From NCBI RefSeq assembly GCF_963082655.1, contig NC_081555.1, positions 31,047,266 through 31,111,265 of the forward strand: DNA of 64,000 bases, given 5' to 3'. Positions 1 through 64,000 of this stretch are shown here, one piece after another. The notes below the pieces were generated by a model. That model was given only the letters and a program-made list of their open reading frames with translations. It was not told the origin of the DNA and did no database searches. Origin of the DNA: Stomoxys calcitrans (lineage: Eukaryota > Arthropoda > Insecta > Diptera > Muscidae). The position numbers and the translations under genes were made by a program. How positions within the stretch are numbered: position 1 is the stretch's first letter; each line of letters starts with the position of its first letter.

Positions 1-64
1 GAAATCCCACGTGATCTGTCAAATACTAATGCATGAAAATCCTAACCTCAAAAAAATCACCCTT
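1..64. repeat. Right end of foldback mariner/Tc1-type element
   Basis: The first 64 bases match the right arm of the complete element at 33022-33614, ending in the same CACCCTT terminus followed by TA. The window therefore starts inside a second copy, and the rest lies outside the window. Confidence 0.85.
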
Positions 65-292
65 TATTAAGTCAATTTGATTATATGGTCAATGCCTTTG
101 TGCATTCTCCCGAAAAGTTTACAAGAAATGTAACAATGTCAGCAGAAAGAAATCTCTGTGGCCACAATAGTTGAATGAGTTAAAATGTAGTGCAAGTGGT
201 GGCAGTGACATTCATTGCATTTAACATTGGCCTGTGCCTGTGACTTTGTTAGTGGAATTTGATATTCTATTCTTGATAACATTTTCTTTAAT

Positions 293-412
293 ATTGTTGT
301 AGTTGTTGTGGCAGTGTGTTGTACACTAAGTCGGCATTCCTTGCCGATGAAGGAATCCATCGGGTCAATCCGGTACGTACAACGGGCTGCCATGGGATTG
401 AAATTTTCTTTG
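293..412 (+). repeat. Dispersed repeat, copy 1 (GTGTTGTACACT motif)
   Basis: This stretch starts with GTT-rich sequence and runs through GCAGTGTGTTGTACACT to CCGGTACGTACAAC. A second, shorter copy lies at 588-690. The short open frames that cross it resemble no known protein. It is probably a transposon fragment of unknown class. Confidence 0.6.
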
Positions 413-587
413 TGCTACACGATTCGAAACTGGGAATTCCAACCCGTGTGATACTCATAGACATCCGGTACTGGAGGAAGTCTGTACTGACTGGTCATTG
501 CAACCTCAAGTCATTGACGTTGCTCTGCATGCAGGAAAGGTGAGTGTGTAAGATGTCTAAGAAGAGTTGTAGATTCATTTTTGAGAA

Positions 588-690
588 CCTTTTGTTGTAG
601 TTGTTGTAGCAGTGTGTTGTACACTGAGACGGCAGCCCTTTAAAGACGTCATTTGGTCAACCCGGTACGTACAACCGGCTTTAATCCCGA
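588..690 (+). repeat. Dispersed repeat, copy 2 (GTGTTGTACACT motif)
   Basis: Diverged copy of 293-412 with the same order of motifs: GTTGTTGTAGCAGTGTGTTG, then CCCGGTACGTACAACCGGCT. It is followed directly by a truncated tRNA-derived SINE head. Confidence 0.6.
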
Positions 691-703
691 TTCCTAAATT
701 TTT

Positions 704-775
704 TCTGATGTTCTGCCAGGTTTCGATCCCGGGCGTTCAGCGTTATAGGCGGACGTGCTAATCTCTGACCTCCCC
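704..775 (-). repeat. Truncated tRNA-derived SINE head
   Basis: On the minus strand this reads as the head of the SINE found complete at 60735-61060. The A-box-like part is decayed, followed by GCACGTCCGCCTATAACGCT and a B-box-like GATCGAAACC segment. Only the tRNA-like head is present. Confidence 0.65.
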
Positions 776-776
776 A

Positions 777-1020
777 AGATATATTCATTTTAAGGTAGTG
801 GCAGTTGCCCAACAGCAAAATATTGAGTGCATTATCTGTCAAAATCAGTGATTAGTGCAACTCTGATTTTGTGTATGTAACTAGTTCGCACCATTTTTCG
901 TTGTTTGCGTGTTATGGTTCTTAACCATAAAACACACATACACAAACAAAACTCGTTGACAGATAGTGCACTTTGCGGAAAAAAATTGTACTCAGCTGTT
1001 TACGGTACACTACCTGGTTA
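777..1020 (+). mobile_element. MITE, CAGGTAGTG family, copy 1
   Basis: About 225-245 bp with imperfect terminal inverted repeats, AGGTAGTGGCAGTT at the left and GTACACTACCT at the right. Subterminal arms TGCATTATCTGTCA and TGACAGATAGTGCA face each other. Two more copies lie at 3131-3390 and 4537-4797. All three share the left flank AGATATATTYATTTA, so the true end may be slightly further out. No coding capacity. Confidence 0.75.
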
Positions 1021-1494
1021 TCCCCTGCGTATTGTCCAAAAAAGAAAAATTATTAATCACGCTTCAATCTAAAGAGACAAGAACCTCGAATATCGTTTGT
1101 TTTCTTTTTCGAGAATATAAACCTGTCAACAGTGGTGTTACCTTCAACAGAGTGTTGCCAAGATCGCCACAATACCCTATAGAGTTCCAATAAAAAAAAA
1201 CAGCACTATTTTATTTGGTATAACAGAATGCCATAAGCTTGTAAATGGCATGGTTATATAAAACTATAACTAGTGTATATATTTTAAAATGGATAAACTT
1301 ATGTTTCCGGTCAATAAACAAATAGTATATAGTTTGTGACACTGGGTCATTCAATACGATGTGTTTTCTGTATTTTTTTTTTTCATACTAAACTATGCGG
1401 CAGTCTTGCTATGTATATAAAAGGCAAAGTGTGATTTTTGTTTTAGCCCTAGACTTGCTTAGGAGGAACGGCCATGGAGCGGGTTTTGGCACGG
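1021..1494. other. AT-rich flank, probable 3' UTR of RING gene
   Basis: No coding sequence is recognised. On the minus strand, downstream of the stop codon of the RING gene, there are A/T-rich stretches including AATAAA-type hexamers near 1206-1212 that could serve for polyadenylation. This is an inference from position only. Confidence 0.35.
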
Positions 1495-2617
1495 TTAATT
1501 TCCTCTGCAGCTACATAATTTATTGAGCATATTTTTGAATCCAGTCCAACATGAGGAACGTTCGTCATCTGTACTAATGGTTTGCCAACTCGAACTATCT
1601 CCATTGATGACTAGTGGTGGTTCGCTGTTTGGCATCATTTGTTGAACTTGGTGGTGGATGGCTAAAACTTCTCTCCATTCGTCATCACTGCTACTACCTT
1701 CATGGTAACCAGCACTTTGAAGAAATGCTCGAGTCATAGCCTCACCTATATTCCATTCGTTGTCAATGTCATTGGAGACAGTATTTGCCGAGTTGTTGGC
1801 AGCATGTGCCACATTTTGGTTTTGGTTTCGGCGTGCACGCAGCCCACTTTGCTCAGAACTTGTGGATGGCATGGGTTGCGTTACATTTCTAAATTTGGCA
1901 CATAAATCGTCTACATGCTTTTTTGACAATATATTTATTGCAGGGCTATCCTTGTCTTTTCGCACATAAACTTGTTTATCTTTTATATAGAATACCCGAA
2001 AGCCACAATGCTCCTTTAATTTATGGCTGTATTGGAACAGAGATTTTACTTCAGAATCAACGACTTCGTGTATAACAATTGACGAAGTTCTTGGCATTTT
2101 CTTAAGCTTAAATTTATTGGCCAGAAATGCATCCTTATGGCTGGAGCTTTTAAAGGAAACGTATAGAACATCACCTACTTTAGATATATTGCCAATATCG
2201 GGCTCACGTATATGTACTTGCATAATCCCAATTAATTGGAGTACAACAGCAGGTAAAGATGTTTCAATTTGAAGATCCCGAATACCTTTTATAATCACTT
2301 TGTGCTCTTCATTTGATGCTCCATTATTAACAGGCCTGGTGGTATCACTTTCTGCCTTAAGATCGATGAAAAGGCGATGTGGCGCCGGGTTACTGCGATT
2401 ACACATGGGACAAGTATTGGATCTAAAGAAGAAGAACAACAACAAACAGAATGACCATTAGGATCATTAGTTTAGGTTATCAAAGGCAAACTTACTGCTC
2501 TTGCCATTGCACTAGGCAAGAATGATGAAATATATGACCACATATTGTACTGCATATGTCATTTGGATCACTGTAAGAATCCACACATATGGGACAAGTC
2601 AGACCCGAGGAAGCCAT
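1495..2617 (-). CDS. RING-H2 finger protein with FP/ORF1-like domain, two exons
   Basis: Exon 1 is 2617..2496 and exon 2 is 2422..1495. The 73-nt intron has a GTAAGT donor and a CTTCTTTAG acceptor, and joining gives a 349-aa frame. Residues 8-48 form a C3H2C3 RING with ligands C8, C11, C26, H28, H31, C34, C45 and C48. Its spacing is close to the TRAIP/no-poles type, so ubiquitin ligase activity is a reasonable inference. Residues ~81-218 resemble the FP-type domain seen in baculovirus FP proteins and in many insect retroelement ORF1 proteins: a VIIKGI start, then FRVFYIKDKQVYVRKD, then a hydrophobic end. Residues 219-349 are Asn/Ser-rich and low in complexity, ending in CSCRGN. The start is the first ATG before the RING. 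The frame is intact in both exons, which argues for a living gene. The substrate is unknown, and no coiled coil as in true TRAIP is visible. Confidence 0.75.
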
Positions 2618-3130
2618 AGTAGTTACTAAATTCGTTGGAATGTTAAGCCACAAAAATGTGGTAATTTGAAGAGTTTAATTATTTTTTTTTTTTTTTGGAC
2701 TTTAATCGAAATGGCAGAGTACGACTCTATATGCCAGGTTGTACTTCCGAAGTTGGTGTCCCCACCAACTGTAAATTAAAACACGTGTATTAAAAATACA
2801 GAATTAAAACCAATGTACAGTTATAACTGTACTGTGTATAACGATGACTAAGCATCGAATCCCGAAGCGTCCGCTTCAGACGAATTCTAAATGCAAAGTC
2901 ATTTAATTATTTATTTATTTATTTTACACAATTGATAACTCTCAATCTCTTCAAATGCAACAAAGCTGATAACAAAGACAATAATCCCAGATTGCACTTC
3001 AAAACAGTGATGCCACGTTTTGTTTGAAAATTTGCTCTGGCATTTTCGTAAAGAATCCCGTCTTCATCATCTTATATGTCTGCTGGCGGTGGGGTGTTAA
3101 AAAAGTGGCATGAGACACTAAGTCTATACA
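2618..3130. other. Intergenic, upstream of RING gene
   Basis: This AT-rich stretch includes a T16 run (2676-2697) and TTTATTTATTTATTTT near 2909. No gene is seen. The minus-strand promoter of the RING gene should lie within the first part, but no convincing core promoter motif stands out. Confidence 0.3.
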
Positions 3131-3390
3131 AAGATATATTTATTTACAGGTAGTGGCAGTTGTCCAACAACAAAATATTGAGTTCACTATCTGTCAAAAG
3201 CAGTGATTAGTGCAAATCTGAATTTGTGTATGTTACTTGTTCGCGCCATTTTTCGTTGTTTATGTGTGCGATGGTTCTTCACTATAATACACACACACAC
3301 ACACACACAAAACTCGTTAACAGATAGTGCACTTTGCGAGAAAAAGTTGTACTCAGCTGTTTACGGTACACTACCTGCAATTATGTCATA
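3131..3390 (+). mobile_element. MITE, CAGGTAGTG family, copy 2
   Basis: Core 3147-3377 begins CAGGTAGTGGC and ends GTACACTACCTG, so the termini are inverted. Subterminal CACTATCTGTCA and TGACAGATAGTG also pair. It contains an internal (AC)n microsatellite at 3289-3309 that is also present in copy 3, so the run was in the ancestral element. Confidence 0.8.
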
Positions 3391-3429
3391 GTCTATACTG
3401 CCACTCATATGGGGTCTGCTAGATGTGCA

Positions 3430-3760
3430 AACTTATATGTTCATAACAAAAATGTTGTTATCGACATAAAATTTGTATAGACGTACATAGACCTTGTCGT
3501 TCTCTTTCCTGAGAATGTCAATGATGGTTCGTCCTCCGATATCATGGCTCATCAGGGTCTGGTTGAGAAGATTGCTTTGCCATTGGTTGATTCTCGGGCA
3601 TTGAAATGTTAGGTGATCGATAGATTGTATCTCGCCGCAATCTCAGCTATCTGTGTCCAGTATGTTTACTTTGTGTAAGTGCCGTCTCGTCCTTATGTGG
3701 CTAAAACGAAGTCTACAGATCATCGTGATTACGTTGCGGAGTAAACGTCTGCTGTGGAAC
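3430..3760 (-). pseudogene. Non-LTR retrotransposon 3' end fragment (family E)
   Basis: Minus-strand translation gives DCGEIQSIDHLTFQCPR, a Cys/His cluster of the type found at the C-terminus of jockey/I-group ORF2 proteins after RNase H. It is followed by INQWQSNLLNQTLM and RTIIDILRKENDK. An in-frame stop precedes the DCGE motif, so the copy is dead. No RT domain remains. Confidence 0.65.
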
Positions 3761-4084
3761 CAAGGCGTTGTATTTACAATAGGTGATAGAGAAAAAGAGA
3801 TGGCGTCCTTTTATGCTCGAGTCCCACTTTGCCTGCCAAGTCGCTATTGCCCTCTTTTTATCATGGGACTTAAGGTCGTTGTGGGGCATTGGGGGGGTAA
3901 ATTCCGACATCGTTGTGATTTACAGCTATAAGATCAGCGTGCATATTGCCATCAGTATCGGAATGTTTGGGTATGCATAACAACTGAATTGTCTATTCGC
4001 TCTCTGTGAGTTTCGCCACATCATATTTGATCTTCATAATGTGTAGGTGTGTTTTAGTGTTGCCAATTTTCTCGATTGCTTGTA

Positions 4085-4320
4085 TTGGGTTGCCCAAAAA
4101 GTAATTGCGAATTTTTTAAAAGAAAGTAAATGCATTTTTAATAAAACTTTGAATGAACTTTAATCAAATATACTTTTTTATACTTTTTTTCTAAAGCAAG
4201 CTAAAAGTAACAGCTGATAACTGACAGAAGAAAGAATGCAATTACAGAGTCACAAGCTGTGAAAAAATTTGTCAACGCCGACTATATGAAAAATCCGCAA
4301 TTACTTTTTGGGCAACCCAA
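4085..4320 (+). mobile_element. 236-bp MITE, TTGGGTTGCCC family, copy 1
   Basis: The termini are TTGGGTTGCCCAAAAAGTAA and its inverted copy, flanked by TA on both sides (4083-4084 and 4321-4322). The TA duplication and terminus style fit a mariner/Tc1-mobilised MITE. There is no open frame. Five more copies lie in the window. Confidence 0.9.
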
Positions 4321-4536
4321 TACGTTCGTTTTTCACCGTTGAAACCCCTTTTTTCGCGATAAGTGTTTTGAAACATAGCGAAAATAGCAGTTTTATTAAA
4401 ATTTTACCATTAGTACTAAGGGAATGTTCTACTGAATGAAATCAGCAAGTTTTTTGGCTTTAAAATCTGTTATCTAAAAAAAGTAATCGCCGAAAACTAT
4501 CGCGAAAAGCGAATACCAACCCTAAAGGCTGGTACT
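4321..4536 (+). repeat. Dispersed AT-rich repeat (copy 1 of 2)
   Basis: GTTCGTTTTTCACC at the start, TTTTTCGCGATAAGTGTTTTG, then AAAAAGTAATCG(C/G)CGAAAA and CGCGAAAA near the end. It aligns with 50938-51160. The outer parts contain inverted TTTTCGCGAT and ATCGCGAAAA, so this is probably a small foldback element. Confidence 0.65.
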
Positions 4537-4797
4537 AAGATATATTCATTTACGGGTAGTGGCAGTTGCCCAACAACAAAATATTGAGTGCACTATCTGT
4601 CAAAATCAGTGATTGATGCCACACTGAATTTGAGTATGTTACTAATTTGCGTCATTTTTCGTTGATTGTGTGCGTTATGGATCTCAACTATAATACACAC
4701 ACACACACACAAGCAAAACTGGTTGACAGATAGTGCACTTCACGAGAAAAAATTGTACTCAGCTGTTTACGGTACACTACCTGGTAATTATGGCATG
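4537..4797 (+). mobile_element. MITE, CAGGTAGTG family, copy 3
   Basis: Core 4553-4783 starts CGGGTAGTGGC and ends GTACACTACCTG. It has the same inverted subterminal segments and (AC)n run as copies 1 and 2. The right flank AATTATGGCAT resembles that of copy 2. Confidence 0.8.
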
Positions 4798-4978
4798 GCG
4801 ATAACTCTCATTTAGCTATTCTAACAAGTGCTCTGTGATTCACAACTGTGACGTGAACCTCAAAATCGTTATCTACATTCAATCTACCAATGTTAGAAAA
4901 CCAAATATTATTGTTCGAATTTCTCAGAAGTCAGTTAGTCAAACATTTGTATGCAGAAAAGAGTAAAGTAAAAAAAAA

Positions 4979-5332
4979 ATGTCCGGCCGCAAGTTAAAGT
5001 GTCCCATCTGTACGGAAGACGTTCAAGAACGAGATGAAACATACACCACCAGCGGTGATCGTATCGATCATTTCTCCTGCATGCAACAATGGCAGAGCCG
5101 GTAAGATGGCTTTGAATCTGATATCCAATGTAATGCAATGTCAAATTTATGTATGTCTTTTAGAGGAGCAAGTCGTCCCGAGTGCCGTAACCATAATCCA
5201 ACTTCTCATAAATTAATTCTGAATGATGCTCCGGCGGAAAGCACCGCAGCTGTGAATGAACAACTGGTTGAAGCAGCATTTGTCATCGCATACTTTGTTT
5301 ATTATTGTTTGTTGTTATTTTTTTTTGCATAA
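4979..5332 (+). pseudogene. Decayed RING-finger paralogue, two exons
   Basis: Exon 1 is 4979..5100 and exon 2 is 5164..5332. The 63-nt intron has a GTAAGA donor and a TCTTTTAG acceptor. Joined, they read 96 aa. Exon 1 is 122 nt long and ends in phase 2 after the WQ(S/E) motif, exactly as in the RING gene at 1495-2617, so the two are paralogues. The N-terminal CPIC pair is intact, but the central CGH is replaced by SGD and the first Cys of the last CPxC pair is Arg. Ligands 3, 4 and 7 are therefore lost and normal zinc binding is unlikely. The C-terminus runs into a hydrophobic stretch (about residues 76-96) encoded by T-rich DNA and then stops. The FP-like domain of the sister gene is absent. 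It is a pseudogene or a gene reduced to a non-RING product. Confidence 0.65.
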
Positions 5333-5509
5333 TCGGTCAACATTGTAAAGCTGCCATCAGATATGTCGTAGGAAATTTCAAAAATAGCAACTCTGAAGGC
5401 CTGGTAATGCTCTCGAAAATGTATCGTAAATGTAAAGAGGCAATTGTGCTTATTATAAAACGTAGCAGTTGACATTACAAACCAAAAAATTTTACTAACA
5501 AGACTAGAA

Positions 5510-6562
5510 AGTGAGGGAAGGTCTGACGTCGGAAAACTTCAGGCGTGCCTCAAGGACAGGTTGGAGGAGACGGCCCTCCACGAAGTGGTGCCAGAAGTCT
5601 AGACGTCTCTCCTAGTGAAGGAGTACGCGATGCCAGCTTCCCTGAATTTTGAAAGGGCATTAAATGACAAGGAGATGAGTCGACAGTCACCGCCCTGAAC
5701 CGCACGGGGTTCAGGGCGGAACTTAGTTTCTCCCTGTGTGACTGTACACTACGTGCCAGGCCTATCAAGCGGACTTCGGAGATAGTGTAGTTTAGAGGCT
5801 GGTACTAGGTTTTGACGAAAGCACCTGGTTCGCATGCCTATAATTTGCCTAGGCCATCGGCCTTCCCCGGTAAACCAACACGCTCTTTAAGAAGTTGGAA
5901 TAATAGAAGACACATCGCTCTCAGGTATTTTGAGAGGCTTGGTGCGAATGATCCTAAGACTCTCACTAATAGGGAGAGAGACTCCCTAACTGGGGTCCGG
6001 AAATCGCTGCACAGGCTACCGCAGTCAGCCAAAAGGCTGCGGTCACCTGGAGGGCATCCCATGTCTAAAAGAACTAGGGCGAACAACAGTTAGATGGGTC
6101 CAAAAAACTATGCAGCCCATTGAGGCCTATATTTGAAACTGCGCTGCCAGGGTCACGCTTAGGCTGAGAGAGTTCGGTATGCTGAAGGAGGATGGTTGCG
6201 GCCACAGTTCGATTCTGGGTGTTATGGATACGGAAGGTGGATTGAGGAGGATCTCCGACTACCTGGCACCAGTGCCGACTGGAGTTAGGGCATTCGCGAT
6301 TCGTTATCCTGAGAGGGACAATGGTGGGCGGACAAGCTCCGGCGTAGGTAGGTCCGTACTTGCGTAGCGAAGGGCAGTTCTTCACCTCCCGCTCGGGTTT
6401 CTGCACTCCTCCTGTCTTTGTCTTTTTATTCGTGTATAACCTCTAGTACGAGGTCTCATATTTTCCTTTTTCTTCCCTTCCTCTCTCTAGGGTACCACAA
6501 TGGGCCAAACTGGCCTCCGCGTGAAATCACCTTTGGTGGGTGGCCCATTCAACCTAACCTAA
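5510..6562 (+). pseudogene. Non-LTR retrotransposon, internally deleted copy (family A)
   Basis: The plus strand carries a short RT piece near 5560 (frame related to VETALHEVV), then a jump to the RT thumb/RNase H linker at ~6095-6310. The linker is nearly the same as 27717-27910 in the longer copy. The 3' UTR then ends in GGGTGGCCCATTCAACCTAA. Much of the RT and all of RNase H are missing. The 3' tail is built of CCTAA units. Confidence 0.7.
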
Positions 6563-9478
6563 CGACCTAGTAACATTTTTAACACCGCTACCTTTGTTAA
6601 TAGGATTAGGGAGGAGGTTTTAGATGTAACAATATGTTCGGTAAATCTAATCAATGAGGTTCAGAATTGGAGGGTCTCCATGGAGCATTCCTTCTCAGAC
6701 TATGGCTAGATTGGGTTTACAATAGCACGGCCAGTGCCGATTACGATAAGCTTCCGTAATAAGTTGAAGCCCAACTAGCCAAAATTCGGAAGACTACACA
6801 GAAGAAGAATTGGACAAGATTATTTAGATTGTCCAAGCATAGAAGGCATTGACGACAATGTCAACAGTCTTTCGAAGATAGTTGTCCTCTTCTATGAAGG
6901 AAATCAGCTCAAGAAAAACCCTGGATGACATTGGGAAAGAGGTCCGCAGATAGAGCTCGTCGTAAAAAATCGAAAGTTTACTGAGATGTGTACTATACAC
7001 TGCTCAAGGAATACTATAAGATTACCAGAGCGGAAAAACGTGCCCCCTGGAAGCTTCTTTGCGAACAGGTCTATAGCAATAATGACGCCACCAATTTCAA
7101 GTTACTCTCAAAAACCCATGTCCAAACTGAAACGTTATCAGACGACATGGGAGTGAAAGCAGAGAAAGCGAAGGACTTGTTGAGGCTATTGATGAAGTCC
7201 CATTTTCCACAGAAGACGAAGGGACTCACGGAGACACCGGAATCTTGGAATAATGAGGTTGATCGAAGGTTTATCATAGTTAATGAAGCCTAGAGGAGCA
7301 TCAAACCATTTAAGTCACCTGGAATATTTCCGGCGTTACTACAAAAGGATTCGAACTATCTGGAGACTCATCTGGCCACTATTTTCACAGTGTGTCTTGG
7401 ACCAAAACCTGGCAGGAGGCAAGGGTGGTATTTATATCCAAGCCTGGCAAGGCAAGTTATGCGACACCAAAGGCCTACAGACCTATAAGCCTAAAGTCCT
7501 TTGAACTCAAAACTATGGAAAGCATTGTGGTTACCATGATAAAAAGTAGCACATCGAACGAACTGCTCAAGTACCAACAGCATGTCTGTGCCAAGGGAAG
7601 GTCTGTGGAGACTGCCCTGCACGAGGTTGGGCATACAATAGGGGAATTCTTCGATGCCAAGATGTACACATTGGCGGTATGCATTGACATCGAGATGGCT
7701 TTTAATAATGCGCGTACTGACACACCGATCCAATCCTAAGACCAGTACCGGGTGGACCGAATCTTTAGAGACTAGATAAACCATGTGCTAAGGAACAGGT
7801 GGTTAAATAGTGGGTCCTGATTTATCCAGAGTCTAAGGACTCTGTCCACCCGGTACTGGCCTAAAGAAGAAAGTGGCACAGGGCACGCCACAGGGAGACA
7901 TTTTATCGCCACTTCTATGGGTGACCACCAGACCTATTACGGATGAAAACTGCTAGGCAGACGATGTTATAATACTTCTTAGGGGTAAGGATCCGAACCA
8001 GCTATGCAGAAGGGCCGAAAGTGTCTTGCATATCGCATATAACAGGGGCTAAACCCAGGGGTCTCATCGTTAACCTAGAGAAGACTGAAATATGCCTGCT
8101 CACGAGGAATTTGACGCACTACGTTTCCTCAACAAAACGATTTCGATATCTGACAAGGCCAAATACTTAGTGAGTGATCTTGGATAGGAAATTTTATTGG
8201 AAGTGTTAGGAGCGTAGTGAGAAGGCTCACAGATGTAGGGCACTACGTAGACGGGCCGCAGACTCGAAATGGGGCCTGAATCCGAGGAAAGTCCACTGGC
8301 TCTACAGTAGCTTGATAAGACCGATACTTACTTACGCCTCAGTAGTTTGGTGGAATGGAGAAAAGTGCAAAATAAGGACCATACAACAGGTTCAGAGAAC
8401 ATGTTGTCTTGCCATAGGCGGAGCGATGAGGACCACGCCCACTAGGGCACTGGAGACTATTCTAGATATCCGACCCATTGACATACAGATTAAGTGTGAG
8501 GCAGCCACTGCGGCTATGAGACTTAGAGCGATGTGAGAATGGATTGAGGATGGGAGCAGCTCATACCATCGCGGTATAATCGAGGCGACGATATGAAACT
8601 TGGAAGGAAGGGAAGAGGTTTCCCATCAGATACCTGAGACGACACTTTAGGTCGAGTACGAGGCCTGCCAGAGGCACAGTCTTGGATTGACGGAACTCTG
8701 GTATTGCCATCTGGAAAAACATGATACACAGATGGATTAAAGCTAGAGGACAGAGTGGGCCTGGGGGTCTATATTGAGAACCCAAGGACTGAGATCTGTT
8801 TTAGACTGCCTGACCGTAATACGGTCCTGCAGAGTGGACAGTAAAATGGCCATAAGGCAATAACAACCAGGACCATAAGGTCACGAACAGTCTTGCAGTG
8901 TAAGAAGGATTAACGCCTTCTCTGAGGATGGCACAATCCGCATCGTTTGGTTGCCGAGCTTTAACGGAGTAAGGGGGAATGAAAGGGCAAACGATTTGGG
9001 GGTGAAAGCCAGAGGACTGCTGTCAATAAACTTGGTTAACCAGAAACCTTTCTGGTCGACGCAGTCCGAGTTAAGGGCGTGGCTGACAAACAGCGAAACG
9101 TTATGTAGGACGGCGAAAATCATATGGGGTGATCTGGATCGTGAGAGGACGGAGTTATCACTAAAAGGACGTAAGAAGGAGGTCATGATAGCTTTTGGTA
9201 TCATAACGGGTCACATAGGACTACGAGCTCACATTTGCAGAATCCGTGCGGCAAGTGATAGCACATGCTATCACGCACGGATTCTACACTACGTAGGGCA
9301 TGTGGGGAAGATAATGAGACGTTGGAGCATTTCTGATGTCATTGCCCGGTTTTTGCGCCGGTACTTAGTTGGGGACACAATACTAGACATGAACCAACTT
9401 AGAGGCGTGGTATGGAGAAACAATTAGGGATTTTGTAAGTAGGGCGGAATTCCTGACTTAGATTTTCTTTTTCGAGGT
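6563..9478 (+). pseudogene. Non-LTR retrotransposon, long broken copy (family B)
   Basis: The domains follow one another on the plus strand. The C-terminal endonuclease region (SFSDY near 6690) comes first, then RT fingers with KAYRPISLKSFE and SVETALHEVGH (7430-7720). The RT palm ADD box follows at ~7951, where the Tyr codon is a stop, and then TPQGDILSPLLW (7880-7920). The thumb LTYASVVWWNGEK (8330) and the RNase H end with RGNERANDLGVKARGL (8965) complete the series. Many frame breaks show it is dead. RNase H after RT places it in the I/jockey-related group. It starts immediately after the CCTAA tail of the family A copy. Confidence 0.8.
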
Positions 9479-10185
9479 CGAGTGCGTAATTCTTATCCGA
9501 TTTGGCTGAAATGACTTCCAACAACTGTGCTAAATATGGTTCTAATCGGTCTATATCCTGATATAAACCGATCTGGGATCATGACTTCTTGAGCCTCTGG
9601 AGGGCGCTGTTCTTATCCAATTTGGCTGAAATCTGTTTTGTTATGACTTCCAACAAATGTGCTAAGTATGGTTCAAATCTGTACATAACTTGATATAGCT
9701 GCCATATAAACCGATCTGGGATCGTGACTTCTTGAGCCTCTGGAGGGCGCATTTTTTATCCAATTTGAAATTTTGCATGTGGTGTTCTCTTAAAACTTTC
9801 AACAACTGTGTTAAGTACGGTCCGAATCGGTCTATAACCTGATATAGCTCCTATATAAACCGATCTCCCGATTTGACTTTTTGAGTCCTTACATGCCGCA
9901 ATTTGTGTCCCATTTGGCTGAAATTTTGCATGTGGTGCACTGTTACGACTTCCAACAACGGTCCCAATTCAGTCTCTAACCTGATATTGCTACCATGTAA
10001 ACCGGTTTCTCGATCATCCTTGTTCGGTTCCCAGAAGCTTTAATTTTTGCTGGTGTGACAGAGGTTTGGTTTGTAGAATAAAATTATGCCCTTCAACTAA
10101 ATTTATTTTGTATACATTTTTAGCAGAATCAATGGTGGTGGGTTTACAAGATTCTCGCCGGCCGAACTTAGTACGCTTTTACTTT
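9479..10185 (+). repeat. ~153-bp dispersed repeat array
   Basis: Four or five degenerate units each hold CCATATAAACCGATCT, a GACTT(C/T)TTGAGCC(T/C) segment, AGGGCGC, TTTGGCTGAAATTTTGCAT and GACTTCCAACAA. The array ends near 10185 with GGCCGAACTTAGTACGCTTT, the tail signature of this repeat. No coding function. Confidence 0.8.
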
Positions 10186-10189
10186 TTTT

Positions 10190-10310
10190 TAAATTTTGCA
10201 AATGACGAAACTTTGTCAAAATATCGATAAAAAAAAAATAACAATCCATATTTAGCAAAAAAAATTAAATATCGATAGTACCATCGATATTTTGCCAGTT
10301 CTAGTTTGTT
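10190..10310. repeat. TATCGATA-rich block
   Basis: ATATCGATA, TATCGATAG and CCATCGATATTTTG occur within 110 bp. The ending CCATCGATATTTTGCCAG is nearly repeated at 63346-63366 and at 34538-34556, so this is a small dispersed element rather than chance. Confidence 0.6.
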
Positions 10311-11127
10311 AGGATTTTTCTTAAATTTTTGGTAGGAAATAATTTTCTTGAGTGGCAACACTGGTTGCGATACTCACCTTGTGTTGAAGTTTGGAATGGA
10401 ATTAAAGAAAAGATAAAACCACTTTCTTCATTCAGTCTAAAAGCGTCACAACTGATTGTTGTTGTTGTTGATAATTTCTTTACAAGTTAGGATCGCATGA
10501 ATGTTGTCATAATTGCTTGCAGGCAGGCTTATCAGTTTTGGTGGTGACCCTTCTGCACTGAATGATCGATTAGATTTTTAGTTAGGCACGATTCGATGGT
10601 TCTTTCGTTTAATATCACTAACAATATTAATAGCAATAATAATAATAATAAAATAATAATAATTACAGATAACAAATAAATATAAAAAAAAAATACTTTC
10701 GTTTCATTCTTTAGCACTTTTGTTGGAATGTATGTTTTTTTTGGGTGTTTTTCTTTTAGAAAAACTTCTGATTGCTGTAAATGTCTGGGTTCAGCCCTTG
10801 TGGGGTGAAACAAAAGCACCCCGCCAAGGAGGAATGTCGTAGGGAAAATGGGGAATATTGGAAACTTAAGCTAGAGCAAGTGATAGTGCATGTGCTTGCC
10901 TTTGTGGGCGATTACTTAGAAGATTAGCTTAGAGATTAAATAAAATACAAATGTTTGCCTATGGCTCTACTACATAGTAAAATATTTATATAAATTTTTG
11001 GAGTGTGTGTGTGTGTGTTTGTGTGATTGGAATGTGTGGATAGGGTGAGCTTTGTCTTTAGTACGTGCCATTGGGGCCTTCTGCTTATTCCCTAGTTGGA
11101 GATTGACTTAATTGTTTAGTTAAAGCA
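10311..11127 (-). other. Probable 3' UTR and downstream flank of moody
   Basis: This stretch lies downstream of the moody stop codons on the minus strand. It is A/T-rich with (ATT)n runs at 10625-10665, a (TG)n run near 11002, and an ATTAAA hexamer on the minus strand at 10613-10608 that could act in polyadenylation. No other gene is seen. Where the UTR ends is not clear from sequence. Confidence 0.4.
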
Positions 11128-11912
11128 TTAGATGGAGTCTTTTGGGATTGCTGTTTTGGTAAGAAGTTGTTTTGAGGAGTTTTTACTATCTGGAGTGACG
11201 TTTATGTTTTGACCATAGGATGGGTTTTTCTTCTGGTGCAATACACTCGCGTTCACGTACACTGGCACGGGTCGTGCTGCCGGTGTAGTGGGGGCTGCCG
11301 GTGGTACTGCTGTGGTTATGTGGGGTGGCGGAGGAGGTGGCACGGCGGGTACTGTGGCCACTGCTTCCATAGGGTAGGGCACAGCAGTCTCCGTCTTCGG
11401 TGCTGCCACTGCCTGTGTCACCTCCTCGTCCTCTTCCTCCTCTTCCAAAATGATATCTCCGCCCACCAGGGCTATGCGATTGATCTCTTTTAAGGGGCGC
11501 GTCGTCGTTGTCGGGTTGTTGCCATTGCGCTGTTTGAGATTGTTGTTGTTGTTGTTGTTGCTGGGATGACTGCAGCCGGTATTGGGGTTTAGATTTAGAT
11601 TCTCTGTGCTCTGGTCTGGCAAAGATTGATAGCTCTTCGCTGCCTCTGGCTTTGTTGCTGCTGATGTCTCGTCTTTCTTGATAGATGAAGGTATTGCCGC
11701 CGCTGCTGCCATTGCCACTGGGATTGATTCCTTCGTGTTTGCTGCACTGTCGCTCGCCGCCGCTGACGGCGTACTTGTTTGCGCTGCTGTCAATTCCATA
11801 GCTGAGACTTGGGCGGAACTGCTGCAACTGGTATTTGGCTGTTCCACTGCCGACATTTGCGAGACAATAGTGCGACTGTGGTTGTGGCTCAATCCGGTAT
11901 CTTTCCATTTCT
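11128..11912 (-). CDS. moody: moody coding exon 5, dual-frame
   Basis: Acceptor TTTTAG ends at 11913, with a second AG at 11912-11911. Frame A stops at 11128 and frame B at 11186. The 67-nt intron before it (11979..11913) begins GTATGT. Retention of that intron would stop translation after two codons (GGT ATG TGA). Confidence 0.85.
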
Positions 11913-14900
11913 CTAAAACAAATGAGAGTGACTTAGATGTTTGCTCCATTACCTGGGGTGGGGGAATACTATCACATACCTGCAGCACTACTGCCACCGC
12001 CGCCATTGGCGCCCGTGCCGTGCTTGCCAAAAGGCAGTAGACGCGAGGGCTCACACATGATAACCGTTCGGTACGCCTTGCGGTACTGCTTGTTCATGAT
12101 CACATATATGATGGGATTGATGCAAGCCGACAAGTACAGCATTATATAGCTGAGTATGTGTAAATTGGGATGCTCCACCTCCTGGTCAGCGACTTTGGCA
12201 ATTGTTATGGGCAGATAGCAGACAACAAAACTCAAGAATATGGCCAACACCATTTTGGTGATGCGCCACTCATTGCGCTTGGCCCGCACCTCTCTTTGGT
12301 CCTTAATGCGTGAGGTGGATTGCTTTTGAATCGATTCTTGCTTGACATCCGTGGAAAAACTGCTGCTCGATGACACCCTACTCTGAAGATTTGCCGCATC
12401 CATATTGCTGGCTGCCGCCGAGGGTGGAGGCCTCAGATTATTTGGTATTGAATTCTGCTTGTTTGCATGACGTTTTAGCCTTTGCTCCGATTTGTGTACC
12501 ACCCAAAAGATTTTCGTATAGCAGGCGATAATAATTATACAGGGTATTACAAAGGCCGTAACGAAGAGTGTGGTTTTACTACTATGGCCATGGTCATCTT
12601 CCCGAATGGAGCAAGTGCCTAATTTTTCATCGTATGCAAAAGTACCCCAGGCCCCAACCAGGGTTGGCAGCTGCATGCCATATGAGAAAACCCAACAGAA
12701 TACAATCATAGCAGCAATCCAATGGCGTTTGTAGATTTTCCCGTACGAATTGTGATGGGCTATCATAACATATCTGAAATAAAAGGAGATAGAATTTGGT
12801 AATTTTATTAACATTTGGAATGAAATGGTGATTTAAACATAAAGGTTAACGTCGTCATGGATACATTTTAGTTATTATGAAATTCATGTCAACTGTTTTT
12901 ATCTTATCGTTGCTAAAACGAGTTTAACAATGGAAAAGTTCATGTCTAGAAATTCTTAGAAATTCATATCTAAATTCACTTTTAAATGATGTAACTGGAG
13001 GGGCGATATATACTGCAAATCAGCCTGGCTGAACAAGGTTTTCTTTAGGAAAACTGCAATTCAGCCTGGCTGAATAAGGTTTTCTTTACGAAAATTGCAA
13101 TTCAGCTTGGCTGAATAAGGTTTTCTTTAAGAAAACTGCAATTCAGCCTGGCTGAATAAGGTTTTCTTTGGGAAAACTGTAATTCAGCCTGGCTGAATAA
13201 GGTTATCTTTAGGAAAACTGCAATTCAGCCTGGCTGAATAGGGTTATATTTAGGAAAACTGCAATTCAGCCTGGCTGAATAAGGTTTTCTTTAGGAAAAC
13301 TGCAATTCAGCCTGGCTGAATAAGGTTTTCTTTAGGAAAACTGCAATTCAGCCTGGCTGAATAAGGTTTTCTTTAGGAAAACTGCAATTCAGCCTGGCTG
13401 AATAAGGTTTTCTTTAGGAAAACTGCAATTCAGCCTGGCTGAATAAGGTTTTCTTTACGAAAATTGCAATTCAGCTTGGCTGAATAAGGTTTTCTTTAAG
13501 AAAACTGCAATTCAGCCTGGCTGAATAAGGTTTTCTTTGGGAACTGTAATTCAGCCTGGCTGAATAAGGTTATCTTTAGGAAAACTGCAATTCAGCCTGG
13601 CTGAATAGGGTTATATTTAGGAAAACTGCAATTCAGCCTGGCTGAATAAGGTTTTCTTTAGGAAAACTGCAATTCAGCCTGGCTGAATAAGGTTTTCTTT
13701 AGGAAAACTGCAATTCAGCCTGGCTGAATAAGGTTTTCTTTAGGAAAACTGCAATTCAGCCTGGCTGAATAAGGTTTTCTTTAGGAAAACTGCAATTCAG
13801 CCTGGCTGAATAAGGTTTTCTTTAGGAAAACTGCAATTCAGCCTGGCTGAATAAGGTTTTCTTTAGGAAAACTGCAATTCAGCCTGGCTGAATAAGGTTT
13901 TCTTTAGGAAAACTGCAATTCAGCCTGGCTGAATAAGGTTTTCTTTAGGAAAACTGCAATTCAGCCTGGCTGAATAAGGTTTTCTTTAGGAAAACTGCAA
14001 TTCAGCCTGGCTGAATAAGGTTTTCTTTAGGAAAACTGCAATTCAGCCTGGCTGAATAAGGTTTTCTTTAGGAAAACTGCAATTCAGCCTGGCTGAATAA
14101 GGTTTTCTTTAGGAAAACTGCAATTCAGCCTGGCTGAATAAGGTTTTCTTTAGGAAAACTGCAATTCAGCCTGGCTGAATAAGGTTTTCTTTAGGAAAAC
14201 TGCAATTCAGCCTGGCTGAATAAGGTTTTCTTTAGGAAAACTGCAATTCAGCCTGGCTGAATAAGGTTTTCTTTAGGAAAACTGCAATTCAGTCTGGCTG
14301 AATAAGGTTTTCTTTAGGAAAACTGCAATTCAGTCTGGCTGAATAAGGTTTTCTTTAGGAAAACTGCAATTCAGTCTGGCTGAATAAGGGTTTCTTTAGG
14401 AAAACTGCAATTCAGTCTGGCTGAATAAGGTTTTCTTTAGGAAAACTGCAATTCAGTCTGGCTGAATAAGGTTTTCTTTAGGAAAACTGCAATTCAGTCT
14501 GGCTGAATAAGGTTTTCTTTAGGAAAACTGCAATTCAGTCTGGCTGAATAAGGTTTTCTTTAGGAAAACTGCAATTCAGTCTGGGTGAATAAGATTTTCT
14601 TTAGGAAAACTGCAATTCAGTCTGGCTGAATAAGATTTTCTTTAGGAAAACTGCAATTCAGCCTTCCAAGCTAAGCTACAATAGCTATTATTTTTCATAA
14701 AAATTATACAACTATGTATTTGCAAAAATTTCAAAAAACGAAGTTTATGCTTTTTCACACAAAATTTTATTCTTCTTTACCTTTTTTACAATTTTTGTTA
14801 TACTTTTTGTTGGCATCACTGCTGGTGTTTATAACCAAGGAGGATGCAAATAACGGATTAGTTTTTATGCTCTCAAAATTTTACAGCAAATGTCAAGCTG

Positions 14901-17900
14901 TCGGTAATTATTTTATTTTTTTTCAAAGCAAGCAGTTCTGCCGGAAAAATTAGAAAAAACAGATTTCCAGCAGAGAGAAAAGAAACTAAAGAAAGAAAAA
15001 ATATTGGAAATTAAGACTGCCGAAACCCTACATTCATGCATTACGCCATAGTTTCCTTCAAGGGAAAAGAAATAATGCATATTTAGAAAATCCAAATGAC
15101 GCAAACTGCATGCCATTGAGAGCAGAATTCTGCTTGCGGCATGTTCTTAGATAATTCGCATTTACCTATGCTAATAACTTTAATATTAATCGTCTCATAT
15201 GAACAACAGAAGCTACAAAAATCACACACTCTCTGTCTGTCTCTCTCTCTCTCTCTCTCTTACTCTCCCCCTTACTTTCTCTCTCCCTTTCATCCAATCT
15301 AGGACTACTTTGAAATGCCCTTCATTTATTGTCTTACACTTTGTAAATATTTTACCCATTTCTCCGTGTATACGCCCCTATACTTTTGCTAGCTAACGGT
15401 AATATGTTGAGTATCTCTTAACTCACCTGTTAATGGTGATCATAGCAATACATAGTAATGAAACACCAATGTTGCCATACTGTATAAATGGTATCATCTT
15501 GCAAAGAACATCTCGCGGCTTCCAAGTGCCTTCAATGAAGCGGAAAGCACTAAATGGCAACACCAGAGCACAAAATAATAAGTCGGCAATACACAAACTG
15601 AAAAAAAAGAAACAAAAATAATGAAATTTAAGAAATTAAAAATTTTTAAGTAAAAACAAAGAAAAAAAATTCTTAATTAGTTCGGTTGGATCGAATCTTA
15701 TATACCCTACAGCATGGATCGCATTTTGTAAAGTTCTTTGTAAGGGTTCTCAAAAGAGAACTTCTCTTTATAGGCAGAAACTAAAAGGGGATTATGGAGG
15801 TCAAACACTTAATCCCATGGATTTTTTTTTTAAATATATATGGATAAGAATTTGTTTTCTGCAGTTGTTCAAGAAGTCAAATCCAGACAAATCGAGTCTA
15901 TTTGTGAGCTTTATCAGGTTAGAGACCTGAGACCTATTTTGATCTTGGAATTCATATCAGAAGTCATCGTGTAAAATTTAAGCCAAATCGGATAGGAATT
16001 GCACTCTCTATTGGCTTAAGAAGTAAAATCGGAAGATTAGTTTATATGGGAGCTATAACAGATTACATACTTGGCATGTAGGTAGGAGGTTCTTGTGCTA
16101 ACTTACAGACAAATCGGAGAATTATTGCGTACCCTAGGGTTTCAAGAAGTCAAATATGTAGATGGGTTTTTATGGGAGACAAACGGACGGACATTAACTT
16201 TGAGTTACAAACTGATCAATTAAATACAGAATATTTTATGATTCATTGCTTTAGAAACAATAATTCAAGATTTTGGAAACCGAAATACCCACATCCTATG
16301 ATAGTATCGAAATATAAAAACCAACTTTAAAATATTAAAACACTTACCTCATAATAAATGCTGCTGCCACATTTCGCACTTTGGGACATTTGATTAAAGC
16401 TGCCACTGTTAAGAAGTTACCAAATATGCCAACAACCATTATAAGCAGGGTCATGACGGCCGCAAACGTTAGCATGGATGGTGAAAATCTAAAAAAAAAA
16501 CGAAAAAATTAATAAAATCTGTAATTGGTCACACTATTTTAACATTCATGCAATAGCATTGAGATGAAGATAAATGGAAAGAGGAAAAGAGTTGAAAGTT
16601 CCTCAAAGTCATCAAATCTTAGTCCCTTATTTTCCGCTTCAACAATGATGATAAGAGATAAGCTAGCACATCAAAAGGAAATTTTATGCCTGCCAAAAAA
16701 ACGCCCATTGCTTGCTTTCGTATTGCAACACAGTCAGGCTTATCCACATGTTCCTAAAAGAAGCCATTAATTGTTCATCTATCAAAGAACTTCATTCATG
16801 TGTTCCCTCTCCTTCTTTCAGTCAACATTAAAATAATCCCAATATAGACATTGTCATTGTCTCTGCAGATGATGGCACATCCCGTCGTTTACGCACAATC
16901 GTATGTTGGATAGTATCGCAAGTATTGGGTCAAAAAAGTCACATGTTCTGTGATACGAAAATAGGAATGGTACTTGCAAAGGAATTCGAAAATGTCCAAA
17001 TTTGTTGGAAAGGGGAGAATATTTTTAAAATACGAACAGGGTACCGTGTGAATAATTTAATTAATCTTAACATAACCATATGCAAATTTGCCCACTAACA
17101 TTTCATTAAGGAACAGGGGGCAAACATTTCGTTAACCAACCAGCTGGCACCAAATAGTGTCTCAGTAAAAGTCGTGAAATTGCAAATTTTGTCCATGAAT
17201 ATTCCACTAAGGAATAGGGGCAAACTTCTCAATTTTCAATGTGTGCAGTCCGATTCAAGTTTAAGCAAAATGATAAGGGGCCTCCGTTTTATAGCCGAGT
17301 CCGAACGGCGTGCCGCAGTGCGACTCCTCTTTGGAGAGTAGTTTTACATGGCATAGTACCTCACAAATGTTGCCAGCATTAGGAGGGGAAAACCACCGCT
17401 GAAAATGTTTTTCTGATGGTCTCGCCAGGATTCGAACCCAAGCGTTCAGTGTCATAGGCGGACATGCTAACCTCTGCGCTACGGTGGCCTCGTGTGTGAA
17501 CTGAAGTTATTTTCTCAGTTGAGCACCAAATGAAGAAGTGAACATTATAAAGCAAAATAGAGAAATACCAACTAGCAAATGCCAATGGCACGGAAGTCCT
17601 CAGTGGATCTTTATATGGAACGCCTGAAGAAAGTCAAAATGGGCACCGGAGCTAAAGATACTCAAGAAAGGGAGTAGGACACAACGGAGTAGGGTAATAA
17701 GAGATTAGGAACATTAGTAGATACGATCAGAAATAAATGGAATCACAAGAGAGTGGGAGCACAAGAGATTAGGAACATAAGAAAATAGTAATATAAGAGA
17801 GAAGGAGGATAAGAGTGAAGGAGTAGTGAAGAGTGAAGAGAGTAGTGTAACAAGGGAGTAGGGTCCCAAGAGAGTGGGATCACAAAAGATAAGGACCACA

Positions 17901-20900
17901 CGTATAACAAATTTTTCAATACGAATATTGTGAAACCATAGACAGCTTTAAAGATGGACAAGGGAAATAAAAATACTCAGGAAAGAGAAGGGTCTCAAGA
18001 AAGTAGTACCAAAAGAAGTTAGGAACACAAGAGAGTAGTAACATAAGAGAGTAGGATCACAAGAAAGTAGGGTTATAAGAAAGTGGGATCCCATGGGATT
18101 ACGAACATAAGAGAGTAGTGTAACAAGGGCGTAGAGAGCAGGAACATAACGGAGTAGTGTAAGAAGGAAGTAGAGAGTAGGAACATAAGAGAGTGGGAAC
18201 ACAAAAAAGTGGGATCACACGTGAAAGCTGCGACGAATATCGTGGAGCCGTGGAAAGCTTTAATGATGAACACCGGAACTACAGATACTCAGGAAAGAGT
18301 AGTGTAACAAGAGAGAAGTACCAAACGAGATTAGGAACACAAGAGAGTAGGAACGTAAGAAGGTAGGCCAGAAGAGAGTGGGATAACAAGAGATTAGAAA
18401 CATAAGAGAGTAGGATCACAAGTAAATAGAATCACAAGAGTGTGGAATCACAAGGGATTACGAAAATTAGAGAGCAGGAACATAAAAGTGTAGTGCAACA
18501 AGGGAGTAGAGAGTACGAACATAAGAGAGTAGTGTAACTAGGGTTACAAGAGAGTGGGATCAAAGGTGTAATAATTTTTTAAATAAGGAAAAGAGGGAGA
18601 ATACTGCCAAAAGCTGCGACGAATATTGTGCAGCCGTGGACAGCTTTAATGATGAACACCGGAACTACAGATGCTCAGTAAAGAGTAGTGTAACAAGAGA
18701 GTAGTACCAAACGAGATTAGGAAAACAAGTGAGTAGGAACATAAGAGAGTAAGATCACAAGTAAAAAGAATCACAGAATAGTAGGAACATAAGAGAGTCA
18801 GATCACAAGTAAATAGAATCACAGAAGAGTAGGATCACAAGAGAGTGGGATCCCAAGAGATTAGGAACGAAAGAGAGTAGTAGCATAAAAAAGTAGGAAC
18901 GTAAGAGAGTAGTCGAACAAGGGAGTAGAGTCCCAAGGGTTGTCTATTACAAGAGGAGATTAGGATCACAAGTGTAACAAATTTTTCCATTATGCAAAAA
19001 GGGAGAAGAAGGCTGAAAGCTGCGACGAATATCGTGGAGCCTCGGACAGCTTGAATGAAGATCACGGGAACTAAAGATACTCAGGAAAGATTAGCGTCAC
19101 CAGAGAGAAGTTGGTACTTAGATTAACAATACAAGAGATTAGGAACATAAGAGAGTAAGATCACAATTAAATAGAATCACAAAAGAGTAGCAACATAAGA
19201 GAGTAGGAACATAAGAGGGTAAGAACATAAGAGAGTAGGAAAATAAGAGAGTAGGAACATAAGAGAGTATGAACATAAGAGAGTGGGATCACAAGAGATT
19301 AGGAACATAAGAAAGTATTGTAACAAGGGAGTAGAGTCTCAAGGGAGTGGAATCACAAGAGACTAGTGCCACGTGTGTAACAAATTCGTCAATAATGCAA
19401 AGAGGGAGAAGACAGCAGAAAGCTGCGACGAATATCGTTGAGCCTTGGACAGCTTGAAGGAAGGACACAGGTACTAAAGATACTCAGAAAAGAGTAGGGA
19501 GTAGAAAAAAAAGGTTGCGGATATTAATCCGACCCATGCCACCATGGACTTACACCTTAGCCAGTAATTGGCTTGATGTACGCTCTAAATACTAAAAAGT
19601 AAACTCGAAAAAAGAAAATCTAAGCCAGAAATTCCGTGGCACTTACAAAAGGGGCGTGGTATGAAAAACAATTGGGTTTTCCATACCACGCCCCTAAGTT
19701 GGTTTATGTCCGGTATAGTGTCGCCACCTAAATGCCAGTGTAGGGTAACTCTCAAATGCCGGGCAATGACATAGGAAATGCTCCAATGTCTCATCATCTT
19801 CCCCAAATGCCCCAAAATCTGGAGAAAAACTGGGGCGAATATCGTTGAGCTTTGAACAACTTTAAGAAGAAAAGTAGCCAAGAGCACAATTGATGATTCT
19901 AGCTGAGGCAAGTATCGTGAAGTTTTGAACGATTTCAAGAAGAATAGGCGAAGAGCATTTCCTAAGAGAAATTCTATTAGGAATTGGGTATTGAAAAGGT
20001 ACTAATGAGGATTCTAGGGTAGGCAAAGTACCGTGTAAGGATTCTAGATCTTGTTTTTCCCCCTAAGAAAGGACGATAAAGCTTTTATTGAGGACAACCA
20101 AATGACAATGGAGTTTCTGATGGAAACACAGAAACTCCAGACGGTGAGAATTTCAACAAGGAAAAACAGGAGAATAACGACATCCGATGAAGACACATTT
20201 CCCAGGAAACCAAAATGAGATCGACGATCTCTTGATTATTCTGTATAGAATTGTATAGGAACTAGTGTGGCAACTACTTTACGCAAAATGTACTTTCTGG
20301 ACCCGCAACACCTAACTTCCCAAGAAAAGACACGATGAGAACGATGAACGATGAGACTTTCACGGAGGAAAACCAAGCGACGGTGAAGTTTCTGAAGGAA
20401 ACACCAGTTTCTGAAGTAGACAGACTGTCAGAAACCAGGAATTCCTGAGCAAAACTCTGTTGGCAATTGTAAGGCACTAGTGAGGCATCTAAGGGAATTA
20501 GGAGTTCCACCTAAGGACGATATGACTTTTACCGAGAATAACCATGAAAGAGTGGACCTTCTGGAGGCCACCTTAGTGGTTAGCATGTCCGCCTATGACG
20601 CTGAACGCCTGGTTTCGAATCCTGGCAGGTACATCAGAAAAATATTCAGCGGTGGTTATCCCCTCCTAATGCTGGCGACATTTATGAGGTACTTTGCCAT
20701 GTAAAAACTTCTCCCCAAAGAGGTGCCGCTCTGCGGCACGGCGTTCGTGCTCGGCTATAAATCGGCTATCATTGAGCTTATCATTTAATCGGACGGCACT
20801 CATTGATTTGTAAGAAGTTTACCTCAGTTTCTTAATGGAATGTTCATGGGCAAATTTGCATTTTACAAACAGAATGACGAAATTAGTATAACAAAGTATA

Positions 20901-21080
20901 ATGCAAAGGGCCCGTTGCAAGGGGGCCCTTGTTATGTTTACTGTTCTTTAAGACTTTTTTTAGAAGAGATGAGCAATATGTTATAGGCTTATGGTAGACT
21001 TACAGTTGTTCTACTGTTGATGCCGTCATATTTTCATCTGTGGTAGCAGCAATGCTGTCATATGTGGCGTCAGTGCTCAT
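11128..21080 (-). CDS. moody: Moody GPCR, isoform with tail in frame A (655 aa)
   Basis: Exons joined: 21080..21004, 16488..16348, 15597..15427, 12773..11980, 11912..11128. Every junction has GT-AG and keeps frame. The product is a rhodopsin-class receptor. TM1 ~30-57 has GN at 49-50, TM2 ~66-92 has LCIAD, and TM3 ~103-131 has C105 and NRY (129-131) in place of DRY. TM4 is ~147-170, with the ECL2 Cys at 184. TM5 is ~197-222, and an ~80-residue Ser-rich third loop follows. TM6 ~304-327 has CYLP in place of CWxP, and TM7 ~335-357 has NPIIY. NRY together with the dual-frame tail points to Drosophila Moody, the surface-glia receptor that acts through G proteins and the RGS protein Loco to organise septate junctions of the blood-brain barrier. 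The frame A tail (395-655) has Ala-, Asn-, Glu- and Pro-rich runs and ends KDSI. An acceptor one base before the ATG shows that a non-coding 5' exon exists upstream. Confidence 0.9.
11186..21080 (-). CDS. moody: Moody GPCR, isoform with tail in frame B (635 aa)
   Basis: The first four coding exons are the same as in the 655-aa form. The last exon starts 2 nt later, at 11910, because the acceptor reads TTTTAGAG and either AG can be used. The tail is then read in another frame through the same DNA. After E395 it continues MERYRIEPQPQSHY, a Gln run, an RGG-type run (GRGGRGRGG) and a basic end SKHKRHSR at 11186. Both joined lengths are multiples of three and both frames are open to their own stops over ~725 nt. 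Drosophila moody is known to make two isoforms (alpha and beta) whose C-terminal tails come from different reading frames. Which tail here corresponds to which isoform I cannot say. Confidence 0.8.
11980..12773 (-). CDS. moody: moody coding exon 4 (TM3 end to tail)
   Basis: Begins after TTTCAG with the last base of the Arg codon of NRY. It encodes the second intracellular loop through TM7 and the first part of the tail (GKHGTGANGGGGSS). Ends with one base of codon 395 before donor GTATGT. Confidence 0.9.
13012..14663. repeat. 41-bp minisatellite, about 40 copies, in moody intron
   Basis: The unit is 41 bp and includes ATTCAGCCTGGCTGAAT (8-bp arms around one base) and GTTTTC-TTTAG-GAAAAC. Each unit therefore holds two short hairpins. 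A set of variant units (TACGAAAATTG, CAGCTTGG, GGGAAAACTGTAA, TTATCTT, TTATATT) appears at 13087 and again at 13456, exactly 369 bp or nine units apart. The right part (14280-14640) carries a CAGTCTGG variant. It lies entirely in the intron between coding exons 3 and 4. Confidence 0.95.
14664..15426 (-). other. moody intron 3, remainder
   Basis: A/T-rich intron sequence with a (TC)n run at ~15228-15260 and the donor GTGAGT just after the exon ending at 15427. No further gene is seen. Confidence 0.5.
15427..15597 (-). CDS. moody: moody coding exon 3 (TM2-TM3)
   Basis: Acceptor TTTTTTTTCAG precedes 15597. It encodes LCIADLLFCALVLPFSAF, the first extracellular loop, and TM3 up to the Asn of NRY. 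Donor GTGAGT follows. Phase 2 at both ends. Confidence 0.92.
15680..16210 (-). repeat. ~153-bp dispersed repeat, inverted, in moody intron 2
   Basis: Read on the plus strand it begins TCTTATATACCCTACAGCAT and carries AAATCGGATAGGAATTGC and TTTATATGGGAGCTATA, which are reverse complements of the usual signatures. Strongly decayed. Confidence 0.65.
16348..16488 (-). CDS. moody: moody coding exon 2 (TM1)
   Basis: Acceptor T10AG precedes 16488 and donor GTAAGT follows 16348. It encodes FSPSMLTFAAVMTLL through IKCPKVRNVAAAFIM, with the conserved Asn of TM1. Phase 2 at both ends. Confidence 0.92.
17075..17491 (-). repeat. tRNA-derived SINE, minus strand, in moody intron 1
   Basis: On the minus strand it opens GAGGCCACCGTAGCGCAGAG (A-box region), then TCCGCCTATGACACTGAACG and a B box GGTTCGAATCC. 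The body follows with GCCGTTCGGACTCGGCTATA, and the tail has repeated TTCCTTAGTGGAAT-type segments. The tail is partly duplicated (17080-17230). Confidence 0.8.
17600..20030. repeat. Array of ~16-bp units in ~400-bp higher-order repeats
   Basis: Variants of AAGAGAGTAGGAACAT and AAGAGAGTGGGATCACA are repeated throughout. A marker segment with CTGCGACGAATATCGTGGAG and a following AGCTTTAATGATGAACACCG recurs. Its CGAATAT starts at 17922, 18234, 18620, 19026, 19429 and 19836, so the later spacings are 403-407 bp. The array lies in moody intron 1 and is interrupted by a retrotransposon end at 19508-19815. Confidence 0.85.
19508..19815 (-). pseudogene. Family B non-LTR retrotransposon 3' end
   Basis: The minus strand matches the end of the family B ORF (MMRHWSISYVIARHLR, then GGDTIPDINQLRGVVW), like 9310-9420. 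A 3' UTR including a TAATATCCGCAACC tail follows. Only the last ~300 bp are present. Confidence 0.75.
20562..20880 (+). repeat. tRNA-derived SINE, plus strand, in moody intron 1
   Basis: Head GAGGCCACCTTAGTGGTTAG has a decayed A box. TCCGCCTATGACGCTGAACG and B-box GTTTCGAATCC follow, then the body with CCCTCCTAATGCTGGCGACA and tail GGAATGTTCATGGGCAAATT. Confidence 0.8.
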
Positions 21081-21081
21081 G
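21004..21081 (-). CDS. moody: moody coding exon 1
   Basis: A polypyrimidine tract and TTTTAG end at 21082. One base (C) precedes the ATG at 21080. It encodes the short extracellular N-terminus MSTDATYDSIAATTDENMTA, with an NMT glycosylation site at 17-19, and ends at donor GTAAGT. No signal peptide is seen, which is normal for this receptor class. Confidence 0.9.
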
Positions 21082-21174
21082 CTAAAAGGAAAAGAAAAGA
21101 AAAATACCATAACATTAATATGATGGTTAAATAAATTAACAAGAAAAGGGTGATTATTTAAGAGCTATAGGAAA

Positions 21175-21585
21175 GTTTTTCCAAAAAAGCACACACAAAA
21201 TTCAGAAAAATGCATGAAATCTTTATTTGAATCGTTAGCACGGTCCATATAACTCTCATGCAAATGTTAAACGTGACTGCGCCTCAAGTGGTCCATCTGC
21301 TTAGTCCATTCCGCTTGGGCATACTCTTTCCAACATTTCGGCCGGTTTCTCATGAATAAATGTTTCAATGTTGTCTTCCAATGCGTCAATTTAAGCGGGT
21401 TTGTCTGTATGGACATGAGCTTTGACGTAAGTCAAGATCTTGCATTTTGGGCAAAAAAAAGTTGTGATATCATCTCACGCTAGCGCTCACCATTCACAGT
21501 AGTTACGTTACGATTCGCATCATCTTTGAAGAAGTACGGTTCAATGATGCCAACAGCCCATAAACCGCACCAAGGATGGGGGTAT
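21175..21585 (-). pseudogene. mariner/Tc1-type transposase C-terminal remnant
   Basis: Minus-strand translation near 21500-21590 reads PHPWCGLWAVGIIEPYFFKD, followed by ANRNVTTVNGER. This matches the CTVWCGLYAGGIIGPYFFKD stretch of the foldback element at 33.3 kb. The rest down to 21175 is a decayed C-terminal region with stops. A related scrap lies at 31560-31730. Confidence 0.65.
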
Positions 21586-22185
21586 ACTAAGATAGTCATT
21601 CCGTTGGTAACACCTCGAAATATTGATCTAGGGCCCCATAAAGTATATATATTCGGGATCGTCTCCACATTCTGAGTCGAACTAGCCATGTCCGTCCGTC
21701 CGTCTGTCGCAATCACAATAGCGAACGAACGCGTAAGCTAGCAGCTTGAAATTTTGCACAGATACTTAATATTGATGTAGGTCGTTGCGGATTGCATATG
21801 GACCATATCGGTTCAGATCTGTATATAGCTCCCATATAAATAGTAATTTGTTATGACTTCCAACAAGTGTGCCAAGTACGGTCCAAATCGGTCAAGAACA
21901 TGTTATAGCTCTCAAATAAACCGATCTCCCGATTTGATTTCGTGAGCCCCTGAAAGCCGAAATTTTTGTGCGATTTGTCTGATTTTTTGCACATAGTATA
22001 TTGTTGTGACTTCCAACAATTGTGCCAAGTACGGTCCAAATCGATCAAGAACCTGATATAGTTCTTATATAAATCGATCTCCCGATTTGACTTCTTAAGC
22101 CCCTGGAAGCAGCAATTTTTGTCCGAGTTGGTTGAAATTTTGCCCATAGTGTTATGTTATGACTTCCAACAACTGTGTCAAGTAC
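21586..22185 (+). repeat. ~153-bp dispersed repeat array
   Basis: Head GGGGGTATACTAAGATAGTC, then GCCCCATAAAGTATATATAT and TCCGTCCGTCCGTCTGTC. About three units follow with AAACCGATCTCCCGATTTGA and GTGACTTCCAACAA. It abuts the transposase remnant on its left. Confidence 0.75.
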
Positions 22186-22439
22186 TTTCGAAGAAATTAT
22201 TATTGTTGTTGGTTGCTTTTAGCCATTCCAAATAAGCCGAATATTAGGGTAAACAATACTATCACGCACTCCAAAACAAACGGAAACGGAAATAGGATGC
22301 TTGTTTAGTTTATCCACAACAATAATAACAACAGAGAAATATTATGAACACAAATGTTATGGGCTCGGGTTTCAGTGTTTAAAATCAATGTCTCATTTGA
22401 CAAAAAAAAAACAGGCACAAGGTTTTATTTTTTTCCAAT

Positions 22440-22800
22440 TTAAGGAAAAAAACAAAAAAAAATTTCACTGATATTCTTCGTGGGAATTGATTTTAGCATA
22501 AAAATAAAAGGAATTTTTTTTTTTTAATTTCCTTAGTCCAACAATTACCGCTATTTTTTATTGGTCTATTTTGATTTTTTATTGCACTTTTTTTTAAATT
22601 ATTTTCTTTAGTTGTAGTTTAATTCTTTCTTTGGTTTTAATAGGCGGTGGTCTTGGACTTGGTCTTGATTTTGATTTGCTTGTATCTTGTTTTTTGTGTT
22701 CAACTACTACGTCTAAGCAGCATCTGTCATCGACGAACGACTATCTTCCGGATAACGACCGAGCGTTTTAAAGCGAGTCTGCCAACTATTCAAAGCACAA
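22440..22800 (-). promoter_or_regulatory. Candidate non-coding first exon / promoter of moody
   Basis: Minus-strand sequence around 22790-22650 (CGCTTTAAAACGCTCGGTCG, GATAGTCGTTCGTCGATGAC) is richer in GC and CpG than its surroundings and contains DPE-like AGTCGT and GGTCGT motifs. It resembles fly 5' UTR sequence. An upstream exon is required because coding exon 1 has an acceptor just before its ATG. No cDNA evidence. Alternatives are 44362-44505 and 49520-49690. Confidence 0.35.
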
Positions 22801-23850
22801 AAGTGTAGAAATCAAAAAGAATGAATTCTGAGGAGAAATCGAAAGTAAGTGTAAATGAATGAAGGCAGCCAGCCAAGAAGTAGTAGACACTGAAACAATA
22901 TCGAAAAAGAGCTGTTCATTAAAGAAGAAAAACAAAAAAAAAAAAAACAAACGAAATTGATGAATTCATAGATGGGCGAATCCAAAAATGAATGAATGCA
23001 TCAATGAAAGAATGAATGAATAAAAAATAATAATGGCTGTTTGTAACAATTATTGTTCAAAGTCCGTATATACTTCACATATGCACTCCTAATTTAAGTA
23101 CATATGGTGCTGGCTGGTGGCTGACTCTCACATGGGCTCGCATCATTCACCCATCCCATACGTCCATCCATCTATCAGACAGACGGATTGGGTTAAATTG
23201 GTGCTAACATTCGGGTTACGTTACTCTTATTTTTAAATTAGTGTCAATTAAATAATTTAAGAGGGTCAGTTTCATTGCGCCTCATTCGTACGCGTTCTGT
23301 TTGCGTTTTGTTTATCTTTTGTGTTTTTTCTTAAATTTTTTTTTTCAAATTTCTTACAAACCAAACTAACTAACTAGCCATCATCAGCTACAAACATCTA
23401 GTCTGGACATAGTCCCCTCATAGTCAGTCAGTCAGTCAGTTAGTTAGTTAATCAGTCGTTTGTCTAAAAAAGAGTTGTATCGCCTATTTCTACGAAGACC
23501 GCATGATGAGCATGGTTAAATAACTTGTTGCCAGCCGTTGTTCATGACATTCGAAAAATGGGTGAAGCTTTTATGGAACGGAAGTTGGGTGCCGCCGCAA
23601 TGCTGTAACTGATGTAGGCTGTCTTCCGCATCATATCAAGCCCAATAAGAGCTAAGTGTGATGACGCTTTGTTGTTTAGAAAAATTAATGGCCAACTGTT
23701 AAAAAAAAAAATAAAAAAGAGTGATGTCAATCTTAAAAAACAATTACCAAAGAAAATCATACAAATTTAGGTGGCAAAACACATATGAGAGGCAACGTAT
23801 GGCCTGCGCCACTCATCTCAAGACCGCCAAGATAAATTTCAATAAAAAGA
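22801..23850. other. AT-rich DNA without recognised genes
   Basis: Contains GAAT(G)-rich runs (22976-23030), an AGTCAGTCAGTCAGTTAGTT run near 23432, and poly-T tracts. A minus-strand segment at 23560-23700 follows a polypyrimidine-AG and is open for ~70 codons, but I recognise no family. Confidence 0.4.
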
Positions 23851-25920
23851 GTCATTGTATAACAGTTACCAAAACTGTTATACAATGTACAAAACTGTTA
23901 TACGTACATGTTCTGTTGTATATGCAAAAATGATGAGATTCGTTGAAGCATAGATGAGATCTAAAATATTGCAGGTCAATAAAACATGTGTAACAGTTAA
24001 CACATTTAAAAAAAGTGTTATACTGTTATGCATGACAATGTTTTTCCTTAGAATTTCATTCTGATGCTTCATCGATATATTCCATTAATGAAAAACAACA
24101 GATCTATAAAATTACCAACCATTTTTTTCACATTAAGCAATGTATAACCACGTATAACAGTTACGGCAAAAGTGTTATGCAGTTATTTCGATTTTCTTGT
24201 TAGAATTTGGGTCTGATGCTTCATCAATATATACCACTAATGAAAAACAACAGATCAATAAAATTATCAACCATTTTTTTTTTAAAAATTTTCAATTTAC
24301 AAATCAAATTTTGTTTTGTACACATTAAGCAATGTATAACAGTTAACGCATACTATATATGTATACGAGTATGTCAGCATATTGTTAAATAATGATATTA
24401 CCGCATTGTGTAAACAGCAGTTCAATGGTTTTCTCCAATTTTTGTTAACAAGTTATGATCTAAAAACCAAATTTTGATTTTATGACCATTTAAAAACATG
24501 TATAACAGTTTACTGAATTATACAAAAATGGCATTATGACACTTAGAAACTGGTATTCACTGAACTTTTCATACAATTTTTAAAACAAAGTTTAGATGTT
24601 CAAAGAACATTATAATTTTAGTGATCATTGAACCACGTATAACAGTTACGGTAAAAGTGTTATGCAGTTTTATGCGATTTTCTTGTAAGAATTTGGGTCT
24701 GATGCTTCATCAATATATACCACTATTGAAAAACAACAGATCAATGAAACTATCAACCATTTTTTCTAAAAAAAGTTAAAATTTACAAACCAAATTATGT
24801 TCTGTGCACATTAAGCAATGTATAACAGTTAACGCATACTATATATGTATACGAGTTTGTCAGCATATTGTTAAATATGGCATTACCGCATTGTGTAAAC
24901 AGCAGTTCAATGCTTTTCTCCAATTTTTGTTAACAAGTTATGATCTAAAAACCAAATTTTGATTTTATGACCATTTAAAAACATGTATAACAGTTTTCTG
25001 AATTATACAAAAATTGTATTATGGCTTTCAGAAACTGGTGTTCACTGAATTTCTTATACAATTTTAAAAAAAAGTATAGATTTTTAGTGCACATTATAAT
25101 TTTATGATCATTGAACCACGTATAACAGTTGCGGCATAAGTGTTATGCTGTTTTATGCGATTTTCTTGTTAGGATTTGGGTCTGATGCGTTATCGATGCA
25201 TACTGCTGATGAAAAAAAGCAGTACTATGAACTTTTCAAAAAAAAAAAAAAACAAAAAATTTGAAGTTTAGATTTTCAAATCGTTTTATGTTCAATGAAT
25301 TATGTATAACAGTTAACACAATTATAAGAATATTAGCAGAGTGAGAGTGATTGAGTAATGACTGGCTACTCATTTAATCATTTAACCTCACTAAGGCAAG
25401 GTATGTTTCAAGAGTAAGACTTATTGTATAACAGTTAGCACAATTATATGAAAAGTGTTATACGTAATACAATTTTAATTTAATTTAGGCCATATTAATA
25501 ATTGAATAGGTTATTCTTTAGAGAATATATGGAATATAAAAAATTTATTGAACCATGTACAACAGTTTGCACAATTATATGAACATTTTTAGAGTTTGGG
25601 TCTAATGGTATTAAATATCTAGATTCCAATGCACTTTTCCAACAAATTTTAAAACAACGTTAAGATATTCAAACCACATTATGGTTTTATGGTCATTGAA
25701 GCATGTATAACAGTTAAGCCAATTATAAAAAAATGTTATACTGTTATATATCTCTACAGTGTTGATAAATGGTTGATTAGTCACTTAGGCAATGCTAGTT
25801 TCAATAGTAAGATTTATTGTATAACAGTTAACACAATTATATGAAAATTGTTATATTGGCATATACAAATACTTGTATAATATATAATTTCTGCAGTGGT
25901 AATAATTGAACATGCGATTA
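23851..25920. repeat. TATAACAGTT-rich array with ~484-bp period
   Basis: The motif TGTATAACAGTTA and its reverse complement (TAACTGTTATAC type) recur more than a dozen times, often followed by CACAATTATA and GTGTTATA. A marker CCACGTATAACAGTT starts near 24151, 24636 and 25119, giving spacings of 485 and 483 bp for a higher-order unit that includes TCTGATGCTTCATCAATATA. Scraps continue at 26770-26815 and 28890-28930. Confidence 0.85.
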
Positions 25921-26650
25921 TTTGTACACTCATCGTTGAGAGTTTCTTTCCGATCCGCCTGGGGTCCTACCTTTTTTGTCTGGTTCAAAGTGTTCAACTA
26001 AAGCTTAGTTAGTTCCCTAGCCAAGTCTATAGTGTATGTACTTATATGTAGTTTAATTTCTGATTACCAATGAATTATGTGTTTACAAACCCTTATTGAG
26101 GGAGTTATCATTCAACTGTGTAATTCACATAAGGTATTGTTGATTGCCAAGCAAATAAGAATTTGGCTTTCAATGTCAAATGGAATTCGTATAAATCATT
26201 TTTTTCTTTTTACCTTAACAAAAAAGGAAATTGAAAAAATTTTTTTGTACATCTGCAGTTTGAGTTGCTAGTTCCATGGCCAATATGGCAAGCAATCTTA
26301 CAACAAACTCACTTCAGTCGTTAAGCTAACTGAATGGGATGTAAATGTCGGATTTATTGCCATATTTCCGTCAAAGTTTAGTTCGCGCAAGCATTAACAA
26401 CACTACCCTCGGATATGGATGGATATATGGGCATAGGAGGTTCACACACATGGTAAAAAAATGTGAATAACAATGTACGCTGATGTTTGTTCCTGGGTAT
26501 ATATTGCAAAGTCTGTACACGGCTAAGGCATTGTTTAATTCAATACTACATGCCAAGTAGGAAGACAACATTAGGTCGCATCGAAATTTGGGTTAAAAAC
26601 AATTGTGGCAGAAAATGTTTGAAGGATGTTAGAGTAGATTTGGCATTAAA
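25921..26650. other. AT-rich DNA without recognised genes
   Basis: No family or splice-consistent exon was recognised here on either strand. Short open frames show no recognisable motif. Confidence 0.4.
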
Positions 26651-26765
26651 AAGGAGGCCCTTTATCATTGAGCTTAAACTTTAAGCAGACTACACTCATT
26701 GATATGAGAGAAGTATTCCCTGTTCCTTGGTGGAATGTTCATGGGAAATTTAGTTATAAGAGATT
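26651..26765 (+). repeat. SINE 3' body fragment
   Basis: AAAAAGGAGGCCCTTTATCA, TTGAGCTTAAACTTTAAG and TGGAATGTTCATGGGAAATT match the body and tail of the tRNA-derived SINE. The tRNA head is missing. Confidence 0.75.
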
Positions 26766-26847
26766 TTAACTCACATTATAACAGTTATCACAATTATACG
26801 GAAAATTGTATACTGTAGAAAATGTTTGATATAATTAAAGATAGGTG

Positions 26848-28868
26848 ACTGATTGACCTGAAGGTGAGAGGGGGACTGACGCATACCTCAAAGGCAGGTC
26901 GGTGGAGACGGCCCTTCACGAGGTGGTACCGGTGGTCGAGATGTCTCTCCGACATAAGAATTACACTTTGGCGGCCTTCTTGGATATTGAGGGGGCTTTC
27001 AATAACGTAGACATGTGTGCGATTGTCGCCGCACGGGGTCGCACGGGGATTCACCCTTTAATCTCCCAACGGACAAATAATATGCTTTATAGCAGGATTA
27101 TTAATGCGAACCTTGGAGATTGTGTGGTCTGAAGGCGCGTGTTCTCACCTATTCTGTGAAACCTCATGATTAATGAAATCTTGATGGATATCGGTGGGGA
27201 CGAGAATTATCGCTTATGCGGACGATGTCGTGCTGCTGGTCCGAGGCAAGTTTCTGTCGACGATCAGCGAGATCATGGAAGGGTCACTGAGGAGGTTGTC
27301 GCGATGGACTATCAGAAATGGGTTGGGGACCAACCCAGGAAAGACGTATCTGGTGCTCTTTTCGCGTAGATATAAGATACCGGAGTCCTTGGACGGGGTC
27401 ACATTGCGGCTGTCGAAGGAGGCGAAGTGCCTAGGCATAGTCCTCGATTCGAAACTGTCCTAGAAGAGGAACACCGAGGAAAGAAGCAGAAGAATGTTCG
27501 TTAGGAAGTGGAGGGTGACTCCCAGGATCATTTATTGGATGTATACGGCCATCGTGAGACCAGTACTGGCCTATGGAGCACTGGTATAGTGGGATGCCGT
27601 AGGGAAGAGGACGCTTGCGAGGGAGTTCGAGTAGGTCCAGAGATTGGCATGCGTCGGGACCACAGGGGCACTGAGAAACGCACCACAGGCAGGCCTGGAG
27701 GCGATGCTGGATATGCAGTCCATTGGGGCCTATATTTGGAACTGCGCCGCCAGGGTCGCGCTTAGGCTGAGAGAGCTCGGCATGCTGAAGGAGGATCATT
27801 GCGGCCACAGTTCCATTCTGGGCGTTATGAATACGGAGGGTAGACTGAGGAGGATCTCCGACTACCTGGCACAAGTGCCGGCTGAAGTGATTCGTTCTCC
27901 TGAGAACGACGAATGGAGGGCGGATGGTGTACTTGAGGAAGATGAGACCTCGATCTACACAAATGGCTCCAAGATGGAGTCAGGGACTGGATTATGGGCC
28001 TACTCTGATACACTAAATGTCAGTATGTCTCTGAGACGATGTGTACGATCTTTCAGGCAGAGGTCTGTGCCATTGCAATGGCCGCAAGAGAAATTCTGGT
28101 AAGGGGCTTACCGCGCTCGAAACTCAGAATTTATGTGGACAGTATGGCGGCGCTCAAGGCCTTGGGGTTGAGGATGGTCAGGTCGAGATGCGAGGCGGAC
28201 TGCTTGGAATCCCTGGACAGGCTCAGGGCCCACGATGTGACGTTGGCATGGGTTCCTGGGCATGAGGGGATTCCAGGAAATGAGAGTGCGGCAGGAGGGG
28301 TCCAGTCATCGGTCTTGCCTACGTGCCATTTGTCGAGCTACTGAACACAGTAGATGGCATGGCCAGGGCAGTGTCGGTGGCGTGATGGGACTCGGTAGAT
28401 GATTGCCGGACTGCGAAGGTGCTATGGCCGGTCATCGACCGGTGGAGGACGAGGGAGGACTTGCTGTGTTTCTGTCCGCGTCTACAGAGACGGAGGCTCT
28501 TCTTTTTGTAGGAGTTGCCTCGATGAGGATGAGGAGGAGACTATTGAGCCCTTGCTGTGTGCCTGTCCGGGTCTGCAGAGACGCAGGCTCTCCTTTCTCG
28601 GGAGCCGCTTCTTCTGTGATCTGGATAAACTTGCAAACGTTCCTCTGGTATCTCTCCTGAGGTTTGTTGAGGGAACAGGATGGTTCCGACGGGGGGTACC
28701 ACAAGCTCCGGCGTAGGCAAATCCGTGCTTGCGTAGGGACGGGTGTTTCTTCACCCCCCGTTCGGGTTTCTCCATTCCTCCTGTCTTTTTCTTTTATTCG
28801 TGTATAACCTCTACTACGAGGTCTTCGAGTGAACTCATCTTTGGTGGGCAACCCATTTAACCTAACCT
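26848..28868 (+). pseudogene. Non-LTR retrotransposon, 5'-truncated copy (family A)
   Basis: RT fingers and palm come first: SVETALHEVVPVVEMSLRHK, AAFLDIEGAFNN, then YADDVVLLVRGKF near 27210-27245. RT thumb follows, then RNase H with TIFQAEVCAIAMAAREILV, the DSMAALKAL segment and WVPGHEGIPGNESA (28040-28290). Last come a Cys-rich C-terminus and a 3' UTR ending in AACCTAACCT. It is flanked by an 11-bp direct repeat AAAGATAGGTG (26837-26847 and 28869-28879), the probable target-site duplication. It inserted into the TATAACAGTT-type DNA. Frameshifts break the ORF. Confidence 0.85.
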
Positions 28869-28929
28869 AAAGATAGGTGTCTGAGTAATAGTATAAAAGT
28901 TAGCACAATTATACGAAAACTGTTATACA

Positions 28930-29320
28930 GATCTCTATATATGTATTTTCTTCTATGTGTTTAAATAGCGGTTGCCTTTTTTTGGACATGGGTAAGAAAA
29001 AACCAAGCCTTCATCATTGTGAGAATTTTACCAAATTCTTTGTCATTTCTAGAGCATCTGTCATGCTCATATCCAGCATACTTTGAGTAGTATATGGATC
29101 TTTTGAGGGCCGTACACCAAACTACAACACCATATGGCAGTATATATGCAATGCATGACACGCGGTTTAAACTCTCAATGATTGCCAGTAAACCTTCTGT
29201 TAGTCGAGTTGGTAGCGTGCTGGGATTGCCAGTGTGGGGTCGCACGGTGTTGCCTCAAAGCGTGTTCGTTAGAGTTAGCATAGAACTCTAAAATTTTACA
29301 CAGAGGTATATTTAAGTGTA
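28930..29320 (-). pseudogene. Small family C retrotransposon scrap and unassigned DNA
   Basis: The segment 29095-29175 matches 61290-61375 (ACCAAACTACAACACCATAT and CATGACACGCGGTTTAAAC), which codes for the RT thumb region on the minus strand. The remainder has no recognised content. Confidence 0.5.
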
Positions 29321-29560
29321 ATATAGAAAAAAGTGTAGCACGGTCTAAATCGGTTTATAAACTGATCTCCCAATTGAACTTCTTGAACCTTCAGAGGTTG
29401 CAATTATTTCCCGATTTGTCTGAAATTTTCCATGATGACCAATGTTAAGTGTCTCAACAACTACCACAAGAATGGAGCAAATCGATCTATAAGCTGAAAA
29501 AGCTCCCATATGAACCGATCTCTTAATTTGAGTTTTTAAGCCTATAGAAGGCGTTTACTT
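29320..29560 (+). repeat. ~153-bp dispersed repeat, decayed
   Basis: AAATCGGTTTATAAACTGAT, GAACTTCTTGAACC and CATATGAACCGATCTC mark one and a half diverged units. Confidence 0.6.
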
Positions 29561-29814
29561 TGACTTACGACTTTGCCCTGAATTGTTTTTTAGTTTTACT
29601 AATTTCCGGTGTTTATGTTAAGTTTTGGGGTATTCAGGGGACCATAGTAGAATTTTCCGGCGAACATTTTTGTAATATGCTTTGTTATACTAGAATTCTA
29701 ATTTTATGTAGTATTTAACCCTCTTTCTAAAAAGGTGCTGAAAAAACGGTTTTTACAAAATAATCCCAAATAGACGATTGGTGCAAGTTCGTGCAGCTGA
29801 AATTTAGTTTTAAT

Positions 29815-30790
29815 AACCTCCACCATAGGATGGGCGTATACTATTGGGTTGCCCAAAAAGTAATTGCGGATTTTTTAAAAGAAAGTAAATGCATTTTTAA
29901 TAAAACTTAGAATGAACTTTAATCAAATATACTTTTTTTACACTTTTTTCTAAAGCAAGCTAAAAGTAACAGCTGATAACTGACAGAAGAAAGAATGCAA
30001 TTACAGAGTCACAAGCTGTGAAAAATTTTTTCAACGCCGACTATATGAAAAATCCGCAATTACTTTTTGGGCAACCCAATAATTTCGTCATTCAGTTTGT
30101 AACTTCGAAATATTCGTCTGAGACTCCATAAAGTTTACTCGTATATATTCTTGATGTCCATGACATTTCCAGTCGATCTAGCCATATCTGTCCGTCCGTC
30201 TATCTGTCGAAAGCACGCTTACTTTCGAAGGAGTAAAACTAGCCGCTTGCACAAATTCTTCAATTTTGCACAAATTCTTCTTATTAGTGTAGATCGGTTG
30301 GGATTGTAAATGGGCCATATCGGTCCATGTTTTGATATAGCTGCCATATAAACCGATCTTGAGTCTTGACTTCTTAAGTCACTAGAGGGCGCAATTCTTA
30401 TCCGATTTGGCTGAAATTTTGCATAACATGTTCTGTTATAATTCTCAACAATTGTTCTCAGTATGGTTGAAATCGGTCCATGTTTTGATATAGCTGCCGT
30501 ATAAACCGATCTGGGGACTTGACTGCTTGAGCCTCTAGAGGGCGCAATTCTTACCCGATTTGACTGAAATTTTGGATGTCGTGTTTTTTTATGACTTCCA
30601 AAAACTGTGCTACGTATGGTTTAAATCGGTCCATAACCTGATATAGCTGCCATATAAACCGATTTTGGATCTTGACTTCTTGAGCCACTAGAGGGCGCAA
30701 TTCTTATCCGATTTGGCTGATATTTAGCATGACCTTTTTCGTCATGACTTCTAACAAAACCTGATATTTTAGTTCTCTAAGTGAGTCTGT
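29815..30790 (+). repeat. ~153-bp dispersed repeat element, interrupted by a MITE
   Basis: Head CTCCACCATAGGATGGGCGT is at 29819 and continues at 30080 after the MITE as ATTTCGTCATTCAGTTTGTA. The TCCGTCCGTC segment and units spaced 153 bp follow (TGCCATATAAACC at 30342, TGCCGTATAAACC at 30495). The MITE inserted after this element was in place. Confidence 0.85.
29844..30079 (+). mobile_element. 236-bp MITE, TTGGGTTGCCC family, copy 2
   Basis: Full length with perfect termini and TA duplication at 29842-29843 and 30080-30081. It splits the head of the surrounding dispersed repeat. Confidence 0.92.
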
Positions 30791-31735
30791 AAACTCCAGC
30801 TTCCATCCCCTTGTAGGAAAATAGGGCATAATATTTCATTTTGAGATTTCCCAGAATTTTGGATTTTAGATTTCTTTCTTTTTTTATAACGTTTATTAAC
30901 TGAAACTTTCTTTTTTCTTTTGGATGACTTATAGAACATTTTCTTACGATATGGCCTAATACATCGTGTTTTTGCTAAGTAAACAAAACACCATCACTTC
31001 ACATCATCATCAACCCATTGAACTAATGCTGCCGACTACAAATGATGTGCATAAAATCTTACATTCTACATACATCCTTAAAACGTAAGAATGAATAAAC
31101 ATCGAAGTATGTACTTGTATGTATATGTTTATGTTCATATGTATGTATATATCTGCATGTAGTATACATGTTTGTTTGATTAAAAAAATATTCATTGTAT
31201 GGGAGTTCAAAGATCAATCAACCATTAATTGATTACTCTTTCAGTTTTTTTTTCTGTGCAACTTAAATTTTCTATTTCTGGGAATGGAAAACATGTATTT
31301 CACACTCACTCGCTAAGCATTTACCACAATTGAGAAGGGTCTTCTCCATACAAGCAACACATAAGGAGTGGTTCAACAAAATAAATTATAAAGTTTTTCC
31401 ATTTACCCCAACCAAACAACTTCTCTGTCCTGTGCTGAAACACAGACAGCCTGCATTTAATTAATGTATGAAAATGCCTTCTTTGGCAGAACTTTTAGAC
31501 ACTGAAGAACTTGAATAAAATATGTGGAAATGGAGTAACTATTCCTTATGGTACAACATTTCCATTATTTCGGCCGGTAGCTCACGAAAAAATGCTTCAA
31601 TGCTGTCTTCCAATGCGTCAACTGAAGCAGGCTTTACTGTATAGACATGAGCTTTAACATAGCCTCACAAAAAATTTTTTAAAGTCGTTAAATCTCACGA
31701 TCTAGGCGGCCGATTGATTAGTCCAGATGTTCCCT
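30791..31735. other. AT-rich DNA with a transposase scrap
   Basis: Mostly A/T-rich without recognised genes, including a TATG-rich stretch at 31100-31170. The segment 31560-31730 (TTTCGGCCGGTAGCTCACGA) resembles 21340-21430 and is a remnant of the same mariner/Tc1-type transposase on the minus strand. Confidence 0.45.
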
Positions 31736-33021
31736 TATGCATGTCCGTGTGTCGAAATCACGATTGCGTTCGAACGTATAAAGATACAATATCTGCTTGA
31801 AATTTTGGACAGATTCTTCTTATTGATGTAGGTTGTTGAGGATTGCAAATGCGCCAAATCGGTTCAGATTTGGATATAGCCTCCATATAAACCCATACTC
31901 AGTTTTGACTACTTGAGCCTCTAGACACCTCAATTTTCATCCGAATCGGCTAAAATTTGACATAATAACTTGTGTTCTGACTTGCAACATCAGTGCCGAG
32001 TATGGTCTGAATCGATCTATAAACTGGTATAGCTACCACATATAAACTCATTTCCAATTTTGACTTCTTGAGCCCCTAGAAGCCTCAGTTTTCATCTGAT
32101 TTAGCTGTAATTCGACATAAGACCTTCTGTTGTGACTTCTATTATCAGTGCCGAGTATGATCCGAATCGGTCAATAAACTGATGTAGTCCCCAAACAAAC
32201 CGATCCACAGATTTGACTTCTTGATCTCCTAGAGGCATCAATTTTCACCTTATTTGGCTGAAATTTGGCACAAGGACTTCTGTCACGTTCGGATTTGACA
32301 TCTTGAGCCCCAAGAAGCCTCAGTTTTCATCTGATATGGCTGAAATCAACATAAGATCTTCTTTTCTGACTTCCATTATCAGTGCCGAGTATGATCTAAA
32401 TCGGTCAATAAACTGATGTAGCCCCAAAACAAACCGATCCCCAGATTTGACTTCTTGATCTCCTAGAGGCATAAATGTTCACCTTGTTTGGCTGAAATTT
32501 GGCAAAACGACTTCTGTCACGTTCGGATTTGACTTCTTGAGTGCCTAGAAGCCTCAGTTTTCATCTGATTTGGCTGAAATCAACATAAGGTCTTCTTTTC
32601 TGACTACCATTATCAGTGTCGAGTATGATCTGAATCGGTCAATAATCTGATGTAGGCCCCAAACAAACCGATCCCCAGCTTCGACTTCTTGATCTCCTAG
32701 AGGCATCAATTTTCACCTTATTTGGCACAAGGACTTCTCTGTCACGTTCGGATTTGACGTCTTGAGCCCCAAGAAGCCTCAGTTTTCATCTGATTTAGCT
32801 GTAATTCGATATAAGATCTTCTGTTGTGACTTTTATTATCAGTACCGAGTATGATCCGAATCGGTCAATAAACTGATGTAGCTCCCAAACAAACCGATCC
32901 CCAGATTTTACTTCTTGAGGTCCTAGGGGCCTCAATTTTCACCTGATTGGACTGAAATTTAACATAAAAACCTCTACTATGACTTTCCGCATCCATGTTC
33001 AGTATGATCGGAATCGATCTA
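31736..33021 (+). repeat. Dispersed repeat array, diverged subfamily (left part)
   Basis: Units have ACAAACCGATCCCCAGATTT, GACTTCTTGATCTCCTAGAG, TCAGTTTTCATCTGAT and GTGCCGAGTATGATC. Within this subfamily, units are more alike to each other than to the standard ~153-bp unit, which implies local amplification. The array continues after the foldback element at 33617. Confidence 0.8.
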
Positions 33022-33614
33022 AAGGGTGATTTTTTTGAGGTTAGGATTTTCATGCATTAGTATTTGACAGATCACGTGGGATTTCAGACATGGTGTCAAA
33101 GAGAAAGATGCTCAGTATGCTTTGACATTTCATCATGAACTTACTAACGAGCAACGCTTGCAAATCATTGAATTTTATTACCAAAATCAGTGTTCGGTTC
33201 GAAATGTGTTCATTCACCGTAACGTTGCGTCCAACAGCATCTTTGAAAAAATACGGTCCAATGATTCCACCAGCGTACAAACCACACCAAACAGTGCATT
33301 TTTCGGGATGCATGGGCAGTTCTTGAACGGCTTCTGGTTGCTCTTCACTCCAAATGCGGCAATTTTGCTTATTTACGTAGCCATTCAACCAGAAATGAGC
33401 CTCATCGCTGAACGGTGAATGAACACATTTCGAACCGAACACTGATTTTGGTAATAAAATTCAATGATTTGCAAGCGTTGCTCGTTAGTAAGTCTATTCA
33501 TGATGAAATGTCAAAGCATACTGAGCATCTTTCTCTTTGACACCATGTCTGAAATCCCACGTGATCTGTCAAATACTAATGCATGAAAATCCTAACCTCA
33601 AAAAAATCACCCTT
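33022..33614. mobile_element. 593-bp foldback mariner/Tc1-type element
   Basis: The arms of ~200 bp are nearly perfect inverted repeats starting AAGGGTGATTTTTTTGAGGT, with TA on both sides (33020-33021 and 33615-33616). The arms code for a transposase N-terminus (TNEQRLQIIEFYYQNQCSV). The centre on the minus strand (about 33410-33215) codes for a piece around the first catalytic Asp, FSDEAHFWLNGYVNKQNCRI, running to GGIIGPYFFKDAVGRN. The second and third acidic residues and everything C-terminal are absent, so it cannot move itself. One 4-nt difference (ATAG) separates the arms. Confidence 0.88.
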
Positions 33615-33616
33615 TA

Positions 33617-33950
33617 TATCTGCCCCCAAACAAACCGATCCCCAGATTTTACTTCTTGAGGTCCTAGGGGCCTCAATTTTCACCTGATTGAACTGAAATT
33701 TTACATAAAAACCTCTACTATGACTTTCCGCATCCATGTTCGGTATGATCGGAATCGATCTATATACTGATATAGTCCCCCTATATACACCATAGCAAAC
33801 ACAACCAATCCCGTTTTGATTGTTGTAAAATAATTAAAATACAAACTGAGTTAATCGAGACAAATTTTTGGCGGAATCCATTGTGGTGGGTACCCAAGAT
33901 TTGACCCGACCGAACATAACACGTTTTTACTGGTTTCCTTTGTATTTCTT
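33617..33950 (+). repeat. Dispersed repeat array, diverged subfamily (right part)
   Basis: Continues the array broken by the foldback element. It ends TGGTGGGTACCCAAGATTTG, then CGACCGAACATAACACG, the tail signature. Confidence 0.75.
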
Positions 33951-34189
33951 TTCTTTAAAAGTTTCCCATCGACAACTGATGTGATCAGAGTGATGGGATT
34001 TCAAAGATTATACTTTAAAATCTGTTACTTTATATGCTCTCAACAAGCCCTTGTCCTTCCGCAATTTTTCCCGCCGCATAGCACTTTTTCCGTCCAATCG
34101 TAGAAATTCGGACGGACCTCCTGTGGCGACAAACGCCTCTATCTACAATACACATTATTAAATGCCCCCTCGATATGAAGAAAGGCAGG

Positions 34190-34560
34190 CATACTAGAGC
34201 TGGCAAACTATCGATAACAGCAACATTCTATATTTTCGATATTTCTAATAATAAATATTGATAGTATCGATACTATCGTTAATTTCCCATCACCTATATT
34301 TTAAATGAGAAGTTAAAATAATAAACCCAATAAACCCACATTTAATAAAGTCGGCTGGAAGTCTTGAGAGAAATCATTGAAAAAATTTTAGCATAACTGA
34401 ATGAAAAATGCGCCCTTGATGGGCCCAATGTATTTTAAAGGATAGTTTATTTTTGTTCAAATCGATAGAAAATATTGATATTGATGTCAATCGATGTTCA
34501 GACAAAAACTAAAATAGCGTTAGTATCGATAATGCCATCGATATGTTGCCCTATGGCATA
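34190..34560. repeat. TATCGATA-rich block
   Basis: ACTATCGATAACAGC, GATAGTATCGATACTATCG, AATCGATAGAAAATATTGA, GTCAATCGATG and GTATCGATAATGCCATCGAT occur in 370 bp. Related short blocks are at 10190-10310 and 63265-63366. Confidence 0.65.
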
Positions 34561-34679
34561 CTCCTTCAGTGTAAGGGTGCGAACAGAGTGCGCACTGAAA
34601 TCCAAGCTGAGATTGTCAATGCGATAAAGATTGTGAGCGCGAGTGCGAGAAAAGTGGTTACATGCAAGACAATACTAGT

Positions 34680-35130
34680 GTGCACAGTCGATTAATCGTT
34701 ATTCGATTATTGATTATTCGTGATCTTTGAAATAATCGAACAATTGAAAATGACACATTTTCAAATAAACGATTAATCGATAAATTTAGGACGGTTAATC
34801 GATTTATCGTTTTGAAGTTGAAAAAACTTAAAAACATATGAATTGCGTATTTGCCTGCACATTTTCGATCAATTGGGCCCTGCCTGGCCAAAATTTCATT
34901 CTATTGGGATGAGCATTTTTTGCTTTAGTTTAAAAAGGAAGATCAAATAAATCTGATCCATTTGCCATATTCCCATCGACATACAGAAATGAGAAAGATT
35001 TGAAGGTTAGATTCTCAAAAAATATCCTTCAATATATAATTTCGATTAATCGACAACCTTTTTCGGTCTTGTTCGATTAATCGTTGATCCTGGATTTTCA
35101 AGTAAACAATTTAGTCGATTAATCCAAAAG
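34680..35130. repeat. ATTAATCG-rich block
   Basis: CGATTAATCG and near variants occur at least seven times in two clusters (34688-34805 and 35043-35128). Several are palindromic. The function is not evident; it may be an element with inverted ends. Confidence 0.5.
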
Positions 35131-36290
35131 TACAAGCAATTGTACACCCAAGTCAATACAAAAAAGCTTGGGCATAACCTAGTGGACGCCGAGCATAGCA
35201 GAGAGGTAAGCCGATTGAGTGCGACAAAACAGTTCCAAAGCGTTTTGAGCACTTGATTGTATTGACTTGTATGCCGGCTCCGCTCGGCATCAGCGATATC
35301 GCATCAAGGCCGTCTCCACTGATCAACCCTTGAGGTAAGAGTGACTCACTGAAGCTCTTGGGTTACAGTTCCTTTCTTACCTTCTGATCGATTAGTTTTT
35401 TTAGTGTTTTAAGTAAAATACGATGACAGACTAATGGGCCTATAATCTTTCGCTTTGCTGTGGTTTACTCTCGTCGACATAGAATTGACATTCTACTTTT
35501 AGCCTTATAATTCAATTACTGTCTTATTAAAAAAGGGATGAAACCACAAAAAATCATGTCTATTATCACTTACAATTGCTTTGTTTGTCTACAGATCAAT
35601 TTAAGCAGTGATTAATCCGCGGGATTTTATTTAACGAAAATGGCATTGAAACCACAACTCAGTCCTCTGTAGTACACATCCATCCAACGAACATGAATAT
35701 CACATCTTCAGTTATGAAGTGCTGAATGAATCAAATGTGGTTTTTGAAATTGTGCGTAATTACTCAAGAATTGCGACAAACAAAATCATGCCCTCTTTTT
35801 TTTTTTAGCTGGGTTCAAAGACGTTAAGCGCGTATTGTTTGCTAACTGCGAACTTTAAAGCTTCTTAAAAGAATGTTCGTTCTTTAGGGCCAGGATCACT
35901 AAACAATTTGTCATTCGATTTGTTTGCCAACTAATCGAAATCAGATGATTGTATAAAGGCAGGATTCACTAATAGAAGGTTAGGTCACATGCAAAAACAC
36001 AAAGTGGATAGGCCCCATAAACATCATTAAGGATGTCAAATCTGACGATTGAAAATGTCATCATATAGGAGAAAACGTAAACAAAGAATGAATGTAAAAA
36101 GAGAACAAGTTGACATCCTCAATGCCAAGTACTGCCAAATATTAAAAAAAAGTATATCGGCTGATCGCTTGGCTTAACCTTATTCAGTGAATCCTGGTAT
36201 AAAGGGAAATAAATGATTTCGATAAATAAACGAACGAATCGATTGACGAAATGTTAGTGGTCCTGATCACTTATTTCTCCATACTGAAAT
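35131..36290. other. DNA without recognised genes
   Basis: Mixed A/T-rich sequence. No family, exon or clear repeat beyond short inverted motifs is recognised. Confidence 0.35.
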
Positions 36291-36299
36291 GCCTTTCGT

Positions 36300-37260
36300 A
36301 TTAAAAACGAGTCTACGTAATACTTTTGATATATAGCACTTATATCCAAATTTAGTCAGACTTTAATTTTTCATACCTATTGAAATATCGAATAGAGCCT
36401 TATACGATTTTTTTACGTTAGTACGAAAATTGTGGCTTCTACAGCCTTAAAAGTCGAAACGCATAAAATATATATATAGGAGTTTTATCTAAATCTGATG
36501 CGACGTCAAATAAAACATCTCCTGCAAAATTTTGTAAGGATGGGACCAAAATTGTGCCTTCTACAGCCCTAAAAGACCATATCGGATGAAAGATATATAG
36601 TGGAGCCAAATATAAATTTGATCCGATTCTGAAGAAATTTTGCACACATATTGGGACATCACAAAAAGCACTTCGTGCTAAATTTGGTAAAGATCAGACC
36701 AAAATTGTGCCTTCTACAGCCTTTATAGGTCAAATCGGAAGAAAGTTATATATGGCAGCTGTATCTAAATCTGAACCGATTTATGCACACGTATTAAGAA
36801 GCCACACGAAACATATTATGCTAAATTTGGTAAAGATCGGACCAAAATTGTGGCTCCTACAGCTTTAAAAGAGCATATCGGAAGAAAGATATATATGGGA
36901 GGTATATCTAAATCTGGACCGATTTCAATGAAATTTTGCACACATATTGGGACGTAAAAAAAACACTATGCCAAATTTCTTAAGAATCGGAACAAAATTG
37001 TGGCTTCTACTGCTTTAAAAGGGTACATCGGATGAAAAATATATATGGGAGCTATATCTATATCGGGACCGATTTCGAAATCAATAGCGTTCATCCTTGG
37101 ACCAAAATAGAGACTTATGCAAAATTTTATGAAAATCGGACAACAAATGCGACCTGTACCTTGATTACAAGAATACATGGACAGACAGACAGACGGACGG
37201 ACGGCGTAGCTAAACCGAATCAGGAAGTGATTCTAACCGATCCGTATGCTGGGTTTAGCT
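36300..37260 (-). repeat. Dispersed repeat array, second type
   Basis: About six units of ~150 bp carry CAAAATTGTGGCTTCTACAG, TATATATGGGAGCTATATCT and GATTTCAATGAAATTTTGCA. A CAGACAGACAGACGGACGGA segment (37185) marks the end in this orientation. It is related in style to the ~153-bp family but distinct in sequence. Confidence 0.75.
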
Positions 37261-37650
37261 CTTCTCCTTCTTAGCGTTGCAACCTTAACTGTGCCAAATA
37301 CAGTTGAAATCGGTATATAACCTGACGTAGCTCCCATATAACCCAATATTCCGGTTTAACGTATTTAGCCCCTAGAATCCCCAATTGTTATCCGATTTGA
37401 CTGAAATTTTGCAGGCAGTGTTCTGTAACGACGTTCAATAACGGTGCCAAGTACGATTGAAATCGGTCTATAATCTGATACAGCTCCCATATAACCTGAC
37501 TCCCGGTTTTGACATCTTAAGCCCCTGTAAGCCGCAATTTTTGTCCAATTTGGTTAAAATTTTGCATGTAGTGTTCAGTTACGACTTCCAACAACTGCGT
37601 CAAGTACGGTTGAACCGAACCGGACCTGCCGAACTTCGCACGTTTTTAAT
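37261..37650 (+). repeat. ~153-bp dispersed repeat, short array
   Basis: Two to three units (GTAGCTCCCATATAACCCAA, TTGACTGAAATTTTGCAG, CGACTTCCAACAACTGC), ending in a tail ACTTCGCACGTTTTTAATTG. Confidence 0.7.
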
Positions 37651-37734
37651 TGTATTAGGTCTACTAGATGAACCGGTCCCGCTCCGCTGCGCCTTCTTTG
37701 ACTTCGTATGTTTGGGTTGAATATGTTTGGGTTA

Positions 37735-38695
37735 TGAGCCTTAAAAACTATCAGTATCGAGATCCACTCCCTTAAATACCCAAATTGTCATGGTGAGTAA
37801 ATCCGTCCCATTTGGGGGTTGTTATGGGGGTGGGACGTCCCCTAGGCAGTTGGTCCCGAATTTTGATATCACATTCGTGGTCTACTCCCAAATACTTTAG
37901 ATTTGAGCCCCATATATCCCCATATTTGGGGAGTGTGTTGGGGGATGGGGCGTCCGTTCCCGTATCAAATTCGTGTTCTACTCTAAAATACTTCCTATAT
38001 GGGTGGGGTCGCCCCATAGACACTTTTTCCCGAATATTAATATCAGATTCCTGCTTTACTCCCAAAGACCTTTCATTTGAACCCCATATTGCTATGGTCG
38101 TAAATTTGTCCTCTTTTGGGGTATTTTTGGGAGGGGCGGCTCCCCAAAAACTTAGTCCCACATTTGGATATCAGATTCGTATTCTACTCGCAAATACCTT
38201 TCATTTGAGTCCCATATTGCCATGGTCCGTAAATACGTCCGATTTAGGGGTGTTTTGGGGGTTGGGCTGGTCCCCCTAACACTTGGTCGGACAATTGGAT
38301 ACCTTATACGTTTTGTTATCCTAAATAACTTTCATTTGAGTCCCATATTATCGTGATTGGTCTAAATATATATTTGGTAGGTTTTAGGGTGGGGCGGCCC
38401 CCTAAGTACCACATCCGAAATTTGGATGCCAAATTTTTATTTTTAAGGTACTATAAGAGAGCACACAAAATTTCGCACCACCCATCACCGAGATCTGGCG
38501 TTTCTGAAAAATTAGAATAAGGGGGAGGGTCCGCCCCCCCTTCAGATATCAAAAAATGTAGTACCCTATTTTCACCATGGGATCATTATGCACCATCTGT
38601 GAAAATCTCATGAAAATTGGTTCTGCCGTTTTTGAGTCTATAAGGAACACACAAACAAACCGACAAACAAACACAAATTGATTTTTATATATAAG
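37735..38695 (+). repeat. Dispersed repeat with CCCATATTGCCATGGT units
   Basis: Units of ~115-130 bp contain TTCATTTGAACCCCATATTG, TTTGGGGT and GGGGCGGCCCC. The element ends in AACACACAAACAAACCGACA and then TTTTTATATATAAG. Open frames crossing it look like repeat translation, with no domain. Confidence 0.7.
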
Positions 38696-39700
38696 TTTCG
38701 CATTGCCAGTAAAAATTTGCAGGAGGTTAAGAATAGCTATTAGTCTCCTTTGCTATTTATTTGAATTAAACAGCTGATCGATTCTGCAAATTTCTGCTAG
38801 AAAAAAAAATTCCAGTAGTAATTTGCAAGCTTTCAATTATCAAACTCTCAAAATTTAGCTTGCTCTCACGCACTCTCCCGTTCTCTTCTCTGCTGGCAAA
38901 TAAAGTACAGATACGACTTTCAGTAACAATTTGTGCAAATTTGCACAAATTTTTGAATACACGAATACACTTTTTGATCCAATATTAGTGTTTTCAGTAT
39001 TTTAAAATATAAGAAACCTTCCTCATCAGTGTCGAAAATGCTCAAAGGTCAGATGAATATCTATAAACATGACTTTTAACTTTTTGATTGTATAATTTTT
39101 CAACATGGCAACCATGTTCAAAACATTGACTTGTAATAAGTTCCTCCTTGTATTCCACTTTGCCTTACTCATGCATGCATGCCATGAACGTGACAATTAC
39201 TTTTATGATTAAGTGTGAATATGATTTTAAAATAATCATTAAGAGACTAGGCTTAGCCAGCACCTTCCGCAAGCCACGGCAGTTTAAACATTTAAAACAA
39301 CTGTAAAGTTACACCACACACTGCTATAACAGGATTTAAAAGGTGAAACCATTAGTCATCCCAAACACATTCATTTCATGCCATACACTTGGTCGCCAAA
39401 TGATTGCACACACATACAAGCATACCTACGAACCTGCATTGCTGAGAGTATATGTTCAGTGTTAAGCCAGCTGACTAGTTGTATATGGTTGAAAGATCTA
39501 AGATCGCAACATAACTTTCAACTGATGAATCATGAAGAAACCATCTCAAACCAGAGAGTGAAAAAAGTGAATATGGAAAAAAACAACAGAGTAGTAGGAG
39601 CCTTCCATAATGTGGCCCAATTTTTCTTGACACCCCGAATTGTTGTTCAAACAATGATGCAATTTAGCAGTCAATCATTCTTGTTGCGGATATTTAGGAT
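38696..39700. other. DNA without recognised genes
   Basis: No known family, exon or structured repeat is seen. One plus-strand frame (39378-39716) is open for ~110 codons but shows no recognisable motif. Confidence 0.35.
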
Positions 39701-40080
39701 TAAAAACCACCGTTAACCACATCTCCCTCTAGTAGGTCATGTTCAACGAGATGTCAAAACGAAAGAAAACTATAAGTACGGCTGACCGATGAGATGAGAA
39801 TCTCACAGAAATGTTGAAATGTTTTGAGCGACATCATACTCATTAATGACAACATGTGTAATTCTAAATTAATCGATGTCAATAAAATCGATAAAAAAAA
39901 GATGCAACTTAGCTATAAATCAAATTTGCTGCAGATATTTAGTGTTAAGAACCACCGTTAAACACATCACCATCTAGTAGGTCATGTCAAAGAATAAAAA
40001 CTAAAAAAACTGTTAACCGACTTTTCACGCATGTCCAAGAAGAGATTCTTACAGAAATTTTGCAAATCGTTTCGAGCAAC
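39700..40080 (+). repeat. Short local repeats with CATCTAGTAGGTCATG
   Basis: The segment around AACCACCGTTAACCACATC, TCTAGTAGGTCATGTC and GACATCATACTCATTAATGA occurs at 39705-39850 and again at 39945-40110. A further scrap is at 41830-41860. Confidence 0.65.
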
Positions 40081-41160
40081 ATCATACTCATTAATGAGAA
40101 ATGAAAAATGATAATGTCAATAAAAAAAGGTGAGAGAATACAACAGGGTATGAAACCTCCACAGAAGGATCTAATTTTTAAGGCGCCAGAATGGTTGCAT
40201 AAAAAAATGAGATTTAGTTGTCAGTTTAAACCGTTCTGTGTATATTAAAATTTAACAATTAAAAGCGAGCTAAGTTCAGTCGAGCCGAATCTTATATACC
40301 CTCCACCATGGATCGCTTTTGTCCAGTTCTTTGCCCGATATCTCTTTATATGCAAACAAAGGGTAATGGATAAGAATTGCTATGCTATTAGAGCTATACC
40401 AAGTTATGAACCAAATGGGGTTGTTGGCGATTGGAGACCTAACAGGAAGTCATTGTGCAAATTTCAGCCAAATCGAAAAATCGGGAGATCGGTTTATATG
40501 GGAGCTATATCAAGTTTTTAAGAGATTTAGAACAAACTTGGCACACTTATTGGTAGGCAAAACAAATCACTTCATGCTAACTTTCAGCCAAATCGTTATT
40601 ACCCGATTTCGTTTCGAGCAACATCATACTCATTAATGAGAAATGAAAAATGATAATGTCAATAAAAAAAGGTGAGAGAATATACCACAGGGTATGAAAC
40701 CTCCACAAAATGATCTAATTTTTAAGGCGCCAGAATGGTTGCATAAAAAAATGAGATTTAGTTGTCAGTTTAAACCGTTCTGTGTATATTAAAATTTAAG
40801 AATTAAAAGCGAGCTAAGTTCGGTCGAGCCGTATCTTATATACCTTCCACCTTGGATCGCTTTTGTCCAGTTCTTTGCCCGATATCTCTTTATAGGTAAA
40901 CAAAGGGTAATGGATAAGAATTGCTATGCTATTGGAGCTATACCAAGTTATGAACCAAATGGAGTTGTTCGCTATTGGAGACCTAAGAGGAAGTCATTGT
41001 GCAAAATTACAGCCAAATCGAAAAAGAATTGCGCCCTCTAGAGGCTCAGGACGTATAATCGGGAGATCGGTTTATATGGAAGCTATATGAAGTTTTGAAC
41101 AGATTTAGAACACACATGGCACACTTGTTGGTAGGCAAAACAAATCACTTCATGCTAACT
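40070..41160. repeat. 540-bp tandem duplication
   Basis: CATCATACTCATTAATGAGA starts at 40081 and again at 40621. The sequence that follows stays aligned for ~540 bp with few differences, for example AACAGGAAGTCATTGTGC against AAGAGGAAGTCATTGTGC. This is a fairly recent duplication that includes part of the repeat array. Confidence 0.85.
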
Positions 41161-41815
41161 TTCAGCCAAATCGGGCAATAATAGCGCCCTCTAGCTGCTC
41201 AAAAAATCAAGATCCGTGATCGGATTGTATGGAAGCTATATCAGGTAATGAACCGAATTGGAACATACTTCGCACAGTTGTTGGAAACAAGAAAAAAACA
41301 TTTCATGTCAAATTTCAGTCAAATCTGATAATAATTGCGCCCTCTAGCGGCTCAAGAAGTCAAGACACAATATCGGTTTATATGGAACCTATTACAGGTT
41401 TTGAACCGATTTGGGAACACCGATCATTCATGGCACAGTCGTTGGGAGTTAAAACAAAGCGTTTTTAGCCAAATCGGATAGTAATTGCGCCCTCTAGAGG
41501 CTCAAGATCCGAAATCGGTTTATATGCGAATTATATCAGGTTACGAACGGACTTCGATCATACTTGGCACAGTTATTGCGACTTAAAACAAAACACTTCA
41601 TGCAAAATTTCAGCCAAATCGGATAAGTCAAGACCCAGGATCGGTTTATATGGCAGCTGTATCAAACATGGACCGATATAGTCCATTTACAATCCCAGCC
41701 GACCTACACTAACAGGAAGTTTTTAGGTGTAAAATTGCAATCGCCTAGCTTTATTCCTTCGAAATTTGGTGTGCTTTTGACAGAGGGACAGCCGGACAGG
41801 CCTGGTGGATAGTAT
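40255..41815 (-). repeat. ~153-bp dispersed repeat array, inverted
   Basis: Starts with the reverse-complemented tail (GCGAGCTAAGTTCAGTCGAG, TATATACCCTCCACCATGGA). It runs through units with ATCGGTTTATATGGGAGCTA and GCGCCCTCTAGAGGCTCA, and ends at GACAGAGGGACAGCCGGACA, the decayed CCGT-rich head. Confidence 0.8.
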
Positions 41816-41869
41816 ACAAATCAACGTTAAATACATCTCCATCTAGTAGGTCATGACATCGAAATGGCA

Positions 41870-43700
41870 TGACCTACTAGTTTCTGCTCAAAAATCACGT
41901 CCATGTACTTGACCTCCAGAAAAAGCGACAGCTTCTTCCCATTTAGGAAGGGTCTCCTAAAAACACCCTGCTTCCTTAGTGCTCCTTACCCAGAGATCAG
42001 CACTTCTGTGGTACCGGGTACCTCCTCGATCATCTTGTAGAGGGCACAGTTGTCTGGAGTCCTATGCCACACCAAACATTCATTGGTGAGAATTGACCGA
42101 ACATCCAGTACACCTTCCCCGGACTAAGCCCCCAACACCTTCGCATTAAATCCGTTTTTGACCCTTCCTTTGATGTTTCTGGGAAAAAATCACGCCCAAG
42201 TACTTGATCTCAAGACAGAACGCCAGCTCCATCCCACCCAGGACAGGTCTCCTGAAAACACCCTACTTCCTCACTACAACTTAACCAGTTATCAACACTG
42301 CCGCGGTACCTTGTATCTCACAAAAAACTTCCGGAGGGCACAGTCGTCCAGAGCTCTATGCGACACCAAAACTCTATTGGTGAGATTTGGCCGAAAATTC
42401 AGTGCATCGTACCTGGCCTAAGCCCCCAACTCCTTCCTTTGGAGTTGAAAGCATTCTGGATTCCTATGCCACACCAAACAGTTATAGCTGAGAATTGACC
42501 AAACATCCAGTGCACCTTCCCCGGACTAAGCCCCCAAATCCTTTCTGTCGAGTTGCGATAGGAGTATAGCGCATTCAATCCGCTTTTGACCCTTTGTTCC
42601 ATCTTCAGCTTTGTTTATGGTCAATTACTACTCCCAAGTACTTGACCTCTCCAGGGAAAGTGGCAGCTACACCTCATCCAAAAGAGGAACACCCTGAAAA
42701 CCCACATCTTCCTCCTTCTGGTGAAAAACTAACAGCTCAGTATTTCTGAGGTTTATGCCTACCACGTTGGGCCTCACCTATGCTAACAGCTTCCTCAACG
42801 CCACCTGAACGAGGTGGAGGAAATAGTCACCCAAAGTTATGACGACGTCATCCGCGTGGGTAACGACTTTCATTCTCGCCCTTTTGAAAAATCTAAGATC
42901 ATATTGATACTCAGAAGACACAATAGAGTATATAAAACCCTTCCATGCGGAATTACCCTGCTCACAATCTTCCTTTTCGAGCCCTTTTTCAGTGATTCGT
43001 TGATAATGTTGCATTTCAGCATCGTTCCTACCCAATTTACTAAGAGATGGGGACCCTCATGTCCACCAGAGCGCCATGTATTAACTTTAACATAACGTTA
43101 TTGAAAGCCCCTTCTATGTCCAAGAAGGTCGCCAAAGTGAAATTGCCCAAACCCAAAAACCACTCGATGTAGCCAATCACATCATTAAAGGCACTGTCAA
43201 CCGATCGAACGAGAGTTAGTGTACCCATGCTGGTAGCCGCATGGGAGTGAAGGATCGAGACGTTGCCTAATACATGTGTCAATTAGTCTCTCCAGGTTTT
43301 TCAAAGTGAAATTGCCCAAACCCAAAAACCACTCGATGTAGCCAACCACATCATTAAGGGCACTATCAACCGATCGAACGAGAGTTAGTGTACCCATGCT
43401 GAATGTCGCATGGCAGTGAAGGATCGAGACGTTGCCTAATACATGCGTCAATTAGTCTCTCAAGGTTTTTCAAATTTTAGGTAGATTATCCTGTAGTCCT
43501 TGAGTAGAGAATGGCTCCTTGTAGTCCTTGAGTAGAGAACCTATCGTCACTCGATGGGCATGTAGTCCAGTAAAACGGAGTTGCTAAAATCATCTCTAAG
43601 ATAGGCCATTAAACGAATTCACTGCCCAGACTATCTTCCCCTCCGTCATCATGTCCTCAACCATGGACAATCACTTGGCACTGTGTTCTATTAGAGGGAC
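41870..43700 (-). pseudogene. Non-LTR retrotransposon RT region, rearranged (family D)
   Basis: Minus-strand RT motifs are TFLDIEGAFNNVMLKLIHGA (~43095), KVVTHADDVVITLGDYF with the ADD box (~42850), and thumb-like GLNALYSYR, WGLSPGKVHWMFGQFS (~42500). The thumb segment is repeated three times between 41930 and 42560. The GNFTLA segment with its upstream 140 bp is also repeated (43115-43275 and 43300-43460). The many duplications and stops mark a dead element. Confidence 0.75.
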
Positions 43701-44340
43701 ATCGATATCATCCGGGTTCATCGACACACCGGCCACCTCCGAGCTCCCAGGGATGTGCGTGGCAGCTAGCAGCCTAAGTGGGTCAGAACTAGACACCAAT
43801 CGATTAATGTGGGGCTTTTAATATTCCCTCCGTATTTGACTCGGCCTATCCTAAACACCAATTCTTAAGCGATTAGGTAAGGCCATAATAACAGTCTGTA
43901 TCACATTCACTTGGACATTTTAGGCCATTGTGATATCCAACTACTAAAACACCCTTTCTTTTACATTTTTTAAACACTTTCCTACATCAATTAATGCCAC
44001 TGACAACCCCAACTAAAATTTTTTGTAATGACGCCTCTTCCTTCATTCAATTGAAGATACCGTTCTCAGTTAATCTGACTACCACTTCCTCGATAATGAC
44101 GAGCGCATTGATCAAACGAAACATCATCCATAAGCAATCATATTTTAGTCCGAAGTCAAATGAAAGATGCCTACCATACCACCAGATATGCATATACATA
44201 TATACGCATGTACATGCCAACAACACTACAGCTTGCATTTGTATTGTATGTTATCATCGACATTATCAATATGCATAAATGCTGCGAGTACATATTACCA
44301 TGAAATGGTTTCTTGTGTAAATTGTCTATAAAATTGTCTT
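43701..44340. other. DNA without recognised genes
   Basis: No domain or repeat identified. A CATATACATATATACGCATG stretch lies near 44200. Confidence 0.3.
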
Positions 44341-44361
44341 AATTGTCAGTCATTAACTTAC

Positions 44362-44505
44362 ACTCGCAACAGTACTATCTCAGTCGATGCAGTTTGAATC
44401 TTTGCCGCCGTTGCTGCTTGCTTTGAGACGATTCTTATCAGAATTGAGGCATGATGATTTCTCACATTTTCTCAACTGTTGTTATCGTTGTATCGGGACT
44501 GTGAG
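44362..44505 (-). other. Candidate non-coding first exon (minus strand)
   Basis: On the minus strand a TCACAGTCC initiator-like site near 44505 is followed by CAA/CGG-rich UTR-like DNA. The segment GTTGCGAGT is followed by GTAAGT, a strong donor. It contains no long ORF. It could be an upstream exon of moody, 23 kb from coding exon 1, or of a gene outside the window. RNA evidence is lacking. Confidence 0.3.
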
Positions 44506-45054
44506 TATTTTCATGCGTATGAAGAACACACTCAATGGGGTAGTGATGATGATAAGCACGTATGTGTGTATGTGTATGTGGGTATTTACAGATTTCCTGA
44601 ACCTTTTGAAGAGTAAACCTTTTGTGCTCAACAAGTGTTAACACACGATGAAGGAAAAAAGAGATTTCAGCGTTTGCTACTCTCTCACACACACCTGTCC
44701 ATTAAGAATGGGTGCCTGTTTATTCTCACATGCTGGAGAAAAATGGAGATACCTAGTGTACTAATGCTCTGATGATATGAATTGATGACATTAAATGAAT
44801 AGTGTTGTCAACTGTGATAAAAAATAATGCGACAATAGCTAATGCTATGTCCATACTGACTTGTTTTGCTCCACTGGTTCTGGGAGACATCTCAACCGTC
44901 CACACCAGTTGAGATGTTTTGTAAATTTCATTTTTTCATACTCCGATTTAAATTTTATGGTAGCTTATTGTAAAGATTTATTTTGTCCTGCTATGTCTGT
45001 AAAAATTTTATTTTTTTTTTACAAATTTCTTAGGTAGTAATTTGATTTTTATTA

Positions 45055-45291
45055 TTGGGTTGCCCAAAAAGTAATTGCGGATTTTTCATATAGTTGGCGT
45101 TGACAAATTTTTTCACAGCTTGTGACTCTTTAATTGCATTCTTTCTTCTGTCAGTTATCAGCTGTTACTTTTAGCTTGCTTTAGAAAAAAAGTGTAAAAA
45201 AAGTATATTTGATTAAAGTTTATTCTAAGTTTTATTAAAAATGCATTTACTTTCTTTTAAAAAATCCGCAATTACTTTTTGGGCAACCCAA
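45055..45291 (-). mobile_element. 236-bp MITE, TTGGGTTGCCC family, copy 3
   Basis: Full-length copy in opposite orientation, with CGGATTTTTCATATAGTTGG near the left end. TA flanks both ends (45053-45054 and 45292-45293). Confidence 0.92.
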
Positions 45292-45384
45292 TATTTTAAA
45301 TTTTTCAGGGCTGTGTTTATTCAGCATAATTTAGGCATTTGATTTAAGTAAGAACGAAGGCAGATTTGTGAGCTAGAACCCCAC

Positions 45385-45460
45385 CTTAGCGCAGTGGTTA
45401 GCAAGTTCGACTTTGACTCTGCACGCTAGGTTCAAATCCCGGTGTTGGGGCTGGCAAATG
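45385..45460 (+). repeat. tRNA-like SINE head of a second type
   Basis: CCTTAGCGCAGTGGTTAGCA gives an A-box-like segment and GGTTCAAATCC a B box, with no intact cloverleaf stem ends. The middle differs from the main SINE. It is followed by a scrap of the ~153-bp repeat (45460-45545). Confidence 0.5.
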
Positions 45461-45551
45461 GGGCATATCGGCTCCATATAAAATGGACATAATTTGTTGA
45501 GCCCCTAAAAGCCACAATTATTATCCGATTGAGCTGAAATTTTGCATGTAG

Positions 45552-46915
45552 TGTTCTGTTAGGTTAGATTGAAAAGAGGGTGCAGATATTAATCTGCCTT
45601 ATGCCACTATAGACATGCACCTAAGCCAGTAATCGGCTTGTTGTGTGCTCTAAAAACTATAAAGTAACATCGTAAAAGATACAAAATTCCTAATTGCTTT
45701 CCATGCCACGCCCCTATGTTAGTTTGTCTGGTATTGTGTTCCCACCTAAGTGCCGGTATCTGTTGGACGCGCAAGCTGGACAATGCCAAAGGAAATGCTT
45801 CAATGCCTCTTCATCTTCCCCACATGCCCTACACATGCCATCACTTGCCGCACCGATTTTACATAAGTGAGCTCGTATTCTTGTGTGTCCCGTTATGATT
45901 CTAATAGCTATACTGACCTCCTTCTTACTTCCTTTCAGTAATAGCATTGTCTTCTCCCGATCTGGATCCCCCCATAGGATTTTCGCCGTCCTTAAGAACG
46001 TTTCGCTGTTCCACTGGGTTGCATGCGTGTGCATTCATAGCACACGCTCTTAACTCAGACTGTGTCGACCCGAAAGGCTTCGGGTTAACAAAGTTTATTG
46101 ATGACAGTCCTCTGGCCGTCACCGCCAAATCGTCTGCCCTTTCATTCCACCTTACTCCGTTATGGCCCGGCACCCAAACGATGGAGATTTTGCCATCCAC
46201 AGAGAACGCATTAATCTCCTTCTTACATTGCAAAACTGTTCGTGACCTCACCGTCCTAGTTGTTATTGCCCTTATGGCAATTTAATTGTCCGTAAAGATG
46301 TTCACACTACTCGCGTTAGCACCACACCATCTCACGCATCCTGTGATCGCCCGGATCTCCGCCTGTAGGATCGTATTATGGCCAGGCGGTTTAAAACAGA
46401 TCTCAGTCCCTGGGTTCTCAATGTAAACCCCCAGGCCCACTTTGTCCTCTAGCTTGGATCCATCCGTGTAACATGATCTTCCAGATGGCAATACTAGGGT
46501 TCCCTCAATCCAAGACTATGCCGCTGGTAGCAGTGGCTCGCAATCGGCCTCAAGGCTAATCTCAGGTATCCGATCGGAAACCTCTTCCCTTCCTTGCAGG
46601 TTTCCTATCGTCGCCTCGATTATACCGCGATGGTATGAGCTGCTCGCATCCTCAATCCATTCTTCTATCGCCTTAAGTCTCATAGCCGCGTGGCTGCCTC
46701 ACGCTTAATCTGTATGTCAATGGGTTGGATATCTAGAATAGTCTCCAGTGCCCTATAAGGCGTGGCCCTCATCGCTCCGCCTATGCCAAGACAACATGTT
46801 CTCTGAACCTGTTCCTTATGTTGCACTTTTTCTCTATAGCAGTCCACCAAACTACTGAGACGTAAGTAAGTATTGGTCTATTCACGCTCCAGTAGAGCCA
46901 GTGGACTATCCTTGC
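45552..46915 (-). pseudogene. Non-LTR retrotransposon 3' half (family B)
   Basis: The minus strand runs from the RT thumb (HWLYWSVN-like, ~46900) to RNase H (ACYTDGSKLEDKVGLGVYIE type at ~46450). ISIVWVPGHNGVRWNERADD follows (~46170), then the C-terminal Cys/His region CRACGEDEEALKHFLWHCPAC (~45830-45770). The 3' UTR shares its end with 19508-19560. Frame breaks occur near 46020 and 46500. It is the best-preserved RNase H of family B in the window. Confidence 0.82.
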
Positions 46916-47415
46916 ATGTTCTGTTATGACTTTCAACAATCATGCTTAAAATGGTTCAAATCAGTCTATAACCTGATATAACTCCCATATAAACTAATTT
47001 CCCAACTTGGCATCTTGAACCCCTAGAAGCCGAAATTGTTGTCCGATTGGGCTGAAATTTTGAATGTAAAGCTCCATTAGGATTCCAACAATTACGCCTA
47101 ACTATGGTCCAAATCGGTCATAAGCCTGATATAGCTCCCATATAAACCGATCATCGGATTGGAGATCGTGAGCCCTTAGACATCGCAATTGTTGTCCAAT
47201 TGGGATGAATTTTTTACACATAGTGTTCCGTTATGACATTAAACGGATGTTTAGTATGGTCCATATTGGCATATAACCTGATGTAGCACCCATGTAAACC
47301 GGTGCCCCATGGGAGCTTCAATATTTGTCCAATTTGGCAGAAATTTTAAACACAATCAATGGTGGTGGGTTCCCAAGATTTGGCCCGCCGAATTTGTCAC
47401 GTTTTTAATTGTTTT
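46916..47415 (+). repeat. ~153-bp dispersed repeat array
   Basis: Three units (ACTCCCATATAAACTAATTT, TAGCTCCCATATAAACCGAT) ending in GGTGGTGGGTTCCCAAGATT and GAATTTGTCACGTTTTTAAT, the tail. Confidence 0.75.
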
Positions 47416-49500
47416 TTCTCGTTTAGGACTTCCTTCTATACTGTCGGCCCGCATAAACAAACTAGGCTAACCCCGAAAATCTGTTGTAGCGATGCAAGGT
47501 GCTTTAAAAGGTTTCGTTCAAAAGTTTTGGGAGCATCTAGTCCTCTCTGAACTCCCTCCCTCTTTGTCTTCAATGACAATGTTTCTGATAAGACCGCTTA
47601 CAGAGGCAGTTCCTTTTGTTTAGCGATATTTCGATCGCCGAACCCATTCCGCCTTGCTATCCTGTCTCCTTCAAAAGTTCCACAGTCTCCTCGTTGAAAG
47701 TCTCATCGCACTTTCTCACGTAGCTATGAGTGTTTGAGAATACTCTTAGGAAAACACTTTTATAGCCGAGCCTAGATATCCTATTAGTGCCTTTCAATAC
47801 CTCATTGTTGGCAAATTTTTGTGAAAAAAGCTTATTTTTCTCTTTTTTTACCAAAGTCCCTTTTTAAAAGAGACCAAAAATTTAATACTTTGCAAATTAC
47901 AAGTACCTATATGGCTAATTATAAAATAAATTGTTGGCAATCCTAGCTGTTTTACACGATCAATACAACAATACTCATGCCTAATAAAAGCTACAACAAA
48001 CATACGTACATATGTACATTCATTTATACTTACATGAATTCAATTCAATAAAAGATGCTGAGTCGAAATGTTCAGAACTACTTGACAGATGTATTTGCCG
48101 TGTGGATTTCTTTTTACTCTCTCTCTCTCTCTCTCTGTGTGTTGTATATAGCTGAAGAAGAAATTCAGAGGCTGCTCTGCTTGTGCAAGAGAGTTTGAGA
48201 CGTTTGTTGTTGTTGTTACTGTTGTTAGTGTGAATTTCCAGGTAAAAATATTAACTCGATTAAAACGGTGATTCAACATGAAATATGTATTGTTTGGAAC
48301 ATCATTTAAATGCTGCTGCTGGGCTGGTCTGGAATGAAATGAGTGACTGGCATCAGATGACTAATCGCCTCAAGAAGCACTTGCTTCGTTTTGTTGGCTG
48401 ATCTGTGTTGTGAAGAGCCTCTTTTTGCCTCTACTACCCCTCTGTGGTGCTGCTTAGATCTTGTTGTTGCTGTCTAAGGTAAGGTGTATGGCAAAGTGTA
48501 AAGTTGTTGGTAGAACAGAACCAGAAGTTCGTCGTAGATTTTTTTTGGTTTTGTTGATTTGTTTACCTTTTGGATTTTGTTATTCGATTAAATGCCATGC
48601 AGAGGTATTGATGTTTGGTGTTGTTTTTTTTTTGTACGTTTTGTTTATTTATTCACTTTTCACTTTCATATGCCATGGTTTATTTATTAAGCATTTGGGC
48701 ATTAGTTTCTAGGGATACCACACCATACAGGTGTATTATTTGTATTTCGATAATAAATTGTTGCACCTATTACCTTCGATTTGTTTTTATTTTTTAAGTT
48801 TAAAAAAAAACGTCTTTAACACGTACTCATAGCAATAATCTGATGCGGGCACTTAGATAAGGTTACGCTAAGATGTTGTTGTTGCTGTAGCCATTATTAC
48901 TGCTGCTGCTGCTTTATCGAACACGGAACACTGATTGGAATGTTTGCTTTCTTTATTAGATTTTCTAGCAATTCTCTCGAATAGCGATTGAATTGAAAAT
49001 CTGTAGTGACATCACTTTAAAAAAAACGCAACACTGGTGGCCGTTTGAGTACGAATTTAGATTGTCGTAGAGTGCAAAAATGACAATTTGACAATTCGAA
49101 AGATTCATAATTAATTCCAAGCACAAAGCACCACTACACTTGAAACACTTAAGAACTTGGCTGCATATACACAATACACCCCACAATGATTTCGCAGAAC
49201 TTTGCTGTTTTTTGTACTATTTGTCAATCGGCAACTTTTCACAATACAACATTTGTTCATTTATTTATCTACCAAGGGGTGGGGTATGGTTTTCGGTTTT
49301 CGAAACGGAACGATCGATAAACAATTTATTTGCTCAGTGAACAAATTTTAGCGACTTTAATAAGCGATTGGCTATATTCGTTTAATCGTCTGTAGGTATG
49401 CATGAATGTTGTCGTACTGAAAAAAAATTACAAATTCCGCTATGACACCGAGAGTAATAAAAATCCATGAAATGTTAAAAAACTTTGTTATACGCGTTGC
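47416..49500. other. Non-coding DNA with simple repeats
   Basis: A (TC)n run lies at 48113-48136 and TTG/CTG-rich runs at 48205-48225 and 48880-48915. One minus-strand frame at 47657-47854 is open but unrecognised. The CAG/CAA richness on the minus strand near 48900 resembles fly 5' UTR or intron DNA. No coding exon can be supported. Confidence 0.35.
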
Positions 49501-49519
49501 GGTGGGGAGGTAACTACCA

Positions 49520-49690
49520 CAACACGGCCTTCTCGTCGATTTTGTGTTTAGACTGCTGTTGAAAACTCCGCCGCTACTTAGCTGATTGTCCGGTGGTGGC
49601 CGTCACCGTTCGTTCGTTGGTAGTGTGTGACTCTGTTGATTGTTTATCAGCGAATGCTTAAGAGAACCAGCAGAGAGTCAATGTGAAGCG
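49520..49690 (-). promoter_or_regulatory. Candidate promoter / first exon, CpG-rich
   Basis: A minus-strand block with CCAACGAACGAACGGTGACG, CACCACCGGACAATCAGC and AATCGACGAGAAGGCCGTG stands out from its A/T-rich surroundings in CpG content, as fly first exons often do. No ATG-led frame of note. Ownership by moody or a neighbour cannot be decided here. Confidence 0.3.
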
Positions 49691-50937
49691 CGTTAAATAA
49701 AATTTCTTTCATTTTTATATTGCCATTATACAATATTTTTATACTTTAAAAAACAAACTTCGCACTGTTTGTAAGCAGAACCTACTACGTTCATTCATAC
49801 ATACTACATACATATGTGTGTGTGTGTACATTTATGGTGCGACGAAGTTTGGTTTTTATACGAGCACCGTTGTTGAATGGTATAAGTTGAGTACAGACTG
49901 ACTGAGGCAAAGGCTATGGTACAAACAATCAAACTAACCTCCCCGGACACTCAGATAGGAGGACAGACGACATATCAACATATCATATGGGTAAATGATT
50001 GTCTGTAGACCGATTCCATTTATTTACACTGCCACACAAAAACAACAACAACAGCAAATGATGATCTGTAAGGTTTGTTGTTGTTTGTCATCGGTCGCAA
50101 TCAATTCTTATACGAATGGTCATTCATTTAGTTTTGTCATTATGGCAGCCCATGGTGGACGTTGTGAGTGTGCCTGTGTGTGTGTGCGTGTGTTTGCTAT
50201 AGTTTTAATTAAAAGACCTTTAAAGTTACACTCCCAAATATCTTTGTCTTTATGGCACCTTTGTTGTTTTTGTCTATAAAAAATACAGTACCCAAGGCTC
50301 CCTTACAAATCTGGTGTAATACAACAAGTCAGGCTATGCCTGTAGGCCTGGCCTCTTTTGCGCCTGGCCGGCACAATGTCTATGTCCGTCAATCCCTCAT
50401 TTATCTCGATCAAATAATCAAAGTTAAAATAAACAACACACACATCAACACCCCACACATAGCCGAAAGAGATTAAATGGTCAGTGAGTTGAATGAAGAG
50501 AGAAAGAGTGTGCGTGTGAGAGAGAGAGAGAGAGAGAGCGAATGCCCCCAACCATAATGTAAGGAGATAATTAAGAATGCTTCCCACCGTGTTAGCCAAC
50601 AAATGAGGGGAGAGTTGATGCCAGCATGCTTTGAAATCTCTTTGTGTTTTGAACCAGACATACATACAGATATAAAATGATCATTTTAATTGTTTTTTAT
50701 ATTTTGCTCTTTGGTTAACCCAGCTGCCCAACAGGCGAGAGTTGAGAAAACAGGCATAAGTTGTGAATGAAAATGTTTGTAAAATTTAACAATCTCGTCT
50801 CTCCACCGTAATGTTCGGAAGCAGAGGGTTATAAAATTGGCTTCAAATTCACAGGGCTGCCATATGTTATAAAAAGAAAATGGCAATCAGCGGCATGCAA
50901 TAAAATCAAAAGAAGTGGATCTAATGGCTGGTACTTT
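49691..50937. other. Non-coding DNA with microsatellites
   Basis: TG-rich runs occur at 49815 and 50175-50192, ACAACA runs at 50040-50055, and a (GA)n run at 50517-50538. No gene recognised. Confidence 0.35.
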
Positions 50938-51160
50938 GTTCGTTTTCCACCATGGAAAACCCATGTTTTTCGCGATTAATTTTATGAAAAACTACACAAA
51001 TAACAGTGATAAAATTACAATTTTATAAAAAGTTTACCATAAGTAATGAGAGAATATTCTACCAAATGAATTCAGCAAGTTTTTTTTTTTTGCTTTTATA
51101 TCTGTTATCAAAAAAAAAAGTAATCGGCGAAAAATATCGCGAAAATGGAATATACGATAG
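50938..51160 (+). repeat. Dispersed AT-rich repeat (copy 2 of 2)
   Basis: Pairs with 4321-4536 through GTTCGTTTTCCACC, TTTTTCGCGATTAATTTTAT, GAATTCAGCAAG and AAAGTAATCGGCGAAAA, then CGCGAAAA. Confidence 0.65.
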
Positions 51161-52614
51161 GCAAAAGTGCAGTTTACGTGGAAAATGGCAAACAAATTTA
51201 AGTTTCTTCATACCACCCAGGAACGCGAATATGAAGTACTTTTTTGGACTCGGGCCTGAAGGGCCCCCCAACGGGCCTTCTCCCCATCAATTGAAATCGT
51301 ACCGAATATAGGCAATATGGTACTCAAATTAAAGGAAATTTTGTGTAGAACACGAAAATGGCGAGAGAATTGTAGTAGTCAATCCAGGGGATACTCAAGC
51401 GAAATGAGGAGCGGTTGAAGTCGCCGTCTATTAAATCCATAAACTGAGAAGGTCAAACCTAGCGACCAACTAGAATGGTAAACCAACAGTTATGGTAAAA
51501 TCGAAGGGATTCAGCTATATAGAGGTGCTTAGATACCTTAGGCAAAATAAGAATGGACTGAAATCGTCATCCGTTCCATCCAGAAAATGGAAACAGGTTC
51601 CAATTCTCTTACGGATGGGTGGAGGGGGATATAAGTAGGTATGCTACGAGGTTGACAGGGGCAGCCATGAGGGGTTTACAGTGGCACGGTACTTAAACCC
51701 GAAGGCAACAACATGCCAAAGCTTTCGACAGCGCAGAAAGAGTGACGTACCCAGCCCAGTTTATTTGAACCCCAGCAAGAATAAGAACAAGAAGGAAACC
51801 TGGCACGATACTTAAAACCGAAGACAACAACATGCCAAAGCTTTCGACACCGCAGAAAGAGTGACGTACCCAGCAAGAATAAGAACAAGAAGGAAAACGC
51901 GGTCAAACTACCAATAAGAACGATTGTGATAAGGAAAGTTTACCAAGGATCTCAAAAGACGAAGAGTAATGCACCTTGGTAGTGATTGCAGGTCATTATT
52001 AAGCCAAAAGGACACTTTCTGGCAATTGTGCTTGACACCTTGAGCAAAATGCGAGACCGGATGTGGTTTAAGTCAACATTCGTTACGTTGAGAAAACGGG
52101 AATGGAGGGGACCGAACATTGGCAGCGAGCGGAAGCCGTTATGATAACGTCGAAATGACATAGCTATACAGATGTGCAAATATTCTACAAGTCTCTCAAT
52201 GACAACCTCAAGATTAAGGCAACAGGAACCTCAAGAGATGAACTCACAGAGATCAGAGAGCAGAGAAAGCATTTCCTCTCCGTACCAGTTAGCTGGGGCA
52301 ACGGGCTACTAAAGATCAACAGACTTTTTTATGGGTCAAGTAATTAGGGTCGACTCCTTACCCCAAATACAAAGAGAAACTCGAAAATATTGTAAAAGTT
52401 GTGGAAGAATAAAACGCATATCTCAATGGCTTCCGATTTGAACTCCCAAGCGATGGAAGTCATGGCGTTAGAAGTGGATAACTTGTAAGTGATAATAGTG
52501 GGAGCTTGAGGAGCCGTGGTTGCGATGGTACATTTTACACATTGGCCAGATCACTGAAAGCGCTCACAGCAAGTGATTATTTTGTGAAAAAGTTTTTACA
52601 GGGCTGCCATACCA
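51161..52614. other. Degenerate DNA with a local duplication
   Basis: 51680-51775 and 51800-51895 are copies of one segment (GGCAACAACATGCCAAAGCT, AAAGAGTGACGTACCCAGC, AAGAATAAGAACAAGAAGGA). The surroundings show codon-like texture without an open frame, as in an old retrotransposon. I cannot assign it. Confidence 0.4.
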
Positions 52615-52940
52615 TTTGTATACCCTACACCTCCACTACTACTACTGTCGTGCAGGGTATTATAACTTAGTGCATTTGTTTGTAACACCCAGAAGGAGAG
52701 GAGATAGATCCATTGATTACATATCACCGATCGCCTCAGAATCACTTTCTGATTCGATTTAGCTATGTCCGTCTGTCTATAATAATTTGTGTACAAAATA
52801 CAGGTCGCAATTTTCGTCCGATCGTCTTAAATTTTGGTAGAGGCATGCTTTTTGCTCTAGAGACGAAGCCTACTAAAATTGGAAAAAAATCGGTTCAGAT
52901 TTGGATATAGCTCCCATATATATATTCTCTCGGAATTTGG
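52615..52940 (-). repeat. Dispersed repeat scrap of the CCATATA group
   Basis: TGTATACCCTACACCTCCAC at the left end, a decayed TCCGTCTGTC segment at 52768 and GGATATAGCTCCCATATATA at 52903. Confidence 0.55.
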
Positions 52941-53049
52941 TAGAAATTTCTCTTTACTCGCGACATTTTACGCACGCTCATGCACGACTTTTATGTCGAC
53001 TCACGTTCATGCACGCTAACGAGACAAAAATTTTACCCACGCACGACTT

Positions 53050-53400
53050 TTTATGTCGATTCGCAATCAGTGGACCCCTTGAAGAGGTGTACTGGTTTGC
53101 TTACATTGGCTAGAACAGACGTCTCAGTCATTGTGTCCGTAATGACAGGTCACTGTCTAATCGGGAAACATGCTGACAGACTGAAGGTTGCTAGCAACGA
53201 CCTTCTGTGTATGAGTCCCGCACTAGCAGTTAGAAGGAGTTCCACTTTAGGTTCTCATTTCTTTGAGAACCTGTGTGATTTAGCGGATGTGAATATTCGC
53301 AAGTTATTGGGGTTTTTAAAGCAATCTGGATGGCTCAACAGTGGGAACTAGAAGGCATCTTTCTTCTTCTGTTCCTGCATAACCACTTATAAGTTCTTTT
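53050..53400 (+). pseudogene. Non-LTR retrotransposon 3' fragment (family C)
   Basis: The plus strand codes for VIVSVMTGHCLIGKHADRLK, then a deletion removes the Cys/His region. RRSSTLGSHFFENL, NIRKLLGFLKQSGWL and a stop follow. It matches the minus-strand C-terminus at 59776-60129. Confidence 0.75.
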
Positions 53401-53449
53401 CCTTTCTTTGCACCTGTAGACAGATTCGTACGTTAAAATACCGTATGAT

Positions 53450-54119
53450 TTGAGAGCATGGGGGAAATACTATGTTTCGTGAGTCGTAAGTGTCTCGTGA
53501 GTCGTGAGTGTCTCATGAGTCGTGATTTTCTCGTGAGTTGTGATTTCACTCACGCTCAAACACGGTCACATACGATCACATGATTAGCTTCGGATCTCAC
53601 TCACGAATCACATGACGTACGTGTGACACGACAACTAATGACTCTAGCTCGCTATAAATATCCTTGGTCTGCTTGACCTTGTCTTCGGTTGGGCCATGAG
53701 AGAAATTTTATGTTTCGTGAGTTGTAAGTGTCTCGTGAGTGTCTCATGAGTCGTGATTTTCTCGTGAGTTGTGATTTCACTTACTCACGCTCAAACACGT
53801 TCACATACGATCACATAATTAGCTTTGGATCTCACTCACGAATCACATGACTCACGCGTGACACGACAACTAACGACTCTAGCTCGCAATAAATACCCTT
53901 GGTCTGCTTGTCCTTGTCTTCGGTCGGGGCATGAGAGAAATTTTATGTTTCGTGAGTCGTAAGTGTCTCGTAAGTGTCTCATGAGTCGTGATTTTCTCGT
54001 GAGTTGTGATTTCACTTACTCACGCTCAAACTCACGAATCACTTGACTGACGCGTGACACGACAACTAACGACTCTAGCTCGCAATAAATACCCTTGGTC
54101 TGCTTGTCCTTGCCTTCGG
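53450..54119. repeat. Three tandem copies of a ~235-bp unit
   Basis: GGGGCATGAGAGAAATTTTA-type starts occur near 53692 and 53926, with a diverged first copy from ~53457. Each unit holds GTGAGTCGTGATTTTCTCGT and ACTCACGAATCACATGACTC-type segments, which are internally inverted to each other, and ends CTTGGTCTGCTTG. The third copy is shortened by an internal deletion. Diverged GTGAGTCGTG pieces continue to ~54920. Confidence 0.8.
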
Positions 54120-54480
54120 TCGGGGCATGGACACAACTGAGGCTAATTTTGAAAAATTTGGCCTTTATGCGGATTGTGGCTAGCCACTCATCCACCAGAG
54201 TAAAGCTGGAGACAAAATGTTTCAGTCTCCGACCAACCACAAATTCACAGTCAAATTCTTGTCTCGTGTCATGGCAGCTATAATGTAGTTCGTCACCGTT
54301 TGCTGTTGTTGTGATGCGATTTTTGGTACATCGTTTGTACGTTTCCTTCTCCAATAGATCCGCCGATGCGTATACTGCACCTTCTCTATAAAGGGTTCTG
54401 ACATTCCAGTTGCAGATCCGCAAATCATGGTCCCATTTTCGTTTGCCTGTCCGCTTTTACTGCTTTTTTTTATCCCCCAG
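54016..54480 (-). pseudogene. Endonuclease fragment of a non-LTR element (family F)
   Basis: The minus strand reads ICNWNVRTLYREGA, then ITTTANGDELHYSC and FVVGRRLKHFV. The end ISLSCVHAPTEGKDKQTKG matches the apurinic-type endonuclease domain found in RTE-like elements and in craniofacial-development-protein-2-like gene models. The N-terminal NWNVRTL motif is intact but the domain is cut off in the tandem repeat. RT is absent. Confidence 0.65.
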
Positions 54481-55128
54481 GGTAATCCTTATAATTTTCT
54501 GGGGGCTGGGAGCTACTGACCTAGCTTCCACAAGGCATAGGTTATGTTAGATCATACTTGTTTCCCACGATGTCACGAGTCGCTTGCTCCAAGATCCGAC
54601 GCTCGTCTCCAGCCGCCCCTAATGTGGGAACATACGCTGATGTGGGCCACTGAGTGATTTTTCACCCACGCTCACGAGACAAAAATTTAACACACGCACG
54701 ACTCACGAAAAAATCACGACTGACGAAAAACTTGCGAATCACGGTTGAAAAAATATTTTTCCATGAAGCGAATAATAATTTTTTCTGCGTCGGCGAAAAG
54801 TAGGAGAAAAATAAGCGAAATTTAGAGACTTTTCCGAAAGCAGAAAAGAGTAGTTACCCCAAGTCGTGATTTTCTTATATCTCATGGTTCGTGATTTTCT
54901 CGTGAGTCGTGATTCAGTTAAGTTAGAGTCAGTGCCACGTAAGTTAGAGTCAGTGCCACCTGACCCCTCACTGAAACTCTACGCTCGAAATAAAAATTCA
55001 TTATTTCAAATTTATCATTGTGGGTTAGTGGCTAACACAAAGTTCCTTGTAATTTAGCAATCTCTTAATCGGTGCAATTCCCTTTACCAAAATAGGAATT
55101 GACAAACGTCGACTGTTAGATAAAGTAT

Positions 55129-55364
55129 TGGGTTGCCCAAAAAGTAATTGCGGATTTTTTAAAAGAAAGTAAATGCATTTTTATTAAAACTTAGAATGAA
55201 CTTTAATCAAATATACTTTTTTTACACTTTTTTTCTAAAGCAAGCTAAAAGTAACAGCTGATAACTGACAGAAGAAAGAATGCAATTACAGAGTCACAAG
55301 CTGTGAAAAAATTTGTCAACGCCGACTATATGAAAAATCCGCAATTACTTTTTGGGCAACCCAA
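55129..55364 (+). mobile_element. 236-bp MITE, TTGGGTTGCCC family, copy 4
   Basis: Full-length. TA precedes it, but CA follows on the right, so one side of the duplication has mutated. Confidence 0.9.
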
Positions 55365-55901
55365 CATCAAGCAATCATTGTTCAGTCTTTATCAAAGAAC
55401 ATTATTAGCCTGTCATTTTATTTTTTGTTCAATGTGAGAGTTATTGTGCAAATAATCTAAAAAAAATAACAATAAAATAAATGAACAATAATAGAGTTGA
55501 AACGGATTACATCTCAACTGCAACATAGACAAATTATTTTTCTCTTATCCTTTGAATCCAGCTAAGAATTGAAAAATAGGTACGTCCAGCAGACCATAAC
55601 TCCATACACCATCATAGGTTTGACCCTGTAGTGTAGTGACCTGTTGTCAGCTTATGACACGCGGCTTAAGCCCCCACTTTTTTTTGCCAATGGCTCTCTT
55701 GCAGAATTGCCTTTCCAAAAACCGCAGAAATTCTGGTGGATATTCTTGCCAGTAGTGCAGCATCATCAAAATCCAATGGCGAGCTTGGTGCACCAAATCA
55801 AAAACTACACGATCAACGAGTATGTGATGACTATGGTCCAGATTTTTATCCAAAATTTAAATTTTGACTTTATTTTCCAAATGCGGTGGTATTTTGTAAT
55901 A

Positions 55902-56138
55902 TTGGGTTGCCCAAAAAGTAATTGCGGATTTTTCATATAGTCGGCGTTGACAAATTTTTTCAACGGCTTGTGACTCTGTAATTGCATTCTTTCTTCTGTC
56001 AGTTATCAGCTGTTACTTTTAGCTTGCTTTAGAAAAAAAGTGTAAAAAAGTATATTTGATTAAAGTTCATTCTAAGTTTTATTGAAAATGCATTTAGTTT
56101 CTTTTAAAAAATCCGCAATTACTTTTTGGGCAACCCAA
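55902..56138 (-). mobile_element. 236-bp MITE, TTGGGTTGCCC family, copy 5
   Basis: Opposite orientation to copy 4, which lies 537 bp away. TA at both sides (55900-55901 and 56139-56140). Confidence 0.92.
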
Positions 56139-56244
56139 TAAATTTAATTTTGTAAACTTATAATGGCTTCACAATTTCGATTCTGCTTGCATATATGCAA
56201 AATATCAACGAATATCCCAAATAATTGATGGCAAATTTTCGATT

Positions 56245-57955
56245 TTTATACCCTCCACCATAGGATGGGGGTATACTAATTTCGTCATTCTGTTTGTAAC
56301 TATTCGAAATATTCGTCTGAGACTCCATAAAGTATATATATTCTTGATCGTCGCGACATTGTATGTCGATCTAGCCATGTCCGTCCGTCCGTCTGTCCGT
56401 CCGTCTGTCCGTCCGTCCCTCCGTCCGTCCCTCCGTCCGTCCCTCCGTCCGTCCCTCCGTCCGTCCCTCCGTCCGTCCCTCCGTCCGTCCCTCCGTCCGT
56501 CCCTCCGTCCGTCCCTCCGTCCGTCCCTCCGTCCGTCCCTCCGTCCGTCCCTCCGTCCGTCCCTCCGTCCGTCCCTCCGTCCGTCCCTCCGTCCGTCCCT
56601 CCGTCCGTCCCTCCGTCCGTCCCTCCGTCCGTCCCTCCGTCCGTCCCTCCGTCCGTCCGTCCGTCCCTCCGTCCGTCCCTCCGTCCGTCCCTCCGTCCGT
56701 CCCTCCGTCCGTCCCTCCGTCCGTCCCTCCGTCCGTCCCTCCGTCCGTCCCTCCGTCCGTCCCTCCGTCCGTCCCTCCGTCCGTCTGTCTGTCGAAAGCA
56801 CGCTAACTTCCGAAGGAGTAAAGCTAGCCGCTTGAAATTTTGCACAAATACTTTTTATTAGTGTAGGTCGGTTAGTATTGTAAATGGGCTATTTCGGTCC
56901 ATGTTTTGATATAGCTGCCATATAAACCGATCTTGGGTCTTGACTTCTTGACCCTCTAGAGGGCGCAATTCTCATCCGATTTGAATGAAATCTTGCACAT
57001 AGTGTTGTAGTATCACTTCTAACAACTGTGTTAAGTATGGTTCAAATCGGTTCATAACCTGGTATAGTTGCCGTATAAACCGATCTTGGGTCTTGACTTC
57101 TTGAGCCTCTAGAGAGCGCAATTCTTACCCGATTGGAATGAAATTTTGCACGACGTGTTTTGTTATGATATCCAACAATTGTGCTAAGTATGATTCAAAT
57201 CGGTTCATAACCTGATATTGTTGCCATATAAACCGATCTGGGATCTTGATTTCTTGACCCTCTAGAGGGCGCAATTCTCATCCGATTTGACTGAAATTTT
57301 GCACATAGTGTTTTAGTATCACTTCTAACAACTGTGTTAAGTTTGGTTCAAATCGGTCCATAACCTGGTACAGCTGCCATATAAACCGATCTTGGGTCTT
57401 GACTTCTTGAGCCTCTAGAGAGCGCAATTCTTACCCGATTGTAATGAAATTTTGCACGACGTGTTTTGTTATGATATCCAACAATTGTGCTAAGTATGAT
57501 TCAAATCGGTTCATAACCTGATATAGCTGTCATATAAACAGATCTGGGGTCTTGACTTTTTGAGCATCTAGAGGTCGCAATTATTATCCGATTTGCCTGA
57601 AATTTTGTACAACGGATCCTCTCAACATACGTGTTTATTATGGTCTGAATCGGTCTATGGCCCGATACAGCTCCCATATAAATCGATCTCTCTATTTTAC
57701 TTCTTGAGCCCCCAAAGGGTGCAATTCGTATTCGAATTGGCTGACATTTTACACAGGTCTCCAACATATAATTTAATTGTGGTCTAAACCGGATTATATC
57801 TTGATATCGCTCTAATATCAGAGCAAATATTTTCTTATATCCTTTTTTTGCCTAAGAAGAGATGCCGGGAAAAGAACTCGACAAATGTATTCCATGGTGG
57901 AGGGTATATAAGATTCGGCCCGGCCAAACTTAGCACGCTTTTACTTGTGATATGT
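56245..57955 (+). repeat. Complete ~153-bp-unit dispersed element
   Basis: It starts TTTTTATACCCTCCACCATA and ends CCATGGTGGAGGGTATATAA, GGCCAAACTTAGCACGCTTT. The inner parts of both ends (ATACCCTCCACCAT) are therefore inverted copies. Units spaced 153 bp show TGCCATATAAACC near 56916, 57069, 57222 and 57375. The CCGT-rich head has expanded (see 56382-56793). No coding potential. Confidence 0.88.
56382..56793. repeat. CCGTCCGTCCCT simple repeat, ~410 bp
   Basis: Thirty or so copies of the 12-mer CCGTCCGTCCCT with one phase break near 56651 and (CCGT/CTGT) ends. It grew from the short GTCCGTCCGTCTGTC that all members of this dispersed repeat carry. It translates as RPSLRPS, DGRRDGR or GGTDGGT depending on frame and strand, none of which is a real protein. 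Confidence 0.95.
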
Positions 57956-58244
57956 AAGATTTAATGACACCACGCATTGCTAATTTTTCCATTGTAAAAA
58001 ATCGCGGATGCGTCTTTTATGAACACCTGTTTCTATATGAAGGAGTTGCCAGATCGAAACAAAATTTAACATGTGTTGATAGCAGAGATGGAAGTTTTCA
58101 AAGCACTTAACTTTGGTTTGTTTTTACCGCGCTTTTTGTGCTAGGCTTAAGCTTTAATTTTTGCTGGTTTGATAGAAGTTTGGTAAAATTATGCCTTACA
58201 ACTTAATTTATTCAGCCCGGCCGAACTTAGCACGCTTTTGCTTG

Positions 58245-58480
58245 TTGGTTGTTGATAAGGTTCAGTCCAGAAACTTTGTTCAGAGTTGTCCATGGTTCCT
58301 GAACAAAGGCAATATGAATATTGCCCTTGGTGTTTTTCTCCAATTGAGCGTGTTTAGCTGTCTGGCTATGGTGAAGTTTTTTCTGGATGACCTCTCAATA
58401 ATTTGACCTACATTAAACAGACATCTTGGGAATGTGTGCTCGTCCACTACCTGTTCTCTGGGCTGCATAGAGATTCCTGC
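58245..58480 (-). pseudogene. Endonuclease N-terminal fragment of a non-LTR element
   Basis: The minus strand reads HAQLEKNTKGNIHIAFVQEP, then WTTLNKVSGLN. This is the start of an ORF2 endonuclease (the IALIQEPW-type motif holding the catalytic Glu). A frameshift separates this from the upstream codons. Family C is the likely parent, judging from its missing 5' end in the window. Confidence 0.6.
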
Positions 58481-59167
58481 CTAAATATTGTCTAAAATAT
58501 TAGTTATCTCAATTGCACTTTAGCACCATGTCTTAAGGCAAATAAGTCACTGCATTTCCTCAATTAATGTCTTGCAAAAAAAAAAGTTGTTCATCATATT
58601 TTTCAAAGAAAGCATATTCGCTGGTTTTAGGCATTTCCCAGTTCATTTCTATAACAACTCTCATATGGCGATAAACAATATTCACTGGAATTGATTGGTA
58701 TTAATAAAATTATTTTAATTTACATTTTATGGGGACCTCCATACACGTTTGGCAGGCACGAATGAGTGAGTCAAGGGGAATTGTGGTGTGTAAATATATC
58801 GTCAGTTTTATTCTGATGACTCAATAAGAATTCTCATCATGTTACATTAACTTAAACACGAGTATTTATTTCAATGCGCTCGTTGTGTCTGTAAATGTTT
58901 GGTTTTTTGTTTCATTATTTTAGAATAGCAAACAATTGGTCAAGTTGCTTTGCGAAACTTTGTGGAATTCTATATTCTCAGACTATTCAGCAAGTGTAGA
59001 TAATGCAATGAATTTAAATGAAGGCAATTCATTTATCAAGGAGTGGGCTTATTTGTTGTATCGTATTGCAATTAATGTGGAAATTAAAAATATTAACACC
59101 CATTACCGTAATATGGTGGGAGGTCTTACATATTACAGCGCGAAATATTAATACAAGAACCCATTGA
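58481..59167. other. AT-rich DNA without recognised genes
   Basis: A plus-strand frame at 58936-59151 is open for ~70 codons after a TTTTAG and could be an exon, but I recognise no family. Confidence 0.3.
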
Positions 59168-59560
59168 AGGCCACCGTAGCGCAGAGGTTAGCATGTCCGC
59201 CTATGAAGCTGAATGCCTGAGTTCGAGTCCTGGCCACAACATCAGAAAAGATTTTTAACGTTGGTTATCCCCTCCTAATTCTGGCGGAATTTTTGAGGCA
59301 GCCATGTAAAAAATTCTCACCAAAAGAGGTGTCGCACTGTGACACGCCGTTCGGACTTGGCTATAAAAAGGAGGCCCCTTATCATGGAGCCATGTAAAAA
59401 ATTCTCACCAAAATAGGTGTCGCACTGTGACACGCCGTTCAGACTCGGCTATAAAAAGGAGGCCCCTTATCATTGAGCTTAAACTTGAATCGGACAGCAC
59501 TCATTGATATGTGAGAAGCTTGCTCCTCTTCCTCAATGGAATGTTCATGAGCAAATTTGG
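59168..59560 (+). repeat. tRNA-derived SINE with internal duplication
   Basis: Head AGGCCACCGTAGCGCAGAGG, B box GTTCGAGTCC. A ~78-bp part of the body (TGTAAAAAATTCTCACCAAA to GGCTATAAAAAGGAGGCCCC) is present twice in tandem before the standard tail GGAATGTTCATGAGCAAATT. Confidence 0.85.
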
Positions 59561-59624
59561 AATTTGACCTGTTGAGTAGATCTGGCGATGTCCGTCCGTC
59601 TATCTAAAAACCACACTTTATACC

Positions 59625-59735
59625 GACCGAACAACCTATACCATCAGTTGAGACGGCCTTCACCAAGAGGTGGAGACGTGCCTCCCACCGAAGGAGTACA
59701 CCATAGCTTACTTCCAGAACAGTTACGCCCGAAGC
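59625..59735 (+). pseudogene. Retrotransposon RT scrap (family A-like)
   Basis: TTGAGACGGCCTTCACCAAG, then GGTGGAGACGTGCCTCCCAC, corresponds to the ETALHEVV region of family A (26905-26960). Only ~110 bp. Confidence 0.5.
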
Positions 59736-60734
59736 CTAGGTAAGGTTAGGTTTAAGTGACAGTCTGCCATCAGATTCACTCAGACGTTTTCGTCCATGGT
59801 GATACCAAAGGAACAGAAGAAGGAAGATGTCTTCTAGATCCTACCGTTGAACCATCCACTAAATCAGACAGGTGCTCAAAGAAATGAGAACCTAAAGTGG
59901 AGCTCCTTTTAACTGCTAGTGCGGGACACACACATAGAAGGTGTTCTATAGTCTCTTCTTCCTCGATGTCCCTACAGCTTCTGCAAAAGTCGTTGCTGGC
60001 AACCTTCAGTCTGTCAGCATGTTTTCCGATTATACGGTGACCTGTCATGACGGACACAATGATTGAGACATCTTCTCTAGCCAATGACAACAAAGCAGTA
60101 GACCTCTTCAAGTCTAAATGAGGCCACATAGTTTTGGAATGCTGACAGCCCCCTCTTTGTGACCATCTATCATTCGTTGCCCTTCGGGACTGGTCCTGAA
60201 AACTTAGCTTACAAGAGGCATACCCATAGATTCCAGTATCTCTGGAATATGTAGGGTAGTTCCTAGTCTTGCAAGCTCATCCGCTTTACAATCACCTGGG
60301 ATATCTCTGTGTCCCGGCACCCAGAATAGGTGAATTTTGAACTGTTCAGTCATCTCGTTGAGAGATCTGCGAGAGTCGAGGGCGGTTTATGTGTTCAGAA
60401 TTACGTTCTCCAGGGACATAACGGCCGCCTGAGAAGATATTTATGCCAATCTTCATTTCACCACTTTCTGAATTGCAAAGATCTTTTCTTGATATACACT
60501 GCAGTGGTCAGGTAACCTTTTCGATATGACTAGTTCTAGATCTTTAGAGTACAAAGATCACCTGGTCGTTTAGTATGGAACCATCCGTATGGAAGTCTAT
60601 GTAACTTCTGTAACCAGGGATATCGTAGTTCTAATCGGTTCTATCAGGAATAGTGGTACAGTAATTCTTATCAAAAAAGGGCTCAGGTAGGGTGTAATCC
60701 ACACTGCCTGGAACATCAAGGATATATATCCGAG

Positions 60735-61060
60735 GAGGCCACCGTAGCGCAGAGGTTAGCATGTCCGCCTATGATGCTGAACGCCTGGGTTCGAATCCTG
60801 GCGAGACCATCAGAAAAAAAATTTCACCAGTGGTTTTCCCCTCCTAATGCTGGCGACATTTGTGAGGTATTATTCCATGTAAAACATCTCTATAAAGAGG
60901 TGTCGCACTGCGGCTCGCCGTTCGGACTCGGCTATAAAAAGGAGGTCCCTTATCGTTGAGCTTAAACTTGAATCGGACTGCACTCATTGATATGTGAGAA
61001 GTTTGCCCCTGTTCCTTAGTGGAATGTTCATGAGCAAAATTTGCAAATTTGCATTTTGCA
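60735..61060 (+). repeat. tRNA-derived SINE, best-preserved copy
   Basis: AGGCCACCGTAGCGCAGAGG, TTAGCATGTCCGCCTATGAT and GAACGCCTGGGTTCGAATCC give clear A- and B-box promoters for RNA polymerase III. The body has CCTCCTAATGCTGGCGACAT and GCCGTTCGGACTCGGCTATA, and the tail TTCCTTAGTGGAATGTTCAT then GCAAATTTGC repeats. It sits inside family C. Confidence 0.88.
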
Positions 61061-62791
61061 TTTTTGTATCAAGGATAAAACAGTGTCCGTTGCCGCCACA
61101 TGACCAATGAGAAAGCTCCCTTAACCTCACGGCAGTGGTCGCTGTAATTTGGGTAGCCACAATGCCCAGAGGCATAAGATGTAGCATTAAATTCAGTGCT
61201 TCAGATGGTGTCGTCCTCAGTGTGGCTGTGATGTACAAAGAAGCCATCCTTTGGATCCGATTAAGTATAGAGCAGGAGGTGCACTTTTTAAGCGCCGTCC
61301 ACCAGGCCACAACACCATATAGCATAATGGGCCTGACAACTGCAGTATATACTCAATGCATGACACGCGGTCTAAACCCCCAACTTTTGCCTCTATACAC
61401 CTCTTGCAGGTGTATAGGGCTAGAGTGGCCTTTCTTGCCCTTTCCAAAACGTTGGATTGAAGTTCAATTTCCTGTCCAGCCAAACACCCAGGTATTTTGC
61501 GCTTTCTGTAAATGAAGCATTCTCTCCTCCCACGGAGACAAGTGCCACTGTAGGCAACTTATATCTTCTGCTGAAAAGAACTACTTCTGTCTTGCACTGA
61601 TTTACGCCTAGACCACTTTCGGTAACCCACTTTGCTGTTGCACGTAGAGCTTCCTGAAGTATATCTCTTAGAGTGCTGGGAAACTTTTCCCTAACCGCAA
61701 ATGTATATTCCTTGACAGCGAGAGAACCCTCTATGTAACCGACTAAGTCATGTAGGGCTATTTCAGTGGATTTGCCTTTACTATGCTGCCGCGACAGGCG
61801 ATCTCCAGGGATCTTTGCCCTAAGATATGTTTCTATCAACCTCCCAAGAGTCTTCAGCATAAAGGATGACAAACTAATAGGACGAAAATCTTTCGCCTTC
61901 GTGTGGTAGGGGTTTCCTGCTTTCGGAATGGTATATTATAATATGGCATTCTGATACCAGCAGAGTATATTTCCCTAAGCCAGGGAACCAGTCTATCAGA
62001 CACAGCTTGTAATTCAACAGGTGATAGATCATCAGAGCCTGGCGACTTGTCGCTCAAAGCCTCTTATCGCCCAAACATTTTCGGCTCAGACTCAGACAAT
62101 TTCCCTAATAGCATCCGACGAATACATACCAGTGACAACCTATTCTAGCACTACGTTGCCCATCGGAGAATTTCCCGGGAAATGTGTATTAACGAGTAGT
62201 TCTTGTGTTTCCTCCATACATTTTCTGACTTCTGAATATGCCCCACCGTAATAGGTCTCGAGGACAGAATCTCCCTTAGCCTAAAGGCCTCAGATGTATC
62301 CTCCACGAAGCTGCAGAATTCTACCTAGGATTTGTTCTGAGCCTTTCTCAGCTTACCCTTATATTTTCTTAGCTCAGCCTTATAGATGTCCCAATCGTGT
62401 CTTGCTCTTGTGGCTTTTGTTCTGTTGAAGAGTTTTCTGCAATCCTTCTTTAACCCAACCAGCTCTGGGGTCCGCCATGGCGGTCGCTGTTTGCCTCTTG
62501 GCTTGGCACTAGGACATGTTGACACAAGCGAGTCATTCAGGGTCTTCGTGATCCGCTTGACCTCTATGTCTATATCCACCGTAGTTTCTACTTTCTTTAC
62601 TGGTATAGAAGAGATAGACGAATTTTTGCCGAAATTTATCCCAATCTGACTTATTTCTACTTAGCCGAAGGACCACTACTGCAGTATTTTCTCCAAGGCT
62701 GAAACTAATATAACGATGATCAGAGAAACTGTGGTCATCCAACATATCCCAGTCGCATATTCTTCCACTTATATCTTCCGATACGAAGGTA

Positions 62792-63028
62792 TTGGGTTGC
62801 CCAAAAAGTAATTGCGGATTTTTTAAAAGAAAGTAAATGCATTTTTAATAAAACTTAAAATGAACTTTAATCAAATATACTTTTTTTACACTTTTTTTCT
62901 AAAGCAAGCTAAAAGTAACAGCTGATAACTGACAGAAGAAAGAATGCAATTACAGAGTCACAAGCCGTTGAAAAAATTTGTCAACGCCGACTATTTGAAA
63001 AATCCGCAATTACTTTTTGGGCAACCAA
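62792..63028 (+). mobile_element. 236-bp MITE, TTGGGTTGCCC family, copy 6
   Basis: TA flanks both ends. The right terminus has lost one C (GCAACCAA). It is inserted in the endonuclease region of family C. Confidence 0.9.
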
Positions 63029-63264
63029 TAATATCTAGTACCTCCTGCCTGTTCCTGGTAATAAAGGTCGGTTTATCATACCCCTTTCGTTGACATTCGA
63101 ACTTCCCCATATCTGGTATGTGCATTAGCATCACTTCTTACAATGGGCTCTTCTTACCTACAGAAGCGGTTTCAACCAGCGACTTGAGGTTTGAAGGCGG
63201 CATCTCTGAATCGTGTGCCATGTGTGTCGTATCGCCTATTTTTGTTCAGTTTTAGAACAAATTT

Positions 63265-63366
63265 AATTTTGCCGAGAGTATCGATAGGAAAAATACCAAT
63301 CGATATTCAAACAAAAAAAATAATATGTCGACAGTATCGAAAGTGCCATCGATATTTTGTCAGCTC
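63265..63366. repeat. TATCGATA-type block
   Basis: GAGTATCGATAGG, CCAATCGATATTC, GTATCGAAAGTGCCATCGAT in 100 bp. The end is nearly the same as that of 10190-10310. Confidence 0.6.
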
Positions 63367-63374
63367 TATCTCGT

Positions 63375-63605
63375 AGTCCTATGTGTCCCGTTATGATACC
63401 GAAAGCTATACTGACCGTACTTTCATTCAGTAATAGACTCGTCTTCCCATAATTCCCATAATCCCCATAGGATTTTCGTCATCCTACCGACCGGTTTGGT
63501 GTTCCATAGTCGTCTTCGGATTAACCAAGTGTATTGACGGCAACGGCCTCTGGCCTTCACTGCCAAAACGTCTGCTATTTCACTCCCCTATAGCCCGACA
63601 ACCAA
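63375..63605 (-). pseudogene. Family B retrotransposon scrap
   Basis: CCTATGTGTCCCGTTATGAT, ACCGAAAGCTATACTGACC and CCCATAGGATTTTCGTC match the RNase H to C-terminal region at 45885-45990. Confidence 0.65.
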
Positions 63606-63653
63606 ATGATGCGATTATCGATATCATATGCGAAATTCCAAGGCGCTACGTGT

Positions 63654-63785
63654 TCCGGGCACCTCTTGGTCACTTGCGCATATTTCATCATTTGTGGTCA
63701 CTTTTTCCACAGTGAGGTGGTCCGGACACCTCTTGCTCACTTGCGCATAGATGTCATTTGATGGTCACTTTTTCCATAGTGATGG
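63654..63785. repeat. Two-copy ~67-bp tandem duplication
   Basis: TCCGGGCACCTCTTGGTCAC and TCCGGACACCTCTTGCTCAC start copies 67 bp apart. Both continue to GGTCACTTTTTCCA. Confidence 0.7.
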
Positions 63786-63892
63786 AAAGACTTTCACTCT
63801 ATGGCCTATTGCTTCATTGATTGATTTGTACTTATGCAATTTTCGTTCAGTATAAATATTTGAAATAATTTGTAAATATAAAATGTTTTCTT

Positions 63893-64000
63893 CATTTTTA
63901 TACCCACCACCATAGGATAGGGGGTAAATTCATTTGGCCATTTCGTTTGCAACACATCGAAATGTCCATTTCCTACCCTACAAAGTATATATATCTCCGA
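63893..64000 (+). repeat. Head of a ~153-bp dispersed repeat, cut by window end
   Basis: TTTTTATACCCACCACCATA, GGCCATTTCGTTTGCAACAC and AAGTATATATATCTCCGA are the usual head signatures in a diverged form. Confidence 0.75.

Follow-up and report, generated by a model that had tools for sequence, protein, structure and literature searches.

The window, a stretch of 64,000 nucleotides from Stomoxys calcitrans (contig NC_081555.1, positions 31,047,266 to 31,111,265), contains a receptor gene on its minus strand; all positions below are those of the window. Three exons, assigned by their splice sites and joined frame, form a single open frame when joined: 16488–16348, which starts FSPSMLTF.. and holds the first transmembrane part, 15597–15427, and 12773–11980, where NPIIY lies and the tail begins (..GGGGSSAA). 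The joined receptor part is a rhodopsin-type seven-transmembrane receptor (Pfam 7tm_1, E 2.5e-50); among solved structures it comes closest to GPR84 and other class A receptors. The best among the 120 of 284 matches listed include proteins named moody from Haematobia irritans (80% identity), Musca autumnalis (77%) and Lucilia cuprina (69%). By these matches, judged from pairwise identities rather than a tree, the gene is the moody orthologue, in agreement with the initial annotation. The intron between 15427 and 12773 harbors a satellite at 13012–14664, in which a 41-nt unit recurs about 40 times (97% matches). A 12-nt repeat, GTCCCTCCGTCC, is present in 34 copies at 56379–56785, where it is open in several frames on both strands and produces spurious open reading frames of 143–227 amino acids. 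At approximately 17420–17490 on the minus strand, visual inspection suggested a possible tRNA-derived SINE in a tRNA-like stretch with GTAGCGCAGAGGTTAGC and GGTTCGAATCC; ARAGORN reported no tRNA anywhere in the 64-kb window, this stretch included.

The receptor part is joined to the last exon across a 67-nt intron on the minus strand (11913–11979). The donor GT (11978–11979; G/GTATGT, last exon base 11980) is common to both products in the initial annotation, and a branch-point-like CTAAG (11932–11936), a consensus match, places its A 20 nt before the end of the first AG. The acceptor reads TTTTAG/AG/AAATGG, i.e. TTTGTTTTAG/AG/AAATGG, with two AGs 2 nt apart at the exon start. It is a 2-nt tandem acceptor (TTTTAGAGAAATGG) with CTAAG lying 20 nt upstream. 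Cutting after the first AG (UAG; 11913–11914) starts the last exon at 11912 and gives tail A, whereas cutting after the second (GAG; 11911–11912) starts it at 11910 and gives tail B. Frame A joins in frame as ...GGGGSSAA-EKWKDTG and its stop ends at 11128 (coding part with stop, 11128–11912; 261 residues, including the one split by the junction); frame B joins in frame as ...GGGGSSAA-EMERYRI and its stop ends at 11186 (11186–11910; 241 residues, counted likewise). Frame B occupies 725 nt of the last exon, and the third frame contains 10 stops across the same stretch. The window moody has two tails that differ by reading frame, and A-type and B-type tails both occur in relatives, the latter with signs of constraint. 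The core of this had been proposed from the initial inspection of the DNA: an exon open in two frames over about 725 nt, both joined in frame to the receptor, with the first AG leading to frame A and the second to frame B. Its coordinates (11980, 11912, 11910, 11128 and 11186) are exact to the base.

The two tails differ in composition and charge. Tail A is rich in Ala (13.4%), Pro (11.1%), Asn (8.8%) and Glu (6.5%), as had been claimed, with Ser (10.7%) and Thr (10.0%) equally high, and has a net charge of –4. Tail B was described as rich in Gln, Gly and Arg, and these residues make up 29% of it versus 8% of tail A; its net charge is +9. No Pfam domain was detected in either tail at E ≤ 0.1. 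Arrestin sites were dropped as a contrast between the tails, because both window tails match the pattern for such sites (tail A with 1 short and 6 long matches, tail B with 4 short and 1 long).

The openness of frame B exceeds chance. When protein A was fixed and synonymous codons were redrawn, frame B was open in 0/20,000 resamplings under each of three codon usages, with a mean of 9–15 stops, and shuffling the codon order of A never left frame B open. With protein B fixed, frame A was open in 0.4–2.9% of redraws. These resamplings rule out that frame B is open by chance and identify a dual-coding (multiphase) exon, in which two frames open beyond chance are joined to one start.

The homologue matches listed (120 of 284 and 120 of 349) comprise 150 distinct proteins; sorted by pattern, 71 of them start the tail as type A (EKW..) and 27 as type B (EMER). 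If both tails are read from one exon two bases apart, a single DNA must be able to encode the A and B proteins of a given species. With the stop counted where reached, incompatible positions numbered 0/211 in S. lebanonensis, 0/161 in Zeugodacus cucurbitae, 0/158 in Bactrocera oleae and 0/101 in Teleopsis dalmanni. By comparison, shuffled B tails (200 for each of four pairs) gave means of 164/211, 129/161, 36/48 and 30/38 incompatible positions, with minima of 149, 117, 30 and 23, and three mixed-species controls lost compatibility after 29, 15 and 5 codons. The A/B pairs of four other flies thus fit one DNA, which bears out the reading of the two tails as alternative-frame products, as noted for Drosophila moody in the initial annotation. 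The D. melanogaster A protein and the D. melanogaster-like B protein P0049 are incompatible at 1/235 positions. The receptor part of P0049 (400 residues) is identical to that of the A protein, and its B tail of 234 codons, plus the stop and minus the upstream-exon base, amounts to 704 nt.

The pairing extends beyond the higher flies. The B tail of An. moucheti (47 residues) shows 0/48 incompatible positions against the A tails of those four other Anopheles proteins that match it best; the Anopheles B tails P0085 and P0093 have no perfect A partner among the matches listed, the best having 6/39 incompatible positions. The lepidopteran tails listed comprise A tails starting EKW[NK]ER.. (6 proteins, 38–42 residues) and B tails starting EMERAS.. 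(15 proteins, 71–143 residues). Danaus plexippus B against D. chrysippus A and Nymphalis io B against Euphydryas editha A each give 0/38 incompatible positions, and the other 13 lepidopteran B tails have 2 to 6 with their best A tail, as expected for cross-species pairs. As judged from these short cross-species pairs, two-frame reading is therefore probably older than the divergence of Diptera and Lepidoptera. The overlap spans approximately 140 nt in Anopheles, approximately 300 nt in Teleopsis, where A stops early, and approximately 470 to 725 nt in tephritids, Scaptodrosophila, D. melanogaster and the window.

Several homologues depart from this arrangement. In Teleopsis dalmanni (P0046/P0059), tail A is shortened to 101 residues and tail B has 160, a shift in frame balance within that lineage. 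The mosquito-type proteins P0082, P0084, P0086, P0088, P0089 and P0090 and the Culicoides protein P0075 are isoforms reading ..SSVGDSPHP..QHLVAIQDS and ..SSANDSPHPGHLPVIPDN.., which skip the last-exon start, so that a far downstream acceptor also exists there. Lepidopteran proteins including P0119 and P0134 carry a further short tail (GAYPSSP..SERTSA..SYIR.), which probably originates in a different exon or through read-through of an intron. That the tandem acceptor arose in winged insects through a change of the first codon was considered, since cockroach, dragonfly and orthopteran A-like tails start with DK; the EKW of a mayfly tail (P0099) speaks against it.

Selection on tail B was assessed against a null in which each relative's protein A was kept, codons were redrawn with B open at the codon usage of the window's own receptor exons, and the match to window B was scored in 2000 runs; p values are nominal and refer to five relatives, two of them tephritid, whose DNA was inferred from proteins. 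For the first 20 residues of B, identity exceeded the A-only null in 5/5 comparisons (0/2000 runs, 0.0005, 0.003, 0.0105 and 0.031); these codons adjoin the splice site, and splicing signals may contribute to their conservation. For the last 26 residues, it did so in 4/4 testable comparisons (0.0005, 0.002, 0.007 and 0.0475), the value of 0.0475 being that of D. melanogaster, where the similarity score gave 0.09. In the middle of B, identity was not above the null in 4/5 comparisons (0.125 to 0.695), Teleopsis being at 0.036, and the similarity score fell below 0.05 in 2/5 (S. lebanonensis 0.0195, Teleopsis 0.0275). The whole B tail gave p < 0.004 in 4/5 comparisons and 0.063 in D. melanogaster, and the reverse test, A given B, yielded 0/2000 in 5/5. 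In deep comparisons (flies, Anopheles and Lepidoptera), identity reached p < 0.05 in 2/6 and the similarity score in 6/6 (0.0047 to 0.046). Because the middle of B serves as an internal control and its synonymous sites appear close to saturation, the conservation of the B ends is unlikely to be owed to common descent alone. Taken together, these comparisons of protein sequences indicate that the B ends are kept beyond what A imposes, with the middle mostly just held open. The initial annotation had called for both frames to be compared among flies for constraint; on DNA inferred from the relatives' proteins, protein-level selection is indicated for frame A in 5/5 comparisons and for frame B at its ends, and mostly not for the middle of B. 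B as a pure by-product of A is ruled out for the ends, and not for most of the middle.

These results bear on a reading in which only tail A matters, frame B being open through the composition of A and B transcripts being splicing noise. The B middle, not above the A-only null in 4/5 comparisons by identity, fits this reading, as do a homologue search with tail B alone, which found no match at E ≤ 0.001, and the lack of a B-type protein among the five calyptrate proteins in the 120 of 284 matches listed (P0001–P0004 and P0054; four A-type and one tailless). However, chance openness in 0/20,000 resamplings and B ends that exceed the A-only null argue against it. Furthermore, Teleopsis dalmanni B retains EEKPII past its A-frame stop, and lepidopteran B tails extend past the A stop, all 15 listed having RF[QED] among their final 22 residues. 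The D. melanogaster rescue experiments, in which both isoforms are needed for behavior according to the excerpts consulted (PMC3554526), also speak against it, and we regard it as very unlikely.

More than one splice route leads to frame B. As the 2-nt acceptor predicts, the junction is plain in 23/27 EMER-type proteins, many of which are predicted models. One of the plain junctions belongs to P0071, whose 481 codons lie on a contig no longer than 1603 bases and must therefore derive from spliced RNA. The other four of the 27 point to further routes. S. lebanonensis X2 (P0048) reads AAGIEMERY, with a GI insert that fits a donor at +4 used with the first acceptor; B. oleae X2 (P0044) has VRFR before EMER, which fits an acceptor approximately 10 nt upstream; and the moth proteins P0129 and P0137 carry other inserts before EMER. 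In addition, P0130 and P0133 read QMERAS following an insert. For B. oleae, P0044 and its A protein together imply TTYAG/AG/AAATGG at the junction, with TTYAGAGAAATGG in its DNA. The window itself contains an alternative donor GT 4 nt downstream (11974–11975), which with the first acceptor gives ..AAGIEMERY.. in frame B and was overlooked by the initial annotation. The 2-nt acceptor that it put forward as the switch fits most of the junctions and is not the sole possible switch.

Frame B might accordingly be made mainly by the tandem donor GTAT/GTGA and the first acceptor, with the weak GAG little used. This route is open in the window, where it adds 243 residues after SSAA, its product has an exact counterpart in the AAGIEMERY of S. 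lebanonensis X2, and tandem donors 4 nt apart are reported in the excerpts consulted as favored in human and mouse, whereas acceptors 2 nt apart are not (PMC2423196). By comparison, the GI junction is found in 1/27 B-type proteins and the plain one in 23/27, the transcript-derived P0071 included, and we consider the donor route unlikely to be the main one. Intron retention, which in the window would end the protein at ..SSAAGM (stop 11974–11972), offers another product. Three proteins among the matches listed end SS..GM as retention predicts (P0004 of Musca vetustissima, P0053 of Bactrocera latifrons, and P0074), in line with a tailless receptor as the important alternative product and frame B as secondary. 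These may come from incompletely spliced transcripts, and a tailless receptor leaves the openness and partial conservation of frame B unexplained, which makes it extremely unlikely as the main account.

Near its end, tail B contains EEKPIL (11216–11233), which fits the acidic-dileucine sorting pattern [DE]xxx[LI][LI]. Counting the window, EE[KS]PI[LI] is found near the tail end in 8/9 higher-fly EMER sequences; the exception, P0067, is flagged by its source as a low-quality model and returns to frame A. Across this site in higher flies, frame A is variable (QKKNPSY, PKKSQYY, PKRNQYY, LKKVPSY) and B retains EExPI[LI]. EExPI[LI] was encodable in frame B within the last 60 residues for 32/50 A tails of at least 150 residues, compared with 25/2400 shuffled tails, the A tails being related and not independent. 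The motif is absent from 4/4 nematoceran-type and 15/15 lepidopteran B tails listed, and therefore cannot be the ancestral function.

Excerpts of the published work describe much of this arrangement in Drosophila. D. melanogaster moody (CG4322) encodes Moody-alpha and Moody-beta, the same receptor with a single last exon in two frames, as in the window. According to the FlyBase authors, its 704-nt two-frame overlap is the longest in D. melanogaster (PMC4528330), a figure equal to that obtained from the D. melanogaster-like P0049; the window overlap is 725 nt. A two-frame exon has also been reported for D. virilis moody PC from genomic inspection (PMC9624432). Read together, these papers make it probable that tail B corresponds to isoform PC and Moody-beta and tail A to Moody-alpha. 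Window and D. melanogaster B tails have the EMERYR start and EEKPIL in common, and their middles differ greatly. Drosophila PC, that of D. virilis included, is reported without arrestin-type sites (PMC9624432), whereas window tail B has pattern matches. The D. melanogaster protein P0052 (isoform B, 407 residues) finishes with SSAAERNGKIPG, read from this exon's third frame, which suggests three consecutive AGs (AGAGAG) and a third, truncated product in that species; the TTTTAG of the window leaves no room for this at its acceptor. The name isoform B clashes with transcript RB, said to encode Moody-alpha (PMC3554526).

The window acceptor resembles NAGNAG-type tandem acceptors, in which a single 3' splice site likewise offers two closely spaced, competing AGs. 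The usual spacing of 3 keeps the frame, whereas the spacing of 2 in the window would swap the whole tail for another long protein. Xbp1 and Ada2b in flies and dual-coding events in C. elegans likewise produce two frames from one RNA by splicing, through other splicing reactions (Ire1 for Xbp1) and with mostly shorter overlaps (PMC4528330, PMC13247117). Excerpts of the literature searched, the 2005 Cell paper excluded, contained no two-frame moody exon outside Drosophila or in Lepidoptera and no conserved B ends. The arrangement is real and largely described; its history is deeper than in the accounts we encountered, and frame B has a second possible route. The A/B pairing in Scaptodrosophila, tephritids, Teleopsis, Anopheles and butterflies (38 residues) is added here.

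We favor, with a probability of roughly 0.8, the reading that the last exon would provide two receptor tails through tandem acceptors, and we propose from sequence that the choice acts as a trafficking or desensitization switch. The same receptor core would carry two differently handled tails. The first acceptor (UAG) would lead to tail A and the second (GAG), two bases on, to tail B, both being predicted to be used in the window species. A UAG acceptor is usually stronger than a GAG acceptor, and A would for this reason be the default. Tail A is the longer tail and has an acidic stretch, and tail B is a low-complexity spacer that in higher flies finishes with EExPIL/I, a putative acidic-dileucine sorting signal. 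The splice choice would alter trafficking or desensitization in barrier glia, not what the receptor senses. A broader proposal, which we offer tentatively and rate somewhat below even odds, is that the 2-base tandem acceptor may have been the tail switch of this receptor since before the fly/butterfly split, each frame having acquired a handling code of its own: an acidic, phosphorylatable A, and a B whose start is constrained and whose end, in higher flies, is of the acidic-dileucine type. The overlap would have expanded from approximately 140 nt in mosquitoes to more than 700 nt in certain higher flies, around an unchanged switch.

In animals, long stretches that code in two frames are rare. 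If a 2-base splice choice held from butterflies to flies, it would offer a natural test of joint selection on overlapping proteins. In excerpts of the D. melanogaster studies, moody has two receptors with differing long tails, either of which restores the barrier in nulls, while drug responses and courtship require both (PMC3554526, PMC3510462). Male and female heads are reported to have different isoform ratios, and the reason for needing both isoforms is described as not clear in the 2013 courtship paper (PMC3554526). The switch would tie a measurable splice ratio, reported as sex-different in fly heads, to receptor behavior at the blood-brain barrier, and the conserved tail B ends and EExPIL may provide a concrete mutational handle on why both isoforms are needed.
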